NCBI GenBank assembly: GCA_017622815.1
Contig: JAGAQH010000018.1
Location: 1 to 64,000, forward strand
Direction: 5' to 3'
From: Bacteroidaceae bacterium
GTDB lineage: Bacteria; Bacteroidota; Bacteroidia; Bacteroidales; Bacteroidaceae
Length of the DNA stretch: 64,000 nucleotides
A program made the position numbers and the translations under genes. Position 1 is the stretch's first letter, and the number at the start of each line of letters is the position of its first letter. Shown piece after piece: positions 1-64,000 of this stretch. Below the pieces are notes generated by a model, which was given only the letters and a program-made list of their open reading frames with translations, was not told the origin of the DNA and searched no databases.

Positions 1-52
1 GTACTCTGTACTCTGTACTCTGTACTCTGTCATCTGTACTCTGTACTCTGTC
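1..52. repeat. 7-bp tandem array (GTACTCT)
   Basis: The window opens inside an array of the 7-bp unit GTACTCT, repeated about seven times with one variant unit (GTCATCT). It is one of several short-unit arrays confined to intergenic DNA here. Its left end lies outside the window. Confidence 0.85.
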
Positions 53-159
53 CCAACGAAAAGGTTCCAAAAGCCTGTAGTTCAGGTTATTATACAGTCC
101 TCCCTCGTCTCTTGGCAAGAGATCTATGGTTTGAGATGTGTATAACTGCCTGTCAAACA

Positions 160-191
160 GGGGGATATGATGCCATGCGCGCATATCCCCC
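160..191. terminator. Hairpin, possible terminator
   Basis: GGGGGATATG (160-169) pairs with CATATCCCCC (182-191) around a 12-base loop. No T-run follows, so a terminator for a gene upstream of the window is only a possibility. Confidence 0.35.
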
Positions 192-274
192 ATAATAAAG
201 TCACGTCCCCATCCCCCCCTTTGTGCAGAGCCCCGCATGACACGCTCCGCACCCCTCATTTTTGTCCTCCCGAC

Positions 275-366
275 GACTCGCCCCTGTCACCCTCGGTGAC
301 TCGCCCTTGTCACCCTCGGTGACTCGTCCCTGTCACCCCGGGTGACTCGTCCTTGTCCTCAGGGAG
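275..366. repeat. 23-bp minisatellite, copy A
   Basis: The hexamer GACTCG recurs at 275, 298, 321 and 344, exactly 23 bp apart, within units resembling GGTGACTCGCCCTTGTCACC. A closely related 23-bp array lies at 50624-50765. Confidence 0.85.
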
Positions 367-777
367 GACACATCCACGTCCTCGGGGGAGAGTGTGTCCG
401 CGTTCTCTGTTGCCGCCAGCGGATACCTCGTTGGGGCGTGTGATGGGTGTGCCATGGGCATCCGGAGGTGGAAGAACGAGGGGTGATGTAAAGAAAATAA
501 ACGTCTTGTGTGAAAAAAAGTGGCGCAGTTGCATCATATTAGCGAAAGTTTATATAATTTTGCATCGCAAAAAGGCATACAGATGACACCACTGAGAGAC
601 AGAAGCGCCTTAAAGGGCGCATTTCGATAGAAGACAGAGACATGGGGTTCGATAGGGAAACTCTGTGTCTCTGTGTTTTATGTGCCTTGTGTCTCTGACG
701 CAGGAGCGGAAATGAGGTGGGGGAGACGTTTGCCTTTAGTAAGGAAAGTATACATTATATATAATATATATTAGGAT

Positions 778-2088
778 ATGAAACAAGACATGATTGTAAT
801 CCTGGACCTGGGCAGCCACGAGAATACCGTGGTGGCCAGAGCCATCCGTGCACTGGGTGTGTACAGCGAGATCTATCCCCACGACATTACTGCCGAGGAA
901 CTGAAGGCTCTGCCTAACGTGAAGGGCGTAATCATCAACGGCGGCAAGAACAATGTCATAGACGGTGTGGAGATAGATGTTCTCCCCGAGATATACGAGG
1001 CCGGTTTCCCCGTAATTTCAGCAGGACACGACAAGGCACTTTGCGAGGTGAAGTTGCCCGAGTTCACTAACGACGAGGAGGCTATCAAGGCAGCCGTGAA
1101 GGACTTCGTGTTCGATACCTGCAAGGCCGAGGCCAACTGGAACATGAAGAACTTCGTTGCCGACCAGGTGGAACTGGTACGCCGTCAGGTGGGTGACAAG
1201 AAGGTTCTGCTGGCCCTGTCAGGCGGTGTGGACAGTTCTGTTGTGGCTGCTCTGCTTCTGAAGGCTATCGGCGATAACCTGGTATGTGTGCACGTGAACC
1301 ACGGCTTGATGCGCAAGGGCGAGTCAGAGAACGTGGTGGAGGTGTTCCGCAACCAGTTGTGTGCCAACCTGGTATATGTGGATGCTACCGACCGCTTCCT
1401 GAACCTGCTGGAAGGCGTTGCCGATCCCGAGCAGAAGCGCAAGATCATCGGTGGCGAGTTCATCCGTGTGTTCGAGGAAGAGGCACGCGAGTTGGCCGGT
1501 GGCATTGACTTCCTGGGTCAGGGCACCATCTATCCCGACATCGTTGAGAGCGGCACAAAGACAGCCAAGTGCGTGAAGAGCCACCACAACGTGGGCGGTC
1601 TGCCCGAGGACCTGCAGTTCGAACTCGTTGAGCCTCTGAAGCAGCTCTTCAAGGACGAGGTTCGTGCCTGTGGCGTGGAACTGGGTCTGCCCTACGAGAT
1701 GGTTTACCGTCAGCCGTTCCCCGGTCCCGGCTTGGGCGTACGTTGCCTTGGCGCCATCACCCGCGACCGTCTGGAGGCACTGCGCGAGAGCGATGCCATC
1801 CTGCGCGAGGAGTTTGCCCTGGCAGGTCTGGACAAGAAGGTATGGCAGTACTTCACCATTGTGCCCGACTTTAAGAGCGTAGGTGTCAAGGACAATGCCC
1901 GCAGTTATGACTGGCCTGTTATCATCCGTGCCGTCAACACCATCGATGCCATGACCGCAAGCATCGAGCAGATCGAATGGCCCATCCTGCTGAAGATTAC
2001 CGACCGCATCCTGAAGGAGGTTCCTGGCGTGAACCGTGTCTGCTACGACATGTCTCCCAAGCCCTGCGCTACTATCGAGTGGGAGTAG
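778..2088 (+). CDS. guaA: GMP synthetase with a degenerate glutaminase domain
   Basis: This is a 436-residue GuaA-family protein, which makes GMP from XMP, ATP and a nitrogen donor. The synthetase half is intact: PP-loop SGGVDSS at about 148-154, the QGTIYPD and KSHHNVGG segments, and the family ending ATIEWE. The N-terminal glutamine amidotransferase domain is only about 115 residues, against roughly 205 in E. coli GuaA. The nucleophile cysteine position (GVCYG in E. coli) reads SAGHD, so residue 83 is Gly, and the later part carrying the catalytic His and Glu is absent. I infer an ammonia-dependent enzyme, or one using a separate glutaminase subunit or paralogue. The rest of the frame looks healthy, so decay is unlikely. 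Confidence 0.93.
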   Translation: MKQDMIVILDLGSHENTVVARAIRALGVYSEIYPHDITAEELKALPNVKGVIINGGKNNVIDGVEIDVLPEIYEAGFPVISAGHDKALCEVKLPEFTNDEEAIKAAVKDFVFDTCKAEANWNMKNFVADQVELVRRQVGDKKVLLALSGGVDSSVVAALLLKAIGDNLVCVHVNHGLMRKGESENVVEVFRNQLCANLVYVDATDRFLNLLEGVADPEQKRKIIGGEFIRVFEEEARELAGGIDFLGQGTIYPDIVESGTKTAKCVKSHHNVGGLPEDLQFELVEPLKQLFKDEVRACGVELGLPYEMVYRQPFPGPGLGVRCLGAITRDRLEALRESDAILREEFALAGLDKKVWQYFTIVPDFKSVGVKDNARSYDWPVIIRAVNTIDAMTASIEQIEWPILLKITDRILKEVPGVNRVCYDMSPKPCATIEWE

Positions 2089-2215
2089 GTCGAACGGAAA
2101 GGTGAAATCGGAAAACGGAGAACTAACATACCCCCTCCGGAGCGTTGCTCCTCGTCCCCCTATCTTAGAGGGACAAAGAAAACGGAGAACGGAAAACTGA
2201 AAATTGTGTGAGGTA

Positions 2216-2288
2216 GTAGGGACGCTGCGTGCAGCGTCCGAATACTCCCCAAAGCCATATAGGCGGACGCAGCACGCTGCGTCCCTAC
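2216..2288. repeat. REPIN-like palindromic element, copy 1
   Basis: The element starts with GTAGGGAC and ends with GTCCCTAC. Inside are two palindromes, GGACGCTGCGTGCAGCGTCC (2220-2239) and GGACGCAGCACGCTGCGTCC (2265-2284), in opposite arrangement. The same layout recurs at 61543-61608, and related palindromes lie at 12813-12884 and 52041-52064. Confidence 0.8.
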
Positions 2289-2325
2289 TGGTGAGCGAGG
2301 ACAAAAATGTAAAACTATATGCAAT

Positions 2326-2349
2326 GCCCCGACCGTAACAGGTCGGGGC
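2326..2349. terminator. Strong hairpin, possible terminator
   Basis: GCCCCGACC (2326-2334) pairs perfectly with GGTCGGGGC (2341-2349) around a 6-base loop. It lies between guaA and the convergent DUF3791 cassette. A T-rich tract is visible only when read towards guaA, so the direction of action is uncertain. Confidence 0.45.
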
Positions 2350-2499
2350 GTTGTGGTAGTATGCGAAATCATAAATTTGACTTCGGTATTCTCGCGAGTA
2401 TTGCTGTCCTGCTATATAGTAGTACTGCAACCAAAGTCCGGGGTATGTCTATTTGTTCTTGAATAACGAACTTAGCCTCTGTGACTATAGGAAGTAATG

Positions 2500-2712
2500 C
2501 TATGACCTAATTTTGAACTCAGCCTTAAGTTCGTCTACAAGATACTCATCGCTCATGCAGTGCATGTCGGCAATACCTTCGCTGATGAGTTCATAGGTTT
2601 TAGAGTCATAAAACATACCCAATGCTTTTTCGTAAGAGATTCCTGTTTCATCGGCAAACATCTGCACGATACGGGCGTATTTCTGCTGAAGTATTATCTT
2701 GTTGGCCTGCAT
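2500..2712 (-). CDS. DUF3791 family protein (distal copy)
   Basis: This 70-residue protein resembles the DUF3791 family, with a conserved small helical core ending in a segment like DEYLVDELKAEF. It is the last gene of a three-gene minus-strand cassette and starts 3 bp after the DUF3990 stop. It is a second, diverged copy of the DUF3791 protein at 3186-3401. DUF3791 genes commonly sit beside DUF3990 genes, which suggests a partner or antitoxin-like role, but that is inference. It is cytoplasmic, with no signal peptide or membrane segment. Confidence 0.75.
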   Translation of the reverse strand: MQANKIILQQKYARIVQMFADETGISYEKALGMFYDSKTYELISEGIADMHCMSDEYLVDELKAEFKIRS

Positions 2713-2715
2713 GGT

Positions 2716-3189
2716 TCAGAGTTTTATGGATTCTATGAAATGAAGATGCTTGTCCAAAACCAGTTGGTTGGTGATGCATACTTGGTGATTAGGGCGTTTG
2801 AAACGCAGTTGGTCAAGCGCTTGCTCAAAGGTGTACACTCCAGAGAAGTAGAGGTCGATAGTATTAAAAACCTGGTCATCGGCAATACCTCCTTCTATTA
2901 TATCATATGTGGTGTGAGGTTGCCCTTTACGGCAGGCGGTGACAAAGTCAAGCCATTTGCTGTCGTAAGCGTCAAAGATTATGTGCGATACTTCCGGCAG
3001 AACTTCGTCAAGTTCGTAAATATTGAGAAAAGCCTCCTCGCCTTTTCGTAGGAAACGCTGTCCATAGTTAATCGCCTGTTCGCGCAGTGGAGTCAGGTAA
3101 AAACCTCGGCCAAAGTCAAGGTGTTCGCGTGAATGGCTTAGGTCGGGTGTACGTACCTCTGTATTTGACGTATGGTATAAGCGTTTCAT
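2716..3189 (-). CDS. DUF3990 family protein (putative ADP-ribosyltransferase fold)
   Basis: This 157-residue protein starts LYHTSNTEV and contains FGRGFYLT about 25 residues later, the pattern of DUF3990. From memory that family belongs to the ADP-ribosyltransferase clan; the His of LYHTS and the Tyr of GFYLT would be NAD-binding positions. The start at 3189 is chosen because it forms an ATGA overlap with the upstream DUF3791 stop; a longer in-frame opening to 3273 would overlap that gene. The downstream DUF3791 gene follows after 3 bp. Lying between two DUF3791 genes, it could be the toxin of a toxin-antitoxin module. No activity can be proven from sequence. Confidence 0.8.
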   Translation of the reverse strand: MKRLYHTSNTEVRTPDLSHSREHLDFGRGFYLTPLREQAINYGQRFLRKGEEAFLNIYELDEVLPEVSHIIFDAYDSKWLDFVTACRKGQPHTTYDIIEGGIADDQVFNTIDLYFSGVYTFEQALDQLRFKRPNHQVCITNQLVLDKHLHFIESIKL

Positions 3190-3401
3190 GCCAAAACTCC
3201 TTTCTTTTTCATGTATCCCACCAAATCTTCGATAATATATTCCTTGGAAAACGTGTGCAGTACATCGTAGCATGGTACGATGTAGTCCGATATGATGCCT
3301 GCATCCTGTAGTTTGTGGTAAACATCGCGGGCATTCATATTAAGATGGTCGGCGATACTTCCGATGCAGAATATGGTGAAGTTCAGTGATTGTGGGCTCA
3401 T
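3186..3401 (-). CDS. DUF3791 family protein (proximal copy)
   Basis: This 71-residue protein has the typical DUF3791 layout: an N-terminal helix with FCIGSIADHLNMNARDVYHKL, then YDVLHTFSKEYIIEDLVGYM. It is first in the minus-strand cassette and overlaps the DUF3990 start by 4 bp, so the two are probably translationally coupled. It is a candidate antitoxin or partner of DUF3990 by gene neighbourhood only. A promoter-like TATATTTG lies upstream on the same strand at 3433-3440. Confidence 0.8.
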   Translation of the reverse strand: MSPQSLNFTIFCIGSIADHLNMNARDVYHKLQDAGIISDYIVPCYDVLHTFSKEYIIEDLVGYMKKKGVLA

Positions 3402-3432
3402 GTCTGGTAAACATTATATTAACTTCCAAATG

Positions 3433-3440
3433 CAAATATA
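3433..3440 (-). promoter_or_regulatory. Putative -7 box of the DUF3791/DUF3990 cassette
   Basis: TATATTTG on the minus strand matches the Bacteroidota -7 element TAnnTTTG and lies about 32 bp before the first gene. No clear TTTG -33 element is at the right distance. Confidence 0.45.
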
Positions 3441-3606
3441 CGGTTTTTATTTGTGATTTCAGTAATGTGCAGACATTTATCATTACAAATGACACTATAG
3501 TGCCTTTTCTTGCATAATATTGCGAGAAAAGCCTTTTATGCATGTATTTTGCATAATATCGGGGTAATTGTGGTGTCATAATGTCGCTGATGATGCTATT
3601 TTTTTG

Positions 3607-3614
3607 TAACTTTG
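3607..3614 (+). promoter_or_regulatory. Putative -7 box of argR and the arginine cluster
   Basis: TAACTTTG is a perfect TAnnTTTG element 23 bp before the argR start. The -33 position does not match TTTG, which may fit a regulated promoter. No ARG box was confidently identified. Confidence 0.5.
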
Positions 3615-3637
3615 CACGCACATTTGAATAAAAGGGC

Positions 3638-4135
3638 ATGGAAGTTATGCCCGATGATATGGAAAAGCAAGACAAAAAGGCCAGACTGCAGGTTATCCGC
3701 ACCATAGTGGGCAACTGCCCGATAGAGAACCAGGAGGAACTTGCAGTGGAACTGGAAAAGGCCGGATTCTCCACCACACAGACCATGCTGAGCCGCGACC
3801 TGAAGCAGTTGCGCATCTCCAAGGTGCGCACCCGTTCGGGAAAGAGCGTCTATGCCCTGCCAGGTGTGGTGTACTTCGACCCTGCCAAGACACGCGAGGA
3901 ACTGAATGCCACAAAGTGGTCCCTGCAGTTCAGCGGCAACATGGCGGTGCTGCACACTCCGCCGGGGCATGCCTCGCTGGTGGCATACGAGATAGACGAG
4001 ATGAAGTCGCCGTTGCTGCTGGGCACCGTGGCAGGTGACGATACGGTGATGATAGTGATGGCCGAAGGTGCCAGTCGTGACGTGGTGAGCGAACAACTTA
4101 TGGAGGCCGTGCCTCAATTAAGGAAGCGCAGGTAA
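3638..4135 (+). CDS. argR: Arginine repressor ArgR
   Basis: This 165-residue protein has an N-terminal winged-helix DNA-binding domain (KARLQVIRTIV, then TTQTMLSRDLKQLRI at roughly 45-65) and a C-terminal arginine-binding/oligomerisation domain ending with GTVAGDDTVMIVM. ArgR senses arginine and controls its synthesis. In-frame ATGs at 3638, 3647 and 3659 are all possible; the third would still precede the DNA-binding domain. It is the first gene of the arginine/proline cluster, with the next gene 13 bp away, so self-regulation of the operon is likely. Confidence 0.93.
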   Translation: MEVMPDDMEKQDKKARLQVIRTIVGNCPIENQEELAVELEKAGFSTTQTMLSRDLKQLRISKVRTRSGKSVYALPGVVYFDPAKTREELNATKWSLQFSGNMAVLHTPPGHASLVAYEIDEMKSPLLLGTVAGDDTVMIVMAEGASRDVVSEQLMEAVPQLRKRR

Positions 4136-4148
4136 GAAAGGAAGAACG

Positions 4149-4787
4149 ATGGAAGAAAAGAAAGAAAAACGTACATTCGAGAATAGCAACATCAGGATAG
4201 TCGTTGCAGATGCCAGTCATGAGAAGTATGTAGACGAGATTCTGCAGACTATACGCGAGGCTGCACGCAAGCGTGGTACCGGTATTGCCGAGCGTACCCA
4301 CGAATATCTTGCCACCAAGATAAAGGAGAGCAAGGCCATTCTGGCTTTGGACGGAGACCGCTTTGCCGGTTTCAGTTACATAGAGACCTGGGGCAACAAG
4401 CACTATGTTACCACCTCGGGCCTTATCGTGCACCCCGACTATCAGGGTCTGGGCGTGGCACGCCATATCAAGGACTATACCTTCACTCTGGCCCGTCTGC
4501 GCTGGCCACATGCCAAGATATTCTCCCTGACCAGCGGTGATGCTGTGATGAAGATGAACACCGACCTGGGCTATGTGCCCGTAAGTTTCAACCAGTTGAC
4601 CGATGATGAGGCTTTCTGGCGCGGATGCCAGGGTTGTATAAACCACGACATACTGGAACTGAAGCAGCGTAAGTTCTGCGTGTGCACCGGCATGCTCTGG
4701 GACCCCGAGAAGCATCATGGCGAACCCACCAGCCTGGAGGTCATCAAGGATGTGATGAAGGCGCTGGTGCTGAGGGGGATTGAGTAA
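4149..4787 (+). CDS. GNAT acyltransferase, candidate first enzyme of arginine synthesis
   Basis: This 212-residue GNAT-fold protein carries the acyl-CoA binding segment VHPDYQGLGVARHI at about 98-111. It lies between argR and argG in an operon that otherwise lacks a glutamate N-acyltransferase. I infer that it acylates glutamate, N-acetyl or, given the succinylornithine-type transcarbamylase downstream, N-succinyl. It lacks the kinase-like domain of classical ArgA, so it would be a short, non-classical enzyme. An unrelated acetyltransferase caught in the operon is the alternative. Confidence 0.75.
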   Translation: MEEKKEKRTFENSNIRIVVADASHEKYVDEILQTIREAARKRGTGIAERTHEYLATKIKESKAILALDGDRFAGFSYIETWGNKHYVTTSGLIVHPDYQGLGVARHIKDYTFTLARLRWPHAKIFSLTSGDAVMKMNTDLGYVPVSFNQLTDDEAFWRGCQGCINHDILELKQRKFCVCTGMLWDPEKHHGEPTSLEVIKDVMKALVLRGIE

Positions 4788-5003
4788 ACGGAAATCGGAA
4801 ATCGGAAAACGGAAAACGGAAAGCGTTGAACGTTTAGCGAAAAGGCGTACTCCCTTCGCTTCTCTTTGCCCAACGCCGCACTGGGGACAAAGTTGGATGA
4901 ACGTTTTTCTGATTACTCGGAATACTCAGAATATTCTGAATACTCAGAGGACTCGGATTACTCGGACAACTTGGAATAAGAAAAAGAACTAACAATATAC
5001 AAG
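4788..5003. repeat. Short-unit repeat spacer
   Basis: The spacer between the GNAT gene and argG begins with runs of the CGGAAAT/CGGAAAA type (4788-4826). It later has a 9-10-bp array of ATACTCAGA/ATTACTCGG units (4911-4975). No gene was identified. Confidence 0.7.
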
Positions 5004-6206
5004 ATGGAAAAGAAGAAAGTAGTGGTTGCCTTCAGTGGCGGCCTCGATACCAGTTACACCGTGATGTATCTGGCTAAGGAGAAGGGCTATGAGGTGTATG
5101 CCGCATGTGCCAACACCGGTGGTTTCAGCGCCGAGCAGTTGAAGGCCAACGAGGAGAACGCCTACAAGTTGGGCGCCAAGGAGTATGTCACTCTCGACGT
5201 TACTCAGGAGTACTATGAGAAGTCGCTGAAGTACATGGTCTTCGGCAATGTGTTGCGCAACAACTGCTATCCCATCAGCGTGTCCAGCGAGCGCATCTTC
5301 CAGGCCATGGCCATTGCACGCTATGCACGCGAAATAGGTGCCAGCGCCATTGCCCACGGCTCTACCGGTGCCGGCAACGACCAGATACGTTTCGACATGA
5401 CCTTCCTGGTTATGGCTCCCGGTGTGGAGATCATCACACTGACCCGCGACGGTAACCTTACCCGTCAGGAGGAGGTGGACTACCTGAACCAGAACGGTTA
5501 CTATGCCGACTTCACCAAGTTGAAGTATTCCTATAACGTGGGTATCTGGGGCACCAGCATCTGCGGTGGCGAGATTCTGGACAGCACACAGGGTTTGCCC
5601 GAGAGCGCATACCTGAAGCACCCCACCAAGGAAGGCACCGAACTGCTGAAACTTGGTTTCGAGAAGGGCGAACTGGTGTCTGTCAACGGCACACGCTACG
5701 AAGACAAGATACAGGCCATACAGGCTGTTGAAGGGATTGGCGCTTCATACGCCATAGGTCGCGACTGCCATGTGGGCGACACCATCATCGGCATCAAGGG
5801 CCGTGTGGGCTTCGAGGCAGCAGCCCCCATGCTCATCATCGGTGCACACCGTTTCCTGGAGAAGTACACCCTGAGCAAGTGGCAGCAGTACTGGAAGGAG
5901 CAGGTGGCCAACTGGTACGGCATGTTCCTGCACGAGAGCCAGTACCTGGAGCCCGTTATGCCCGATATCGAGGCCATGCTCATCAGCAGCCAGCGCAATG
6001 TTACCGGCGAGGTGACACTGGAACTCCGTCCCTACAGTTTCCAGACCATGGGTGTGGATTCTCCCAACGACCTTGTCAAGAACAAGTTGGGCGAGTATGG
6101 CGAGACCGCTAAGGCATGGAGCAGCGACGATGCCAAGGGCTTCATCAAGGTAAGTTCTACCGCCCTGCGTGCCTACTATCTGGCACATCCGGACGAGGAG
6201 AGATAA
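5004..6206 (+). CDS. argG: Argininosuccinate synthase
   Basis: This 400-residue ArgG joins citrulline and aspartate with ATP to form argininosuccinate in the cytoplasm. The ATP-pyrophosphatase motif AFSGGLDTS lies at about 9-17, and the segments HGSTGAGNDQIRFD and GRDCHVGDTIIGIKGR follow. The length is normal. The start follows an A-rich leader (AACAATATACAAG), as is common in this phylum, with no strong Shine-Dalgarno. A hairpin-repeat copy begins 1 bp after the stop codon. Confidence 0.96.
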   Translation: MEKKKVVVAFSGGLDTSYTVMYLAKEKGYEVYAACANTGGFSAEQLKANEENAYKLGAKEYVTLDVTQEYYEKSLKYMVFGNVLRNNCYPISVSSERIFQAMAIARYAREIGASAIAHGSTGAGNDQIRFDMTFLVMAPGVEIITLTRDGNLTRQEEVDYLNQNGYYADFTKLKYSYNVGIWGTSICGGEILDSTQGLPESAYLKHPTKEGTELLKLGFEKGELVSVNGTRYEDKIQAIQAVEGIGASYAIGRDCHVGDTIIGIKGRVGFEAAAPMLIIGAHRFLEKYTLSKWQQYWKEQVANWYGMFLHESQYLEPVMPDIEAMLISSQRNVTGEVTLELRPYSFQTMGVDSPNDLVKNKLGEYGETAKAWSSDDAKGFIKVSSTALRAYYLAHPDEER

Positions 6207-6207
6207 A

Positions 6208-6244
6208 GGACCCACCCCCATCCCCTCCCTTTATGGAGGGGAGC
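6208..6244 (-). repeat. GGACCC hairpin repeat, copy 1
   Basis: This copy starts 1 bp after the argG stop and reads GGACCCACCCCCAT followed by a CCCTCC/GGAGGG hairpin. It belongs to the dispersed family whose forward copies end in GGGTCC, described at 26058 and 28414. Confidence 0.75.
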
Positions 6245-6268
6245 ATTTACTTTCAAGAAATAAAAATC

Positions 6269-6493
6269 ATGTCAGAACCAAAGAAGATGGAGCGTCCCCG
6301 TACCGGACGCATGTTGGCAGGTGTGTGTGCGGCCATAGCAAACTATGTTGGTATGGATGCTACGGTTGTGCGTGTCATATACCTGTTGCTGACGCTGTTC
6401 ACCGCATTCTGCGGAGCGATTGTGTACTTTATCCTAATGCTGGTTATACCCGAGGCGAAGAGTACCTTCAATATAAATAACAAGAAAGAATAA
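6269..6493 (+). CDS. PspC domain protein (74 aa)
   Basis: This small protein consists of one PspC domain: a charged N-terminus with RTGRMLAGVCAAIANYVGMD and a hydrophobic helix at about 34-60 (VRVIYLLLTLFTAF onwards). PspC-like proteins are inner-membrane stress proteins. The start at 6269 matches the family's N-terminus; an upstream in-frame extension would run through the hairpin repeat and argG. It sits between argG and argC and is followed after 24 bp by a second PspC protein. It has no known link to arginine synthesis. Confidence 0.85.
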   Translation: MSEPKKMERPRTGRMLAGVCAAIANYVGMDATVVRVIYLLLTLFTAFCGAIVYFILMLVIPEAKSTFNINNKKE

Positions 6494-6517
6494 CATTTAA
6501 ACAGACAGTTATATAAT

Positions 6518-6703
6518 ATGGATAAGAAGTTTGCTTTGTCTGCAACAGACAAGAAGATAGCAGGTGTATGCGGTGGTATTGCAGAGTACTTTGGTGTGGA
6601 TTCTCTGCTGGTGCGCATACTTTTTGTAGTACTGCTTTTTGGCGGTTCTCTGGGTTCCTGGGCATACATCCTCCTGTGGATCCTTGCTCCCAAGAGTAAG
6701 TAA
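6518..6703 (+). CDS. PspC domain protein (61 aa)
   Basis: This second one-domain PspC protein has DKKIAGVCGGIAEYFGVD at about 12-29 and one membrane helix at about 34-56. It is shorter than, and clearly paralogous to, the preceding gene. Only 3 bp separate it from argC, so it is part of the same transcript. The two small membrane proteins may interact, as short PspC paralogues often occur in tandem, but their presence in an arginine operon is unexplained. Confidence 0.85.
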   Translation: MDKKFALSATDKKIAGVCGGIAEYFGVDSLLVRILFVVLLFGGSLGSWAYILLWILAPKSK

Positions 6704-6706
6704 ACG

Positions 6707-7672
6707 ATGGTTAGAGTAGGCATACTTGGAGCGGCAGGTTATACCGGCGGTGAACTTATCCGCGTGCTCCTCAATCATCCCGAGGCAGAGATAGTCTTTG
6801 CCAACAGCGAATCCAATGCCGGCAATCCCGTGTGCGAGGTGCACGAGGGACTGTATGGCGAGACCGACCTGCGCTTTACCAGCGAGATGCCCTGGGAGCA
6901 GGTGGACGTGGTGTTCTTCTGCTTCGGTCATGGCAAGAGCCGTGCCTTCTTGCAGGAGCACGACATCCCTGCCCATGTGCGCATCATAGACCTGGCACAG
7001 GACTTCCGCATTGCCGGAGACCACGACTATGTCTATGGCTTGCCCGAGACACACCGCGAGCAGACACGTGGCGCCATGCACCTTGCCAATCCAGGTTGCT
7101 TTGCCACCTGCATACAGTTGGCTCTGCTCCCCGCCCTCAAGGCTGGCATGCTGAGCGGCGACATCCACGTGAACGGCATAACAGGTTCCACCGGTGCAGG
7201 TCAGAAGCCCGGCGCAACGACACACTACAGTTGGCGCAACGACAACATTTCCGTCTACAAGACCTTCAACCACCAGCACCTTCTGGAGATAAACCAGACC
7301 GTGCAGGAACTGCATCCCGGTTATGACGGCCGTGTGCTCTTCATCCCCCAGCGCGGTTGCTTTGCCCGTGGCATCTACGTTACCGCCTATGCCAAGTGCG
7401 ACGCTCCCCTCGAGGAGGTGCAGAAGGTGTATGCCGACTACTACCAGGATGCCGCATTCACGCACTTCGTCGTGAAGTCTCCCGACATGAAGCAGGTGGT
7501 GAACACCAACAAGGCCGTTGTATATGTGGAGAAGTACGAGGACCAGTTGCTCATGATCTGCTGCATAGACAACCTTCTGAAGGGTGCTGTAGGTCAGGCC
7601 GTGCAGAACATGAACCTGATGTTCGGACTGGACGAGAAGGCCGGCTTGAATCTGAAGGCGAGTGCATTTTAA
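6707..7672 (+). CDS. argC: N-acyl-gamma-glutamyl-phosphate reductase
   Basis: This 321-residue NADPH-dependent reductase converts N-acylglutamyl phosphate to the semialdehyde. The nucleotide-binding start GILGAAGYTGGELIRVL and the active-site cysteine in ANPGCFATC (about residue 130) are visible. The substrate may be the N-succinyl form, in keeping with the transcarbamylase in the cluster. The kinase ArgB is not in the window. Ten bases separate the stop from argD. Confidence 0.95.
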   Translation: MVRVGILGAAGYTGGELIRVLLNHPEAEIVFANSESNAGNPVCEVHEGLYGETDLRFTSEMPWEQVDVVFFCFGHGKSRAFLQEHDIPAHVRIIDLAQDFRIAGDHDYVYGLPETHREQTRGAMHLANPGCFATCIQLALLPALKAGMLSGDIHVNGITGSTGAGQKPGATTHYSWRNDNISVYKTFNHQHLLEINQTVQELHPGYDGRVLFIPQRGCFARGIYVTAYAKCDAPLEEVQKVYADYYQDAAFTHFVVKSPDMKQVVNTNKAVVYVEKYEDQLLMICCIDNLLKGAVGQAVQNMNLMFGLDEKAGLNLKASAF

Positions 7673-7682
7673 TATTAATACT

Positions 7683-8813
7683 ATGGAACTATTCGACGTT
7701 TATCCCCTTTTCGACATTGCCATAGACCGTGGCGAGGGATGCCACGTATGGGACGAGGAGGGAACAGAATACCTTGACCTCTATGGCGGTCATGCCGTCA
7801 TCAGCATAGGTCATGCCCATCCCCATTATGTTGAGGCTATTGCCTCGCAGGTGGCACGTCTGGGCTTTTACAGCAACTCGGTGCAGAACCCCTTGCAGAA
7901 GGATCTCGCCCTCACTCTGGGCAAGGTGTCAGGCTACGAGGACTATCAGTTGTTCCTCATCAACTCCGGTGCCGAGGCCAACGAGAACGCACTGAAACTG
8001 GCCTCTTTCTACAACGGCCGCACTCGTGTGCTCTCTGCCGAGAAGGCCTTCCATGGCCGCACCTCTCTGGCCGTTGAGGCTACCGCCAATCCCAAGATTA
8101 TTGCTCCCATCAATGCCAACGGCCATGTCACCTATCTGCCCATCAACGAGATAGAACCCTGGCGTGCCGAGATAGAGAAGGACGACGTGTGCGCCGTCAT
8201 CATCGAGTGCATACAGGGTGTGGGCGGTATCCGCATGGTGGAGGCCGGTTTCCTGAAGGAACTGCAGGCTCTTTGCGAGGCTCACAACACCGTCCTCATC
8301 TGCGACGAGATACAGTGCGGCTACGGCCGTTCCGGCAAGTTCTTCGCCCACCAGCATCTGGGCGTGCGCCCCGACATGATCACCGTGGCCAAGGGCATCT
8401 GCAACGGCTTCCCTATGGGAGGCGTGCTCATTTCGCCCAAGTTCACTCCCGTCTACGGACAGTTGGGCACCACCTTCGGAGGCAACCACCTCGGTTGTGC
8501 CGGAGCCTTGGCCGTGCTGGATGTTATCGAGAGCGAAGCCCTTGTGGAGAATGCCGCCCAAGTGGGTGACTATATCATGGAGCAGTTGCGTGCCATGAAC
8601 CTGCCTCACGTGGTGGACGTGCGCGGACGTGGCCTGATGATAGGCATAGAACTGGACATCCCCTACAAGGAACCCCGTACCCGTCTTATCAAGGAGGAGC
8701 ACATCTTCACCGGTTGTTCCGGCACCAATGTCATCCGTCTGCTTCCTCCTCTGTGCCTTACTAAGGCCGAGGCCGACCGCTTCCTGGAGGCTTTCCGCAA
8801 AGTACTGTCGTAA
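7683..8813 (+). CDS. argD: Acetyl/succinylornithine aminotransferase
   Basis: This 376-residue class III PLP aminotransferase makes the N-acylornithine of arginine synthesis. Visible are INSGAEANENALKLA, LICDEIQCGYGRSGKFF and the region VAKGICNGFPMGGV containing the PLP lysine. The start at 7683 (MELFDVYPLFD) is preferred over an in-frame ATG seven codons upstream because it matches the family N-terminus and avoids overlap with argC. proC follows after 2 bp, so coupling is likely. Confidence 0.95.
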   Translation: MELFDVYPLFDIAIDRGEGCHVWDEEGTEYLDLYGGHAVISIGHAHPHYVEAIASQVARLGFYSNSVQNPLQKDLALTLGKVSGYEDYQLFLINSGAEANENALKLASFYNGRTRVLSAEKAFHGRTSLAVEATANPKIIAPINANGHVTYLPINEIEPWRAEIEKDDVCAVIIECIQGVGGIRMVEAGFLKELQALCEAHNTVLICDEIQCGYGRSGKFFAHQHLGVRPDMITVAKGICNGFPMGGVLISPKFTPVYGQLGTTFGGNHLGCAGALAVLDVIESEALVENAAQVGDYIMEQLRAMNLPHVVDVRGRGLMIGIELDIPYKEPRTRLIKEEHIFTGCSGTNVIRLLPPLCLTKAEADRFLEAFRKVLS

Positions 8814-8815
8814 AC

Positions 8816-9559
8816 ATGAAGATAACAGTCATAGGCACCGGCAACATGGGCGGTGCGCTGGTAAAGGGTTGGTGCCGGGCAGGGCTTGCCCAGGACCTTG
8901 CCATTACGGCCCGTACCCTGGCCACCTTGGAGCGTTACACCTCCGTATATCCCCAGTTGACGGCCCACACAGACAATGTGCAGGCCGTGCAGGGAGCCGA
9001 CGTTGTTGTCCTTGCCGTCAAGCCCTGGCTTGTGGACGAGGTAGTGGCAGAGATACAGCCTGCCCTGGGCACAGCCGTTTTGGTCAGTGTGGCAGCCGGA
9101 GTGCGCCACGAGCGCATTGACGTGTATGCCATGCCTAACATTGCCGTGGAGTATGGCGAGGGCATGACTTTCATAGAAGAAGCATCCCCTTATAATATAA
9201 ATAAGGTATCGGAACTCTTCTCCCTCTGTGGCCGTGTGCAAGTGGTGCCGGCAAAGCAGATGTCTGCCGGCATGCAGGTATCCGGTTGCGGCATAGCCTA
9301 TGTGATGCGCTATGTGCGTGCCATGATGGAAGGCGGTGTGGAACTCGGCCTTCGTCCCGACGAGGCACGTCAGGCCGTCCTTCAGACCATGAAGGGAGCC
9401 GTGGCCGTACTCGAGGAGAGCGGACGCCATCCCGAGGATGCCATAGATGCCGTCACCACCCCCGGCGGATACACCATCCGTGGCCTCAACGCCATGGAGG
9501 ATGCAGGCTTCACCCGTTCCGTGCTGGCAGGGCTGAAGGCCAATGAACAGAAGAAATAG
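8816..9559 (+). CDS. proC: Pyrroline-5-carboxylate reductase
   Basis: This 247-residue enzyme performs the last step of proline synthesis. It has an N-terminal Rossmann motif GTGNMGGALVKGW and the C-terminal PGGYTIRGL segment typical of ProC. It is slightly shorter than the usual 265-275 residues. It is packed between argD (2-bp gap) and proB (1-bp gap), joining the proline branch to the arginine operon. Confidence 0.94.
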   Translation: MKITVIGTGNMGGALVKGWCRAGLAQDLAITARTLATLERYTSVYPQLTAHTDNVQAVQGADVVVLAVKPWLVDEVVAEIQPALGTAVLVSVAAGVRHERIDVYAMPNIAVEYGEGMTFIEEASPYNINKVSELFSLCGRVQVVPAKQMSAGMQVSGCGIAYVMRYVRAMMEGGVELGLRPDEARQAVLQTMKGAVAVLEESGRHPEDAIDAVTTPGGYTIRGLNAMEDAGFTRSVLAGLKANEQKK

Positions 9560-9560
9560 C

Positions 9561-10346
9561 ATGAAAAGAATAGCCGTAAAGATAGGCAGTGCAGTGCTTA
9601 CCCGGGCCGACGGCACTCTGGACGTTACACGTCTGTCGTCTCTCGTAGACCAGATTGCCGAATTGCGCCATCGTGGCATAGAGGTCATTCTCATTTCTTC
9701 CGGTGCCGTGGCATCGGGTAGGGGAGAGTTGCACCTGAGCCTGAAGAGCACTCTGGAGATGGACTCCGTGGAACAGCGGCAGTTGTTCTCTGCCGTAGGT
9801 CAGGCAAAACTGATAAACCGTTACTACGACTTCCTGCGTGAACACCATATCCCCGTGGGTCAGGTGCTGACACAGAAGACCGACTTTGACTCAGAGGAGC
9901 ACCGCGAGAACATGCGCCGTTGCATGGAAGTGATGCTCTCGCACGGAGTCTTGCCCGTAGTGAACGAGAACGATACCGTCTGCATCACCGAACTCATGTT
10001 CACCGACAACGACGAACTCTCCGGCCTCATTGCCAGGTTGATGGGCGCCGACACCCTCATCCTGCTGAGCAATGTGGACGGTCTGTACAACGGACGTCCC
10101 GGAGACGAGGGTGTCAGCCTCATACCCGTGGTGGAGGCAGGACACGATGTAAACGAATACATACAGGCCGAGAAGTCCGGTGCCGGGCGCGGCGGCATGC
10201 AGAGCAAGTGCAAGACAGCCATGGAAGTGGCTGCCTCAGGCATAGACGTGCTTCTGGCACGCGGCAACCGTGAGAATGTGCTTGTGGACCTCGTCAGCAA
10301 TGCCCCTGCCGTGCCACATACCCACTTCGTGCCAGGAAAACCTTAA
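9561..10346 (+). CDS. proB: Glutamate 5-kinase without PUA domain
   Basis: This 261-residue amino-acid kinase phosphorylates glutamate for proline synthesis. KIGSAVLT, LISSGAVASGR, VNENDTV and the segment GRGGMQSKCKTA are visible. It ends without the C-terminal PUA domain of E. coli ProB (367 residues), a short form found in many bacteria. The start at 9561 is chosen because it follows the proC stop by 1 bp; an in-frame ATG at 9543 would overlap proC. Confidence 0.94.
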   Translation: MKRIAVKIGSAVLTRADGTLDVTRLSSLVDQIAELRHRGIEVILISSGAVASGRGELHLSLKSTLEMDSVEQRQLFSAVGQAKLINRYYDFLREHHIPVGQVLTQKTDFDSEEHRENMRRCMEVMLSHGVLPVVNENDTVCITELMFTDNDELSGLIARLMGADTLILLSNVDGLYNGRPGDEGVSLIPVVEAGHDVNEYIQAEKSGAGRGGMQSKCKTAMEVAASGIDVLLARGNRENVLVDLVSNAPAVPHTHFVPGKP

Positions 10347-10400
10347 AGTCCTTAAGGTCCTTAAAGTCCTTAAAGTCTCTAAGGTCCTTAAAGTCCCTTC
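10347..10400. repeat. 9-bp tandem array (AAAGTCCTT)
   Basis: Six units resembling AAAGTCCTT or AAGGTCCTT fill the proB-proA gap. A similar 9-bp array lies at 45569-45622 (CTAAGGACC type), roughly the reverse complement. Confidence 0.85.
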
Positions 10401-10419
10401 TCTTTAACCCCCAACCCCT

Positions 10420-11586
10420 ATGGAATCAGAATACATAAAACTCGCCTCGCGCCACCTGGCCTCTCTGAGCACGGAAGCCATAAACACCCTGCTCGTGGAC
10501 ATGGCCAATGCCGTGGAGCGTGGCACCGATGCCATACTGGCAGCCAATGCCCACGACCTGGAGCGCATGGACCCTGCCGATCCCAAATACGACCGTCTAC
10601 GCCTTACCGCAGAGCGTATCTCTGGTATTGCCGCCGATTGTCGCAATGTAGCCTCTCTGCCATCCCCCCTGGGTCGCGTCCTCAGTCACCGCACATTGCC
10701 CAACGGACTGGACATCAGCCGTATCAGTGTGCCCTTTGGCGTGATAGGTGTTATCTATGAGGCACGACCCAACGTAACCCTCGATGTTGCCGCCCTCTGC
10801 CTGAAGGCTGGTTCTGCCGTGGTGCTAAAGGGCGGTTCGGATGCCGAGGAGAGCAACAAGGCCATCTGTGCCGTTATCCACAACGTCCTGTTCGAGCACG
10901 GTCTGGACCCAGCCACCGTCACCCTTCTGCCTGCCACACGCGAGGCAACGGCCGAACTCCTTTCTGCCGAGGGCCTGGTGGACCTTATAATCCCCCGCGG
11001 TTCTGCAGGACTGATACGCTATGTGCGCGAGAACTCAAAGGTTCCCGTCATTGAGACCGGTGCCGGAGTGGTACACTGCTATGTGGACAAGGATGCCGAC
11101 ATGGAGATGGCAAAGCGCATCATACACAATGCCAAGTGCCGCCGTGTCAGTGTGTGCAATGCACTGGACTGTCTGTTGGTGCATCGTGACCTCGAGCCAC
11201 GTCTGTCCGAACTCCTCGCCCCCATGCAGGGACAGGTACAGTTCCACTACGGCGAGTTCGGCCGCGAATGGCTCTCGCACGATCTCAGCATCCGTGTGGT
11301 CAGTGGTCTGGACGAGGCGCTGGCACACATCCGCACCTATGGGTCCGGTCATAGCGAAAGCATCGTCACAGCCAACCAGGACACCGCCGACCGTTTCCTG
11401 CGAGAGGTGGATGCAGCCTGTGTCTACCATAATGCCCCCACCTCCTTTACCGACGGGGCGCAGTTCGGCCTTGGCGCAGAGATAGGCATCTCCACACAGA
11501 AACTCCATGCCCGTGGCCCCATGGCCCTGGAGGAGATAACCACCAGCAAGTATATAATAAGGGGTAATGGGCAGACACGAGGGTGA
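10420..11586 (+). CDS. proA: Gamma-glutamyl phosphate reductase
   Basis: This 388-residue aldehyde-dehydrogenase-fold enzyme reduces glutamyl-5-phosphate. Visible are [30 protein letters not shown] and the active-site region [15 protein letters not shown], with the catalytic Cys just before NALD. Its length is close to the usual 410-420. It follows proB and forms the third proline gene of the cluster. Confidence 0.95.
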
Positions 11587-11826
11587 ATGAGGGGAGGACC
11601 CTCCCCCTTGCCCAGTCCGCGCGTCGAACTGGAAAGTTCTCCCCTCACAAGGTACAGAAGCACATCGGTGCTTCTTCTGAAGACCTTGCTCGCCCTGCGA
11701 GGGAGGGGAGTGAGTACAACTGACAGATAAAATTACGAGGCAGACAAATATTATTAACATCCCTATTCCCCAAGTACATCCTACTCCCCTCCCTTGTGGA
11801 GGGGCAAGGGGGAGGGTCCTATATTT
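11587..11826. other. Spacer holding an inverted pair of hairpin repeats
   Basis: The gap before argF' has a partial reverse repeat copy at 11596-11613 (GGACCCTCCCCCTTGCCC) and a full forward copy at 11782-11819. The 168 bp between them include a hairpin with AGAAGCAC/GTGCTTCT arms. The arrangement matches the pairs in the leucine operon. No gene was identified. Confidence 0.7.
11782..11819 (+). repeat. GGGTCC hairpin repeat, copy 3 (before argF')
   Basis: TACTCCCCTCCC, a TTGT loop and GGAGGGG form a 7-bp-stem hairpin followed by a G-rich tail ending GGGTCC. It ends 7 bp before the argF' start codon, almost the same spacing as the copy before leuD. Confidence 0.85.
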
Positions 11827-12795
11827 ATGAAAAGTTTTCTCAATGTACAAGACCTTGGCGACCTGAAGCAGGCACTGGCCGAGGCACGCGAAATCAAGCA
11901 GGACCGTTTCAAGTATGTGGAACTTGGTCGCAACAAGACCGCTCTGCTCGTCTTCTTCAACAACAGCCTGCGCACACGCCTTTCCACACAGAAGGCGGCA
12001 CTGAACCTGGGCATGAACGTTATTGTGCTGGATGTGAATGCCGGAGCGTGGAAACTGGAAACCGAGCGCGGTGTCATCATGGACGGTGACAAGAGCGAAC
12101 ATCTGCTGGAGGCTATTCCCGTGATGAGCAGTTACTGCGATGTCATTGGCATCCGCTCCTTTGCAGGTCTTACCGACCGCGAGTACGACTATGCCGAGAC
12201 CGTCTACAATCAGTTCGTGCGCTATTCCGGCAAACCCGTCTTTGCCATGGAAACAGCCACCGTGCATCCCTTGCAGGCCTTTGCCGACCTCATTACCATA
12301 GAGGAACACAAGCAGACGGCACGTCCCAAGGTGGTGCTCACCTGGGCTCCCCATCCCCGTGCCCTGCCGCAGGCCGTTCCCAACAGTTTTGCCGAGTGGA
12401 TGAATGCCGCCGACGTAGACTTCGTCATCACCCATCCCGAGGGCTATGAACTGGATCCTGCCTTTGCCGGCAACGCCCGTGTGGAGTATGACCAGATGAA
12501 GGCTTTTGAAGGAGCCGACTTTGTCTATGCCAAGAACTGGTCATGCCCCGGCGTGACACGTCCCGAGGACTACGGCAAGATACTGACCGACTATCACGAC
12601 ATGCTCCACTGGACCGTGTCCGACCGCCAGATGGCAGTTACCAACAACGCACGTTTCATGCACTGCCTGCCCGTACGTCGCGGCATGATTGTCACCGACC
12701 AGGTCATCGAGGCACCCACCTCTCTCGTCATCCCCGAAGCCGCCAACCGCGAGATATCCGCCACCGTGGTGCTCAAGCGTATCCTGGAAGGATAA
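11827..12795 (+). CDS. argF': N-succinylornithine-type transcarbamylase
   Basis: This 322-residue protein is very close to the Bacteroides fragilis ArgF' sequence as I recall it, through FFNNSLRTRLSTQ (carbamoyl phosphate), MDGDKSEHLLEAIP, HPRALPQAVPNSF and MHCLPVRR. It transfers a carbamoyl group to N-succinylornithine rather than ornithine. The residue that decides acetyl versus succinyl specificity (Pro90 in B. fragilis, Glu92 in the Xanthomonas acetyl enzyme) is Ser90 here. From memory, Ser at this position in the acetyl enzyme gave succinyl specificity, so I keep the succinyl assignment. The start at 11827 fits the family. Confidence 0.93.
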   Translation: MKSFLNVQDLGDLKQALAEAREIKQDRFKYVELGRNKTALLVFFNNSLRTRLSTQKAALNLGMNVIVLDVNAGAWKLETERGVIMDGDKSEHLLEAIPVMSSYCDVIGIRSFAGLTDREYDYAETVYNQFVRYSGKPVFAMETATVHPLQAFADLITIEEHKQTARPKVVLTWAPHPRALPQAVPNSFAEWMNAADVDFVITHPEGYELDPAFAGNARVEYDQMKAFEGADFVYAKNWSCPGVTRPEDYGKILTDYHDMLHWTVSDRQMAVTNNARFMHCLPVRRGMIVTDQVIEAPTSLVIPEAANREISATVVLKRILEG

Positions 12796-12812
12796 GCGGC
12801 GAGTGTGGTATT

Positions 12813-12884
12813 GGACGTTGCGTGCAGCGTCCGGACAATATGCATAACAACATAGTAGGGACCCGGTAGCCGGGTCCCTACTAT
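12813..12884. repeat. REPIN-like palindromic element, copy 2
   Basis: A first palindrome GGACGTTGCGTGCAGCGTCC (12813-12832, one imperfect pair) is followed by a perfect 15-bp stem at 12852-12884: ATAGTAGGGACCCGG, loop TAG, then its complement. It lies between convergent argF' and the sulfatase, so it may also end transcription from both sides. Confidence 0.8.
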
Positions 12885-12908
12885 GCTTTATAAGAGTCTG
12901 TTTTCAAG

Positions 12909-14468
12909 TCAGCGCTTTATACGTTCCAACTCCTTGCTGATGCTGTCGCATACGGACTTGTATTCGTTGGCCTTGTTCACGCTCTCGTCATACTCGCCGT
13001 TCACTCTTCTGAACAGTTGGGGCGAGGTGGAATAGCCCGTTTCTATCTTCGGACCCCATGGTATGATGGTGGCTCCGCCCTTTGGTTCTATGAACTTCCA
13101 CTGTGGGGTGCGTAGCGTGAGGGTATGGTTCTGTGCCATTCCTATGGCATAACTGCGTCCGTCCCCTTCGGCGCCAAACCATGTGGCTTCCTGTTCGGGC
13201 TGGCCGTCGGGAGACAGAGCCTTGCCCTTGCCAACACCCACAACGCTTGCCATGACGTCAAGGAAGTCAATCTGCGAGAGCAGGGCATCCCTTGTACCAG
13301 CCTCCTGTATTGTGGCTGGCCAGTGTACTATGAAGGGTACGCGTGTGCCACCCTCGAAGGCACTGTACTTGCCGCCACGCAAACCGCCTGTGGGAGAGTG
13401 TTCGCCCACCAGTTCCTCTGCCTGGTCCTGATAGCCGTCGTCCAGCACGGGGCCGTTGTCGCTGGTCAGTATGATGATGGTGTTTTCCAGCAATCCCTGT
13501 TCCTCCAAGGTGCGCACTATCTCGCCCACGCTCCAGTCGAACTGCACTATGGCATCGCCACGCAGTCCCATCTCGCTGGTTCCGCGGAAGCGCGGATGTG
13601 GGAATCTTGGCACGTGCACATCGTTGGTGGCGAAATACATGAAGAAGGGCTTCTCCCTGTTTTTCTCTATGAAGTCCACGGCATGTGCAGTGATGCTGTC
13701 GGCAATGTTCTCGTCTTTCCAGAGGGCCTTTCCTCCGCCTTTCATGTAGCCTATACGTCCAATGCCGTTGACTATGGAGTAGTCGTGCCCGTGTGAACTC
13801 TTCAGGTTATAGAGCAGTTCTGGATTGTTGCGTCCCGTGGGTTCCCCCTCGAAGTTCCTGATGTAACTGACGTAGATGGGAGCCGTGGGGTCGTAGTTTG
13901 CCACGGTACTGTTCTCTATGAACACGCAAGGCACACGGTCGGCCGTTGCTGCCATGATGTACGAGTAGTCGAATCCTATATCGGGCAAGGCGGGCGAGAT
14001 GGGCTTGTTCCAATCCTGCTTGCCTGTCTGTGCTTCCAGTCCCAGATGCCATTTGCCAAAGGCCGCTGTGGTGTAGCCGGCATCCTTGAACACATCCGCT
14101 ACGGTGTATTGGTCGGGCGAGACAATCATTGCCGCATCGCCGGCAGCCACATCGGTACCCTGCTTGCGCCATGGGTACTGTCCGGTGAGAAGGGCATAGC
14201 GAGAAGGTGTGCTTGTGGATGCCACGGCATGGGCGTTGGTAAAGCGCAGACCGTTCTGTGCCAACTTGTCCACGTTGGGCGTCTTCACTCCCTTGGCGCC
14301 ATAGCACCCGAGGTCGCCAAATCCCAGGTCGTCAGCATAAATAATTACCACGTTGGGACGTGTCTGCTGCAAGGCCGGCTCATGGTCTGGCGTGCGCGTT
14401 GCCTGTTGGGCAAAGACAGCCCCGGGCAATGCGGCAAGGGAGAGCAGCCCTTTGTTCAAGTGTCTCAT
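12909..14468 (-). CDS. Exported serine-type sulfatase
   Basis: This 519-residue S1-family sulfatase removes sulfate esters. A signal peptide (residues 1-20, cut after AVFA) sends it out of the cytoplasm. The metal-binding start VVIIYADDLGFGDLGCYG and the active-site signature STPSRYALLTG are clear. The modified residue is Ser (codon AGC), so a radical-SAM anaerobic sulfatase-maturing enzyme must convert it to formylglycine. GKWHLG and TSDNGPVL are also conserved. It is divergent from the sialidase, which fits removal of sulfate from mucin or other host glycans; the true substrate is unknown. Confidence 0.93.
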   Translation of the reverse strand: MRHLNKGLLSLAALPGAVFAQQATRTPDHEPALQQTRPNVVIIYADDLGFGDLGCYGAKGVKTPNVDKLAQNGLRFTNAHAVASTSTPSRYALLTGQYPWRKQGTDVAAGDAAMIVSPDQYTVADVFKDAGYTTAAFGKWHLGLEAQTGKQDWNKPISPALPDIGFDYSYIMAATADRVPCVFIENSTVANYDPTAPIYVSYIRNFEGEPTGRNNPELLYNLKSSHGHDYSIVNGIGRIGYMKGGGKALWKDENIADSITAHAVDFIEKNREKPFFMYFATNDVHVPRFPHPRFRGTSEMGLRGDAIVQFDWSVGEIVRTLEEQGLLENTIIILTSDNGPVLDDGYQDQAEELVGEHSPTGGLRGGKYSAFEGGTRVPFIVHWPATIQEAGTRDALLSQIDFLDVMASVVGVGKGKALSPDGQPEQEATWFGAEGDGRSYAIGMAQNHTLTLRTPQWKFIEPKGGATIIPWGPKIETGYSTSPQLFRRVNGEYDESVNKANEYKSVCDSISKELERIKR

Positions 14469-14509
14469 AGTAGGATATCAAAAGTCTGGTTTGACAATAG
14501 ATTGTAGCA

Positions 14510-14541
14510 CAAAGTTAAGATATATAGGTCTATTGCACAAG
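14510..14541 (-). promoter_or_regulatory. Promoter of the sulfatase gene
   Basis: On the minus strand CTTG, 20 bp, then TAACTTTG match the Bacteroidota TTTG-N19/20-TAnnTTTG consensus with one mismatch. The -7 box is about 42 bp before the start codon. Confidence 0.65.
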
Positions 14542-14619
14542 GAACTCGGTGTTAAATAAGCATAATACCAAGGATATGCGCCCTATTCTTGTAGTTAGAC
14601 GAGAATATGCACACTTTTC

Positions 14620-14650
14620 TTTGGGTCTTTCTGTATTATTTGTAACTTTG
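14620..14650 (+). promoter_or_regulatory. Promoter of the sialidase gene
   Basis: TTTG (14620-14623), 19 bp, TAACTTTG (14643-14650) is a perfect match to the Bacteroidota promoter consensus, about 53 bp before the start codon. Confidence 0.8.
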
Positions 14651-14703
14651 TGACCGATAAAATGATATGAAACAATAACCAATAACCTAAGCAAACAAGA
14701 AGA

Positions 14704-17700
14704 ATGAAGAAGTTTTATCTCCTCCTTATTGCCATGTTCCATTGTGTGGTGGCGACATGGGCGCAGGAAGCCAACACCTCGTGGTCAGTGGGTTCTGCCG
14801 CTAACGACAAGGCCAATATCACATGGATTGGTTTCACCGTCCCCACGGTGAACGACGAGGGCGATGCTGTGACAGAGGTACCTCTGCACAACATCCACCT
14901 CTGTACCAACAAGAACAACACTGGCGAGAAGACCGCCTACATGGTAATCTCCTCTACAAAAGACATCAGCGGCAGGGTGGGCATCTCCACCAACAAACCC
15001 GAACCTCAGCACAATGTTCTGATAGAATACAAGTTCGAGGATATCACCCTGCAGGCAGGAAGCACATACTACATGTTCTTCTCCACCTCCAACACCAATG
15101 TGGCATCCTGCGGACAGCGCATAGCCATAGACAATGCCAGCGGCAACTACGCCCCCAAGGTTAGTGCCGGCGGTTCCGAGCGAACCTGGGTTCCTTATTT
15201 CAAGGTTAATGTTGCCGATGCCAATGCCGTTCCTCCCGTATTCTCTTCTGTCTACGGCGAGAAGTGGCTCCGTCTTACCAACTGCAACAATGCCAACTAT
15301 GCATGGAGTGCTCCTTCCTCATCCAAGGCCGGCACGGCAAAGATGGACATGAGCCAGGAGAACCAGTTGTTCTGCTTCGTGGGCAACAATACAGACGGTT
15401 TCACCATCTACAGCAAGACGCTCGGCGAGGAGTACAAACTCACCGCCAGCACTTCTCCCGGCAACGGCACCGCGGCTTCATGGACCACCGGCACTGCCGC
15501 AAAGTGGTTCCTGGACATGAGCCAGAACTCTGCCGCCACCAAGCCCGGTATCGGTGTCACCACCAATGTGGCAGGCGGTTTCTCCCTGAACATGTATGGC
15601 GGAGCAGGAGGCGACCTGAAGTTCTACGGCATTACCGATGGCGGTTCACGCTGGACCATCAGCCGTGTCAACCCCGAGGCACTGGACATCACCTTTGCCG
15701 TAACAGGCGAGACCAAGTATCCCGAGACAAACACCCGCATCGGTGACTTCAAACTGACATACGGCACCACCACATCCACCACCACCATTACCAAGGAACT
15801 GGACGGTACAGCCATGAAGTTCTATCTGCCCTACGGACAGGAGGTGAGCATGAGCACCTTCACCTACCACGGATGGAATGCATCCGTTGAGGAGGGCGAG
15901 AAGACCACCGTCACCTTCACCGGCGACATGGAGAGCGAGTACCAGTACCTCTGGTACCACAACAATCCCCCATACCGTATCCCTGCCATTGCCACACGCA
16001 AGGACGGCAAACTGCTGGCCATCAACGACTATCGCCCCTGTGGCGGCGACATAGGCTTCGGCCGTGTGGACCTGGTTCAGCGTATCGGTTCGCCCGACGG
16101 CACAAAGTGGGAGGAAGGTACGGTCATCATCCAGGGTAACGAGAAGGATTCATGGAATGGCAACGACGGTTTCGGAGACCCTGCCCTGTGCATCGACCGC
16201 GAGACAGGCCGTGTGCTGCTCATCTGCGTGACGGGCCATACCGTATGCGGCAGTGCTACACGCCAGAACCCCAACCGCATAGCACGTTTCTACAGCGAGG
16301 ACGGAGGCAAGACCTACCATAGCGTGGTAGAGGGCCGCGACTCCGTCTATGACGACATCACCGAGGAGTTCTACAGCCTTTGGGACACCGAGGCCTACAA
16401 GGCCGGCGACAAGACCAGCACCGACCAGTACACCGCACAGAGTTTCTTCTTCGGCTCGGGCCGCATCTTCCAGAGTTCCAAGATAAAGGTGGGCGAGTAC
16501 TACCGCATCTATGCCGCCCTGTGGAGCAAGGACATGCACAACCGTGTGGCATACTCCGACGACTTCGGCCTGACATGGCACATCCTGGGCACACGCGAGG
16601 ACATGCCCTTCCCCAACTTCGGCAACGCCAACGAGCCCAAGTGTGAGGAACTGCCCAACGGCGACGTCATCATGTCTGCCCGCAAGCCCCATGGCCGCTA
16701 CTACAACATATTCACCTACTCCGACATAGAGAAGGGCCAGGGCTCCTGGGGCACAGGCACCAACAGCAACATCCCTGCTCCCAGCGACTGGAACGGAACC
16801 AACGGCGAGATTACCACCTACCAGGTGGAGGACGCGGACGGCAACCTCTGCAACATCGCCCTCCAGTCCCTGCCTCTCGGTCTGGAAGAGTACCAGGGCG
16901 ACGTGCGCCGCAACGTAGGTTTCTACTTCAAGGACATTACCAGCCCCTACAGTTACCAGAAGGCCGGCAAGAACGACGTGGCCACCTTCGCCAACGGTTG
17001 GCAGAAGGGTATGGTGGTGAGCACCACCCAGTCAGGCTCCGCTTACAGCACCTTCACCCTGCAGGAGGACGGCCGTCTGGGCTTCTTCTACGAGGAGACC
17101 CCCGGAGGCTACTCCATGGTGTACGTGCCCCTGACCATTTCCGAGATTACCGGTGGCAAGTACGTCCGCATAGTGGGCGATGCACAGCCCACCGATGCCG
17201 CCCCCATAGACATTACCTATACATACAAGTATGGCGACACGGAGTGGTACACTCAGAGCGAAGTGGCATACGTGGGCGAGAACTTCCCACCCGTCTATGA
17301 ACCGGCTTACGTCAGCGCAAGCGGTGTTCCCGAGCGCAAGGCTACTGCCGAGGATGCAGGAAAGAACTTCGTCATCTCCTGTACCCTGAGCGAGGACATC
17401 CCCTTCCTGCCCTCCGCCTCATTCGACCTGGGCGTGTGGTATTCGCTCACTATCCGTGGCACTAAGTATCCCCACTACAATGCCTCTACCGGCAAGTTCC
17501 CCTGCGCCACCTCCAAGCAGACGGGCGACAAGACCCTGTTTGCTTTCGTGGGCAACCCCTACACGGGTTACAAGATACAGAACCTTGCCCTTGGCGAGGA
17601 TAAGGCCGTGGGCGGTACCATTGCCAACAACGGTCACGTCAGCCCCGTTGCTTTCGAGTCTGCCCCCTACTTCGTTCTGGAGAACAACAGCGGTCACCTT

Positions 17701-17970
17701 GTGCTCCGCAATACCGCAAACTCTCTGGGCTACCTCAATGACATACAGGGTACACTGGGCTACTGGGTAAATGCCTCTGCCGCCACCGATGGAGGTTCCA
17801 CACTTACCTTCACCATGGAACAGAACAACGCCACCGGTATCGTTGAAACTCTGAAAACGGAAGACGGAAAGGTGAAAGCGGAAATCTATGACCTTTCAGG
17901 CCGTCGCCTCTCTGCTCCAGTCAAGGGTATCAATATAGTTGATGGCAAGAAGGTAGTGGTTATGGAATAA
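14704..17970 (+). CDS. Secreted sialidase (GH33-like) with duplicated accessory modules
   Basis: This 1088-residue protein has a signal peptide (about 1-20, ATWAQ). The N-terminal half holds a module with FVGNNTDGFTIYSKTLGEEY near 220-240. The catalytic beta-propeller runs from about 415 to 820, with YRIPAIA (about 424), DYRPCGGDIG, Asp boxes SEDGGKTY (about 531) and SDDFGLTW (about 618), and YSTFTLQEDGRLGFFYEE (about 781). A second FVGN module (FVGNPYTGYKIQNLALGED) follows near 950. The tail EIYDLSGRRLSAPVKGINIV resembles a type IX secretion sorting signal. It releases sialic acid from glycans outside the cell. Pairing with the sulfatase suggests mucin use. Confidence 0.93.
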   Translation: MKKFYLLLIAMFHCVVATWAQEANTSWSVGSAANDKANITWIGFTVPTVNDEGDAVTEVPLHNIHLCTNKNNTGEKTAYMVISSTKDISGRVGISTNKPEPQHNVLIEYKFEDITLQAGSTYYMFFSTSNTNVASCGQRIAIDNASGNYAPKVSAGGSERTWVPYFKVNVADANAVPPVFSSVYGEKWLRLTNCNNANYAWSAPSSSKAGTAKMDMSQENQLFCFVGNNTDGFTIYSKTLGEEYKLTASTSPGNGTAASWTTGTAAKWFLDMSQNSAATKPGIGVTTNVAGGFSLNMYGGAGGDLKFYGITDGGSRWTISRVNPEALDITFAVTGETKYPETNTRIGDFKLTYGTTTSTTTITKELDGTAMKFYLPYGQEVSMSTFTYHGWNASVEEGEKTTVTFTGDMESEYQYLWYHNNPPYRIPAIATRKDGKLLAINDYRPCGGDIGFGRVDLVQRIGSPDGTKWEEGTVIIQGNEKDSWNGNDGFGDPALCIDRETGRVLLICVTGHTVCGSATRQNPNRIARFYSEDGGKTYHSVVEGRDSVYDDITEEFYSLWDTEAYKAGDKTSTDQYTAQSFFFGSGRIFQSSKIKVGEYYRIYAALWSKDMHNRVAYSDDFGLTWHILGTREDMPFPNFGNANEPKCEELPNGDVIMSARKPHGRYYNIFTYSDIEKGQGSWGTGTNSNIPAPSDWNGTNGEITTYQVEDADGNLCNIALQSLPLGLEEYQGDVRRNVGFYFKDITSPYSYQKAGKNDVATFANGWQKGMVVSTTQSGSAYSTFTLQEDGRLGFFYEETPGGYSMVYVPLTISEITGGKYVRIVGDAQPTDAAPIDITYTYKYGDTEWYTQSEVAYVGENFPPVYEPAYVSASGVPERKATAEDAGKNFVISCTLSEDIPFLPSASFDLGVWYSLTIRGTKYPHYNASTGKFPCATSKQTGDKTLFAFVGNPYTGYKIQNLALGEDKAVGGTIANNGHVSPVAFESAPYFVLENNSGHLVLRNTANSLGYLNDIQGTLGYWVNASAATDGGSTLTFTMEQNNATGIVETLKTEDGKVKAEIYDLSGRRLSAPVKGINIVDGKKVVVME

Positions 17971-17988
17971 GCTGTCGATGCAGAATAA

Positions 17989-18037
17989 AAGAAAATTCCC
18001 CAAAAGACATTCCGATGGTCTTTTGGGGAATTTTCTT
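17989..18037. terminator. Bidirectional terminator
   Basis: A perfect 20-bp stem (17989-18008 with 18018-18037) with A-rich and T-rich ends lies between the convergent sialidase and menE genes. It has the form of an intrinsic terminator in both directions. Confidence 0.85.
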
Positions 18038-18061
18038 ATGCATGCCCGTCCTCCGCTCCTA

Positions 18062-19033
18062 TCAGTCTCCTGCCATGCGGTGTGCCTTGGCCCTGTCCGG
18101 CTTGCCGTTGGGGGTCTGTGGCAACGTCCCTACCTTTATGATGCGACGTGGCATCCAATATCTTTTTGCTCCTCCGGCATTGCGTATGGCATCTGCATCA
18201 ATGTCGTCAGTGGTCAGGTACACCAGGGCTTGTCCCAGCGCGTCGTCTTCCCTGTATGTTACCATCACGTTGTCCACTCCTATGGACTGGAGCCAGGCTT
18301 CCACCTCCTCTATCTGTATCTTTATGCCACCGGAGCAGACCGTATTGTCCCTGCGGCCGAGAACCCGAAAGGCGTCCTTGCCATGAAAGCGGACAATGTC
18401 GTTGGTGTAAAGCCTTTGGGGGCACAGGGCAGGTGCGTCTATGATGAGGCACCCCTCCTCGTCCTGTTCAAGGGAAATGCCCGGCAAGGGAGTGTAATGG
18501 TCTTCGCTGATACGGCGCAGGGCTATGTGGCTCAGGGTTTCTGTCATGCCATAGGAACTCCACACGTTGATGGGGAGGGAGCGGAGTGCATCTTCGAGTG
18601 GTCGGGATATGGCACCCCCTCCGATGATGAGGTGTCTGATGCCGAGAAGTCTTTCACGTTCCTCGGGCACCTGCAGGGTGTTCCATACCTGTAGCGGAAC
18701 CATGGCGGCAAAGTCTATGCCGCTGGGGTTCCCTATGCTTTCCATGTTCTGGGTACTGAGAGGGTGGCCGCTTGGCTCCACATGGAGCAGTTGCATGCCA
18801 CGTTCGATGGCACGTACCATCATCATCTTGCCGGCAATGAAGTCCAGGGACATGCACAGCAGTGCCGTGTCGCCATGCTTGAGCCCGAGAAAGTCACATG
18901 TCATGCGTGCACTTGCGCGCATGCGTTCCTTTTCTATATATATGCGTTTGGGTGTGCCGGTGCTGCCGCTGGTGTGCACCTCCATAGTGGGCGAGGCATC
19001 GTCCCAAAGGGAAAGGAATTCGTCCGGAGTCAT
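18062..19033 (-). CDS. menE: O-succinylbenzoate-CoA ligase
   Basis: This 323-residue adenylate-forming enzyme activates O-succinylbenzoate for menaquinone synthesis. The motifs HTSGSTGTPKRIY, SSYGMTETLSH, the hinge-region ASP-type loop and the C-terminal NGKPDR (catalytic Lys) are visible. It is shorter than the E. coli enzyme (about 450), having a short N-terminal part as in other Bacteroidota. The start at 19033 is chosen because it gives an ATGA overlap with the menC stop. It is the last gene of the men operon. Confidence 0.93.
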   Translation of the reverse strand: MTPDEFLSLWDDASPTMEVHTSGSTGTPKRIYIEKERMRASARMTCDFLGLKHGDTALLCMSLDFIAGKMMMVRAIERGMQLLHVEPSGHPLSTQNMESIGNPSGIDFAAMVPLQVWNTLQVPEERERLLGIRHLIIGGGAISRPLEDALRSLPINVWSSYGMTETLSHIALRRISEDHYTPLPGISLEQDEEGCLIIDAPALCPQRLYTNDIVRFHGKDAFRVLGRRDNTVCSGGIKIQIEEVEAWLQSIGVDNVMVTYREDDALGQALVYLTTDDIDADAIRNAGGAKRYWMPRRIIKVGTLPQTPNGKPDRAKAHRMAGD

Positions 19034-20088
19034 GCCTCTTCCACTTGTGCGCGCCACATCTTAGAACCGCGCAGTTCCATGTCCATTTCTATGTTGTCCG
19101 TATAGAGCAGTCCTGTGCCCAGACCTTGTGGGAAGGTGATGCGCGGACCGTAGACGCGGGCTGCCAGCAGTGCCACGTTGCGCAGGCCTATGTTGCTTTC
19201 CAGAGCACTGGTCATCCACGAGGGTATGCCGCGCTTGCCGGCTTCGCTGACCCATTCGATGGACCCTGTCATGCCACCGTGCAGGGTGGGCTTGATGACG
19301 ATGTATTGCGGACGTATGGTGTCAAGCATAAGACGCTTTTCTTCCAGCGAATTCACGCCGATAAGTTCTTCGTCCAGAGCAACAGGCAGGTATTTCCTGC
19401 CCTGTGCCTTTGCCTCTTCCTGCAGGCGGCACATGTGTGCCATGTCTTTCCATTGGTAGGTGGCGATGGGCTGTTCTATGGAGTGTATGTCGTACTGTGC
19501 CAGGGTGGCCATCTTCTCCTCTGCCTCGGAGGGAGTCCATGCCCCGTTGGCATCCACACGGAGTTCCAGTGTGTCGGGGCTGAAGCGTGAACGTATGGTG
19601 CTGATGAGGCGCAGTTCCTCCTGCCAGTCTATGGCACCGATTTTCAGTTTTATGCAGCGGAAACCCTGGCGCAGTTTTGCCTTCACCTGAGCGAGCATGT
19701 CGTCATAGTCCGACATCCACACCAGACCGTTCATGGGTATGCCCACCTCGGAACGTGCAAAGGGAGTGTCGTAGAGCAACGGGTTCTGCTGGTAGTCGTA
19801 CATGGCCGATTCCAGGGCAAAGAGCAGGGCAGGGTAGGGACGCAGTGTCTCGGTGTAGTTCTCGCTCTGCAGCGCTTGTTCTATGAGGCGTGCCACGTCC
19901 GACATGCGTGTGTATGCATCGCGGTCCGAACTGAGGTCCGGCAACGGGGCACATTCGCCCAGCCCGATGCGTTTGCCCTCCTCATCCCTGATGGTGATGA
20001 TGATGGCATCATGGGTAAGGTATTCGCCGCGGCTGGTGCGTGCCGGCTTGCGGAAGTGCAGGGTGCGGTGTGAAAGGGATATGTTCAT
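19030..20088 (-). CDS. menC: O-succinylbenzoate synthase
   Basis: This 352-residue enolase-superfamily enzyme dehydrates SHCHC to O-succinylbenzoate. The catalytic residues lie in CIKLKIG (Lys-x-Lys), RVDANGAW, SIEQPI, ALDEEL and VIKPTLHGG, in the usual order. The start at 20088 (MNISLSHRTLHF) matches the family and leaves a 10-bp gap from menB; a longer frame runs upstream but overlaps menB. Confidence 0.94.
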   Translation of the reverse strand: MNISLSHRTLHFRKPARTSRGEYLTHDAIIITIRDEEGKRIGLGECAPLPDLSSDRDAYTRMSDVARLIEQALQSENYTETLRPYPALLFALESAMYDYQQNPLLYDTPFARSEVGIPMNGLVWMSDYDDMLAQVKAKLRQGFRCIKLKIGAIDWQEELRLISTIRSRFSPDTLELRVDANGAWTPSEAEEKMATLAQYDIHSIEQPIATYQWKDMAHMCRLQEEAKAQGRKYLPVALDEELIGVNSLEEKRLMLDTIRPQYIVIKPTLHGGMTGSIEWVSEAGKRGIPSWMTSALESNIGLRNVALLAARVYGPRITFPQGLGTGLLYTDNIEMDMELRGSKMWRAQVEEA

Positions 20089-20098
20089 GTCCTCTCTT

Positions 20099-20953
20099 TT
20101 ACGGTATATACGTGTCTCCCCATTCAGGCTTGCGCTTCTCCAGGAAAGCCTTGCCGCCCTCCTGTGCCTCGTCGCAGAAGTAGTAGAGCATGGTGGCATC
20201 GCCTGCCAGTTCCTGTATGCCTGCCTGTCCGTCCAGTTCGGCATTGAGACCGCGCTTTATCATGCGCAGGGCTATGGGCGAGTGCTGCATCATCTGCTGT
20301 GCCCACTCCACGGTGGTGTCCTCCAGTTGGTCGTGGGGTACAACCTTGTTGACCAGCCCCATGTCCAGGGCTTCCTGGGCGGTGTAGAGCCGGCACAGGA
20401 ACCATATCTCGCGAGCCTTCTTCTGACCCACTATGCGTGCCAAGTAGGAGGAGCCGAAACCGGCATCGAAACTGCCCACCTTTGGACCCGTCTGTCCGAA
20501 CTTGGCATTGTCGGAGGCTATGGTGAGGTCGCAAACCACGTGCAGCACGTGACCGCCACCTACGGCAAAGCCGTTGACCATGGCAATGACGGGTTTGGGT
20601 ATGGAGCGTATCTGTTTCTGCACGTCCAGAACGGAAAGGTGCGGCACACCGTCCTCGCCTATGTATCCGCCACGCCCCTTCACGTTCATGTCGCCACCGG
20701 CGCAGAAGGCATTGGTGCGCATCCATTCCTCTTCGCTTTGTCCCTCCTTGCGGGGCGAGTCGGCACCGGTCAGGATGACCACGCGCACGGTGCTTGAATC
20801 GCGGCAGTATCGCATGGCATCGCTCAGTTCCCATGTGGTGAGGGGAGTGAAGGCGTTTCTTACGTGCGGACGGTTTATGGTTATTCGGGCTATGCCCTGC
20901 CATTCGTCCAGGAGTATCTCGCGGTATTCTTTAACGGGGGTCCATTGTCTCAT
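20099..20953 (-). CDS. menB: 1,4-dihydroxy-2-naphthoyl-CoA synthase
   Basis: This 284-residue crotonase-fold enzyme closes the naphthoquinol ring. [31 protein letters not shown] and [17 protein letters not shown] follow the E. coli MenB pattern. The length matches the family (about 285). It lies 39 bp after menD and 10 bp before menC. Confidence 0.95.
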
Positions 20954-20992
20954 AGTTGTTTCGTTTTATGGTGTACTCGGAGGCCAGGGGGC

Positions 20993-22546
20993 TCAGAGTC
21001 CGGTTATTTCCAATATTATGGTATCTTCTGCATTGATGAATTCATCCATGTGCTCCCTGCCATGAAGATAATGTATGCCGTACATGCGTGCAGTGTCCTC
21101 GGCTTTCAGGGAGTGGGTGCCGGTTATGGCATCACGACTTTGCATGGGAGCCTGAGGTACTGGCAGGGTATTGAAGATGCTGCCGTGTCCGTCGTTCAGT
21201 AGGAGAATGTGCAGGTTTTGGGGTAGGGGAGCATTCCAGAGCGCATTCTGGTCGTAGAAGAAGGACAGGTCGCCGATGACGATGAATACGGGTTCCTTGG
21301 GACGGGCCTTGGCATAACCTACTGCGGTAGAAAGTGAACCCTCTATGCCGTTGATGCCACGGTTGCAGAATATCATGGGGTACACGTAGTTGCGGTATGC
21401 TGTCATGGCCTGCTGTGCCAGGCGCACCGTAGAACTGTTGGCCAGGTGCACGTTGACGGTTTCGGGCAGTTTGGAGAAGAGTTCGGCGAGTAAGTCAACA
21501 CGCGGGTCTGCAGTCCCTGCCCCCGTGTCTTTAAGTGGAAGTTTCAGAGGTTTGCACTTAGAGGTGTTGCACAGGAGCATATAGTTGAGGAACTCTGCCG
21601 GCGATGCCATTATGGCATGTGTCTGGCAACAGAACGTGTCGGCCACCGCACCATCGGGACTGACATGCCAGTGCTCCTTGGGTCTGTGTTTGCGGAAGAA
21701 CTCCTTCAGTTCCTTGTTCACGATGTGTCCGCCCAGGGTGATCAGACGGTCCACACGTTTCATGTGGGTCCAGTCTATCTGGCAAGGATTGGTGCAGTTG
21801 GGTGTGGGTGTCTTGCTGAGGTTCTCCGCCACGATGCGGAAATTGGCAGAAACCTGTTGCAGGATGAACGGGACGGCCTGTTCGGTGATGTGCAACTGTC
21901 CTATCACTATCAGCGTGCGCCCCTGTGGCAGTACGAGGCAGTCCTGCTCGTTCTCCGGTGTCTTGTGCCAGAGCGATATGCTCCTCAGTCTTATTACCCT
22001 TGCCTCGGGAAGAACTTTTGCGTTGAACTTATAGACAGGTTCGCTGATGGGTATGTTTATGTGCACGGGACCTTGTGGCAGGCGGTCCTTGCATGCCAGC
22101 ATGGCCTCGTTGAGCAGGCGGTTAGCATGCCAAAGGTTGTCTTCGGGCAGGCTGACGCTCATCTTTACCATCTTGCCCAGTGCCCCCTCCTGTGGCATGG
22201 TCTGTCCGTCCATCTGCCCGATCCATGCTGCAGGGCGGTCGGCAGAAATGAACACAAGTGGCGCATGTTGGTAGAAAGCCTCGCAGGCGGCAGGGTAGAG
22301 GTTGGCCAAAGCCGAACCGCTGGTTACCACCACTGCCACTGGCGTGTGTGTGGCAAGGGCCATGCCGAGGGCCATGAATCCGGCCGAACGCTCGTCGGTA
22401 GCGGTATGGGCGCAAAAGTCCTCAATCTGGCACACACTGTGCGATATGGGAGCGTTCCTGCTTCCCGGGCAAAGGACAAAGTCGTGCACGCCATGCTGCC
22501 GAAGCACGGACAGGGTTTCCAGTATGTTTTTGTTTGAACTAAGCAT
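20993..22546 (-). CDS. menD: SEPHCHC synthase
   Basis: This 517-residue thiamine-diphosphate enzyme adds 2-oxoglutarate to isochorismate. The N-terminal PCPGSRNAP-like motif appears as LCPGSRNAPIS, the conserved glutamate region is TDERSAGFMALG, and the ThDP/Mg motif is GDLSFFYDQNALWN near 410. Length is somewhat under E. coli MenD (556). It follows menF after 85 bp. Confidence 0.95.
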   Translation of the reverse strand: MLSSNKNILETLSVLRQHGVHDFVLCPGSRNAPISHSVCQIEDFCAHTATDERSAGFMALGMALATHTPVAVVVTSGSALANLYPAACEAFYQHAPLVFISADRPAAWIGQMDGQTMPQEGALGKMVKMSVSLPEDNLWHANRLLNEAMLACKDRLPQGPVHINIPISEPVYKFNAKVLPEARVIRLRSISLWHKTPENEQDCLVLPQGRTLIVIGQLHITEQAVPFILQQVSANFRIVAENLSKTPTPNCTNPCQIDWTHMKRVDRLITLGGHIVNKELKEFFRKHRPKEHWHVSPDGAVADTFCCQTHAIMASPAEFLNYMLLCNTSKCKPLKLPLKDTGAGTADPRVDLLAELFSKLPETVNVHLANSSTVRLAQQAMTAYRNYVYPMIFCNRGINGIEGSLSTAVGYAKARPKEPVFIVIGDLSFFYDQNALWNAPLPQNLHILLLNDGHGSIFNTLPVPQAPMQSRDAITGTHSLKAEDTARMYGIHYLHGREHMDEFINAEDTIILEITGL

Positions 22547-22631
22547 GCTGTATTGTTTTGGGTGGGTGGGGGATGAGGTTCTATGAGGTCCGATGAAGAT
22601 ACTGGGAAACTACGGGAGAACCTATGAAAGC

Positions 22632-23795
22632 CTATGACTGGTCTTTCGCCAATGCGGACAGCAGGGTGTCCATTTTCCTCTTTATCTCGTCCTTCTCTTC
22701 GGAGAAGATGCTGTTCCTGGTCAGTCCTCCACCGGCAAAGAACAGGGCTTTGCCGCCGGGGCGTATCTGGGCGCAGCGTATGTTGACGAATATGTTGGTC
22801 TCGGCCCTCAGGTTCATGGGGCCGAGGTAGCCGCCATAGTAGAGGCGCTTGTTGCGCTCGAACAGGCGGATGAAGTTCCATGCCTCCATCTTGGGGAGTC
22901 CGCACAGGGCTGGTGTGGGATGCAGCATGCCCAATATCCTCATTGGCGCAGTAGGCTTGGGGAGATGGAAGGTGTAGTCTGTGCGCAGGTGGAAAAGGTG
23001 CCCGGCCTTGGAGGTGTATGGGCCCTGTCGGGTTATTCTGGCACCAAGACTCTGCAGTTGTCCTTCGATGTAGTCCGAAACGATTCTCTGTTCGTGCACG
23101 TTCTTGTCGTTCCACTCGCCGTGTTCCCATGTACGTGTTCCTGCCAGTGCCATGGTGTGCCACTTCTGGCCATAGCCCTCAAGAAGCAGTTCCGGAGTGC
23201 ATCCGAACCAGCGGCCGCCACGGTGTGTATATACAAGGTAGACCATGGAGTTGGGAAAACGTTCTGCTGCCCTTGTGAACAGGACGTCCTCGTGTCCTGC
23301 CCCCTCCCAGTCCTTCAGTTGTGAGAAGGAAAGCACCAGTTTCTGGTAGTTCTCTCTGTCCAACTGGTATTTGAAGGAACGGAATGCCACCTTGTACGCA
23401 TCGCTCTCCTCAATGCCTTCTGTCCTGTCTTCCAGTTCGATAGAGGAAAGTGATATGCGTCTGTGCTTTGCCAGTTCCCGCGTTTCCAACTCTATCAGTT
23501 CCCAACCGCTTACGGCCACGTCCGGCCTGATGAGCAGTGTGGGCGTCTTTGATGTTTCTATGAACGGGGCAAAAATGAATCCGGACGGCCCGTCGCCGGA
23601 AAACGATGCGTATGTGCCTGTAGTGCTGGAGACGTCTGGCTGCATCTTCAGTGGCAAGGCCTCTTCACTCGTCTGCAATACCAGATGAGGCTCCCTTTCT
23701 CCAGGGAACCTGTACAGCGCAAAGTCCAATCCGCTGTCCAGCAACCTTCTTACACATTCTATCGCTACTTTGTCCTGTCTCCTCTCGCCGTTCAT
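22632..23795 (-). CDS. menF: Isochorismate synthase
   Basis: This 387-residue chorismate-binding enzyme makes isochorismate, the entry point of menaquinone synthesis. The C-terminal catalytic domain shows LAGTRTWEHGEWNDKNVHEQ, HPTPALCGLPK and the ending region GGGLTRNSIFSEEKDE. The shorter N-terminal part is variable, as usual. It is the first gene of the minus-strand men operon. menA and the methyltransferase gene are not in the window. Confidence 0.94.
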   Translation of the reverse strand: MNGERRQDKVAIECVRRLLDSGLDFALYRFPGEREPHLVLQTSEEALPLKMQPDVSSTTGTYASFSGDGPSGFIFAPFIETSKTPTLLIRPDVAVSGWELIELETRELAKHRRISLSSIELEDRTEGIEESDAYKVAFRSFKYQLDRENYQKLVLSFSQLKDWEGAGHEDVLFTRAAERFPNSMVYLVYTHRGGRWFGCTPELLLEGYGQKWHTMALAGTRTWEHGEWNDKNVHEQRIVSDYIEGQLQSLGARITRQGPYTSKAGHLFHLRTDYTFHLPKPTAPMRILGMLHPTPALCGLPKMEAWNFIRLFERNKRLYYGGYLGPMNLRAETNIFVNIRCAQIRPGGKALFFAGGGLTRNSIFSEEKDEIKRKMDTLLSALAKDQS

Positions 23796-23843
23796 TATGG
23801 TTATAAGTTAACGTCCGTCTGTGTGAAGACGTGTATTTCAGTA

Positions 23844-23851
23844 CAAATATA
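23844..23851 (-). promoter_or_regulatory. Putative -7 box of the men operon
   Basis: TATATTTG on the minus strand fits TAnnTTTG, about 49 bp before menF. No good TTTG is found at the -33 distance. Confidence 0.45.
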
Positions 23852-24019
23852 CGCTTTTTTTTTGAAACCAGTATCTCCATTCCCTGCCTTTGCCTGTTAT
23901 GGCAGTCATTTTAGTTTCTTTCCTGCACTTTGCTGTGTCTTGGGGGGAACGACCAGTATGTTATCCCCATATCAATTAAAAAAAAGTAGCAGAATGCGCA
24001 TAATATTGTTTATTATTTG

Positions 24020-24027
24020 TACCTTTG
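24020..24027 (+). promoter_or_regulatory. Putative -7 box of leuA
   Basis: TACCTTTG fits TAnnTTTG and lies 29 bp before the leuA start. The -33 region is not a clear match. Confidence 0.5.
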
Positions 24028-24056
24028 TCCACCAAAAATACATAAAGTGACAACAC

Positions 24057-25553
24057 ATGAGCGACAGATTGTTTATTTTTGACACCACTTTGAGAGATGG
24101 TGAGCAAGTTCCCGGTTGCCAGCTCAACACAGTAGAGAAGATACAGGTTGCACGCCAGTTGGAGGCTCTTGGCGTAGACGTGATAGAGGCAGGTTTCCCT
24201 GTGTCAAGCCCCGGTGACTTCAACTCTGTAATAGAAATCAGCAAGGCCGTGACATGGCCTACCATCTGTGCACTGACACGTGCCGTGGAAAAAGATATTG
24301 ACGTGGCTGCCGAGGCTCTGAAGTATGCCAAGCGTGGCCGCATACATACTGGCATTGGCACAAGCCCCTCGCATATCAAGTATAAGTTCAACAGCACTCC
24401 AGAGGAAATCATAGAGCGTGCCGTGGCTGCCGTGAAGTATGCCAAGCGCTATGTGGAGGACGTGGAGTTCTATGCCGAGGATGCAGGACGTACGGACAAC
24501 GAATACCTCGCCCGTGTCATAGAGGCGGTATGCAAGGCCGGTGCCACCGTGTGCAACATTCCCGACACCACAGGTTTCCGCACTCCCTACGAGTATGGCG
24601 AGAAGATAAAGTACCTCTACGAGAATGTGGATGCCTTTGCCGCCGGCAAGGCAATACTTTCTACACATTGCCACAACGACTTGGGCATGGCTACGGCAAA
24701 TACCGTTGCCGGTGTGCTGAACGGTGCCCGACAGGTGGAGGTAACCATAAACGGTATCGGAGAGCGTGCCGGCAACACCAGTCTGGAGGAGGTGGCAATG
24801 ATTTTCAAGACACATCCCGACCTCGGTATTCAGACAAACATAAATACCACCAAGATATATCCCACCAGCCGTATGGTGAGCAGTCTGATGAACATGCCGG
24901 TGCAGCCCAACAAGGCAGTAGTTGGCAAGAATGCCTTTGCTCACAGCAGTGGCATACATCAGGACGGTGTGCTGAAGAACGTCAGCACCTACGAAATTAT
25001 GGATCCCAAGGAAGTGGGCATAGACGACAATGCCATCGTACTTACTGCCCGTAGCGGTCGTGCTGCCCTGCGCCACCGCCTCAGTGTGAACGGCGTGGAA
25101 CTGGACGGTGAGAAATTGGATGCCATCTATCAGGAGTTCCTGAAACTTGCCGACAAGAAGAAGGAAGTTACGGACGACGACATCCTGGTGCTGGCCGGTG
25201 CAGACCGTTCTGCTTCGCACAACATCAAGTTGGATTACCTTCAGGTCACTACCGGCAAGGGTGTTAAGAGTGTGGCCAGCGTCGGCCTGCTTATCGGCAA
25301 CGAGCAGTTCGAGGCCGCTGCCAGCGGTAACGGCCCTGTGGATGCTGCCATCCGTGCCCTGAAGACCATCATCCGTCGTGAAATGACCTTGAAGGAGTTT
25401 ACCATCCAGGCCATCAGCAAGGGTTCCGACGACATGGGCAAGGTGCACATGCAGGTGGAGCACGATGGCCACGTCTACTATGGTTTCGGCGCTAACACAG
25501 ACATCGTAACGGCTTCGGTGGAGGCTTATATTGATTGTATAAATAAGTTTTGA
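24057..25553 (+). CDS. leuA: 2-isopropylmalate synthase
   Basis: This 498-residue enzyme condenses 2-ketoisovalerate with acetyl-CoA. The TIM-barrel start [14 protein letters not shown], the metal ligands in [13 protein letters not shown], and the C-terminal leucine-feedback domain (about 380-498) are present. It is first in the leucine operon and divergent from the men operon. A paralogue lies four genes downstream. Confidence 0.95.
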
Positions 25554-25563
25554 TATAAATCCC

Positions 25564-25617
25564 GGACCCACCCCGGCCCTGGACCCACCCCCAACCCCTC
25601 CACAAGGGAGGGGAGTA
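25564..25617 (-). repeat. GGACCC hairpin repeat, copies 4a and 4b
   Basis: A truncated copy (GGACCCACCCCGGCC, 25564-25580) directly precedes a full reverse copy (25581-25617) with the CCCCTCC/GGAGGGG hairpin. It faces the forward copy at 26058-26094, and the DUF559 gene lies between them. Confidence 0.85.
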
Positions 25618-25670
25618 GATAGTACTGAGAAGAAAGAAGGGCAGGTCAGCAAAGAAGACAAATCCTTACC

Positions 25671-26048
25671 ATGCGTGATTATAAAACGGCATCTCCGGAC
25701 AGGTATCATCTGTTGAAAGACTTTGCACGTGAGAACAGAAAGAACCCAACAATGGCCGAGCAGGTGATGTGGGAGCATATTAGAGCACGGCAGACAGGGA
25801 GAAAAGTTTTTCGTCAGTATGTTATAGGGGATTATATCGTTGACTTTCTTTTTCCGGAAATCAATCTTGTCGTTGAAGTGGATGGGGCCTATCATTCCGA
25901 ACGCGAACAGATAGAGGATGATGAGCGTAGGGAAAGGGATTTAAACAAAATGAATTACAATGTCATTCGTTTTTCCAACGAAGAGATATTGTACGATATA
26001 GAACAAGTAATAGAAAGAATATTAAGAGAATTAGAATATTATGAGTGA
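25671..26048 (+). CDS. DUF559 (Vsr-like) endonuclease domain protein
   Basis: This 125-residue DUF559 protein has a PD-(D/E)xK nuclease-like core: [20 protein letters not shown] places Asp58, Glu69, Asp71 and His75, followed by [10 protein letters not shown] and VIRFSNEEI. It sits between leuA and leuC and overlaps the leuC start by 8 bp, so the two may be translationally coupled. Inverted copies of the hairpin repeat flank it at 25581-25617 and 26058-26094. By eye it is more A+T-rich than its neighbours, suggesting acquisition. It has no known role in leucine synthesis and is probably part of a mobile or formerly mobile unit. Confidence 0.88.
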
Positions 26049-27480
26049 TATAGTATCTACTCCCCTCCCTTGTGGAGGGGTTGGGGGTGGGTCCGTCTGC
26101 CTCTTCGACAAAATCTGGAACGCCCACATAGTACAGCAGGTACAGGACGGTCCCACACAGTTGTATATAGACAGATTGTATTGCCATGAGGTGACGACAC
26201 CTCAGGCATTTGATACATTGCGTGACAAGAACATCCGCGTGTTCCGTCCCGAGCAGGTGGTGGCAATGCCCGACCATAATACTCCCAGCGACCAGCAGGA
26301 ACGCATCGATGACCCTGTAGGACGCAAGCAGGTTGAGACCCTGGCCAAGAATTGTGCCGAGTTTGGCATACGTCACTTTGCCATGGGAACAAAGGATAAC
26401 GGCATCATCCATGTGGTGGGTCCCGAAAAGGCCCTGTCTCTGCCCGGCATGACCATCGTATGCGGTGACTCGCATACATCCACACACGGTGCCGTGGGTG
26501 CCATCGCTATGGGTATAGGCACTAGCGAGGTGGCTCAGGTGCTGGCATCGCAGACCATCCTGCAGAGCAAGCCCAAGACCATGCGCATAAACATTGAGGG
26601 CACTCTGCCCGAGGGTACTACGGCCAAGGACGTGGCACTCTACATCATGGCACAGATGACAACATCAGGCGCCACAGGCTATGCCGTGGAATATGCCGGC
26701 TCTACCGTGCGCAACATGAGCATGGAGGGTCGACTGACCCTGTCCAACCTGTCCATCGAGATGGGTAGCCGTGCAGGTCTGATTGCTCCCGACGAGACAA
26801 CATTCGCATATCTGAAGGACCGTGAGTATGCCCCCAAGGGCGAGGCATGGGACAAGGCAGTGGAGGAGTGGAAGAAACTCTATTCCGACCCCGATGCCGT
26901 GTTCGACAAGGAGGTGACATACCGTGCCGAGGACATTGCACCGCGCATCACATACGGAACGAACCCCGGTGCAGGCATCGCCATAGATGAGTGCATCCCC
27001 ACCCTCGAGGAGATAGACGAGGCCGACCGCCAGCAGTTCCTCAGCATGCTGGAGTATATGCAGTTCCAGCCCGGACAGAAGTTGGAGGGCACTCCCGTGG
27101 ACTACTGCTTCCTGGGTGCATGTACCAACGGACGCATAGAGGACTTCCGTGCCTTTGCCTCCGTTGTCAAGGGCAAGAAGAAGGCTGACAACGTGGTGGC
27201 ATGGCTCGTGCCCGGTTCTTGGCTCGTGCGCCAGCAGATTATAGACGAGGGCATAGACAAGATTCTGGAGGAGGCTGGCTTTGAACTGCGTCTGCCCAGT
27301 TGTTCTTCCTGTCTGGCCATGAATCCCGACAAGGTGCCTGCAGGCAAGTTGTCCATCTCAACGAGCAACCGCAACTTCGTAGGTCGTCAGGGTCCCGGTG
27401 CCCGTACCATCCTGGCAAGTCCTCTGGTTGTTGCCGCTTCGGCAATCACTGGCGTAGTAACAGACCCCAGAAAGTTGTAG
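26041..27480 (+). CDS. leuC: 3-isopropylmalate dehydratase large subunit, repeat-extended N-terminus
   Basis: This 479-residue aconitase-like large subunit isomerises isopropylmalate with LeuD. The cluster ligands appear as the Cys in GACTNGR and the two in CSSC near the C-terminus; [10 protein letters not shown] is also clear. The family normally starts close to [10 protein letters not shown]. Here the first 18 residues, [18 protein letters not shown], come largely from a hairpin repeat, and no ATG, GTG or TTG lies in frame between the repeat and LFDKIW. So the ATG at 26041, overlapping the DUF559 stop, seems the only start and the repeat is translated. Confidence 0.94.
26058..26094 (+). repeat. 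GGGTCC hairpin repeat, copy 5 (inside leuC)
   Basis: This full forward copy lies within codons 6-18 of leuC and encodes [13 protein letters not shown]. The stem is CCCCTCC/GGAGGGG. Confidence 0.9.
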
Positions 27481-27485
27481 CAGCA

Positions 27486-27517
27486 GACCCTCCCCTCACC
27501 CTCCCTAGGGAGAGAGG
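27486..27517 (-). repeat. GACCC hairpin repeat, copy 6
   Basis: A diverged reverse copy lies just after the leuC stop and pairs with the forward copy at 27622-27659. The 104 bp between them are A+T-rich and hold no gene. Confidence 0.65.
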
Positions 27518-27621
27518 TGTTACTTCTGTAATCAACAAGCGAAGGTGGATAAATACCTTGCTGAATACTATAATAAAGTTCAACTAAAAAAGACTTACCC
27601 CTACTGTTATATAAAACATTA

Positions 27622-27659
27622 TACTCTCCTCCCTTGTGGAGGGGTAAGGGGGAGGGTCC
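27622..27659 (+). repeat. GGGTCC hairpin repeat, copy 7 (before leuD)
   Basis: This forward copy has a CTCCTCC-type stem and ends GGGTCC, 8 bp before the leuD start codon. Its frame, LLPCGGVRGR, is open and joins leuD in phase, so an extended LeuD starting at 27545 is formally possible. Confidence 0.85.
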
Positions 27660-27667
27660 TTATCAAT

Positions 27668-28282
27668 ATGAAACAGAAATTCGACATAATACAGTCAACC
27701 TGCCTTCCCATACAGATTGACAACTGCAATACAGACCTTATAATCCCTGCCCGCTATCTGGCAAGCACAACGCGCGACCCGAAGTTTTTCGGCGATGCCT
27801 TCATGCACGACCTCCGCTTTGATGCCGAGGGCAACCCCGTGGCAGAGTTTGTAATGAACAAACCCGAGTATAGCGAGGCACCCAAGCAGGGCGTACACGA
27901 AATCATCATAGGCGGACAGAACTGGGGTTCGGGCTCCAGCCGCGAGCATGCAGCATGGGCTATCGCTGGTTATGGCGTGCGCGTGGTGATAAGCAGTTCC
28001 TTTGCCGACATCCACCGCAACAACCTGCTCAACTGCTTCGTGTTGCCCGTCATCGTGAGCCGTGAATTCCAGCAGGAACTCTTCGAGACCGTAGCGGCAA
28101 ATCCTCAGGCAGAGGTTCGCGTTGACGTTCCCAACCAGACCGTAACCAACCTGAGCACCGGCCACAGCGAATCATTCGACATAAACGGTTACAAGAAGTA
28201 TTGCCTGATGAACGCTCTGGACGACATCGACTTCCTGCTGGAAAACAAGGGGAAGATAGAGGAGTGGGAGGAAAAAAGGTAA
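27668..28282 (+). CDS. leuD: 3-isopropylmalate dehydratase small subunit
   Basis: This 204-residue swivel-domain subunit partners LeuC. GGQNWGSGSSREHAAWAI is the family signature near 80-97. The start at 27668 (MKQKFDIIQSTC) matches the family. The frame stays open upstream to an ATG at 27545 through the hairpin repeat, but that extension has no family counterpart. Confidence 0.95.
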   Translation: MKQKFDIIQSTCLPIQIDNCNTDLIIPARYLASTTRDPKFFGDAFMHDLRFDAEGNPVAEFVMNKPEYSEAPKQGVHEIIIGGQNWGSGSSREHAAWAIAGYGVRVVISSSFADIHRNNLLNCFVLPVIVSREFQQELFETVAANPQAEVRVDVPNQTVTNLSTGHSESFDINGYKKYCLMNALDDIDFLLENKGKIEEWEEKR

Positions 28283-28295
28283 GCCCCCCAAAAAC

Positions 28296-28333
28296 GGACC
28301 CTCCCCCAGCCCCTCCGCAAGGGAGGGGAGTGG
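28296..28333 (-). repeat. GGACCC hairpin repeat, copy 8
   Basis: This reverse copy lies 13 bp after the leuD stop and pairs with the forward copy at 28414-28450; 80 bp lie between them. Confidence 0.85.
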
Positions 28334-28372
28334 TTACAAAAGCGATATTCTTTTGCTACGGAGGTACCATTT

Positions 28373-29980
28373 ATGAATACAACCGACAAAGACTTGCATA
28401 AAACAAATCATCTTACTCCCCTCCCATGTGGAGGGGTCGGGGGAGGGTCTGCCTTTTCCCGTACCATAGAAATAATGGACACCACTCTGCGCGATGGAGA
28501 GCAGACCAGTGGTGTCTCTTTCATGCCCCACGAGAAACTGATGATTGCACGCACCTTGTTGGAAAGGGTGGGCGTGGATCGCATAGAGGTAGCCTCGGCT
28601 CGTGTCAGCGAGGGAGAGAAACAGGCTGTGGCCAGCATCTGCAAGTGGGCGGAAAGGGCCGGCAAGATAGACAGGATAGAGGTCCTGGGCTTCTGCGACG
28701 GCACAACCTCGGTGGACTGGCTTCTGAGCACAGGATGCCGCCACCTGAATCTCCTGTGCAAAGGTTCACGCCGTCATTGCGAGGGGCAGTTGCGCAAGAG
28801 CGTGGAGGAGCATATCAGCGACATACGCGGCGTGGTGGCATACGCCACGCAGAAGGGAGTCAATGTGAATGTCTACCTGGAGGACTGGTCCAACGGCATA
28901 AAGGACTCTGCCGACTATGTCTTTGCCCTGATGGACGGATTGCAGAACACCCCCATCGAACGCTATATGCTGCCCGACACTCTGGGTGTGCTGAACCCCA
29001 TGCAGGTGAGCATGTACATAGGCCAGATGGTGGCCCGCTATCCAGAGGCACATTTCGACTTCCATGCACATAACGACTACGACTTGGCCGTGGCAAATGC
29101 CTTTGCCGCCGCCAGTGCAGGATGCATGGGCATACATACTGCCGTAAACGGGCTTGGCGAGCGTGCTGGCAATGCACCCTTGGCGAGCGTGCAGGCGGTT
29201 CTTGCCGACCAGGCAGGCTTTGAAACGCGCATCAACGAGGAGCAACTGGGCGAGATTTCCCGTCTTGTGGAGACATGCTCGGGCATCGTGGTGCCTCCCA
29301 ACAAGCCCATCGTGGGCGAGAACGTCTTCACCCAGGTGGCCGGAGTGCATGCCGATGGCGACAACAAGGCCGGTCTGTACATGAACGACCTGTTGCCCGA
29401 ACGCTTTGCCCGCAAACGAGAATATGCCCTGGGCAAGACCTCGGGCAAGGCAAACATCCTGAAGAACCTTGAAGAACTCGGTCTGGAACTGAGCAGTGAG
29501 GAGACCCGCATCGTCACGGAGCGCATAATAGAACTTGGCGACAAGAAGGAAATAGTCACCCGCGAGGACCTGCCCTTCATCGTGTCCGATGTGGTGCGTC
29601 ATGCCACTGCCGACGAGGATGTGCGCCTGCTCTCTTACGTTGTCACCACGGCCTACGGCCTGAAACCCATGGCCAGCCTGCGGTTGGAAATTCATGGCAA
29701 GACCTACGAGGAACAGGCCCACGGAGACGGTCAGTTCGATGCCTTCGTACGTGCCATACGCCATATCTATCGAGAGAAACTCGGCCGCGAATTCCCTTGG
29801 CTCGTCAATTACACCGTGGGCATACCTCCCGGCGGACGTACCGATGCTCTGGTGCAGACTGCCATCACATGGGATTGGCAGGACAGAGTGTTGCGCACTC
29901 GAGGCCTGGATGCCGACCAGATGGGCGCCGCCATCAAGGCGGTGATAAAGATGCTTAATTTGATAGAAAAGGATTATTAA
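28373..29980 (+). CDS. LeuA/CimA-family synthase with repeat-encoded N-terminus
   Basis: This 535-residue second member of the isopropylmalate/citramalate synthase family has [36 protein letters not shown] and a C-terminal regulatory domain (about 400-535). It could make citramalate for isoleucine or 2-isopropylmalate; the sequence does not decide. The first 27 residues include [12 protein letters not shown] from a hairpin repeat. Alternatives are an internal ATG at 28475 (MDTTLRDG), which would cut off the first strand, or TTG at 28394. A start upstream of the repeat is the most likely, since the family begins a few residues before IEIMDTT. Confidence 0.9.
28414..28450 (+). repeat. GGGTCT hairpin repeat, copy 9 (inside the second leuA/cimA-like gene)
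   Basis: This forward copy encodes [12 protein letters not shown] in the same reading phase as the leuC copy. The stem CCCCTCC/GGAGGGG is intact. Confidence 0.9.
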
Positions 29981-30000
29981 AAAGAAGAATACCGATAAAA

Positions 30001-31080
30001 ATGAAACTTAAGATTGCCGTCCTTCCGGGCGACGGAATAGGTCCGGAGATTATGGAGCAGGGCGTGGCCGTGTGCAGCGCCGTGGCTCAGAAGTTCGGGC
30101 ATGAGGTCAGTTACGAGACAGCCCTCTGCGGCGCTCATGCCATTGACGAGGTAGGCGACCCCTTCCCCGAGGAAACCTACCAGGTATGCGAGCAGGCGGA
30201 TGCCGTACTCTTTGCCAGCGTGGGCGACCCCAAGTTTGACAACGACCCCACGGCCAAGGTGCGCCCCGAGCAGGGTCTGTTGGCCATGCGCAAGAAGTTG
30301 GGCCTTTATGCCAATATCCGTCCCGTTGAGACCTTCGAGTGCCTTATCCACAAGTCTCCCCTGAAGGACGAAATAGTGCGTGGCGCCGACTTCATCTGCA
30401 TCCGCGAACTCACCGGTGGCATGTACTTCGGCAAGAAGCAGGAGCCCACCATCAATGCCGATGGTGTGGAAGAGGCTCTGGATACCAACTACTACACCCG
30501 TCCCGAGGTGGAGCGCATCCTGCATGTAGGTTATCAGTATGCACGTCAGCGCCGCAAGCACCTCACCGTGGTGGACAAGGCCAACGTTCTGGCTTCCAGC
30601 CGTCTGTGGCGCAAGGTGGCCCAGGAGATCGCTCCTCAGTACCCCGATGTGGAGACCGACTTCATGTATGTGGACAATGCTGCCATGCGCATGATTCAAG
30701 ACCCCAAGTTCTTTGACGTGATGGTGACGGAAAACACCTTCGGCGACATCCTTACCGACGAGGGTTCCGTTATTACCGGTTCCATGGGTCTGCTCCCCAG
30801 CGCCAGCACAGGCAGCAGCACACCCGTGTTCGAACCCATCCATGGTTCATGGCCTCAGGGCAAGGGTTTGAACATTGCCAACCCCCTGGCGCAGATTCTC
30901 TCCGTGGCCATGCTCTACGAGTACTTCGACCTGAAGGAAGAAGGCGCCCTCATCCGCGAAGCCGTCAATGCCAGCCTGGCAGAGAACGTCCGCACCCCCG
31001 AAATCCAGGTGGAAGGCGCTCCCAAATACGGTACTCGCGAGGTAGGCCAGTGGATAGTTGACTACATTGCCAAGAAGTAA
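30001..31080 (+). CDS. leuB: 3-isopropylmalate dehydrogenase
   Basis: This 359-residue NAD-dependent enzyme completes the leucine pathway to 2-ketoisocaproate. [14 protein letters not shown], the [10 protein letters not shown] loop and DIDA-type metal region ([23 protein letters not shown]) are present. It lies 20 bp after the second leuA-like gene and ends the operon, with a terminator-like hairpin downstream. Confidence 0.96.
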
Positions 31081-31144
31081 ACTTTTGTCGCTCGTTGTGA
31101 TAGGGTTCTTCCGATACAACGGCACTCAAATGATAATTAAAGAC

Positions 31145-31199
31145 CATCCCGCCTGTTCTGCATACAATCCTTGTGGTTGATGGCAGAGCAGGCGGGATG
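31145..31199 (+). terminator. Terminator-like hairpin after leuB
   Basis: CATCCCGCCTG (31145-31155) pairs with CAGGCGGGATG (31189-31199), with further pairing inward (TCTGC/GCAGA). A T-rich, G/T-mixed tract follows. Confidence 0.6.
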
Positions 31200-31239
31200 C
31201 TTGTGTGTTGTCGTGAGGGTTTTCCTGGCAGACAAGGGG

Positions 31240-31308
31240 AGTCCTCATAGTAAGAGTACTCCAGTCCTCATAGTAGGAGTACTCCGGTCCTCATAGTAGG
31301 AGGACTGG
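31240..31308. repeat. 23-bp tandem repeat (three units)
   Basis: Units start at 31240, 31263 and 31286 with core GTCCTCATAGTAGGAGTACT. The 23-bp period equals that of the arrays at 275, 31678 and 50624 although the sequence differs. Confidence 0.85.
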
Positions 31309-31310
31309 GC

Positions 31311-31607
31311 TTACAACACTTCGGGCAGTTGGAAGAGTCGTGTGCCGTTACTTCCCTTGATGAGGATTGTTCGGCCTGATAATGGGGTGGTGTAGAGCCT
31401 GTCCTTTACTTCTTCTACGTTGTTGAAGGTGGAATGTTTGCCGAGTGCAGAGCAATCCGCGTTGCAGAACTCCTGTCCCACGAGCCATATCTCGCAGAGT
31501 TCCATTGTGGCAAGGTGGAAAATGATGCGCTGGTGCTCTGTGGTGCTGTCCGCTCCCAGTTCGCGCATCTCGCCGAGGATGACCATTTTGTTTTCTGCCT
31601 GCATCTG
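31311..31607 (-). pseudogene. murF: murF 3'-end fragment (direct repeat, left copy)
   Basis: These 297 bp match the last 297 bp of the intact murF gene at 42321-42617 with 15 mismatches counted by eye (about 95% identity), in the same orientation. The fragment encodes the last 97 residues of MurF plus two codons and keeps its own stop codon (TAA, against TAG in the intact gene). Homology ends sharply at 31607. With the intact copy 11,010 bp away, it brackets the tubulin-like island. It looks like the former 3' end of murF left behind when the island inserted. It is not expected to make a functional enzyme. Confidence 0.9.
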
Positions 31608-31677
31608 TCGTTCGTGGCAGATACAAGGACATGGCGGGGGCTTTTTTTAGTATAGAGAGCCTTAAATTATTCTCCTT

Positions 31678-31723
31678 GACGACAAGCCCGCGTCCTCCTT
31701 GATGACAAGTCCGTGTTCTCCCG
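31678..31723. repeat. 23-bp repeat, two units
   Basis: The units GACGACAAGCCCGCGTCCTC and GATGACAAGTCCGTGTTCTC start 23 bp apart (31678 and 31701). They resemble the reverse complement of the minisatellite units at 275 and 50624, which contain GACAAG or ACAAGAG. Confidence 0.7.
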
Positions 31724-32049
31724 AGGGTATTTATAGACCGAAAAGGTAACAACCAGAATATGTGATACAGACGATGGCAAAAGTGCTGCAGGGCGGTATA
31801 TTTGCTATCATGTGTTTTGGTGTTCCCATACTCTTACTGTAGCATTGGTTTTCATTAAAATGTCTGTTTTGTTTGGGTTTAGAACAATGCCTATGACAAG
31901 GTATACAAACTATAGGTCGCTCGAATGAGAATAACTGTCAAAATATACATGGATTGATGGACTTCGGTGGAATAGTATCAGCAGATAGGACAAGACTGCT
32001 ATCTTTTTACCAACAGACATGTCTTTTTGCATAAAAAATACAAAAAATA

Positions 32050-32081
32050 ATTGGGGATGTTAAAATTTAATAATACCTTTA
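32050..32081 (+). promoter_or_regulatory. Possible promoter of the tubulin-like cluster
   Basis: ATTG, 20 bp, TACCTTTA is a near match to TTTG-N19/20-TAnnTTTG with one mismatch in each box. It lies about 110 bp before the first gene of the cluster. Confidence 0.35.
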
Positions 32082-32193
32082 CACCAGTCAAAAGAATGGT
32101 GACGTACACCCCATTTATGGTATCTTGACAAAACGGATCTTCAAATGACACAATTTTGAAACGCTTCAAACAATTAAACATCAGTACGATATT

Positions 32194-32817
32194 ATGCTCT
32201 GGGATATAATCACTAATTCTATCAGTAGCCTTTTCTGGGGAATACTGATAGCTGTTGCCTGTATGGCGTTGTTTGTGTTTATCATTAAGGGATGGTGGAA
32301 GGATGCAATGTTCTCCGCATGGTCTTATATGATAGGTGCCGTACTGTTTCTACTGCTAACTTTCCAGTGCACGATGATAGTTGGTTCCTTGAAGATAATC
32401 AATAGCACCGATTCGTACGAGGCTTATTTCACGGAGATTATAGACCACATGTATGAGGGATGGGAGCAGGTTCCTACAGAAGATGCCGACGTAGTCATAA
32501 AGAAGGCTATTGCCGAATACCCCCTGCTTGAGTACTATATCGGAGGCGGAGAGTTCACTGGTTTCAATGCCAAGCAACTTCCTGGTGCCATAGCAGAGGA
32601 GATGCGCTCCTTCATGCGGAAATACATATGTCGTCGCCTGTTGTGGTGCTTAGGATTTGTTTTAGTGGCCGGTGTTATAGGCATAAAGACGCTGGACAAG
32701 CGCTATGCTTACACTTCGCATGGCCGTGGCGGTACATCTGGGCGCAACCGTTCTTCTTCCCGTCCCATGGCGGGAGGTTCTCATCGTCCACGAGTGAATA
32801 CGCATAGAAGACGATAG
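32194..32817 (+). CDS. Island membrane protein of unknown function
   Basis: I do not recognise this 207-residue protein. It has three predicted membrane segments (about 13-33, 43-66 and 146-165). Between the second and third lies a stretch of about 80 residues with acidic character, and the C-terminal tail is strongly basic and Gly/Ser/Arg-rich (after about 172). It is the first gene of the tubulin-like cluster, 40 bp before the tubulin-like gene. I infer it may anchor or recruit that protein at the inner membrane. Confidence 0.75.
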   Translation: MLWDIITNSISSLFWGILIAVACMALFVFIIKGWWKDAMFSAWSYMIGAVLFLLLTFQCTMIVGSLKIINSTDSYEAYFTEIIDHMYEGWEQVPTEDADVVIKKAIAEYPLLEYYIGGGEFTGFNAKQLPGAIAEEMRSFMRKYICRRLLWCLGFVLVAGVIGIKTLDKRYAYTSHGRGGTSGRNRSSSRPMAGGSHRPRVNTHRRR

Positions 32818-32857
32818 TGAAGAAAACTAAAATCATCAAATATAAAACCTAAAACGT

Positions 32858-35800
32858 ATGTCAACAAAGAATTATTGTACAGGCAATCATATCCTGGTTG
32901 GCCTTGGAGGCACCGGTGGTAAGATCCTGAAGGCTTTCAAAATGCGCATGTTCGAAGAGTTTCCCACTGCCGAGGAGCGCAAGAAGCTCCCTGTGGCTTT
33001 GCTCTATGTGGACTCTACTAACGAAATGATGCCAAAGGACGGACGTTCCCGTCCCGACTTCCGTGTCATGGGACAGGATGCTTCGTTTACCAACAATGAG
33101 TTCCTTAACATCAAGGCCGTGGACGTGGAATATATACTGAACCATATAGGTAATTATCCTTCGGTAAATGGCATTGTGAAAAACGTGAATGGAGTGAAAC
33201 AGGCAATAGGTTCTCTGGGTGAGGCGGCGGGTCAGATGCGTCGTGCCGGTCGCCTGCTTTTTGCCGCCAATGCAATCGGTTATGTCAACAGCCTGCGCGA
33301 TGCCTATTCCCGTTGCCAAAGTGTTTCAGGTGATGCTGATACACTTTACGTCCATGTTTTTGCTGGTTTGAGTGGCGGTACTGGCTCCGGATCTATCGTT
33401 GACGTTGTTGTTCAGACACGTAAGATATTCCCCGATGCCGTGATCAGTGTTTATGCTATGATGCCAGAGATGCATTTGCCAAAGGCTGACATGGACCAGG
33501 GACGTTATTATCAGAATGGTTATGCCGCATTGGCGGAACTCAATGCTCTGCAGGCAGGACGTTGGTTCCCGCAGGATGTGACAGGCGGAGGTGAAGCAAA
33601 ATATCATAGCGACAAAATAAAGGGCGTTGCCAACGGCCTCACCATTTATAGTAATGTAAATGAAAATGGTGTAACCGTAAACTCTCTAAAGGAGTTGCCC
33701 AAGATCGTCAGTGACTATATCTTCGCTCGAATATTCGTTGTAAATGAAACTGATGAAAATTTGGTTGGCATCAAGCATGCTTTCAGGTATGAAAATATGG
33801 ACAAATTTTCATATGAGTACGATGAAGCTGCAAATGTAGGAGTAGAAGGACAAAAGCCCGTAGCAAGAACAAAGAAGATTGCTTCTTTCGGCATCAAACG
33901 TGTCATGTATCCCGAACTGCGCATCTTGAAGCATATAACATATACTGTGGGCGAAAGTGTACTGTACCAGTTCAAGTACAACAACTGGCGCGAGAACCAA
34001 GGATTCGTCAACGAGGAACGTAATAAGGACTACAGAAAGGAATACCTGAATTCTGATAACTTGTCCAAGTGGATGCTGGACGAGAAGCACCTTACTCAGG
34101 AAGTGAAGGTTTTGGAATCTGATGCCGATTATCCCTTGTTCTCCGATTACTGGCACGACAAGGCTATTGGCTATGCAGAAGAAGCCAAAAAGGCTGATTG
34201 CCCTTTGAACGAACTGGACAACATCATGGCCGAGTTCTATACAAACCATTTCCGCGAGGAGGGAGTAGAGTCCTTCTATGTGGGTAAGGCAAAGGCCATT
34301 CCTGAAATATCCAAGGAGATCAGACACAATATCGAAGCAGAACTATTTGATAAATGGAAGGTGGGCGATGTATCCATCGTGGAATTGCAGAAAGTATCCA
34401 AACTGTTGCTGGAGCGCATGGGTGAAATCCGCACCGAATTGGAGGCAAGAATCAAGGAGGCAAAGGAAGAGTACGAGGCCTGCGACCAGGATCGTATGGA
34501 CAACGTGTCCGAATGGAGCCGCTTGGGTATCCTACAGAGAATGGTGGGTGCTGGTGCACGCCGCTATGCCGACCATCAGGGCATATTGACCGACTATTAT
34601 ACTGCCAAGACCCAACTGATAGCACTGGAGTTCGCCAAGCAACTCGCTGCAAAGGTATTTGTGGAACTGGGCAAGATGGATGCCGACATCCTTTCTTTCA
34701 GCCAGAAGATAAATGAAGCAATAGAGGAAACAGAGCGCCTGGTTGCTGCACAACGCAAGGTGAACAAGGGGCTGGAGGACATGAAGGGCGCCATCATCGA
34801 AGTGAGCGAGGACGATGCCATGACTGAGTTCGAAGTAGAGATGAAGATAGACAAGGTGGACATGCCCAATATATCCCGTCAGCTTCGCGAGTCGATCCTT
34901 CCTCAGGAGGAATTCGTCAACTTTGGCAGATTGGCAAATGAAATTAGTGTGGACGACATCAAGGATGCATTTGATGTAAAATTGTCTGAAGTTGTAAGAG
35001 CCAAGCATGACGAGAAGGCTGACAGCGATAACAAGGTGCTTGGCCTTAACATCCTTACCCAGTTGCAACAGAAACTCAGAACAGATGACAGCATCAAGCA
35101 ATTCGCTCATGACATAGTATCTCAAAGTGGCGCCTTCCTAAAACTGAATAATGACCAAATTCAGTTGCATTTACGTAATAACGAGCTTGAACTCAGTCCG
35201 ACTAATCCGGCATCAACGAACAAGAAGGTAATTCTTGTCTCAATCCCCTCGCCGGATGACAACACGGGTCTTACCAAATTCGCAGATAAGCTGGAGGATG
35301 CAATTAAGAACTCGTTCAACCAAAGTACAGCACGTACGGAGATTATCATCGACCGAAAGAGTCCACGCAAGGATGAACTCTGCATCATGACTGTGTCTTA
35401 CAACTTCCCCATGCGTGCCATTGACTGGATGGCTCCATATAAGGAACGTTATGAGCAGTTCCTGAACACGGGTAATCCCAATACTGATGCAAGCAATGCC
35501 ATCTTGTTGCATAGCGAGGGCGATGGCAAGGCACTTCCTTCTGTATTCGCGTTGAGTGATGAGGAAATAAAAGCTAAGTTGGCGGCCACACAAGGTCCTC
35601 AACAGCCAGTCGTTCAAGATATCATGCAACCGTTTGGTCAGCCACAACCCGTTGCACCTGTACAACAGCAGCCTGCGCCACAACCAATAGGTGACGTGAT
35701 CGCACCTCCTCCTCCAGGCGGAATGGTGCCTCCTCCTCCTGTATTCCAGGAGCCACAGATAAATCTCTTTTTGTCTGTGGCAGGTCAGAGTTATGGCCCT

Positions 35801-36001
35801 TATAACTATGCTACATGCAAACAGTATGTGCAGAGTGGCCAGTTGACGGCACAGTCAATGGTTTGGATGGAAGGAATGCCCGCATGGGCCCCAGCTGGTC
35901 AGGTTCCTGCATTACAGGCCCTCTTTGCTCCCCCACCTGCAATGCCCGGACAGCCGACACCTCCTCCAATGGGTGGTCCCACACCTCCTCCAATGGGATA
36001 G
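32858..36001 (+). CDS. Tubulin-like GTPase with C-terminal GYF_2 domain
   Basis: This 1047-residue protein begins with a tubulin/FtsZ-like GTPase domain: the nucleotide-binding start ILVGLGGTGGKILKAFK at 12-28 and the tubulin signature AGLSGGTGSGS at 169-179. It belongs to the large Tubulin_2-like proteins, not to FtsZ. Residues of about 510-690 are rich in charged helical sequence and may be coiled coil. A Pro/Gln-rich linker (about 910-965) leads to a GYF_2/DUF4339 domain at about 967-1023 (SYGPYNYATCKQYVQSGQLT, MPAWAPAG), then a PPP-rich tail. No signal peptide, so cytoplasmic. I infer a polymer-forming or scaffold GTPase acting at the membrane with its neighbours. Confidence 0.88.
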   Translation: MSTKNYCTGNHILVGLGGTGGKILKAFKMRMFEEFPTAEERKKLPVALLYVDSTNEMMPKDGRSRPDFRVMGQDASFTNNEFLNIKAVDVEYILNHIGNYPSVNGIVKNVNGVKQAIGSLGEAAGQMRRAGRLLFAANAIGYVNSLRDAYSRCQSVSGDADTLYVHVFAGLSGGTGSGSIVDVVVQTRKIFPDAVISVYAMMPEMHLPKADMDQGRYYQNGYAALAELNALQAGRWFPQDVTGGGEAKYHSDKIKGVANGLTIYSNVNENGVTVNSLKELPKIVSDYIFARIFVVNETDENLVGIKHAFRYENMDKFSYEYDEAANVGVEGQKPVARTKKIASFGIKRVMYPELRILKHITYTVGESVLYQFKYNNWRENQGFVNEERNKDYRKEYLNSDNLSKWMLDEKHLTQEVKVLESDADYPLFSDYWHDKAIGYAEEAKKADCPLNELDNIMAEFYTNHFREEGVESFYVGKAKAIPEISKEIRHNIEAELFDKWKVGDVSIVELQKVSKLLLERMGEIRTELEARIKEAKEEYEACDQDRMDNVSEWSRLGILQRMVGAGARRYADHQGILTDYYTAKTQLIALEFAKQLAAKVFVELGKMDADILSFSQKINEAIEETERLVAAQRKVNKGLEDMKGAIIEVSEDDAMTEFEVEMKIDKVDMPNISRQLRESILPQEEFVNFGRLANEISVDDIKDAFDVKLSEVVRAKHDEKADSDNKVLGLNILTQLQQKLRTDDSIKQFAHDIVSQSGAFLKLNNDQIQLHLRNNELELSPTNPASTNKKVILVSIPSPDDNTGLTKFADKLEDAIKNSFNQSTARTEIIIDRKSPRKDELCIMTVSYNFPMRAIDWMAPYKERYEQFLNTGNPNTDASNAILLHSEGDGKALPSVFALSDEEIKAKLAATQGPQQPVVQDIMQPFGQPQPVAPVQQQPAPQPIGDVIAPPPPGGMVPPPPVFQEPQINLFLSVAGQSYGPYNYATCKQYVQSGQLTAQSMVWMEGMPAWAPAGQVPALQALFAPPPAMPGQPTPPPMGGPTPPPMG

Positions 36002-36037
36002 TAAATCAGATACATAATAAAAACATAATAAAAAGAT

Positions 36038-36850
36038 ATGGCATCAAATAGAAGCGAACGAGTTCGCAATAGATATGGCATCTGTCTGAATGACAGTTGT
36101 TCAAAGTGTAAAGGAAAGGAAGTGCAGGAAGTTCCTGCCCGTAAGGATTTTGTCTGCGCCGAGTGTGGCAAGCCCCTTCGTGAATGTCCTCCCCCACGTT
36201 CATGGTGGGACAAGCACGGCAAGAAGGTAATCGGTGGCATTGTCGTAGCTCTATTGGCAGCTGGTGGCGCATGTGTCGCTCTGCTTGGCGGTGGAGAGAC
36301 TACTCCTCCAACACCTTCTGCTCCACCAACCCCACAAGTGGAGACACCGGTGATAAGTCCGGAGTCTGGTGAATACAAGAACGATGTTAAGGTTACTTTG
36401 GATTGTGCTACAGATAGCGTAAACATCTATTATACACTGAATGGAGAAGAACCTTCAGATGTTTCTGCTTTGTATTCAGAGCCTATACAGATAGACAAGA
36501 CAACGACAATAAAAGTGATTGCATGTAGACCAGGATATATAAATAGTAATGTTTCTGTCGCAGAATTTACAATAAGCAAGGGCAAGACCCCTAACCCTAC
36601 AGGTGTTGGTTCCGGTAAACGCTATAAGGGGACCTTGAATCTGGGTTATGGAAGGTATTCCGGCGATATAGTGGACGGTAAGCCCGATGGCGCAGGTGTG
36701 CTGACCTATACCAAGCAACAGAAGGTGGTTAGCACAAAGGATGTCGTTGCAGAACCTGGCGAACGTATAGAGGGTGTATTCGAGAATGGCAAGGCCTCTT
36801 TCGTTACTCTGTACAGGAAGGATGGCAACACCGTTAAGGTACACAGATAA
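36038..36850 (+). CDS. Zinc-ribbon, membrane-anchored CHB_HEX/MORN protein
   Basis: This 270-residue protein has an unusual domain chain. An N-terminal zinc-ribbon-like segment has Cys16, Cys21, Cys24, Cys40 and Cys43. One membrane helix follows at about 64-84, then a Pro/Thr-rich linker. An Ig-like chitobiase C-terminal (CHB_HEX) domain runs about 100-180 (TPVISPESGEY, IYYTLNGEEPS). A MORN-like repeat is at about 195-225 (YKGTLNLGYGRYSGDIVDGK). The zinc end would be cytoplasmic and the rest periplasmic. Placed 36 bp after the tubulin-like gene, it may link that protein to the envelope. Confidence 0.8.
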   Translation: MASNRSERVRNRYGICLNDSCSKCKGKEVQEVPARKDFVCAECGKPLRECPPPRSWWDKHGKKVIGGIVVALLAAGGACVALLGGGETTPPTPSAPPTPQVETPVISPESGEYKNDVKVTLDCATDSVNIYYTLNGEEPSDVSALYSEPIQIDKTTTIKVIACRPGYINSNVSVAEFTISKGKTPNPTGVGSGKRYKGTLNLGYGRYSGDIVDGKPDGAGVLTYTKQQKVVSTKDVVAEPGERIEGVFENGKASFVTLYRKDGNTVKVHR

Positions 36851-36864
36851 GGAGTCGTAATGAC

Positions 36865-36903
36865 AATCCTATCCGGAGGAGTTTCCTGCCGGATAGGATT
36901 TCT
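36865..36903 (+). terminator. Terminator-like hairpin inside the island
   Basis: A perfect 12-bp stem (AATCCTATCCGG at 36865-36876 with its complement at 36889-36900) is followed by TCTT. It separates the first three island genes from the next five, so the cluster may be two transcripts or one with attenuation. Confidence 0.7.
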
Positions 36904-38033
36904 TGACAAAGCATCTAAGAGGCATGGGCATCAAACGTATAATATTGCTCGTAATCGTAGCCTTGGCAATATGTTCGGATGTCAGAGCTACAGAATATGC
37001 TACAAAGGGGCTTGAGCGTCTGGCTTCCTGTGTTGGTTTGGACGGGCTTGCCTCCCTCCCCCCCGGTATACATTATATATATGCGTATAGGGGACGGAAA
37101 CTTTCGGTACGCGTAAACGAGTGGAATGAAGTGGAGCACATAGGACTGCTACTCTTTCCCGAGGAACTGCGTAGGCAATATCCTCTGCCCATATATGATT
37201 TCCTGGAACGCTACCTGTTGGCTCGCAATGCCTTTCCCGACGACTCTGACGAACAATTCAGGATGGACTGGGATAAGGTACACTTTGCGCACGGTGATGC
37301 CCGGACGGCATTGTCATTAGATACGATGACATCCTTCTCGGAGAGCCATGTAGGCTTGCGTGTCTACAAGGTGTCTTGGACAGATGGAGACCGGAAACTG
37401 TTGGAGATGTCTTTCCAGATGGACTACCAGTTGCTGACCGGATGCAATGCTTTGGAACTGGAGAGTATGTTGTTCAGGAAGTTGCGCCGTGGACTGCCCA
37501 AGGGGACCAAGTTGCCACAGACTAACGTCTCTGCCGACGGGACGGAGCATACCAAGTATGGCAAGACTTTTATCAGTCCAATGATTCGCAACGACTTGTT
37601 CTACACGAGAATGGACAAGGATGATCCCTGGACTTTGGTCGCTGATACCGCACGTATGGTAAAGACCATATCAAACATAATGATTGCCCCTGAATCGGAC
37701 CACGACATGAAGATGAGGGTAAAACTTGACAAGTACGGATTAAGGACTGACACAGCTACCGTAGACTATAAGGTGTGGAGGCAACTCTGCATAGAGGAAG
37801 GCTGTGTGCCCTATTTTGGCCTAAAGTCTAAAATAGACGGTGTTTACAGATGTTCCGTGTTTATGGTCAATGAGACAGGTGGTTATCTACACCTGCTCAG
37901 CATAGATGTTCCAGAAAGTGCTATAATGATGCCTGAATGGAAACTTGCCTTGGCAAGGATATATTGTTACATTCCACTATACAATGTATCGGACAATGTA
38001 TTGAACCCCACAGAATTCGAACCAGTAAAATAA
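36903..38033 (+). CDS. Exported protein of unknown function
   Basis: I do not recognise this 376-residue protein. A signal peptide is present (hydrophobic run IILLVIVALAICS, cleavage near residue 29). The start could be the ATG at 36903 or the one at 36924 (MGIKRIIL), which gives a more typical signal peptide. The mature part is mixed in charge, without repeats or clear motifs. It follows the terminator-like hairpin and precedes the next gene by 6 bp. Confidence 0.7.
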   Translation: MTKHLRGMGIKRIILLVIVALAICSDVRATEYATKGLERLASCVGLDGLASLPPGIHYIYAYRGRKLSVRVNEWNEVEHIGLLLFPEELRRQYPLPIYDFLERYLLARNAFPDDSDEQFRMDWDKVHFAHGDARTALSLDTMTSFSESHVGLRVYKVSWTDGDRKLLEMSFQMDYQLLTGCNALELESMLFRKLRRGLPKGTKLPQTNVSADGTEHTKYGKTFISPMIRNDLFYTRMDKDDPWTLVADTARMVKTISNIMIAPESDHDMKMRVKLDKYGLRTDTATVDYKVWRQLCIEEGCVPYFGLKSKIDGVYRCSVFMVNETGGYLHLLSIDVPESAIMMPEWKLALARIYCYIPLYNVSDNVLNPTEFEPVK

Positions 38034-38039
38034 ACAGTT

Positions 38040-38762
38040 ATGCGACAGAAGATAAGAATGGCCGTAATATTGGCCGTGACATTGTTCTCTTGTGCTTCTA
38101 TCCTTGCCCAAAATACGGTGGACGAGAAGAAACGCGAAATCAATGCCATAAAGAAGAACTCGGATTACATCTATGCCGAAGCTACAATGGCCGACCAGCA
38201 GGCCGCTATAGACCTGGCAAAGGAAATCCTTTATCAGAACGTAAACGAATGGGTGGCCAAACAAAAGAAGTTTGCCAGTGCCAGCAACTTGATAACGGTG
38301 AATACCAATTACTCGGTCGAGGACATGACCTTACCAAGAGGCAATTGGTATAGAGCGTTCATGTATGTGAAGAAATCTGATATAATTCCCGCAGGCAATG
38401 TGTCTGTAATGAAAATTGCCCAAAAGGAATCTGAGATGAAAAAGGATGTTTCCATGGTACCCACGGTAAAATCCGCGTCCTCAGAGGATATTGTCAAAAA
38501 TCAACTGCTGGAGTGTAGGAACACAGGACAGCTATCCACTCTGCTCAAGAATCTGAAGGCAGAGGGTAAGGTCAGCGACTATCGTAAACTGAACGATCTG
38601 ACATCTCCAGAAACGTATGTCATAGCCATCTTTAGCAAGGAAGGCGTTATACGTGCCATACTGAGTGAGGGAGCTGAGCGTACAAACCTTAAAACAGGTC
38701 GGCCCGACCAGATATCCAACTACAAGGGAAACGGAGCAATAGGAATTAAAATAAAGAAATAG
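38040..38762 (+). CDS. Exported protein of unknown function
   Basis: This 240-residue protein begins with a signal peptide ending near CASILAQ (about residue 23). The mature N-terminus is helical and charged (KKREINAIKKNSDYIYAEAT), with later strand-rich parts. No family was recognised. The tight spacing on both sides (6 and 7 bp) places it in one transcript with its neighbours, and the shared export signals suggest the five proteins act together in the periplasm or outer membrane. Confidence 0.72.
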   Translation: MRQKIRMAVILAVTLFSCASILAQNTVDEKKREINAIKKNSDYIYAEATMADQQAAIDLAKEILYQNVNEWVAKQKKFASASNLITVNTNYSVEDMTLPRGNWYRAFMYVKKSDIIPAGNVSVMKIAQKESEMKKDVSMVPTVKSASSEDIVKNQLLECRNTGQLSTLLKNLKAEGKVSDYRKLNDLTSPETYVIAIFSKEGVIRAILSEGAERTNLKTGRPDQISNYKGNGAIGIKIKK

Positions 38763-38769
38763 AAAGAAT

Positions 38770-39783
38770 ATGAAAAGGATAATGTTATGTGTGTGTTCAT
38801 TAATTGCGGTGCTCTTTGCCAACGCAATTACTGTTACCATTACTGTGGACGAAGGTTTTGACAATCCTGCAATCTTGGAAAAGATGCAAACGAACCTCGG
38901 TCGTGTACTTACAGAGATTAACGATGCCTATAATGGCAAGAGGGACATCAATACTTCATCACTGCAGATGGATGACCATGCGAAGAATATGCTTGTTACT
39001 CTATGGTCCACAGTGCATTTCTATTGCGACGACGAAGAGGTGGTGGACAGATGCTGGCCTCTGAAAAACTCATATCTTTTGCGTCAGATACCATTGATTC
39101 TCGAACCCCAGGACGAGACTTTCACAAGCGGAACATATCAGGAAGCGGTAATTGAATTCGATAAGACCGGTAAGATTTCTGACTTTCGCTTTGCTTTGGA
39201 TGCACAGTTGTCCGAGAGCATGGAACGTTGCGGTTCTGTGGTAGAAACGGAGCGCCGTATGATAATCCTTGACTACATAGAGCAGTTTCGTACCGCATAC
39301 TGCACCAAGGACATTGACTTTATGGAAAAGATTTTCAGTGACGATGCCGTGATCATTACCGGTAAGGTTATCCGCACTCGTCCCAACGACTTCGGTAAGT
39401 CCAATGCAAAGGTTGTCTACAACAAGCAGACAAAACAGGAATATCTCAGGAACCTGAAGCGCGCATTTCTCCGCAACAAGTATATTGATGTCAAGTTCAG
39501 TGAAATTGGCGGTGGTTCAAACGAAGGAGGATGCCCAGGTATCACCCGTTCGCAGAACAACCCCAACTTCTATGGTGTGCGCCTGTTCCAGGAATGGAAG
39601 TCCAGCAACTACAGCGACGAGGGTTATGTATTCCTGCTATGGAACTTTACCAATGAGAACGAACCCGTCATAGAGGTAAGAACATGGCAACCCTCCTACA
39701 TTGCAGCAGGCAATGGTCAGAAGCAGGCCCTGCCCGAGGAGGACATCTTCAATATGAGTTCTGTAGAAGACATGATAAAATAA
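38770..39783 (+). CDS. Exported protein with a possible NTF2/SnoaL-like domain
   Basis: This 337-residue protein has a signal peptide (about 1-19, cleavage near LFANA). The segment YIEQFRTAYCTKDIDFMEKIFSDD around 168-192 resembles the first helices of an NTF2/SnoaL-like fold; the final part is rich in aromatic strands. The assignment is weak. It is spaced 7 bp from each neighbour. Confidence 0.7.
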   Translation: MKRIMLCVCSLIAVLFANAITVTITVDEGFDNPAILEKMQTNLGRVLTEINDAYNGKRDINTSSLQMDDHAKNMLVTLWSTVHFYCDDEEVVDRCWPLKNSYLLRQIPLILEPQDETFTSGTYQEAVIEFDKTGKISDFRFALDAQLSESMERCGSVVETERRMIILDYIEQFRTAYCTKDIDFMEKIFSDDAVIITGKVIRTRPNDFGKSNAKVVYNKQTKQEYLRNLKRAFLRNKYIDVKFSEIGGGSNEGGCPGITRSQNNPNFYGVRLFQEWKSSNYSDEGYVFLLWNFTNENEPVIEVRTWQPSYIAAGNGQKQALPEEDIFNMSSVEDMIK

Positions 39784-39790
39784 AGGAAAC

Positions 39791-41344
39791 ATGAAACTAC
39801 GTTTGTTGATATTATACGTCCTGTCCTGTGTTACTATGCTTGCCGTTGCACAGGAGTCCATGATAACAATATCCAAGGACTCCAGATTGTCCAAAGAGGA
39901 ACAATTGGAAGGCAAGGCGGCAGTTGTCTTCATGTCAAAGTCAGAAGAACTCGTTATCAGCACGACTGTCAACAAGGATCCTATATGCGATACCCCACAG
40001 AAGACCGCCCAAGGTTTCGAGTACAGGATGGTACTGGACATTTCCGGAGGACGTGACCGCATATTCAATATTTCCAAGAAAGGCACCACCTTTACAGAAA
40101 AGACAGGCCAGGTTCTGCTGGAAGCCAACAGATGCATCGGCTTTAACGTGGAGATAGTAAATAACCCTATTACGATGGAAACGTCCGATGAAGGCGGATA
40201 CTATATCCAAAGCGGCAACGGTTGGGCATTGATAGAAATAAACAGTGAGATTAAACTGGACCTGACCTACAGTCCAGACTTGCGCGCCATACACAAGAGC
40301 GGGCTTTCCAAAGCAGGAACTTATGTGGACTCACTCATTATAAAGGTATCGGACCTGCATGATATGACTGAGGACTTAAGGGAAAAGAACGCCTCTCTGG
40401 AGCTTCTGAATGCACAGTACGACTCTCTGCTTGAGAACCAGGCTTCGGATGCAGAAATAGATGCCTTGGAAAAGAATATAGCCCTTGCCAAAGACGAAGC
40501 AGAGAAGATGTCAGACAAACTGAACCATCTGACCTATATAAGCATCAAGGGAGAAGGGACTAACGAACGCACAATAGAGCAGGCAGATGTTCTCGCACTG
40601 AACAGCAAGGAGAAAAGATCGTACAAGGTGATGGCACTGCTTAAGACCGTTTCCGTCTTCAAGACCAAGTACGAGGAAATGGTGAACCAGGCTGTCAGTC
40701 ACAAGAACTCTCGCGACTATGCTTCAGCCAAGATGTACTACGAGAATGCTGCACAGGCAGAGGGAGCCTCGGCGAGCGACAAACAGGCAGCACTGCAGAG
40801 CGCCCAACAGATGGACAAACTGGCCAAGTTCAAGGCTGAGACCGACGTAACTGCAGATAAACTGTATGAACTTTCCGCCAACAACAGGGTTGTCAACAAG
40901 GAGGCCTTCATGAAGATGATAGACGACATGGTAGAGCGCTACAATGCCCTGTACAAGGAAACCGGTGATGATTTTTATTTGGAAGAGGCGCAACGGTTGC
41001 AAAAGGAGAAGACAGGCATTGGTTTCGTATTCAAGGGTAGAATCGTTATCGGCGAGTATAAGGGTGGTTTAGTTCACGAAACTCCATTGGCTAATGTCAG
41101 CATATATGGTTCGCAGTATTCTAACTGTGAAGACATGGAAAAGAAGGAATATCCGCACAAGGGAGAACTGATAACAACTGTTACGGATCCCGATGGCAGA
41201 TATAGCCTTACTTTGAAGCCCGGCCAGTACAAGACTTTGATATTTGAGGCTAATGGTGAAAGGAAGATAAAGAAGAACAAGCATGTCGGCGTGGAAGGTC
41301 GTACGGACGACAGAAACGTGAAGATTCGTTTCACTAAGGACTGA
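39791..41344 (+). CDS. Exported coiled-coil protein with carboxypeptidase-regulatory-like domain
   Basis: This 517-residue protein has a signal peptide (about 1-20, LAVAQ). Residues of about 190-250 form a likely coiled coil (TEDLREKNASLELLNAQYDS). A helical, TPR-like stretch of about 285-420 follows. The C-terminus is a CarboxypepD_reg-like beta domain (about 430-510; GELITTVTDPDGRYSLTLKP). Such regions often mediate envelope protein contacts. No enzyme motif was seen. Confidence 0.75.
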   Translation: MKLRLLILYVLSCVTMLAVAQESMITISKDSRLSKEEQLEGKAAVVFMSKSEELVISTTVNKDPICDTPQKTAQGFEYRMVLDISGGRDRIFNISKKGTTFTEKTGQVLLEANRCIGFNVEIVNNPITMETSDEGGYYIQSGNGWALIEINSEIKLDLTYSPDLRAIHKSGLSKAGTYVDSLIIKVSDLHDMTEDLREKNASLELLNAQYDSLLENQASDAEIDALEKNIALAKDEAEKMSDKLNHLTYISIKGEGTNERTIEQADVLALNSKEKRSYKVMALLKTVSVFKTKYEEMVNQAVSHKNSRDYASAKMYYENAAQAEGASASDKQAALQSAQQMDKLAKFKAETDVTADKLYELSANNRVVNKEAFMKMIDDMVERYNALYKETGDDFYLEEAQRLQKEKTGIGFVFKGRIVIGEYKGGLVHETPLANVSIYGSQYSNCEDMEKKEYPHKGELITTVTDPDGRYSLTLKPGQYKTLIFEANGERKIKKNKHVGVEGRTDDRNVKIRFTKD

Positions 41345-41442
41345 ATCCCTTTCCCGATTTAGGTCCGTCTTACTTGTTGGCATTTACCCAATGCCCCCGA
41401 AAAAAGACATTTATTATCACAACACATAAAATAATAAGAACT

Positions 41443-42201
41443 ATGAAAAAGTTATTGGCATTTATTGCACTGTCCATGTGCTTAGGTTTGATTATCCCTA
41501 CTCAAGCAAGTACATTTATTGACAAAAAGGAGAAAAAAGAAAAGAAGAAGAAGGCTAAGAAACCATATGTATGGGTAATGCCTGCATTGACCGGCAACAA
41601 GGATTTTGACGATTACCTGAAGCTGTGTGACGATCTTAATAACAAGATTGTGGCGTATTCCGACAGCATTGTTTTCTATGAAGTTGCAGAGATACATGTA
41701 ATAGATGAAAGCGGCGAGAAGGATATTCAATATCATGTGGTAGACTCTGCCGGCAATCTCCGCAGTGCCAACAAGGCTTTCCAGCAGAACTTTGATCTGG
41801 TAATGGCATATCCTCTTATTGCGTTGGATATGACTAATCTCGGTCTTGCATCAACCTCGGCATCACTTGCACTTGCTGATCTTGGCCTGAATGCCATTTC
41901 TTATGGCAAGTACATCAAGGCCGGCCCCATCCTGATTGGTCGTGGTGGTAAGGAGATGAAGGAAATATACAAGCGTGCACGTGCGCAGGCCAAGCAAATC
42001 AAGGCCTTGAAGGAAGGAAAGATTGATGACGTCAAGGCCTTGAATGCAGAGGTTAACGCTTCGGATGTTGAAGCCGGCACTGCCTCTATGCGTGTGATAG
42101 AGATGCAGAAGTCTGACTATGATTCAGAACTTGAGAAGGTGACACAAGAAGATAACGAGACACCAGTTTCCAACGAGGAAATTCCCGAGGAAGTGGTGTA
42201 A
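41443..42201 (+). CDS. Exported lysine-rich protein of unknown function
   Basis: This 252-residue protein has a signal peptide (about 1-22, TQAS) followed at once by a dense Lys/Glu run (KKEKKEKKKKAKK) and a mixed helical part; the tail is acidic. The start at 41443 gives the signal peptide its proper N-terminus; a longer frame begins at 41374. It is the last island gene and is followed by a terminator-like hairpin. Confidence 0.72.
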   Translation: MKKLLAFIALSMCLGLIIPTQASTFIDKKEKKEKKKKAKKPYVWVMPALTGNKDFDDYLKLCDDLNNKIVAYSDSIVFYEVAEIHVIDESGEKDIQYHVVDSAGNLRSANKAFQQNFDLVMAYPLIALDMTNLGLASTSASLALADLGLNAISYGKYIKAGPILIGRGGKEMKEIYKRARAQAKQIKALKEGKIDDVKALNAEVNASDVEAGTASMRVIEMQKSDYDSELEKVTQEDNETPVSNEEIPEEVV

Positions 42202-42230
42202 TCACTATAGGTAAGCATTAGCATAAAAAC

Positions 42231-42263
42231 GGAGCGGCCTTGTTTCTACAAACAGGTCGCTCC
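42231..42263. terminator. Terminator-like hairpin at the island end
   Basis: GGAGCGGCCTTGTTT (42231-42245) pairs with AAACAGGTCGCTCC (42250-42263), with one bulge or mismatch. It lies between the convergent last island gene and murF. Confidence 0.7.
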
Positions 42264-42320
42264 GTCAATATCAGGAGAATGCCTATACAGATGTTGTGCT
42301 TGTCCTTGTGCTTTTGGTTT

Positions 42321-43616
42321 CTACAGCATCTCCGGCAGTTGGAAGAGTCGTGTTCCGTTACTTCCCTTGATGAGGATTGTGCGGCCTGATAATGGGGTGG
42401 TGGAGAGCCTTTCCTTTACTTCTTCTACGTTGTTGAAGGTGGAATGTTTGCCGAGTGCAGAGCAATCCGCGTTGCAGAACTCCTGTCCCACGAGCCATAT
42501 CTCGCAGAGTTCCATTGTAGCAAGGTGGGATATGATGCGCTGGTGCTCTGTGGCGCTGTCCGCACCCAGTTCGCGCATCTCGCCGAGGATGACCATTTTG
42601 TTTTCCGCCTGCATCTGGTTGAAGTTGTCCAGTGCCGCCGCCATGCTGGTGGGATTGGCGTTGTAGGCGTCTATGATGAGGCTGTTGCGCTCTGTCTTGC
42701 GGAACTCGCTGCGGTTGTTGGTGGGTACATATTCCTCCAGAGCCTTGTCTATGAGAGCAGGTGCTACGCCGAAGTGCAGGCCCACGGTTATTGCGGAGAG
42801 GACATTGGCCAGATTGTAGGAACCGATGAGGTTGGTCTGCACGGTGTGCCACTCTGCCTCCGCCCTGCAATACCAGCGGACACGGAGCATGGGATTGCAC
42901 TCCGCTACCTCTCCCTGCACGTAAGGTACGGTTTCTATGTTTCGCTCCGTTGCCATGTCTGTAAGGTCGGTGTCCTTGGTGTTCAGGAATGTGAAGCCGC
43001 CTCTGGCCTGCAGGTCATCGTATAGTTCGCCCTTGGTATGCTTCACACCCTCGAATGAGCCGAATCCCTCCAGATGGGCACGCCCCACGTTGGTTATCAG
43101 ACCGCAATCCGCCTGTACCATCCGGCACAGGAAGGCAATCTCCCCGGGATGGTTGGCACCGGTCTCTATCACCGCCATTTCATGCTCGGGGCGCAGACGC
43201 AGAAGAGTGCGGGGCACACCGATGTGGTTGTTGAGGTTGCCCTGAGTGAAGAGGGTGTTGTATTTCATTGTCAGCACGGCAGAGAGCAGTTCCTTGGTGG
43301 TGGTCTTGCCGTTAGTGCCCGTTATCTGCACTACGGGGATGTCGGTCTGCCTGCGATGATGTGCCGCCAGCGCTTGAAGCGAGGTCAGTACATCCTCCAC
43401 CAGACAGAAACGGTTGTCACCTTCGGGGACAATATCCGCTTTGTCCACCACGGCCACGGCACACCCCTTTTCCAGGGCTTGCATGGCATACAGGTTGCCG
43501 TCGAAATTCTCACCCTTCAGTGCAAAAAACATGCTCCCTTCGGGGCAGTTGCGACTGTCCGTCGTAACCTCGGGATGTTGCAGAAACACCTCGTATAGTT
43601 GTTCTGTGCTTGTCAT
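42321..43616 (-). CDS. murF: UDP-MurNAc-tripeptide-D-Ala-D-Ala ligase
   Basis: This 431-residue Mur ligase adds D-Ala-D-Ala to the peptidoglycan precursor. The ATP loop GTNGKTTTKELL is at about 99-110, and ETGANHPGEI and NAHLEGFGS-like segments follow. The length is normal. Its last 297 bp occur again at 31311-31607, so the gene's 3' end marks one boundary of the island. The stop codon is TAG. Confidence 0.95.
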   Translation of the reverse strand: MTSTEQLYEVFLQHPEVTTDSRNCPEGSMFFALKGENFDGNLYAMQALEKGCAVAVVDKADIVPEGDNRFCLVEDVLTSLQALAAHHRRQTDIPVVQITGTNGKTTTKELLSAVLTMKYNTLFTQGNLNNHIGVPRTLLRLRPEHEMAVIETGANHPGEIAFLCRMVQADCGLITNVGRAHLEGFGSFEGVKHTKGELYDDLQARGGFTFLNTKDTDLTDMATERNIETVPYVQGEVAECNPMLRVRWYCRAEAEWHTVQTNLIGSYNLANVLSAITVGLHFGVAPALIDKALEEYVPTNNRSEFRKTERNSLIIDAYNANPTSMAAALDNFNQMQAENKMVILGEMRELGADSATEHQRIISHLATMELCEIWLVGQEFCNADCSALGKHSTFNNVEEVKERLSTTPLSGRTILIKGSNGTRLFQLPEML

Positions 43617-43644
43617 TGGATTTGCTAAATGGACATTACAAATG

Positions 43645-43652
43645 CAAAGTTA
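43645..43652 (-). promoter_or_regulatory. Putative -7 box of murF
   Basis: TAACTTTG on the minus strand is a perfect -7 element 28 bp before murF. No TTTG at the right -33 distance. Confidence 0.5.
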
Positions 43653-43677
43653 CGAAAATTCCCCAAATAAAAGCCCG

Positions 43678-43805
43678 CTTTATTTTGTTATTCGCTCACT
43701 TATTCGTAACTCTGACCTGCGGTCTTAGTTACTTTCGTTCGGATTTCCAAAATTAAAGTCCACTTTATTTTGTTATTCGCTCACTTATTCGTAACTTTGA
43801 CCTGC
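43678..43805. repeat. Duplicated promoter module upstream of folP
   Basis: The segment CTTTATTTTGTTATTCGCTC and the following CACTTATTCGTAACTYTGACC occurs twice, starting at 43678 and 43763 (85 bp apart). The second copy has a perfect promoter (TAACTTTG); the first reads TAACTCTG. Similar text recurs at 61620-61740. Confidence 0.8.
43769..43799 (+). promoter_or_regulatory. Promoter of folP-cdaA
   Basis: TTTG (43769-43772), 19 bp, TAACTTTG (43792-43799) is a perfect Bacteroidota promoter, 31 bp before folP. Confidence 0.8.
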
Positions 43806-43830
43806 ATAAAGAGTGCATGTATAAGTAGCA

Positions 43831-44682
43831 ATGAGAAGAAGTGGCGTTTCTGCAACCATAAATGTCCGAGGTCGTCTTGTTTCGCTTGACGAGCCTCAGG
43901 TAATGGGCATATTGAATGTTACCCCCGACTCATTCTTTGCCACCAGCCGATGCCGTAGCGAGGAGGAAATCCGGCAAAGGGTTTGCATGATGCGCCGCGA
44001 AGGTGCCACGATGGTGGATATCGGTGCGTATAGCAGCCGTCCTGGCGCGGAGGAGGTCTCTGTGGAGGAGGAGTTGCGCCGTCTGCTCCCTGCTATTGGT
44101 ATTGTCCGTGAAGAGTGGCCGGACGCCATCATCAGTGTGGACACGTTCCGTTCCGAAGTGGCACGCCAGGCCGTGGAAGCTGGAGCGGATATTATAAACG
44201 ACATCTCCGGCGGAGAAATGGACAAGGACATGTTCCGGACGGTGGCGGAATTGCACGTGCCGTACATACTGATGCACATGCAGGGTACGCCCCAGGACAT
44301 GCAGAAGGCACCGCATTATGATAACCTCATGTGCGAGGTGTTCCGCTCCTTGGGCGAGCGTGTGGAAGAACTCCACGAGATGGGTGTTGCCGATGTGATA
44401 GTAGACCCCGGTTTCGGTTTTGGCAAGACAATGGCGCAGAACTACGAGATGATGGCCCGCCTTGGCGAGTTCCGCCTGCTCGGATGCCCCATACTCGTCG
44501 GCATAAGCCGCAAGAGCATGGTCTACCGCCTGCTGGACACCACCCCCGAGGAGTCACTGAACGGTACCACTGCGCTGAACACCATTGCACTGATGAACGG
44601 GGCTTCCATACTCCGGGTACATGACGTAAGAGAAGCCGTAGAGGCAATAAAGATATACCGGCAATGTTTGATTTCGGACTGA
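43831..44682 (+). CDS. folP: Dihydropteroate synthase
   Basis: This 283-residue TIM-barrel enzyme joins p-aminobenzoate to the pterin pyrophosphate in folate synthesis. MGILNVTPDSFF, VDIGAYSSRPGA, IINDISGGEMD, DPGFGFGKT and GISRKSMVYR follow the family in order. It overlaps the cdaA start by 19 bp, a linkage also seen in other Bacteroidota. Confidence 0.95.
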   Translation: MRRSGVSATINVRGRLVSLDEPQVMGILNVTPDSFFATSRCRSEEEIRQRVCMMRREGATMVDIGAYSSRPGAEEVSVEEELRRLLPAIGIVREEWPDAIISVDTFRSEVARQAVEAGADIINDISGGEMDKDMFRTVAELHVPYILMHMQGTPQDMQKAPHYDNLMCEVFRSLGERVEELHEMGVADVIVDPGFGFGKTMAQNYEMMARLGEFRLLGCPILVGISRKSMVYRLLDTTPEESLNGTTALNTIALMNGASILRVHDVREAVEAIKIYRQCLISD

Positions 44683-45446
44683 AGGACCTTATAGACATTT
44701 TCCTTGTGGCCATATTCCTGTTCTTCGGCTACAAGTTGATGAAGAAGTCGCGCTCCGTGAACATCTTCTACGGTGTGCTGGTCTTCATCAGCATCTGGAT
44801 TCTTGTCAGCAAGGTACTGGAGATGAAACTGCTTGGCGGCATACTGAACCAGTTGGTCAGTGTGGGTGCCATAGCCATCATTGTCCTCTTCCAGGAGGAA
44901 ATCCGCCATTTCTTCTACACCATAGGCACCCATGAGAGGGTGAACCGCTTGTGGCGTTTCTTCAGACCCAAGGCCACCAACACTCTTGAGGAAGACTACC
45001 GCTATGACCGCGAAACCATAATGCCCATACTGATGGCTTGCTTGAACATGAGCAAGCAGAAGACCGGTGCGCTCATAGTGATGCAGAACGACCTGCCGCT
45101 GGGCGACTTTATCCGCACCGGCGAGCGTATAGAGGCAAAGATTTCCCAACGCCTCATAGAAAACATATTCTTCAAGAACTCTCCCCTTCACGACGGAGCC
45201 ATGATAATATCCGGCGGACAGATAACGGCCGCGTCCTGCATCCTGCCCATCAGCCACGACCTGGACATCCCCAAGGAATTCGGCCTGCGTCACCGTGCCG
45301 CCAGAGGCATCAGCAAGGAAACCGACGCTCTGGCCATAGTGGTAAGCGAGGAGACGGGGGGCATAACCGCGTCATACAACAACGAATATCTGCCCCACAT
45401 GGATGCAGAGCGCCTTGAACGCGTGCTCATGAAGGGAAGGTTCTGA
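44664..45446 (+). CDS. cdaA: Diadenylate cyclase (c-di-AMP synthase)
   Basis: This 260-residue CdaA/DisA_N protein makes cyclic di-AMP from two ATP. Three N-terminal membrane helices (about 9-24, 34-52, 60-77) precede the cyclase domain with the DGA motif (SPLHDGAMI, about 175) and RHR motif (GLRHRAA, about 212). It overlaps folP, so it shares its promoter. Confidence 0.94.
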   Translation: MFDFGLKDLIDIFLVAIFLFFGYKLMKKSRSVNIFYGVLVFISIWILVSKVLEMKLLGGILNQLVSVGAIAIIVLFQEEIRHFFYTIGTHERVNRLWRFFRPKATNTLEEDYRYDRETIMPILMACLNMSKQKTGALIVMQNDLPLGDFIRTGERIEAKISQRLIENIFFKNSPLHDGAMIISGGQITAASCILPISHDLDIPKEFGLRHRAARGISKETDALAIVVSEETGGITASYNNEYLPHMDAERLERVLMKGRF

Positions 45447-45694
45447 AAATCGGAAAGGTGAAAACGGAAAACGGAAAGGTGAAAACTGGAAACTACCACT
45501 GCGCCAGCAGACTGTCCCCCTGAGACAGGGGGACGAGCGAAGCGGAGGGGGTGGATGAGAACGGAAAGGGTAATTTGCCCCTAAGGACCCTAAAGACTCT
45601 AAGGACCCTAAAGCCCCTACCAAAAGACTAAGCCCCAGCCTGGTCAGAACAAAAGAAACTACAGAAAACACTAAATACTAAACAATACACGAAT
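45447..45694. repeat. Repeat-filled spacer before pta
   Basis: It contains a CGGAAA-type run (45447-45495), a hairpin GTCCCCCTGAGACAGGGGGAC (45511-45531), and a 9-bp array with units CTAAGGACC/CTAAAGACT (45569-45622). No gene or clear promoter was seen. Confidence 0.7.
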
Positions 45695-46705
45695 ATGTCA
45701 CAGTTAATGCAACAAATCATTGCTCGTGCCCAGCAGAACAAGCAGCGCATTGTGCTGCCCGAGAGTCTGGAAGAGCGTACTCTGACCGCAGCCGACATGT
45801 CTCTGCGCGACGGTCTGGCAGAAATCATCCTTATCGGTAATCCCGATGAAATCTTCGCTTTGGGCGAGAAACTTGGATTGAAGAACCTGGACAAGGCCAT
45901 TATCATCGACCCTGCCACCAGCGACAAGACCGAGGAATATGCCCAACTCCTGTTCCAGTTGCGCCAGAAGAAGGGCATGACCATCGAAAAGGCACGCGAA
46001 CTGGTTCTGGATCCCCTCTATTTCGGTTGCCTTATCATCAAGAGCGGCGATGCCGACGGACAGATTTCCGGTGCACTGAGCACAACAGGCGACACCCTGC
46101 GTCCTGCCCTGCAGATTATCAAGTGCTCTCCCGGTATCACTTGTGTCAGCGGTGCCATGCTGATGATTACCGACAAGCCCGAATACGGTGAGAACGGTGT
46201 GCTGGTAATCGGTGACGTTGCCGTTACCCCTGTTCCCGATGCCAACCAGTTGGCACAGATTGCCGTCTGCACAGCCCAGACCGCCAAGAGCGTTGCCGGC
46301 TTTGCCGATCCCCGTGTGGCCATGCTCAGTTTCAGCACCAAGGGAAGCGCCAAGCACGAGGTTGTGGATAAGGTAATCGAGGCTACCCGCATTGCTCATG
46401 AGATGGAACCCGAACTGAAGTTGGACGGCGAACTGCAGGCCGATGCAGCCCTCGTTGCTTCCGTAGGCGAGAAGAAGTGCCCCGGCAGCCCCATTGCAGG
46501 TCATGCCAACGTGCTGATTGCTCCTTCTCTGGAGGTTGGCAATATTGGTTACAAGTTGGTACAGCGTCTTGCCGGTGCCGATGCCATCGGCCCCATCCTG
46601 CAGGGTATTGCACGTCCCGTGAACGACCTCTCACGCGGTTGCTCTGTGGACGACATCTACAAGATGGTGGCAATTACCGCATGCCAGGCTATGGATGCCA
46701 AGTAA
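45695..46705 (+). CDS. pta: Phosphate acetyltransferase
   Basis: This 336-residue single-domain Pta interconverts acetyl-CoA and acetyl phosphate. The ending region VNDLSRGCSVDDIYKM and the segment GDVAVTPVPDANQLAQIA are typical. It lacks the N-terminal regulatory domains of E. coli Pta. ackA follows after 50 bp, so the pair makes ATP and acetate during fermentation. Confidence 0.95.
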   Translation: MSQLMQQIIARAQQNKQRIVLPESLEERTLTAADMSLRDGLAEIILIGNPDEIFALGEKLGLKNLDKAIIIDPATSDKTEEYAQLLFQLRQKKGMTIEKARELVLDPLYFGCLIIKSGDADGQISGALSTTGDTLRPALQIIKCSPGITCVSGAMLMITDKPEYGENGVLVIGDVAVTPVPDANQLAQIAVCTAQTAKSVAGFADPRVAMLSFSTKGSAKHEVVDKVIEATRIAHEMEPELKLDGELQADAALVASVGEKKCPGSPIAGHANVLIAPSLEVGNIGYKLVQRLAGADAIGPILQGIARPVNDLSRGCSVDDIYKMVAITACQAMDAK

Positions 46706-46755
46706 GCGGACATTGTTAATAGAAGTTTGATAAATAAGGAAAAAGAAGCGAAATC

Positions 46756-47946
46756 ATGAAGATTCTTGTATTGAACTGCGGAAGTTCATCCATCAAATAC
46801 GCGCTCTACAACATGACCGACAAGAGCGTTATTACCAGTGGCGGCATCGAGAAGATAGGTCTGCCCGACAGTTTCATCAACGTAAAACTCAACGGCGAGA
46901 AGCACAAGATGGAGCGTCCCATCAGCGAGCACACTGCCGGTGTACAGTGGATTTTCGAGGTACTCACAACCGGCGACTATGCCGTGCTGAAGAGTCTTGA
47001 GGAACTGGATGCCGTAGGCCACCGCATGGTTCATGGCGGCGAGAAGTTCAACAAGTCCGTTCTGCTCACCCCCGAGGTGATGGAGGCTTTCACTGCCTGC
47101 AACGACCTGGCTCCTCTGCACAACCCTGCAAACATCAAGGGTGTGAATGCCGTTAGCGCCCTGCTGCCCAACATTCCCCAGGTGGGCGTGTTTGACACCG
47201 CTTTCCACCAGACCATGCCCGACTATGCCTACATGTATGCCCTTCCCTACGAACTGTATGAGAAGTACGGCGTGCGCCGCTATGGCTTCCACGGCACCAG
47301 CCACCGCTATGTGTCACAGCGTGTGTGCGAGTTCCTCGGTTGTGAGGCAGAAGGCAAGAAGATTATCACCTGCCACATCGGCAACGGTGCATCCATCGCT
47401 GCCGTAAAGGATGGCAAGTGTGTGGACACCAGCATGGGTCTCACTCCTCTGGAGGGTCTCATCATGGGCACACGTAGCGGTGACATCGATGCTGGTGCCG
47501 TTACCTTCCTCATGGACAAGTTGGGCCTGGACACCAAGGGCGTTTCCGACCTCCTGAACAAGAAGTCAGGTCTGGCCGGTGTCAGCTGTCTGTCCAGCGA
47601 CTTCCGTGATATCCTGGCCGGTGTGAAGGACGGCAACGAGAAGGCCCGTCTGGCCAAGGAGATGTACACCTACCGCATCAAGAAGTACATAGGCCAGTAT
47701 GCCGCTGCCATGGGTGGTGTGGACATCATCCTGTTCACCGGCGGTGCAGGCGAGAACCAGTGGGAGGTGCGCGAAGGTGCCACCGCAGGTCTGGAATACA
47801 TGGGCGTGAAGATGGATGCCGAGAAGAACCGTGCCTGCCGTGCTACGGAGGCTGTCCTCTCTGCCGATGACTCCAAGGTGACCGTATGCTGCATACCCAC
47901 CGACGAGGAACTGATGATTGCTCTGGACACCCAGGCCCTTTGCTAA
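46756..47946 (+). CDS. ackA: Acetate kinase
   Basis: This 396-residue ASKHA-fold kinase converts acetyl phosphate and ADP to acetate and ATP. LNCGSSSIKYALY at the start, GHRMVHGGEKF, FHGTSHRYVS and FTGGAGENQWEVR are clear. Length is normal. A terminator hairpin follows. Confidence 0.96.
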   Translation: MKILVLNCGSSSIKYALYNMTDKSVITSGGIEKIGLPDSFINVKLNGEKHKMERPISEHTAGVQWIFEVLTTGDYAVLKSLEELDAVGHRMVHGGEKFNKSVLLTPEVMEAFTACNDLAPLHNPANIKGVNAVSALLPNIPQVGVFDTAFHQTMPDYAYMYALPYELYEKYGVRRYGFHGTSHRYVSQRVCEFLGCEAEGKKIITCHIGNGASIAAVKDGKCVDTSMGLTPLEGLIMGTRSGDIDAGAVTFLMDKLGLDTKGVSDLLNKKSGLAGVSCLSSDFRDILAGVKDGNEKARLAKEMYTYRIKKYIGQYAAAMGGVDIILFTGGAGENQWEVREGATAGLEYMGVKMDAEKNRACRATEAVLSADDSKVTVCCIPTDEELMIALDTQALC

Positions 47947-47957
47947 GCATATAATAG

Positions 47958-48006
47958 GAAACCGAGTGAAGGTAGTACCATTGCCGTATTGCCTTTGTTC
48001 GGTTTC
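47958..48006 (+). terminator. Terminator after ackA
   Basis: GAAACCGA and AAGG (47958-47972) pair with CCTT and TCGGTTTC (47992-48006), with a T-rich tail (TTTGTTTTC). It fits an intrinsic terminator with small interior mismatches. Confidence 0.65.
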
Positions 48007-48053
48007 TTTGTTTTCAGATTACACCTTATTATATAATATATAAAGCAGACTCC

Positions 48054-48947
48054 ATGAACTACATAATAGAGAACGATTATCTTCGTGTAACCATCACCTC
48101 CTTGGGTGCTGAGGTTATAAGTGTCGTAAACAAGGAAACCGGCAAGGAACTCTGGTGGAATGCCGATCCTGCCTACTGGGCAGGCTATTCTCCCATACTC
48201 TTCCCCGCATGTGGCGGCCTCTGGAACGGCGAGTACAAGTATCAGGGCAAGACATACAAGATGGTAAAGCACGGTTTTGTCCGCACCATGGAATTCACTC
48301 CTGCCGGCGAGCCGGAATACGGACGCATCAGCCTGAGCGTCCAGGAAACAGAGGAGACCATGGAACAGTACCCCTTTGCCTTCAACCTGACAATAACCTA
48401 TACCCTCGAGGGCAAGACCCTGACATGTAATGCCAGCGTTGCCAACCCCTCGGACACAGAGGTGCTTCATTATCAGATTGGCGGTCACCCTGCCATCATG
48501 CTGCCTGACTTCCAGAAGGATGCCGAGGTGGTGGGATACATGCGTCCCGAACCCAAGGAAGGCCTCAGCGTGGTACGTGCCAGCGAGCAGGGCTGCTTCG
48601 GTGGCGAGCGCTACTATGTGTCCCAGACCGAAGAGGGACTTATCCCCATCAGCGTGGATACTTTCCACAACGAGGCCCTTATCTTCGACAAGTGGCAGGT
48701 GAAGGCCATGACATTGCTACGCACCGACAAGAAGACCGAGATATGCCGTCTTTCCCATGGCGCTCCCGTGCTGCTAGTGTGGCAGATGACAGACCTGCTG
48801 TGCCCCTATGTGTGCGTAGAGCCTTGGTATGGCATGCCCGACCGTATCGGTTACAGCGTGGAACTGGACATACGTCCTTACAGCCAGCATGCCATGCCCG
48901 GACAGGTGTCCATGCACAACCTGTGGGACATAGAGTTCTGCTTGTAA
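48054..48947 (+). CDS. Aldose 1-epimerase family protein (LacX-like)
   Basis: This 297-residue galactose-mutarotase-fold protein resembles the LacX/YeaD-like branch. LFPACGGLWNGEYKYQGK and MVKHGFVRTMEF early, HYQIGGHPAI in the middle (His likely catalytic) and CVEPWYGMPDR late are the conserved blocks. The sugar substrate is not predictable. It is cytoplasmic, and cstA begins 14 bp later. Confidence 0.88.
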   Translation: MNYIIENDYLRVTITSLGAEVISVVNKETGKELWWNADPAYWAGYSPILFPACGGLWNGEYKYQGKTYKMVKHGFVRTMEFTPAGEPEYGRISLSVQETEETMEQYPFAFNLTITYTLEGKTLTCNASVANPSDTEVLHYQIGGHPAIMLPDFQKDAEVVGYMRPEPKEGLSVVRASEQGCFGGERYYVSQTEEGLIPISVDTFHNEALIFDKWQVKAMTLLRTDKKTEICRLSHGAPVLLVWQMTDLLCPYVCVEPWYGMPDRIGYSVELDIRPYSQHAMPGQVSMHNLWDIEFCL

Positions 48948-48961
48948 AATAATAATCCTGT

Positions 48962-50428
48962 ATGATAACATTCCTGATATGCCTGACAGCACTTGTCGTG
49001 GCATACTTCACCTACGGCCGCTATCTTGAAAAGGTATGCGAGGTGAACCCCGACAATCCCGTGCCGTCAAAGACGCACTATGACGGGGTGGACTATATCC
49101 CTCTGCCCAGATGGAGGATTTTCCTCATCCAGTTGCTCAACATCGCCGGCCTCGGTCCTATTTTCGGAGCCTTGCTTGGAGCGGCATACGGTCCTGTGGC
49201 TTTCCTGTGGATAACGCTTGGCGGCATATTCATAGGTGCCATGCACGACTTTGTGGCCGGTGTCATCTCCCTGAAGAACGCAGGCCTCAGTCTGCCCGAA
49301 ATCATTGGCAAGTACATGGGCGAGGGGACGAGGAAGTTCATGCGCATTGCCGCATTGCTGCTTATGGTCCTTGTGGGTGCCGTATTCATGTCGCAACCGG
49401 CTGAACTCATAGCGGCCAACATTTCCCTTCCGTCGTTGGAAACGGCCATGTCGTCGAATATGTCGTGGGAAGTGTTCGTGGTCATCATCCTGATTCTTGT
49501 CTACTACATCCTTGCCACCATAATGCCCATTGACAAGATTATCGGACGTATCTATCCCGTGTTCGGGCTTGCCGTCCTTGTTATGGCATTGGGCATCCTT
49601 GGGGTATTGCTCGTCCAGTCGGACAAGTACGTCATACCCGAACTGACCTCCTTCAGGAACTGCATTGCCGATGCCGAGAACTTTCCCATCGTCCCCATGC
49701 TGTTCACCACCATAGCCTGCGGAGCCATTTCCGGCTTCCACGCGACACAGTCGCCCATGATGGCACGCTGCATGACGAACGAGACACAGAGCCGTTCCGT
49801 GTTCTACGGGGCCATGATAGCCGAGAGCATCATTGCCCTCATCTGGGCTGCCATAGCCATGGCTTTCTGGGGAGGAGCAGAGGGACTTAACAATGCCATA
49901 GCCGAGTACGGAGGCAGTGCGGCAAGAATGGTGAACACCATTTCGGTGGAGACATTGGGCAGTTATGTCGCTCCCTTTGTGGTTGTAGGAATAGTTGCCT
50001 GTGCCATCACCTCGGGCGATACGGCATTCCGCTCTGCCCGACTGATTGCCGCCGACATGCTCGGAATCTCCCAGGCAGGACTCACAAAACGTGTTCTTGT
50101 CTCCCTGCCATTGTTCGTGTTGGGAGTCTTCATCATCTTTGCCCTGCCATTCCAGACCATCTGGAGTTACTTTGCATGGATGAACCAGACCCTTGCCACC
50201 ATCACCTTGTGGTGCATCACGGTGTATTTGGCAAAGCATAGGAAGCCTGTTGTCATAGGCTTGGTGCCTGCCTTGTTCATGACATACGTATGCTCGTCCT
50301 ACATATTCATCTCTCCCATGATGGCAGGGTTGGAAAACAGGACCTATGCCTACGTACTTGGAGGTGCGTTGACATTGCTCGTTACGTTGATGGTGACAAT
50401 GAAAATAAGAGGCGCGTACAAGGAATAG
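48962..50428 (+). CDS. cstA: CstA family carbon-starvation transporter
   Basis: This 488-residue, highly hydrophobic CstA-family protein takes up peptides or pyruvate in other bacteria. GPIFGALLGAAYGPVAFLWI, FVAGVISLKNAGLSLPEIIG and TIACGAISGFHATQSPMMAR are family signatures. About 12-13 membrane helices are likely. It is shorter than E. coli CstA (701 residues), as in many Bacteroidota. A terminator lies downstream. Confidence 0.93.
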   Translation: MITFLICLTALVVAYFTYGRYLEKVCEVNPDNPVPSKTHYDGVDYIPLPRWRIFLIQLLNIAGLGPIFGALLGAAYGPVAFLWITLGGIFIGAMHDFVAGVISLKNAGLSLPEIIGKYMGEGTRKFMRIAALLLMVLVGAVFMSQPAELIAANISLPSLETAMSSNMSWEVFVVIILILVYYILATIMPIDKIIGRIYPVFGLAVLVMALGILGVLLVQSDKYVIPELTSFRNCIADAENFPIVPMLFTTIACGAISGFHATQSPMMARCMTNETQSRSVFYGAMIAESIIALIWAAIAMAFWGGAEGLNNAIAEYGGSAARMVNTISVETLGSYVAPFVVVGIVACAITSGDTAFRSARLIAADMLGISQAGLTKRVLVSLPLFVLGVFIIFALPFQTIWSYFAWMNQTLATITLWCITVYLAKHRKPVVIGLVPALFMTYVCSSYIFISPMMAGLENRTYAYVLGGALTLLVTLMVTMKIRGAYKE

Positions 50429-50463
50429 ACATAGTCGTTGCCTTCTTGTTGAGGCGTCATAAT

Positions 50464-50517
50464 GAAATTTGCCTGGTCGGAGCATCGTGTATGCGTCTCC
50501 GATCAGGCAAATTCTTT
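50464..50517 (+). terminator. Terminator after cstA
   Basis: GAAATTTGCCTGGTCGGAG (50464-50482) pairs with CTCCGATCAGGCAAATTC (50497-50514), followed by TTT. The stem has one or two mismatches. Confidence 0.8.
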
Positions 50518-50623
50518 GGTTGCCGGAGGGAAGTCGGGGTGGGCGTATTTCCTGTTTGTGCAGAGGAGGGCAACTCTTCTTTATGGACATGGCTTTTGTC
50601 CTCTCCGAGAACCCTATTTTGTT

Positions 50624-50765
50624 GTCCTGGGTGACTCGCCCTTGTTGTCCCGGGTGACTCGCTCTTGTTGTCCCGGGTGACTCGCTCTTGTTGTCCCGGG
50701 TGACTCGCCCTTGTTGTCCCGGGTGACTCGCTCTTGTTGTCCCGGGTGACTCGTCCTTGTTGTCC
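50624..50765. repeat. 23-bp minisatellite, copy B
   Basis: About six units of GGGTGACTCGCTCTTGTTGT plus CCC, 23 bp each, lie between convergent cstA and lpxH. Each unit carries the small palindrome CCCGGG. It is closely related to the array at 275-366 (GGTGACTCGCCCTTGTCACC). Confidence 0.9.
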
Positions 50766-50797
50766 TTGAGGGCGTATTTTCGTGTTCGGCTGGTATT

Positions 50798-51655
50798 TTA
50801 GCCCTCGTAGTTGTCAAGTAGCATGTGCTCTCCGTCCCATACGGCATAGGTGTACTTCCTTATCCATTCGCCGAGGATGAGGAGGCGGGCCTGGCGGGAG
50901 AGCATAAGGTCGAGTTCTATATGTCGGTGGCCGAAGATGAAAAATGAGGTGGTGGGATGTTCGCGCAGATATTGTTTGGAGAAGATTACCAAGGGTTCGT
51001 TGGCCTCGCCCTGGAAAGGTTCCTCCGTTTCCATGTTGCTGGAAAGGACATCGCCCAAGGCGTTTCTGGCTTCTCCGTCTTCGGAAACAAAAAGAGTGTC
51101 GCCGTTCTCGGCAACGGCATTCCTGCTATGCTTCAGTCGGCTTGACTTTGCCCAGCGTAGGCCGAACTCCATGCCCCAGTCGGCAGGAAATATGTTGCGG
51201 AAGAGCCATTGGCACAGTGGTGAATGGAAGATGGCACGGATGAAACGGAATCCCCGGCTTGGGTCGCCCAGTCCGTCGCCATGTCCCACAAAGGCGGTAA
51301 ACGGGTTGCCGGAGGGGGATGGCAGGGATATTTCCATGGGGGCGGTGTGCAGGATTACGCCACACTCCTCATGTAGATAGTCAAAGGCCCACATGTCGTG
51401 GTTGCCTGTGAAGAAATGGATTCCTATGCCTGCATCCGAGAGTTCGGAGAGTTTGCCAAGGAAACGGGTGTATCCCTTGGGTATGACATTGTGGTACTCG
51501 AACCAGAAGTCGAAGATGTCTCCCAGAAGATATATGGCCGATGCCTCGTGGCGTATGGAGTCGAGAAAACGGCACAGTCTCTGCTCTCGCCCGCGGTTGT
51601 CGGCCGAAGCACGGCTGCCCAGATGGGCATCGCTGAGGAAGTATATCTTCTTCAT
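50798..51655 (-). CDS. lpxH: UDP-2,3-diacylglucosamine hydrolase-like phosphoesterase
   Basis: This 285-residue calcineurin-like metallophosphoesterase has the metal motifs SDAHLGS (start), GDIFDFW, GNHDMW, GHGD and GHRH in order. LpxH-type enzymes cleave UDP from UDP-diacylglucosamine to give lipid X in lipid A synthesis. It is longer than E. coli LpxH (240), as is common in Bacteroidota. The start at 51655 (MKKIYFLSDAHLG) is chosen from the family; the frame stays open far upstream through the neighbour. Confidence 0.88.
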   Translation of the reverse strand: MKKIYFLSDAHLGSRASADNRGREQRLCRFLDSIRHEASAIYLLGDIFDFWFEYHNVIPKGYTRFLGKLSELSDAGIGIHFFTGNHDMWAFDYLHEECGVILHTAPMEISLPSPSGNPFTAFVGHGDGLGDPSRGFRFIRAIFHSPLCQWLFRNIFPADWGMEFGLRWAKSSRLKHSRNAVAENGDTLFVSEDGEARNALGDVLSSNMETEEPFQGEANEPLVIFSKQYLREHPTTSFFIFGHRHIELDLMLSRQARLLILGEWIRKYTYAVWDGEHMLLDNYEG

Positions 51656-51687
51656 CCTGGTTTCTCTAATATAATGTATATGATGTA

Positions 51688-52017
51688 CTATAGGAAGCCC
51701 AGTTCCATCTTGGCTTCCTCGGTCATCATGTCTTTTGTCCATTCGGGCTCGAAGACGAGGTTCACGTCCACGCGCTCCAGACCTCCGATGCACTCCAGTT
51801 TCTGTCTGACGTCCTCCACTATGAAATCGGCGGCGGGGCAGTTGGGGGCTGTAAGTGTCATGTCCACCTCCAGCGTCTTCTCCTCTGCCTTTACCTCTAT
51901 ACGGTAGATGAGACCGAGGTCGTAGACGTTTACAGGTATCTCGGGGTCGAAGACGGTCTTTAGCAGTTCTATAGCCCTTTCTTCGATGGACAAAGTGTCT
52001 TGTATGTTGTTCTCCAT
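51688..52017 (-). CDS. MIP18/SufT-like iron-sulfur assembly protein
   Basis: This 109-residue DUF59 (MIP18) family protein has DPEIPVNVYDLGLIY and the conserved Cys60 in LTAPNCPAAD. Such proteins help insert iron-sulfur clusters. The start at 52017 (MENNIQ) matches the family; a longer frame upstream runs through a REPIN-like palindrome. It lies between radC and lpxH on the same strand. Confidence 0.9.
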   Translation of the reverse strand: MENNIQDTLSIEERAIELLKTVFDPEIPVNVYDLGLIYRIEVKAEEKTLEVDMTLTAPNCPAADFIVEDVRQKLECIGGLERVDVNLVFEPEWTKDMMTEEAKMELGFL

Positions 52018-52040
52018 TATGTTTTGTTTTATTATGGGGC

Positions 52041-52064
52041 GGACGCGGCATGCCGCGTCCCTAC
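52041..52064. repeat. REPIN-like palindrome, copy 3 (single)
   Basis: GGACGCGGCATGCCGCGTCC (52041-52060) is a perfect 20-bp palindrome followed by CTAC. It is a single arm of the family. A fragment GCGTCCCTACTG also occurs at 52850-52861, in the gap before radC. Confidence 0.8.
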
Positions 52065-52104
52065 TGGTGGGTGGTTGGGGGAGTTTCAGAGTACTCTGAG
52101 TTAT

Positions 52105-52148
52105 CCGTTCACCGTTCACCGTTCATTCGCTCACCGTTCACCCGTTCA
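52105..52148. repeat. 7-bp tandem array (CCGTTCA) at the radC end
   Basis: Units close to CCGTTCA are repeated and run into the last codons of radC, so the array supplies its ending (Met-Asn-Gly-stop). Confidence 0.8.
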
Positions 52149-52821
52149 TCCTCCCCTCATCGGCATAGGAGTAATACGTGTCGTCACCTATTATAATATG
52201 GTCATGCAGACGGAGGGCCATGGTTTGGCAGGCCTTTTGCAGACGCATGGTCAGGTCATCGTCCTGACGGCTCGGGTTGGGGTTGCCGCTTGGGTGGTTG
52301 TGGGCAAGTATGAGGTTTGGTGCTCCCGCTATGAGTGCATGGCGCAAGGCCAGGCGTATGTCTACGGTGGATTCCGATATTCCGCCACGGCCTACTACGT
52401 GATGTCCCATGAACTGGTTCTTCACATCCAGCAGTAGCAGATGGCACTCCTCGTGCGGTATGTCGCCCATCTTGGCACGGAAGAAGTCGTAGGCATCGGC
52501 GGAGGAACAGAACTTGGCCTTGGGCCCTTTGGTTTCAAGCAGCAGGCGCTTTCCCAGTTCCATGGCCGCCTGAATGGTGACGGCCTTGGCAGGTCCTATG
52601 CCGTTGTACTCCTGCAGTTCCTGGCGCGAGAGGGTGCCGAGGGCACGGAGGCTGTCGCCATGCTCGCTGAGAACCTTACGCATGAGGTCCACGCTGGTTA
52701 CCTCAGGTGTACCGCTTCCGATGAGTATGGCCAGAAGTTCGGCATTGCTGACGGCCTCGGGGCCGAGGGCCATGACACGCTCACGCGGCCTTTCGTCGTT
52801 TGACCAGTCCTTTATCTTCAT
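52138..52821 (-). CDS. radC: RadC family protein
   Basis: This 227-residue RadC has an N-terminal helix-hairpin-helix region (YNGIGPAKAVTI) and a C-terminal JAB/MPN metalloprotease-like domain with AHNHPSGNPNPSRQDD. The role of RadC in DNA repair is doubtful and its biochemical activity is not settled. Length is normal. Its 3' end lies in a 7-bp tandem array. Confidence 0.93.
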   Translation of the reverse strand: MKIKDWSNDERPRERVMALGPEAVSNAELLAILIGSGTPEVTSVDLMRKVLSEHGDSLRALGTLSRQELQEYNGIGPAKAVTIQAAMELGKRLLLETKGPKAKFCSSADAYDFFRAKMGDIPHEECHLLLLDVKNQFMGHHVVGRGGISESTVDIRLALRHALIAGAPNLILAHNHPSGNPNPSRQDDDLTMRLQKACQTMALRLHDHIIIGDDTYYSYADEGRMNG

Positions 52822-52853
52822 GTCGCCTTGTTCCTTTGCGCACTGATGCGTCC

Positions 52854-53951
52854 CTACTGATAGAAGTTGTCCTTGAAGGCCTGCAACTCCTCATTGCGTC
52901 CGCAGATACAGCGCAACCACCAGGCACGTATGAAACCGGTGCCGTAGCCAAGGAGTTGTATGAAGGAAGCCTTGATGCTGAGCAGGGCCACCTTGCACGA
53001 CTTGTTTTGGAACAGAGAGTCGAAGAATATCAGTATGGAATAGAGTGCCGGGGGGACGAGCGAGCACGCGATGGCTATGCAGCCGAGGAGCACGCCAACA
53101 TGGAGCATGTGGTCGTCGGCACCTGTGCCGGACATGCTGTGTATGCCGTATAGATTGGCACCGACCAACACGAGGCCTGCCACGAAGAGCAGTGCCAGGC
53201 ATGCCATGCCTGCGGTAAAGAGGGCAGGGAGGAGGTGCACCGGTTTCATGCTTCCAGGATGGCGCTTTAGCAGGTTTATGCGTGCAATGCCGCTGTTGTG
53301 CACCTGCTTGAAGAACTTCTTCATGTCCGTGCGGCGCTTATGCCATACCCATGCTTCGGGGAACAGACGGCATGATGCCCCGCTCTTGAAGATGCGGATG
53401 CTGAAGTCTATGTCCTCGCCGAAGCGCATGGCCGAGAAACCGCCCAGGCGGCGGTAGAGGTCGGCTCGTATGCCCATGTTGAAGGAGCGCGGATAGAACT
53501 TGTCCAGTTTCTTCTTGCCTCCGCGTATGCCTCCCGTGGTGAAGAATGAGGTCATGGAGTAGTTGATGGCCTTCTGCACGGGCGAGAAACTCTCGTGTGC
53601 GCGGTCGGGGCCTCCGAAGGCATCGCATGGCTTGCGTGTAAGTTCGTCGTCCACGGCCTGCAGGTATCCCGGAGGCAGGACGCAGTCGCTGTCCAACACT
53701 ATGAGGTATTCGCCTTGCGAGCGCTCGGCGCCGTAGTTGCGCGACTGGCCAGGCCCGCTGTTTTCTTTCTGGAAATAACGCAATGCCAGCCTGGAGGCGT
53801 GCTCGTTGACAACATTCTGGCAGGGTATGGCGGAGCCGTCTTCGACTACCACAACCTCAAAGTCCTTCAGTGTCTGCACCTCCAGGCTGGCAAGCAGTTC
53901 GTCTACTTCGTCGGGACGATTGTAGACGGGAATTATAAGGGAGTATTTCAT
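52854..53951 (-). CDS. GT2 family glycosyltransferase, membrane-anchored
   Basis: This 365-residue GT2 enzyme starts with SLIIPVYNRPDEVDELLASL and has the DxD-type motif VLDSDC at about 103-108, then RSFNMGIRADLYRRLGGF and FGEDIDFSIRIF. Two hydrophobic stretches near 245-275 and 290-325 suggest membrane anchoring. The start at 53951 (MKYSLIIPVYN) fits GT2 proteins; an in-frame frame opens further upstream. Acceptor and donor sugars cannot be predicted. radC follows on the same strand. Confidence 0.88.
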   Translation of the reverse strand: MKYSLIIPVYNRPDEVDELLASLEVQTLKDFEVVVVEDGSAIPCQNVVNEHASRLALRYFQKENSGPGQSRNYGAERSQGEYLIVLDSDCVLPPGYLQAVDDELTRKPCDAFGGPDRAHESFSPVQKAINYSMTSFFTTGGIRGGKKKLDKFYPRSFNMGIRADLYRRLGGFSAMRFGEDIDFSIRIFKSGASCRLFPEAWVWHKRRTDMKKFFKQVHNSGIARINLLKRHPGSMKPVHLLPALFTAGMACLALLFVAGLVLVGANLYGIHSMSGTGADDHMLHVGVLLGCIAIACSLVPPALYSILIFFDSLFQNKSCKVALLSIKASFIQLLGYGTGFIRAWWLRCICGRNEELQAFKDNFYQ

Positions 53952-54110
53952 GTATCCAAGGTTCATTTCATGCACCTTCTCCTCGCCTTGCCATAGTCCG
54001 CATTCGGCTTGGCTATGGCCACTTGGCTTGTTGAAAAGGTTCAAGGCCCTCCCTGCCTTGCACCCGAACCGCTCTATGGGGTTCGGGTCAGGTATAAGGA
54101 TGTTTCGTTG

Positions 54111-54677
54111 TTATGCCTTAACGCGGCCCAGGTAGCTGCCGTCGCGGGTGTCAACCTCCACGATTTCGCCCTCGTTGATAAACAGGGGCACGCGGATGTC
54201 AGCACCGGTCTCCAGCTTGGCGGGCTTCAGGGTGTTGGTGGCGGTGTCGCCCTTTAGGCCGGGCTCTGTCCACTCGATGGCCAGGTGAACCTTTGCAGGC
54301 AGTTCGGCATAGAGGATGGTCTCAGTGCTGGCGTCGGTAACGACTTCCACGTTCTGGCCTTCCTTCATGTACTTCACACCGGTAATCTGGTCGGCGGGGA
54401 TGTTTACCTGCTCGTAGGTCTCGTTGTTCATGAAAACGTAGTCCTCGCCCTCGGCATAGAGGTACTGGTAGGGGCGGCGCTCCACGCGTACATCCTCCAG
54501 TTTTTCACCGATGTTGAAGCGACGCTCCAGCACACCGCCGTTCACAACGTCCTTCAGAGTGACGCTCATGATGGTGTTACCCTTACCGGGCTTGCGGTGC
54601 AGGAAATCGATGCAGAAATACAGCTTGCCGTCCATGCGGATGCATGTACCTTTCTTAATGTCTTGTGAGTTAATCAT
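54111..54677 (-). CDS. efp: Elongation factor P
   Basis: This 188-residue three-domain EF-P relieves ribosome stalling at proline runs. The modified-loop region is PGKGNTIMSVT, with the tip Lys at about 34 (the site of beta-lysylation or similar change in other bacteria). The C-terminal signature DTRDGSYLGR is present. Length is normal. Its promoter is divergent from that of rpmH. Confidence 0.95.
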   Translation of the reverse strand: MINSQDIKKGTCIRMDGKLYFCIDFLHRKPGKGNTIMSVTLKDVVNGGVLERRFNIGEKLEDVRVERRPYQYLYAEGEDYVFMNNETYEQVNIPADQITGVKYMKEGQNVEVVTDASTETILYAELPAKVHLAIEWTEPGLKGDTATNTLKPAKLETGADIRVPLFINEGEIVEVDTRDGSYLGRVKA

Positions 54678-54747
54678 ATATTTGACGTTTAATTGTTATG
54701 GATAATCAGGTTGTGCCTACACTATATCCGTGTTTATTTTTCACGTG

Positions 54748-54778
54748 CAAAGGTACAACAATTTAAGCAAAAAACAAG
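54748..54778 (-). promoter_or_regulatory. Promoter of efp
   Basis: On the minus strand CTTG, 19 bp, TACCTTTG lies about 70 bp before efp. One mismatch in the -33 box. Confidence 0.6.
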
Positions 54779-54794
54779 AAAAAAGCCGGAAAGG

Positions 54795-54826
54795 TTTGGT
54801 CATTTACAAAAAAGTATGTAATTTTG
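54795..54826 (+). promoter_or_regulatory. Promoter of rpmH
   Basis: TTTG (54795-54798), 20 bp, TAATTTTG (54819-54826) lies 48 bp before rpmH. Confidence 0.75.
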
Positions 54827-54873
54827 CACCCCGAAACCCATGGTGTGAAAACAGATAAAAACAAAACATAGCT

Positions 54874-55029
54874 ATGAAAAGAACATTCCAGCCCTCTAAC
54901 CGTCGCCGTGCAAACAAGCACGGTTTCCGTCAGAGAATGACCACTGCCAATGGTCGTCGTGTATTGGCAAGCCGCCGCGCAAAGGGTCGCAAGAAGCTGA
55001 CCGTTTCTGACGAGAAGCATGGCAAGTAA
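54874..55029 (+). CDS. rpmH: Ribosomal protein bL34
   Basis: This 51-residue basic protein starts [19 protein letters not shown] and has [19 protein letters not shown], the bL34 signature of the large ribosomal subunit. It was read directly from the sequence. The start follows an A-rich leader. Confidence 0.97.
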
Positions 55030-55125
55030 GCAAGAGATTGCTTTCACATAAGAGAAGAAGTAGGGACGTTTCCTTGCTTCTTCTTCTTTTTTTTGTGCGG
55101 GTTTGTCCGGATTTCCCGTGCTTTA

Positions 55126-55157
55126 TTTGGAGATGTTGTCACTTATTAGTAAATTTG
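55126..55157 (+). promoter_or_regulatory. Promoter of the PASTA gene
   Basis: TTTG (55126-55129), 20 bp, TAAATTTG (55150-55157), 34 bp before the start. Confidence 0.7.
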
Positions 55158-55191
55158 CATAGGAAACGACAATACATATCCGACATATCAC

Positions 55192-55821
55192 ATGAACTTC
55201 AAGAAGATATTCAGCCCGATGGTGTGGGGCAACCTCTTGGCCATGTGCCTGTTCGTGGCACTGGTAATCGCTGCTTTCTGGTACGGTACTATGGCATATA
55301 CACGTCATGGAGAGGTAATTCAGGTGCCTGACGTGACACGCATGCACTATAGCGATGCCGCCCTGATGCTTGAGCAGGACGAACTGATAGCCATGGTGTC
55401 CGACTCCGGTTACAACCGCAACTTGGCTCCGGGTAGCGTGCTGATGCAACAGCCACAGGCCGGTGCAGAGGTGAAGGCGGGACGTAAGATTTATCTGACC
55501 GTGAACTCCAATAGCGGTCCAACCCTGACCATACCAGACATAGCAGACAACTGTGATGTCTACGAAGCGGAGATAAGGCTGCGCACGATAGGATTCAAGA
55601 TAGGCCCGAAGGAATATGTGGAGGGCGACAAGGACTGGGTCCTCAGCGTGAAGTGCCGTGGCAGGGAGGTGCGTGCCGGCGATAAGGTTCCGGCCGATGC
55701 GCCCGTAGTGCTCGTGGTGGGCAACAGCCTCACCGAGGACGAGAAATGGGCCGAGGAATCTCAATCCGACATGGACGCGGAAGAGGTGGAGTACGAATTT
55801 GAACCCGAAACGGAATGGTGA
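55192..55821 (+). CDS. Membrane-anchored PASTA domain protein
   Basis: This 209-residue protein has one N-terminal membrane helix (about 13-36) and two PASTA-like repeats outside (about 42-104, from VIQVPDVTRMHYSDA; and about 111-179, from LTIPDIADNCDV). The C-terminal tail is acidic (EEVEYEFEPETEW). PASTA domains bind cell-wall precursors in other bacteria. It has no kinase domain. Its stop overlaps the start of rluD by 7 bp, so the two are translationally coupled. Confidence 0.88.
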   Translation: MNFKKIFSPMVWGNLLAMCLFVALVIAAFWYGTMAYTRHGEVIQVPDVTRMHYSDAALMLEQDELIAMVSDSGYNRNLAPGSVLMQQPQAGAEVKAGRKIYLTVNSNSGPTLTIPDIADNCDVYEAEIRLRTIGFKIGPKEYVEGDKDWVLSVKCRGREVRAGDKVPADAPVVLVVGNSLTEDEKWAEESQSDMDAEEVEYEFEPETEW

Positions 55822-56966
55822 ACGAGGAACAGTACTTCGAGGACTTGGAGGACCTGGAAGGTGTCGGTGACGAGGACTATGCATTCTTCGAGGCCTCGCA
55901 ACGTATTGTCAAGGGCGACGCAACGTATTCCGACGCCCTTGACAATACGTTGTCAGAGGACGGGCAGACGGAACTCTACGAGCACCGCCGTGTGGTGGCA
56001 GACAGCGGACAGAATCCTGTGCGCGTGGACAAGTTCCTGATGGACCATCTCCGCGATACAAGCCGCAACCGCATACAGAAGGCTGCCGAGGCCGGTTACA
56101 TCATGGCCAACGGCAAACCTGTGAAGAGCAACTACAAGGTGAAGGCAGGCGATGTCATCACCCTGATGTTCGACCGTCCCAAGCGCGATTGGGAGATAAT
56201 CCCCGAAGACATTTCCCTGAACATCGTGTACGAGGACGACCAGATACTGCTCATAGACAAGCCGGCAGGCCTGGTGGTACATCCCGGATGCGGCAACTTC
56301 AGCGGCACGCTGGTCAATGCATTGGCATGGCACCTGAAGGACGACCCGCGCTATGACCCCAACGACCCCGAGGTGGGCTTGGTGCACCGTATAGACAAGG
56401 ACACGAGCGGTCTCTTGGTGGTGGCGAAGACGCCAGAGGCAAAGACCTCGCTATGCAAGCAGTTCTTCTACCATACCACACGCCGTCTCTACAACGCATT
56501 GGTGTGGGGCCCCTTCGCACAGGACGAAGGTACAATAATAGGCAACATAGGGCGCGACCCGAAGGACCGCCTGCGTATGGCGGTATTCCCCGAGGGAAGC
56601 GACACTGGCAAGCATGCCGTGACCCATTGGCGCGTGCTTGAACGCTTCGGCCCCGTAACGCTGGTGGAATGCCGTCTGGAGACAGGACGCACCCATCAGA
56701 TAAGGGCGCACATGAAGCACACGGGGCATCCGCTCTTTGCCGACGAACGCTATGGTGGCGACCAGATTCTGCGTGGCGAGCAGACCTCTTCCTACAAGGC
56801 ATTCATCCGAAATTGCATGGAACTCTGCCCACGGCAGGCCCTGCATGCCAAGACCCTGGGCTTCCAACATCCCGTGACGGGCGAGGAGATGGATTTCCAA
56901 AGCGAACTCGCCCCCGACATGCTGGCACTGATAGAGAAATGGAGGAAGAGAGCGGTGAGCGGATGA
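55815..56966 (+). CDS. rluD: RluD-like 23S rRNA pseudouridine synthase
   Basis: This 383-residue RluA-family enzyme has an S4 RNA-binding domain (about 72-130; VRVDKFLMDHLRDTSRNRIQ) and the catalytic domain with the active-site block LVHRIDKDTSGLLVVAK (catalytic Asp). It ends with GRTHQIRAHMKHTGHP and FADERYGGD. The first 65 residues form an acidic extension not in the family core; codons 29-46 contain a perfect 19-bp inverted repeat. The start at 55815 overlaps the upstream stop. Confidence 0.93.
   Translation: MVNEEQYFEDLEDLEGVGDEDYAFFEASQRIVKGDATYSDALDNTLSEDGQTELYEHRRVVADSGQNPVRVDKFLMDHLRDTSRNRIQKAAEAGYIMANGKPVKSNYKVKAGDVITLMFDRPKRDWEIIPEDISLNIVYEDDQILLIDKPAGLVVHPGCGNFSGTLVNALAWHLKDDPRYDPNDPEVGLVHRIDKDTSGLLVVAKTPEAKTSLCKQFFYHTTRRLYNALVWGPFAQDEGTIIGNIGRDPKDRLRMAVFPEGSDTGKHAVTHWRVLERFGPVTLVECRLETGRTHQIRAHMKHTGHPLFADERYGGDQILRGEQTSSYKAFIRNCMELCPRQALHAKTLGFQHPVTGEEMDFQSELAPDMLALIEKWRKRAVSG
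55899..55952. repeat. 19-bp inverted repeat within rluD
   Basis: CAACGTATTGTCAAGGGCG (55899-55917) is perfectly complementary to 55934-55952 across a 16-base loop. The whole repeat is coding. CGCAACGTATT also occurs twice as a direct repeat. Confidence 0.9.
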
Positions 56967-56969
56967 GAA

Positions 56970-57081
56970 GACCCACCCCGACCCTCCCTGTAAGGAGGGG
57001 GGCGAAGAGAAAAGCGATGAGCGGTTTCCGATTACTCAGAATACTCCGAATACTCTGATTACTCCGAATACTCCGAGAACA
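56970..57081. repeat. Hairpin-repeat copy and 9-bp array before ddl
   Basis: A reverse GACCC hairpin-repeat copy (56970-57004) is followed by a 9-10-bp array of ATTACTCAGA/ATACTCCGA units (57029-57080) like that at 4911-4975. Confidence 0.75.
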
Positions 57082-57111
57082 ATAACAACGACAACAACAG
57101 ACCCTAAAAAT

Positions 57112-58089
57112 ATGAAGACAATAGCAATCATCTGTGGTGGAGACAGTTCCGAGCACGACGTAAGCATGCGCAGTGCCGCCGGCATAGAATCTTTCATAGA
57201 CAAGGACAGATACAAGGTATATAAGGTGGAATTGAAGGCCGGTCTTTGGGAGGCCATCATGCCGGACGGAAGCCGTAGCAAGGTTGACCGTAACGACTTC
57301 ACCTTTGTCACGGAAAGTGGAGAAACGGTCCGCCCCGACTTCTGCTACATTACCATCCACGGTGCACCTGGCGAGAACGGTGTGCTCCAGGGATATTTCG
57401 ACCTCATAGGCATGCCATATTCCACAAGCGGAGTGCTGGTGGAGGCACTGACATTTGACAAGTTCGTGCTTAACAACTACATGCGCTCCCTTGGCGTAAG
57501 CGTGGCGGACAGCCTCATCGTCCGCATAGGACAGGAGAACGAAGTAAGCGATCAGGACATCATCGACCGCATAGGCCTGCCCTGCTTCGTGAAGCCCGCT
57601 CGCGGAGGAAGTTCCTTCGGCACCACCAAGGTGAAGACGCCCGAGGCTCTGCGCCCTGCCATAGAATTGGCACTGAAGGAGGGCGAGGACGTGATGGTGG
57701 AGGCCTTCATGGGAGGCACCGAGATAACATGCGGTTGCTACAAGACCCGTACCGCCAGTCATGTGCTGCCCATCACCGAGGTGGTCACCACCAACGAGTT
57801 CTTCGACTACGACGCCAAGTACAACGGACAGGTGGAGGAGATTACTCCCGCCCGCATTTCCGACCGTCTGACACAACGCGTGCAGACACTCACGTCCACC
57901 ATCTACGACATCCTGGGATGCTATGGCATCATACGTATCGACTACATCATCACTGAGGGAGAGAAGATAAACCTCCTGGAGATAAACACCACGCCGGGCA
58001 TGACTGCCACCAGTTTCATACCCCAGCAGATACGTGCCGCAGGTTTGGACATCAAGGATGTGATGACCGAGATTATAGAAGGCAAATAA
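57112..58089 (+). CDS. ddl: D-alanine-D-alanine ligase
   Basis: This 325-residue ATP-grasp ligase makes D-Ala-D-Ala for peptidoglycan. ICGGDSSEHDVSMRSA, HGAPGENGVLQG, PCFVKPARGGSSFG and LLEINTTPGMT are in the expected order. Length is normal. MurF, also in this window, uses the product. Confidence 0.95.
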   Translation: MKTIAIICGGDSSEHDVSMRSAAGIESFIDKDRYKVYKVELKAGLWEAIMPDGSRSKVDRNDFTFVTESGETVRPDFCYITIHGAPGENGVLQGYFDLIGMPYSTSGVLVEALTFDKFVLNNYMRSLGVSVADSLIVRIGQENEVSDQDIIDRIGLPCFVKPARGGSSFGTTKVKTPEALRPAIELALKEGEDVMVEAFMGGTEITCGCYKTRTASHVLPITEVVTTNEFFDYDAKYNGQVEEITPARISDRLTQRVQTLTSTIYDILGCYGIIRIDYIITEGEKINLLEINTTPGMTATSFIPQQIRAAGLDIKDVMTEIIEGK

Positions 58090-58335
58090 ATGCGACTATA
58101 AAGACAGTAAAATAAAAAGGCCCTCCCCTTATCCCCTCCTGGGAGAGGAGTGGTCACAACCGACAACCATAAACATATAATCCTCACCCTCCAGCACATC
58201 ATACCCCTCCCCTTGTGGGCGAACGAGGCCCTTTAGAGGATTGACTAAATGTCAATCTGTGCCTTGTGAGGGGAGCAATCCCCATTGCGACGCGAGGACT
58301 GGTATGGGGAGGGGGCTTAACCTTTCACAAAAACC
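58090..58335. repeat. Spacer with hairpin-repeat copies
   Basis: A diverged reverse copy lies at 58119-58153. A G+C-rich stretch at 58201-58320 contains GAGGGGAG pieces and a GATTGAC/GTCAATC hairpin (58239-58257). No gene was recognised. Confidence 0.55.
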
Positions 58336-59496
58336 ATGGACCTACACGAATTTGACGAGATACGCCCCTATGAAGAGGGGGAGATGAAGGAGGCTCTGGA
58401 CCAACTGCTCAATGACCGCCACTTCAATAAAGTGATGCAGGGCTTTGCTCCTTGGTTGCCCAAGGGGTTGCGCAACGGCTTCTTCAAGATGATGTTCATC
58501 GGAGTGAAGACTCCGCTTGACTTCCAACTCCGCTTCATGAAGCACATAGTGCGCTATGTGCTGAAGAAGCACGCACGCGGCCACTCCTTCAGGTATGATA
58601 CCATCTCCAACCGTGGCAACTATCTCTTCGTTTCCAACCACAGGGACATAGTGCTGGACAGCGCCATACTGGACCTTATGCTTCACGAGGCAGGTTTTCC
58701 CACAACGTGCGAGATAGCCATTGGCGACAACCTGCTCATATATCCATGGATAAAGACGCTCGTGAGAATGAACAAGGCCTTTACCGTGCGCCGTAGCCTC
58801 AAGGCCAAGGAGATGATGGAAAGCAGCATACTCATGAGCCGGTACATGCACTATTCCATAACCCGGAAGAAGGAGAACATCTGGATAGCACAACGCGAAG
58901 GACGTGCCAAGGACAGCAGCGACCAGACACAGGAATCCGTGCTGAAGATGCTTGCCCTTGGGGGTGAGGGAACCATCGTGGAAAGGCTTAAGGAACTGAA
59001 CATCGTACCCCTGACGCTCAGTTACGAGTACGACCCGTGCGATTACCTGAAGGCTAAGGAGTTCCAGCAGAAGCGCGACGATCCATCGTGGAAGAAAAAC
59101 AAACAGGACGACCTGGACAACATGAAGATTGGCATCTTCGGATACAAGGGGCATGTGCACTTCCGTACCGGCACTCCGGTGAACGAATGGATAGACGAAC
59201 TGAAAGACGTGCCCAAGACTGACGTGTTCAGGGAAATTGCCATGCGCATGGACAAGTCCATTCATTCCAACTATATGCTGTACCCCGGCAACTACATAGC
59301 ATACGATGAACTGAACAAGACCAAGACTTTCCAAAGGAGATACAGCCAGCATGACAAGAAGGTCTTTGAGGAGTATCTGCGCGGTCAGATAGCAAAAATA
59401 GACCTCCCCAACCCAGATGAGGCTTTCCTGCGCGAGCGTATCCTCACCATGTATGCCAACCCTGTTGTCAACAAGATACGGGCACAAGAACTATGA
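58336..59496 (+). CDS. Phospholipid acyltransferase (PlsC-like)
   Basis: This 386-residue protein has the acyltransferase motif NHRDIVLD at about 97-104, with FTVRR and later IAQREGRAKD as further conserved blocks. It probably acylates glycerol-3-phosphate or a related lipid. It is longer than PlsC (about 245), with a unique C-terminal part. Its stop overlaps the next start by 4 bp, joining it to the NigD-like gene. Confidence 0.85.
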   Translation: MDLHEFDEIRPYEEGEMKEALDQLLNDRHFNKVMQGFAPWLPKGLRNGFFKMMFIGVKTPLDFQLRFMKHIVRYVLKKHARGHSFRYDTISNRGNYLFVSNHRDIVLDSAILDLMLHEAGFPTTCEIAIGDNLLIYPWIKTLVRMNKAFTVRRSLKAKEMMESSILMSRYMHYSITRKKENIWIAQREGRAKDSSDQTQESVLKMLALGGEGTIVERLKELNIVPLTLSYEYDPCDYLKAKEFQQKRDDPSWKKNKQDDLDNMKIGIFGYKGHVHFRTGTPVNEWIDELKDVPKTDVFREIAMRMDKSIHSNYMLYPGNYIAYDELNKTKTFQRRYSQHDKKVFEEYLRGQIAKIDLPNPDEAFLRERILTMYANPVVNKIRAQEL

Positions 59497-60158
59497 TGTT
59501 ACCCATTACATCACGACAATACCGGAATGCCTTGTATAAGGCAATGCTCTTGCCGGTGGTATTGCTCCTGTTATCCTGCTCGGAAGAACAGGAACCGTAT
59601 CCCGACCTGATTACGGAATTTGCCGACATACGCACCGGTGTCGACGGCATGTTTCTTGACATGACAACAGACAACGGTACATGCTATTCCATAACCAATA
59701 CCAACATAAAGCCGCACCGCCCAGATACCGTTTATAGGGCGGTGGCAGGCTTTGTCCCGGAAACCGAAACTCCACGCCTACAGGCCCGCATCTATAGCCT
59801 CACCGGCGCTCTGGTGCTCTCGGACAGCATCGCCATCCTCCGCCATGACCCTGTGGGCATAGAGAGTATGTGGCGGGAAGGCAAGTACATCAACATGCAA
59901 CTTACCGCCAAGACACAAGGGGGCATCCACTACTGGGGCTATGCCATAGATTCTGTCCGCCAGGCAGGGGAAGACGGCAGAACGCGTGCACACTACCGTC
60001 TCTCCGTTCACCACAACCAGGGACAGGACCCCATATCCTATTCCCAGACTTGTTATTGCTCCATCCACGTTCCCTCTATACCTTATTATAATATGGGCGA
60101 CACCATCAGCGTGTCTGTGCATACATTCAACGGTGTCAGGGAGTGGACATTTTATTGA
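59493..60158 (+). CDS. NigD-like lipoprotein
   Basis: This 221-residue protein has an N-terminal hydrophobic run followed by LLLLSCSEEQ, a lipoprotein signal with Cys at about 28. The mature part shows the beta-strand pattern of NigD-like proteins of Bacteroidota (GTCYSITN, TYRAVAGFV-like and INMQLTAK). Function is unknown; it should sit at the periplasmic or outer face of a membrane. It overlaps the acyltransferase gene by 4 bp. Confidence 0.8.
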   Translation: MMLPITSRQYRNALYKAMLLPVVLLLLSCSEEQEPYPDLITEFADIRTGVDGMFLDMTTDNGTCYSITNTNIKPHRPDTVYRAVAGFVPETETPRLQARIYSLTGALVLSDSIAILRHDPVGIESMWREGKYINMQLTAKTQGGIHYWGYAIDSVRQAGEDGRTRAHYRLSVHHNQGQDPISYSQTCYCSIHVPSIPYYNMGDTISVSVHTFNGVREWTFY

Positions 60159-60182
60159 GCATGCTATTGTCTTGAGCGTAGG

Positions 60183-61322
60183 TCAAAGCCTGCCTGGCAA
60201 TATCATTGTGGCAACTTGTCTGCCAATATGCCTGACATTTTTCATGGCGATGTCGTATTGCATGGCTTCTGTCTCGGGTAGGTTGTCAGGATTGATGCAG
60301 ATGATTTCCTTGAAGTTACTTTCCTGTAGTTCCTTGCACCACTGGATGCAGCCACCGATGGCTATGGTAGGTATGCCTTGGGCTGTTGCCCTTTTCAGCA
60401 CTCCTCCGGGTGCTTTGCCCATGAGGGTCTGACAATCTATGCTCCCTTCACCGGTGACAACAAGGTCGCTGCCCTTGATGATGCCGTCAAAATGTATGGC
60501 ATCAAGGATCATGTCTATGCCTTTTTCCAGACGTGCATCGAGCATGGCCATCATGCCAGCGCCCATGCCGCCGGCTGCACCTGCTCCGTGAATGTGTGCA
60601 ATGTCCTTGCCGAGTGACCGTTGTATCGCTTCGGCATAGCCCTTCAGGCCTTTATCTAACAGCGCTACCATTTCCGCATCGGCACCTTTCTGCGGGGCGA
60701 AGACGTGTGCGGCACCATTGGGACCGTAAAGCGGGTTGTCTACATCGCATGCTACCGTGAACTGGCATTCGCTGAGTTGTGGCAGTGCCTGTGACGCGTC
60801 TATCCTGTGGATATGCCCAAGGATTTCTCCACCACCGGTAAGTTCTTGCCCGTCCTTGTCCAAGAAACGGTAACCAAGGGCACGGAGCATACCTGTGCCG
60901 CCATCGTTTGTGGCGCTGCCGCCTATGCCGATGAGGAACTTCCTGCATCCCTGGCTTATGGCATGGGCAATGAGTTGGCCGGTCCCGTAGGTCGTGGTCT
61001 TCATGGGGTTCCTCTCCTCGGGACTCAGCAGGGGCAGACCGCTTGCCGATGCCATTTCCATGATGGCAGTATGCTCGTGCTTGATAATACCGTACCGTGC
61101 CTTGATGTCGCGTCCGAGTGGGTCGGATACGGTAGTCTCGCACCATTCCCCATGCAAGGTCCTGACAAGTGCTTCAGCGGTTCCCTCTCCACCATCGGCT
61201 ATGCACACCTTGTTTACGGTGCAGTGGGGTAGGGCACTGAGTAGTCCTTCCTGAAAGGCATCTGCCACTTCTTCGGATGTAAGCGAACCTTTGAATGAGT
61301 CGAAGGCAAGGGTTATGGTCAT
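60183..61322 (-). CDS. glxK: Glycerate kinase
   Basis: This 379-residue member of the GlxK/GarK glycerate 2-kinase family starts ITLAFDSFKGSLTSEEVADA and contains CIADGGEGTAEAL, LIGIGGSATNDGGTGML, GAAGGMGAG and VTGEGSIDCQT. It phosphorylates glycerate, feeding it to glycolysis. The start at 61322 is chosen from the family N-terminus; the frame stays open upstream. It is convergent with the NigD-like gene. Confidence 0.94.
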   Translation of the reverse strand: MTITLAFDSFKGSLTSEEVADAFQEGLLSALPHCTVNKVCIADGGEGTAEALVRTLHGEWCETTVSDPLGRDIKARYGIIKHEHTAIMEMASASGLPLLSPEERNPMKTTTYGTGQLIAHAISQGCRKFLIGIGGSATNDGGTGMLRALGYRFLDKDGQELTGGGEILGHIHRIDASQALPQLSECQFTVACDVDNPLYGPNGAAHVFAPQKGADAEMVALLDKGLKGYAEAIQRSLGKDIAHIHGAGAAGGMGAGMMAMLDARLEKGIDMILDAIHFDGIIKGSDLVVTGEGSIDCQTLMGKAPGGVLKRATAQGIPTIAIGGCIQWCKELQESNFKEIICINPDNLPETEAMQYDIAMKNVRHIGRQVATMILPGRL

Positions 61323-61358
61323 GCGTTGTCGCGTGGAAATATATGTATGTTCGGCACA

Positions 61359-61390
61359 CAAAAGTATCATAATTGCATGACTAATGCAAG
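61359..61390 (-). promoter_or_regulatory. Promoter of the glycerate kinase gene
   Basis: On the minus strand CTTG, 20 bp, TACTTTTG lies about 37 bp before the start. One mismatch in the -33 box. Confidence 0.6.
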
Positions 61391-61542
61391 AGAAGAAGAA
61401 AAAAATGACGTTGATGCAGTCTTTGCGTGCTTTTTCGTATCCGCGCGCGTATAATAGTCTTCTCTTGCTTATTAGTACCCTTGACCTGTCGGTCGAAGGC
61501 ACTTTTGTTGACTATCGTCTTCCTTCTCCGTATCTCGGCAAT

Positions 61543-61608
61543 GTAGGGACTCGGCATGCCGAGTCCGTTCCTGTTCTTGTTATCGGACACGGCATGCCGT
61601 GTCCCTAC
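61543..61608. repeat. REPIN-like palindromic element, copy 4
   Basis: The element begins GTAGGGAC and ends GTCCCTAC. It holds two palindromes: GGACTCGGCATGCCGAGTCC (61547-61566) and GGACACGGCATGCCGTGTCC (61585-61604). It has the same layout as 2216-2288 with different stem bases that still pair. Confidence 0.85.
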
Positions 61609-61708
61609 CATTCTATCGTTTCTTTGGAAAATCGTTCGCTTATTCGTACCCTTGGCTTGTTCTGAAGGTACTTTCGCTCGGAATAGCAAAATTAATGCCA
61701 GCATTATT

Positions 61709-61739
61709 TTGTTATTATCATACATTGTATTACCTTTGC
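61709..61739 (+). promoter_or_regulatory. Promoter of the riboswitch and TonB receptor
   Basis: TTTG (61709-61712), 19 bp, TACCTTTG (61732-61739). Transcription would start shortly before the TPP riboswitch. Confidence 0.75.
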
Positions 61740-61746
61740 ATGCGTC

Positions 61747-61828
61747 ATCAGGGGTGCATGGCCGATATTGGCCTTGCTGAGAATATACCCTCAAATGATC
61801 TGAACCGGGTAGTGCCGGCGTAGAGAGT
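61747..61828 (+). promoter_or_regulatory. TPP riboswitch (THI element)
   Basis: The consensus blocks appear in order: CAGGGGTGC (61749-61757), GCTGAGA (61776-61782), ACCCT (61787-61791), GATCTGAACCGGGTAGTGCC (61797-61816), then GGCGTAGAGAG (61817-61827). In the family this RNA binds thiamine pyrophosphate and lowers expression of the downstream gene. The gap to the receptor start is about 107 bp and may hold the expression platform. Confidence 0.9.
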
Positions 61829-61934
61829 ATGAACGGTCTGTTTCCTTATATATAAATAAGGTAAAGGGGATGGGCCAATTTTCCAACCAGTAATTCGTAA
61901 CGGTGATTACGAACGAAGCAAAGAAAGAATTCCT

Positions 61935-64000
61935 ATGAAAGGAAAGTTTCTTGCCGTACTTGCATTAGTGGGTATGGCGGGCATGTCCTATGCCCAAGAG
62001 AGGGAGCAGGACTCTGTTCGTGTGGCAGAGTTGGGTGAGGTAGTGGTAAAGGCGGTAAGTGCCCCCAAGGGTGCTCCCTTTGCCGTGAGCAGAATCAGTA
62101 AGATGGAGTTGCAGGAGTTCTCCACAGGCGGGCAGGAGTTGCCCTACCTGTTTGCACGCACCCCGGGTGTGGTGGCGTGGAGCGAGAACGGATTGGGCAC
62201 TGGCACGGTGTACATGCGTATGCGTGGCAGTGCCGGAAGCCGTGTGAACGTCACCCTGGACGGCGTGTCGCTCAATTCGCCCGAAGACCAGTGCGTGTTT
62301 TGGGCCAACATGAATTCCTATGCCTCCCTGCTGGGAAGCGTGCAGATACAGCGCGGCGTGGGCAGCAGTACCACGGGCGACGGTGCCTTCGGAGGCAGCA
62401 TTGCCATGCAGACGAAGTTGCCGCAGATGCAACCCATGCTGGAGGTGACGGGAAGTTACGGCAGTTACAACACATGGCGCGCTGGTGGTCAGTTCTCCAC
62501 GGGTCTGCTGGGCAAGCATTGGGTGGTGGACGGAGCCTATCATCAGACCACTACCGACGGTTATCTGCATGGCACGCATGGCAAGAGCGGAAGTTACACG
62601 GCAGGTGTGGCATGGCTGAGCGAGGACAGCCGCCTGGTGCTGAAATACAGGAACTTGGGCAACTTTGAAAGTACCGGCCAGGCATGGAACGGAGTGACGG
62701 CAGGCAACGATGACTACAGCCTGAATGCCTATGGTGGAGTGAAGACCTACGAGGACCTCTACCGCATGGGACTGGGCAGATACAACAGCCTGTACGAGCG
62801 TTTCATAGAGGACTGGGACGACCCCACGGCATGGAAGACAGAACGCTATGCCAAGGTGGACGGAAGTCTGTGGGACCGCACTACGGACAACTTCTGGCAG
62901 AACCACAATATCCTGTCTGCGGCTTGGCGCATAAACGACCGTTGGAGCACCACGGCAGCCCTGCGCTATACCTATGGCTATGGCTACTACGACGAGTTCC
63001 GCTATCAGAACAAAGGTGCAAGCAAGTTCGGCCTGAACTATGTGCCGCAGGACGGCAGCAACCGTAGCGACTTCGTGCGCCAGAAGGGCCTCACCCAGCA
63101 CACCTATGGCGTGCATCTGAATGCCAACTACAAGGACCGCCGTTGGGATGTCATCACCGGTTTGTCTGCCCAGGGTTTCACCGGCAACCATTTCGGTTAC
63201 CTTACATACATCAGCAACGAGGACCTTCGTAAGCACTATATCCCCACACCTGGCGGCAAGTATCAGTATTACGATAGCGATGCATGGAAGACCGACCTCT
63301 CCGTCTTTGCCAAGGCAACGTATCATCTCTGTGACCAGTGGGATGCCTTTGCGGATGTACAGTATCGCCATGTGGGTTTCCGCACGGACGGATATAACGA
63401 CAAGTTCGTGAAGGATGCCGACGGCATGTATCAGGCACAACCGCTTAACGTGGATGTGACATACGACTTCGTGAATCCCAAGGCAGGTTTCGCCTGGCAT
63501 AAGGACGGACATCGTGCCTATGTGAGTTATGCCATGAGTTCCAGAGAACCAGAGCGCAACAACTTCACCGACAACGGCCAGAGCGGTGCACCGCGTGCCG
63601 AGCGTCTGCACGATGTGGAGGTGGGCTACTCCTACGATGCCAAGAACTGGTATGTCAGTGCAGGCCTGTACTATATGGGCTATAAGGACCAGTTGGTGCA
63701 GACGGGCGAACTGAGCGACATAGGCGAGGCGCTGACCACCAACATCGAGGACTCCTACCGTATGGGACTGGAGGTAAGTGCCGGTTACACACCCTTCAAG
63801 TGGTTGTCCCTGGACGTGAACGGAGCCTTCAGCCGCAACCGCATACTCTCCTTCGACGAGCATGTCAGTTACGACTGGGACGAGTCCTTCCAGGTGAAGC
63901 ATTACGACAACTCCACCCTGGCCTTCTCTCCCTCTGTGGTGCTCAACGGCATGGCCACCTTCCGTTGGCAGGGACTGAAAGCAGTATGGCACACCAACTT
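61935..64000 (+). CDS. TonB-dependent outer-membrane receptor, thiamine-regulated (partial)
   Basis: 688 codons of an open frame run off the window end, so the C-terminus is missing. A signal peptide (about 1-21, SYAQ) is followed by a plug domain: ELPYLFARTPGVVAW, VYMRMRGSAGSRVNVTLDG and GVGSSTTGDGAFGGSI. Barrel strands follow from about 160. It lacks an N-terminal CarboxypepD_reg domain. Behind a TPP riboswitch, it probably imports thiamine, its phosphates or a precursor across the outer membrane, like the thiamine-regulated receptor described in Bacteroides. A long opposite-strand open frame over the same bases is an artefact. Confidence 0.92.
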   Translation, partial: MKGKFLAVLALVGMAGMSYAQEREQDSVRVAELGEVVVKAVSAPKGAPFAVSRISKMELQEFSTGGQELPYLFARTPGVVAWSENGLGTGTVYMRMRGSAGSRVNVTLDGVSLNSPEDQCVFWANMNSYASLLGSVQIQRGVGSSTTGDGAFGGSIAMQTKLPQMQPMLEVTGSYGSYNTWRAGGQFSTGLLGKHWVVDGAYHQTTTDGYLHGTHGKSGSYTAGVAWLSEDSRLVLKYRNLGNFESTGQAWNGVTAGNDDYSLNAYGGVKTYEDLYRMGLGRYNSLYERFIEDWDDPTAWKTERYAKVDGSLWDRTTDNFWQNHNILSAAWRINDRWSTTAALRYTYGYGYYDEFRYQNKGASKFGLNYVPQDGSNRSDFVRQKGLTQHTYGVHLNANYKDRRWDVITGLSAQGFTGNHFGYLTYISNEDLRKHYIPTPGGKYQYYDSDAWKTDLSVFAKATYHLCDQWDAFADVQYRHVGFRTDGYNDKFVKDADGMYQAQPLNVDVTYDFVNPKAGFAWHKDGHRAYVSYAMSSREPERNNFTDNGQSGAPRAERLHDVEVGYSYDAKNWYVSAGLYYMGYKDQLVQTGELSDIGEALTTNIEDSYRMGLEVSAGYTPFKWLSLDVNGAFSRNRILSFDEHVSYDWDESFQVKHYDNSTLAFSPSVVLNGMATFRWQGLKAVWHTN

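What the first reader, a model, noticed from the sequence alone, without database searches (positions are those of the whole stretch)
32194..42201. Undescribed tubulin-like GTPase cluster with envelope partners
A 1047-residue tubulin-like protein (GLGGTGGK at 15-22, SGGTGSGS at 172-179) is clustered with a three-helix membrane protein, a zinc-ribbon/TM/CHB_HEX/MORN protein and five signal-peptide proteins of unknown function. Published FtsZ-like families have been linked with vWA, GTPase and OmpA proteins; none of those partners is visible here. This suggests a distinct cytoplasm-to-envelope system, perhaps a membrane-bound polymer with periplasmic parts. The function is inference.
Basis: partly seen in the sequence, partly recalled or inferred. 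Interest (0 to 1): 0.87.

Follow-up and report, generated by a model that had tools for sequence, protein, structure and literature searches.

The report
Swappable bacterial tubulin envelope machine
Some gut bacteria of the Bacteroides/Prevotella group carry eight genes in which a tubulin-like protein inside the cell seems to be tied, through two membrane proteins, to a complex outside the inner membrane, and related strains have exchanged the tubulin part at the membrane border, which points to the proteins that join the two halves.

Summary
Genes A-H (32194-42201) encode a Tubulin_2/FtsZl1 GTPase (165.6 bits), a three-TM protein, a Zn-ribbon/TM/CHB_HEX/MORN protein and five secreted proteins. 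The tubulin family is known (Makarova & Koonin 2010); I found no description of this gene set. Order is conserved in 59 of 59 complete named loci. In 301 family genomes, 30 of 31 with this tubulin have gene F, and 30 of 30 with a strong F have it. Other Tubulin_2 genes of the family lie in different loci, several with vWA or peptidase neighbours.

New here: the operon is two evolutionary modules joined inside gene C. C's cytosolic end follows the tubulin (rho 0.66-0.72), its periplasmic end follows D-H (0.56-0.74); tubulin and F are nearly uncorrelated (0.08). In one pair of loci (F 99%, tubulin 27% identical) near-identical DNA stops behind A's last TM helix and resumes at C's TM helix. Best reading: the tubulin docks on the cytosolic parts of A and C; C couples it to D-H. 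Function is inferred, polymerisation untested, structure prediction failed.

The parts
32194..32817 (+). Gene A: three-TM protein, 207 aa; core (about residues 1-167) and Arg-rich cytosolic tail (about 168-207)
   Evidence: tail exchanged with the tubulin in relatives; topology is inference
32858..36001 (+). Gene B: Tubulin_2/FtsZl1 GTPase, 1047 aa, with helical middle, Pro-rich linker and GYF_2 domain (971-1019)
36038..36850 (+). Gene C: cytosolic Cys-rich Zn-ribbon-like segment with CPPP (1-57), TM (about 64-82), CHB_HEX (108-172), MORN-like end (197-270); the bridge between the two modules
36924..38033 (+). Gene D: secreted protein of unknown fold, 369 aa with the corrected start
   Evidence: no convincing Pfam or PDB match
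38040..38762 (+). Gene E: secreted protein, 240 aa
   Evidence: no family match above cut-off
38770..39783 (+). Gene F: secreted protein, 337 aa, best conserved member; C-terminal half probably NTF2-like (weak: DUF4440 19.1 bits, below cut-off)
39791..41344 (+). Gene G: secreted protein, 517 aa, CarboxypepD_reg-like end (21.3 bits, below cut-off)
41443..42201 (+). Gene H: secreted protein, 252 aa with the corrected start

Best explanation
The operon encodes a trans-envelope machine of two halves. Inner half: the cytosolic FtsZl1 GTPase B, docked on the cytosolic tail of A and on the cytosolic Zn-ribbon segment of C. Outer half: the periplasmic end of C with the secreted proteins D-H. A and C are the anchors and C is the bridge. 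GTP-driven assembly of B on the inner membrane (inferred) would gather or move the anchors and so organise the D-H complex, that is, remodel or tether the envelope locally. Shown from sequence: family, gene order, co-occurrence, two-module evolution, exchange of A tail + B + C N-terminus as one unit. Inferred: physical docking, polymerisation, contact with the outer membrane, the cellular task.
For: Family. Conserved order. Co-occurrence 30 of 31 and 30 of 30 in 301 genomes. Two modules: C N-terminus with B 0.66-0.72 and with D-H -0.02 to 0.14; C C-terminus with D-H 0.56-0.74 and with B 0.11-0.14; permutation p 0.005 for C N-terminus/B and C C-terminus/F, 199 permutations. Exchange in L128/L129. 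Among pairs with F over 70% identical, 106 pairs with different tubulin types have A core 0.45 and A tail 0.14, 155 same-type pairs 0.51 and 0.29. Eight independent type changes on supported branches of the F tree, with PPP of C (mean 7.4 of 8) and the A tail end (mean 6.9 of 8) moving along. E and F: LPP20 fused to F-type domains in L167, L170, L197.
Against: A tail, B and C N-terminus are neighbours on the DNA, so linkage alone gives part of the joint movement. In protein comparisons the best cut in C lies at residues 121-148, behind the TM, also for L128/L129 (130); only the DNA match places it at codon 61. Same-type control pairs also show a step in C (median gain 14.3 against 27.6). C C-terminus/B is weak but significant (0.11, p 0.005), and within the tubulin groups it reaches 0.2-0.5. 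In four of 11 pairs the cut in A carries little weight. The T7 catalytic loop of tubulins is not identifiable. Four tubulin-less loci among the 80 nearest show that the outer half can do without B.
Confidence: 0.58

Rival explanations
1. A signalling or conflict system: D-H sense an envelope event, C transmits it, and the cytosolic part (tubulin, or kinase or TIR in relatives) is an exchangeable output, comparable to the NTP-dependent conflict systems of Kaur et al. 2020, some of which contain tubulins.
For: C-type proteins with a kinase in L162 and L163 (102.7 and 106.9 bits), and a TIR protein matching the C profile in L124 (TIR_2 45.9 bits). A gene of one cluster, Trypsin_2 in L124 (64.4 bits), is close behind H in 6 loci; TerB-like pairs in 3 (33.0 bits in L124). 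Kaur et al. describe tubulins in GAP1-N2 GTPase systems (PMC7159879, passages).
Against: Such genes accompany few of the loci. No PADLOC match for the eight at E below 0.1. Of 100 nearest flanking proteins (of 130 listed) each of 26 PADLOC families was matched by one member only at E up to 1e-10, and the common Pfam families are housekeeping or metabolic; no distal control was scanned. No GTPase, GAP1 or HSP70 family found in the eight.
Confidence: 0.27
2. The linkage is only genetic: an operon that travels together, with B and D-H acting separately.
For: Tubulin and F evolve almost independently (0.08), and the outer module exists without tubulin.
Against: F and this tubulin co-occur in 30 of 31 and 30 of 30 genomes, order is kept in 59 of 59 complete loci, and exchanges keep C in one piece with its two ends following different partners.
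Confidence: 0.1
3. It is an ordinary FtsZl1 system of the published vWA/GTPase/OmpA kind whose partners are too diverged to see.
For: Same GTPase family; the 2010 paper reports many lineage-specific partners with TM segments (PMC2875224, parts 1-2 read).
Against: No vWA, GTPase or OmpA match in the eight at E up to 1. Seven other Tubulin_2 loci of the family show none of A, C-H by my profiles; 4 of the 6 loci whose neighbours were scanned have a vWA match at E below 0.001 (one over its cut-off), 3 of 6 a papain- or calpain-like peptidase.
Confidence: 0.05

Closest known systems
FtsZl1 (Tubulin_2, PF13809) systems, Makarova & Koonin 2010, PMC2875224 (parts 1-2 of 5 and passages read; supplements not seen)
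   Same: Same GTPase family and similar build: N-terminal FtsZ-like domain, helical/coiled-coil middle, about 1050 aa; many partners with TM or signal peptides.
   Different: Partners named there are vWA, GTPase, kinases and OmpA-type proteins; none is seen here. A GYF_2 domain on the tubulin and the A, C-H set are not mentioned in the parts read.
GAP1-N2 GTPase-centric conflict systems with tubulins, Kaur et al. 2020, PMC7159879 (passages only)
   Same: Tubulin with helical extension, membrane-near build, Zn ribbons, NTF2 and PEGA domains beyond TM segments.
   Different: Built on TRAFAC GTPases with GAP1, tubulin forms reported in Firmicutes and Actinobacteria; no such GTPase in this operon.
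Divisome logic: FtsZ with membrane anchors and an envelope-spanning complex (recalled, no call)
   Same: Works like it, if the docking is right: cytosolic tubulin homologue, inner-membrane anchors, periplasmic complex.
   Different: No homologous partners; a separate FtsZ-type gene is in the genome.

Membership tests
Tubulin_2 / FtsZl1 | Match to the Tubulin_2 profile over its cut-off | tested here: met
   165.6 bits against 27, residues 12-368 of B
Tubulin_2 / FtsZl1 | Glycine-rich nucleotide loops T1 and T4 | tested here: met
   G15-G21 and G173-G178 invariant in 60 sequences; profile match to FtsZ only at 164-227, E 0.0011, probability 20%
Tubulin_2 / FtsZl1 | GTP hydrolysis and filament formation | not testable with these tools
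   needs purified protein; T7 loop not identified by the profile comparison, as the 2010 paper also reports for T6-H7
Published FtsZl1 operon (vWA, GTPase, OmpA, kinase) | At least one of these partners beside the tubulin | tested here: not met
   none in A, C-H at E up to 1
GAP1-N2 GTPase-centric conflict system | TRAFAC GTPase with GAP1 in the neighbourhood | tested here: not met
   no P-loop GTPase match in the eight; GAP1 itself was not searched with a model of its own
Known anti-phage system (PADLOC) | Match of a component to a PADLOC model | tested here: not met
   best E 0.19 for C, none for the others at E up to 1

The most novel reading that the evidence does not exclude
A plug-in envelope chassis: one conserved outer module (D-H with the outer half of C) that evolution couples to interchangeable cytosolic cartridges, namely two far-diverged tubulin types and, in distant relatives, a kinase (or a TIR protein of the same build). 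The cartridge is cut at the membrane faces of A and C, which makes a bacterial tubulin one end of a transmembrane transmission line.
Probability: 0.42. Interest if true: 0.86.

Novelty: new variant of a known kind. Interest (0 to 1): 0.73.

Why it matters
How a cytoplasmic FtsZ-like protein could act with periplasmic partners was raised in print by a reviewer of the 2010 paper (PMC2875224, passage). The natural exchanges found here name two candidate bridging proteins and the segments to test, so the question becomes directly testable. They also suggest that a tubulin homologue can be swapped as a unit against a constant envelope apparatus, a natural experiment that would be valuable for the study of bacterial cytoskeletons.

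Tried and rejected
G as a relative of the PEGA/SUMF1 proteins (cluster c8): not significant, dropped. E as an LPP20 member: window E has no LPP20 match, and a comparison with the N-termini of six F-fusion proteins was not significant; what remains is that LPP20 domains are fused to F-type domains elsewhere. GYF of the tubulin binding the PPP of C as a general rule: rejected, because the four type II tubulins with GYF have no PPP in C; possible only for type I. Mobile or phage origin: no F relative in viral contigs or plasmids; in phage records B gave two weak partial matches. PDB by sequence: nothing for F and E at E up to 10; weak response-regulator matches for D, best E 0.013; for B weak matches, tubulin at E 0.25. 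Rfam and tRNA scans of the window: none.

Searches behind the statement that this gene set was not found described: (open-licence PMC papers, no preprints). Read: PMC2875224 parts 1-2 of 5 plus passages; PMC9871819 passages; PMC7159879 passages. No supplements.

Full report
What is there. Eight + strand genes, called A-H here, lie between leuB and murF. B (32858-36001) matches Tubulin_2 with 165.6 bits and has a C-terminal GYF_2 domain. C has a Cys-rich N-terminus, one TM segment, a CHB_HEX_C_1 domain and a MORN hit below cut-off. A has three hydrophobic regions; D-H each begin with one hydrophobic segment. None of the eight matches vWA, a P-loop GTPase or OmpA at E up to 1, and NCBIfam, PADLOC and PHROGs add nothing above a cut-off or convincing. 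D and H starts are corrected to 36924 and 41443.

Is it a unit? B was searched in 301 genomes of the family; 31 have an operon-type tubulin by my reading (185 bits or more over the GTPase part). The F profile over the same number of genomes gave 30 genomes at 412 bits or more. All 30 are among the 31; the one left over, G207, has its tubulins at contig ends. Of 33 stretches compared (window and L031-L062) B is in 32, C, D and F in 28 each, A and E in 26 each, G in 20, H in 19, in the order A-H; PEGA/SUMF1-type proteins (c8) lie behind F in six loci and upstream in one (some E and C genes were lost there to overlapping ORFs). A scan of named genomes with F gave 471 relatives; the nearest 80 were kept: F 80, E 79, D 78, C 76, B 73, G 70, A 68, H 65. 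Fifty-nine have all eight, all 59 in the same order and strand. Seven of 80 lack B: three are cut by the contig end (L091, L103, L123), four are tubulin-less (L087, L117, L122, L127). The 80 are the nearest relatives of the window's F, so these figures lean towards the window's form. Record titles name Prevotella, Bacteroides, Phocaeicola, Paraprevotella, Parabacteroides and unnamed Bacteroidales, with isolates such as Bacteroides ndongoniae, B. mediterraneensis, Caecibacteroides pullorum, Xylanibacter muris and Phocaeicola faecium.

Control within the family. Tubulin_2 is over its cut-off in 39 of 301 genomes: the 31 above, six others and two marginal ones. Seven other loci were read (L179-L185; L185 is a second tubulin of a genome that also has the operon). 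By my profiles none carries A or C-H. Ten neighbouring proteins from six of the seven loci were scanned (L183 was not): vWA matches at E below 0.001 in four loci, only L185 over its curated cut-off; papain- or calpain-like peptidases in three. So two kinds of FtsZl1 locus coexist in these bacteria.

Two modules. For 68 loci with A-F (window and 67 of the 80) I compared pairwise distance matrices. The first 57 residues of C agree with B (0.66 for the GTPase part, 0.72 for the middle) and not with D-H (-0.02 to 0.14). The C-terminal part of C agrees with D, E, F, G, H (0.61, 0.65, 0.74, 0.64, 0.56) and hardly with B (0.11, 0.14). B and F are nearly uncorrelated (0.08; 0.31 and 0.18 within the GYF+ and GYF- groups). 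Along C, agreement with B falls from 0.71 (residues 1-45) to 0.09 (61-105) and agreement with F rises to 0.71 at the end. Permutations (199): C N-terminus/B 0.70, p 0.005; C N-terminus/F 0.05, p 0.175; C C-terminus/F 0.74, p 0.005; C C-terminus/B 0.11, p 0.005, so that a weak link remains. A agrees with B within each group (0.49-0.73) and less with F (0.14-0.33).

Tubulin types. Thirty-two of 68 tubulins share the window's backbone (type I; over 45% identical), all with GYF; 36 are of other backbones (type II), four of these with GYF. In exchange pairs the tubulins are 23-39% identical. On the F tree the type changes 15 times (200 shuffles: mean 22.8, minimum 17); the GYF label changes 17 times on the F tree and twice on the B tree. 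PPP stands behind the Zn ribbon of C in 30 of 32 type I and 5 of 36 type II loci; an acidic residue among the last four of A in 0 of 32 and 30 of 36. On eight independent pairs over supported branches both move with the tubulin (means 7.4 and 6.9; median p 0.008 and 0.016). As these features are neighbours on the DNA, linkage explains part of this. The four type II tubulins with GYF have no PPP in C, so GYF-PPP docking is not general.

A natural exchange. L128 and L129 (two metagenome-assembled genomes) have F 99% and tubulins 27% identical. Their DNA is 96.7% identical over 1554 bp ending at about codon 170 of A and 97.4% over 6111 bp starting at about codon 61 of C. The differing segment is the tail of A behind its last TM helix, all of B, and the part of C before its TM helix, to within a few residues; part of the C linker behind the TM differs too. 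Eleven non-overlapping pairs (of 80) were cut by likelihood: in A the best cut is within 21 residues of the predicted end of the last TM in 10 of 11, with little weight in four; in C it is at 121-148, behind the TM, including L128/L129 (130). Same-type control pairs (107) also show a step in C, but smaller (median gain 14.3 against 27.6). A chimeric contig cannot be excluded for L128/L129 alone; between isolates L095 and L116 the picture is the same (F 0.72, B 0.24, A core 0.62, A tail 0.17).

How it probably works. The simplest reading is that B touches A and C through the exchanged cytosolic pieces, while the other ends of A and C stay with D-H. B would assemble on the inner membrane and act on the outer complex. 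E-F contact is suggested by LPP20 domains fused to F-type domains in three proteins (L167 27.0, L170 27.7, L197 33.0 bits, cut-off 25.9), with a PEGA/outer-membrane-barrel protein next to the one in L167. What the machine does for the cell is not shown.

Wider family. F-type domains occur in 24 of 395 genomes drawn across the phylum, the window and one operon-bearing genome (G645, L201) included. Twelve other stretches from eleven of these genomes were read; none has a tubulin match, most have E-like and c8-like neighbours. So the outer module is wider than its link with tubulin. In L162 and L163 the C-type protein has a kinase in front; in L124 a TIR protein matches the C profile. This supports exchangeable inner parts and keeps the signalling reading alive.

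Novelty. The GTPase family is known; the gene set, the two-module structure and the exchange at the membrane faces were not found in the papers searched. I class it as a new variant of a known kind.

Noticed in passing
window 31312-31607 and 42322-42617: A 296-bp direct repeat (95.3% identical) flanks the operon: the 3' end of murF is present a second time as a fragment upstream of gene A. It was not seen upstream of A in L031, the near relative compared.
   Followed up: partly
window 36865-36900: A strong hairpin (fold of 36850-36925: -27.3 kcal/mol, z -3.5) lies between C and D, close to the boundary of the two modules.
   Followed up: partly
L063:13521-15203; L074:1836-4157; L077:1855-4176; L096:2254-4410; L124:330-2930: Second tubulin genes in five of the 80 named loci; in L063, L074 and L077 the glycine loops are degraded, in L124 both are kept, in L096 the copy begins like the main one but lacks the second loop.
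   Followed up: partly
L162:2472-4115 and L163:10772-12472: C-type proteins with a Ser/Thr kinase in front of the TM and MORN parts, beside D-E-F and without tubulin.
   Followed up: partly
L124:13390-19028: The operon continues with a Trypsin_2 protein, a TIR protein of C-like build, a 712-aa membrane protein and a TerB-like pair.
   Followed up: partly
L041/L105 (Xylanibacter muris) and L089: The tubulin gene is in two ORFs while the other operon genes are intact.
   Followed up: no
L182, L184, L185: The other kind of Tubulin_2 locus in this family has a protein of about 1140 aa with a papain- or calpain-like peptidase domain next to the tubulin.
   Followed up: no
window about 25700-28450: The leu operon has recurring translated stretches such as [12 protein letters not shown] at gene starts and on the other strand, which suggests a short repeated DNA element between the genes.
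   Followed up: no
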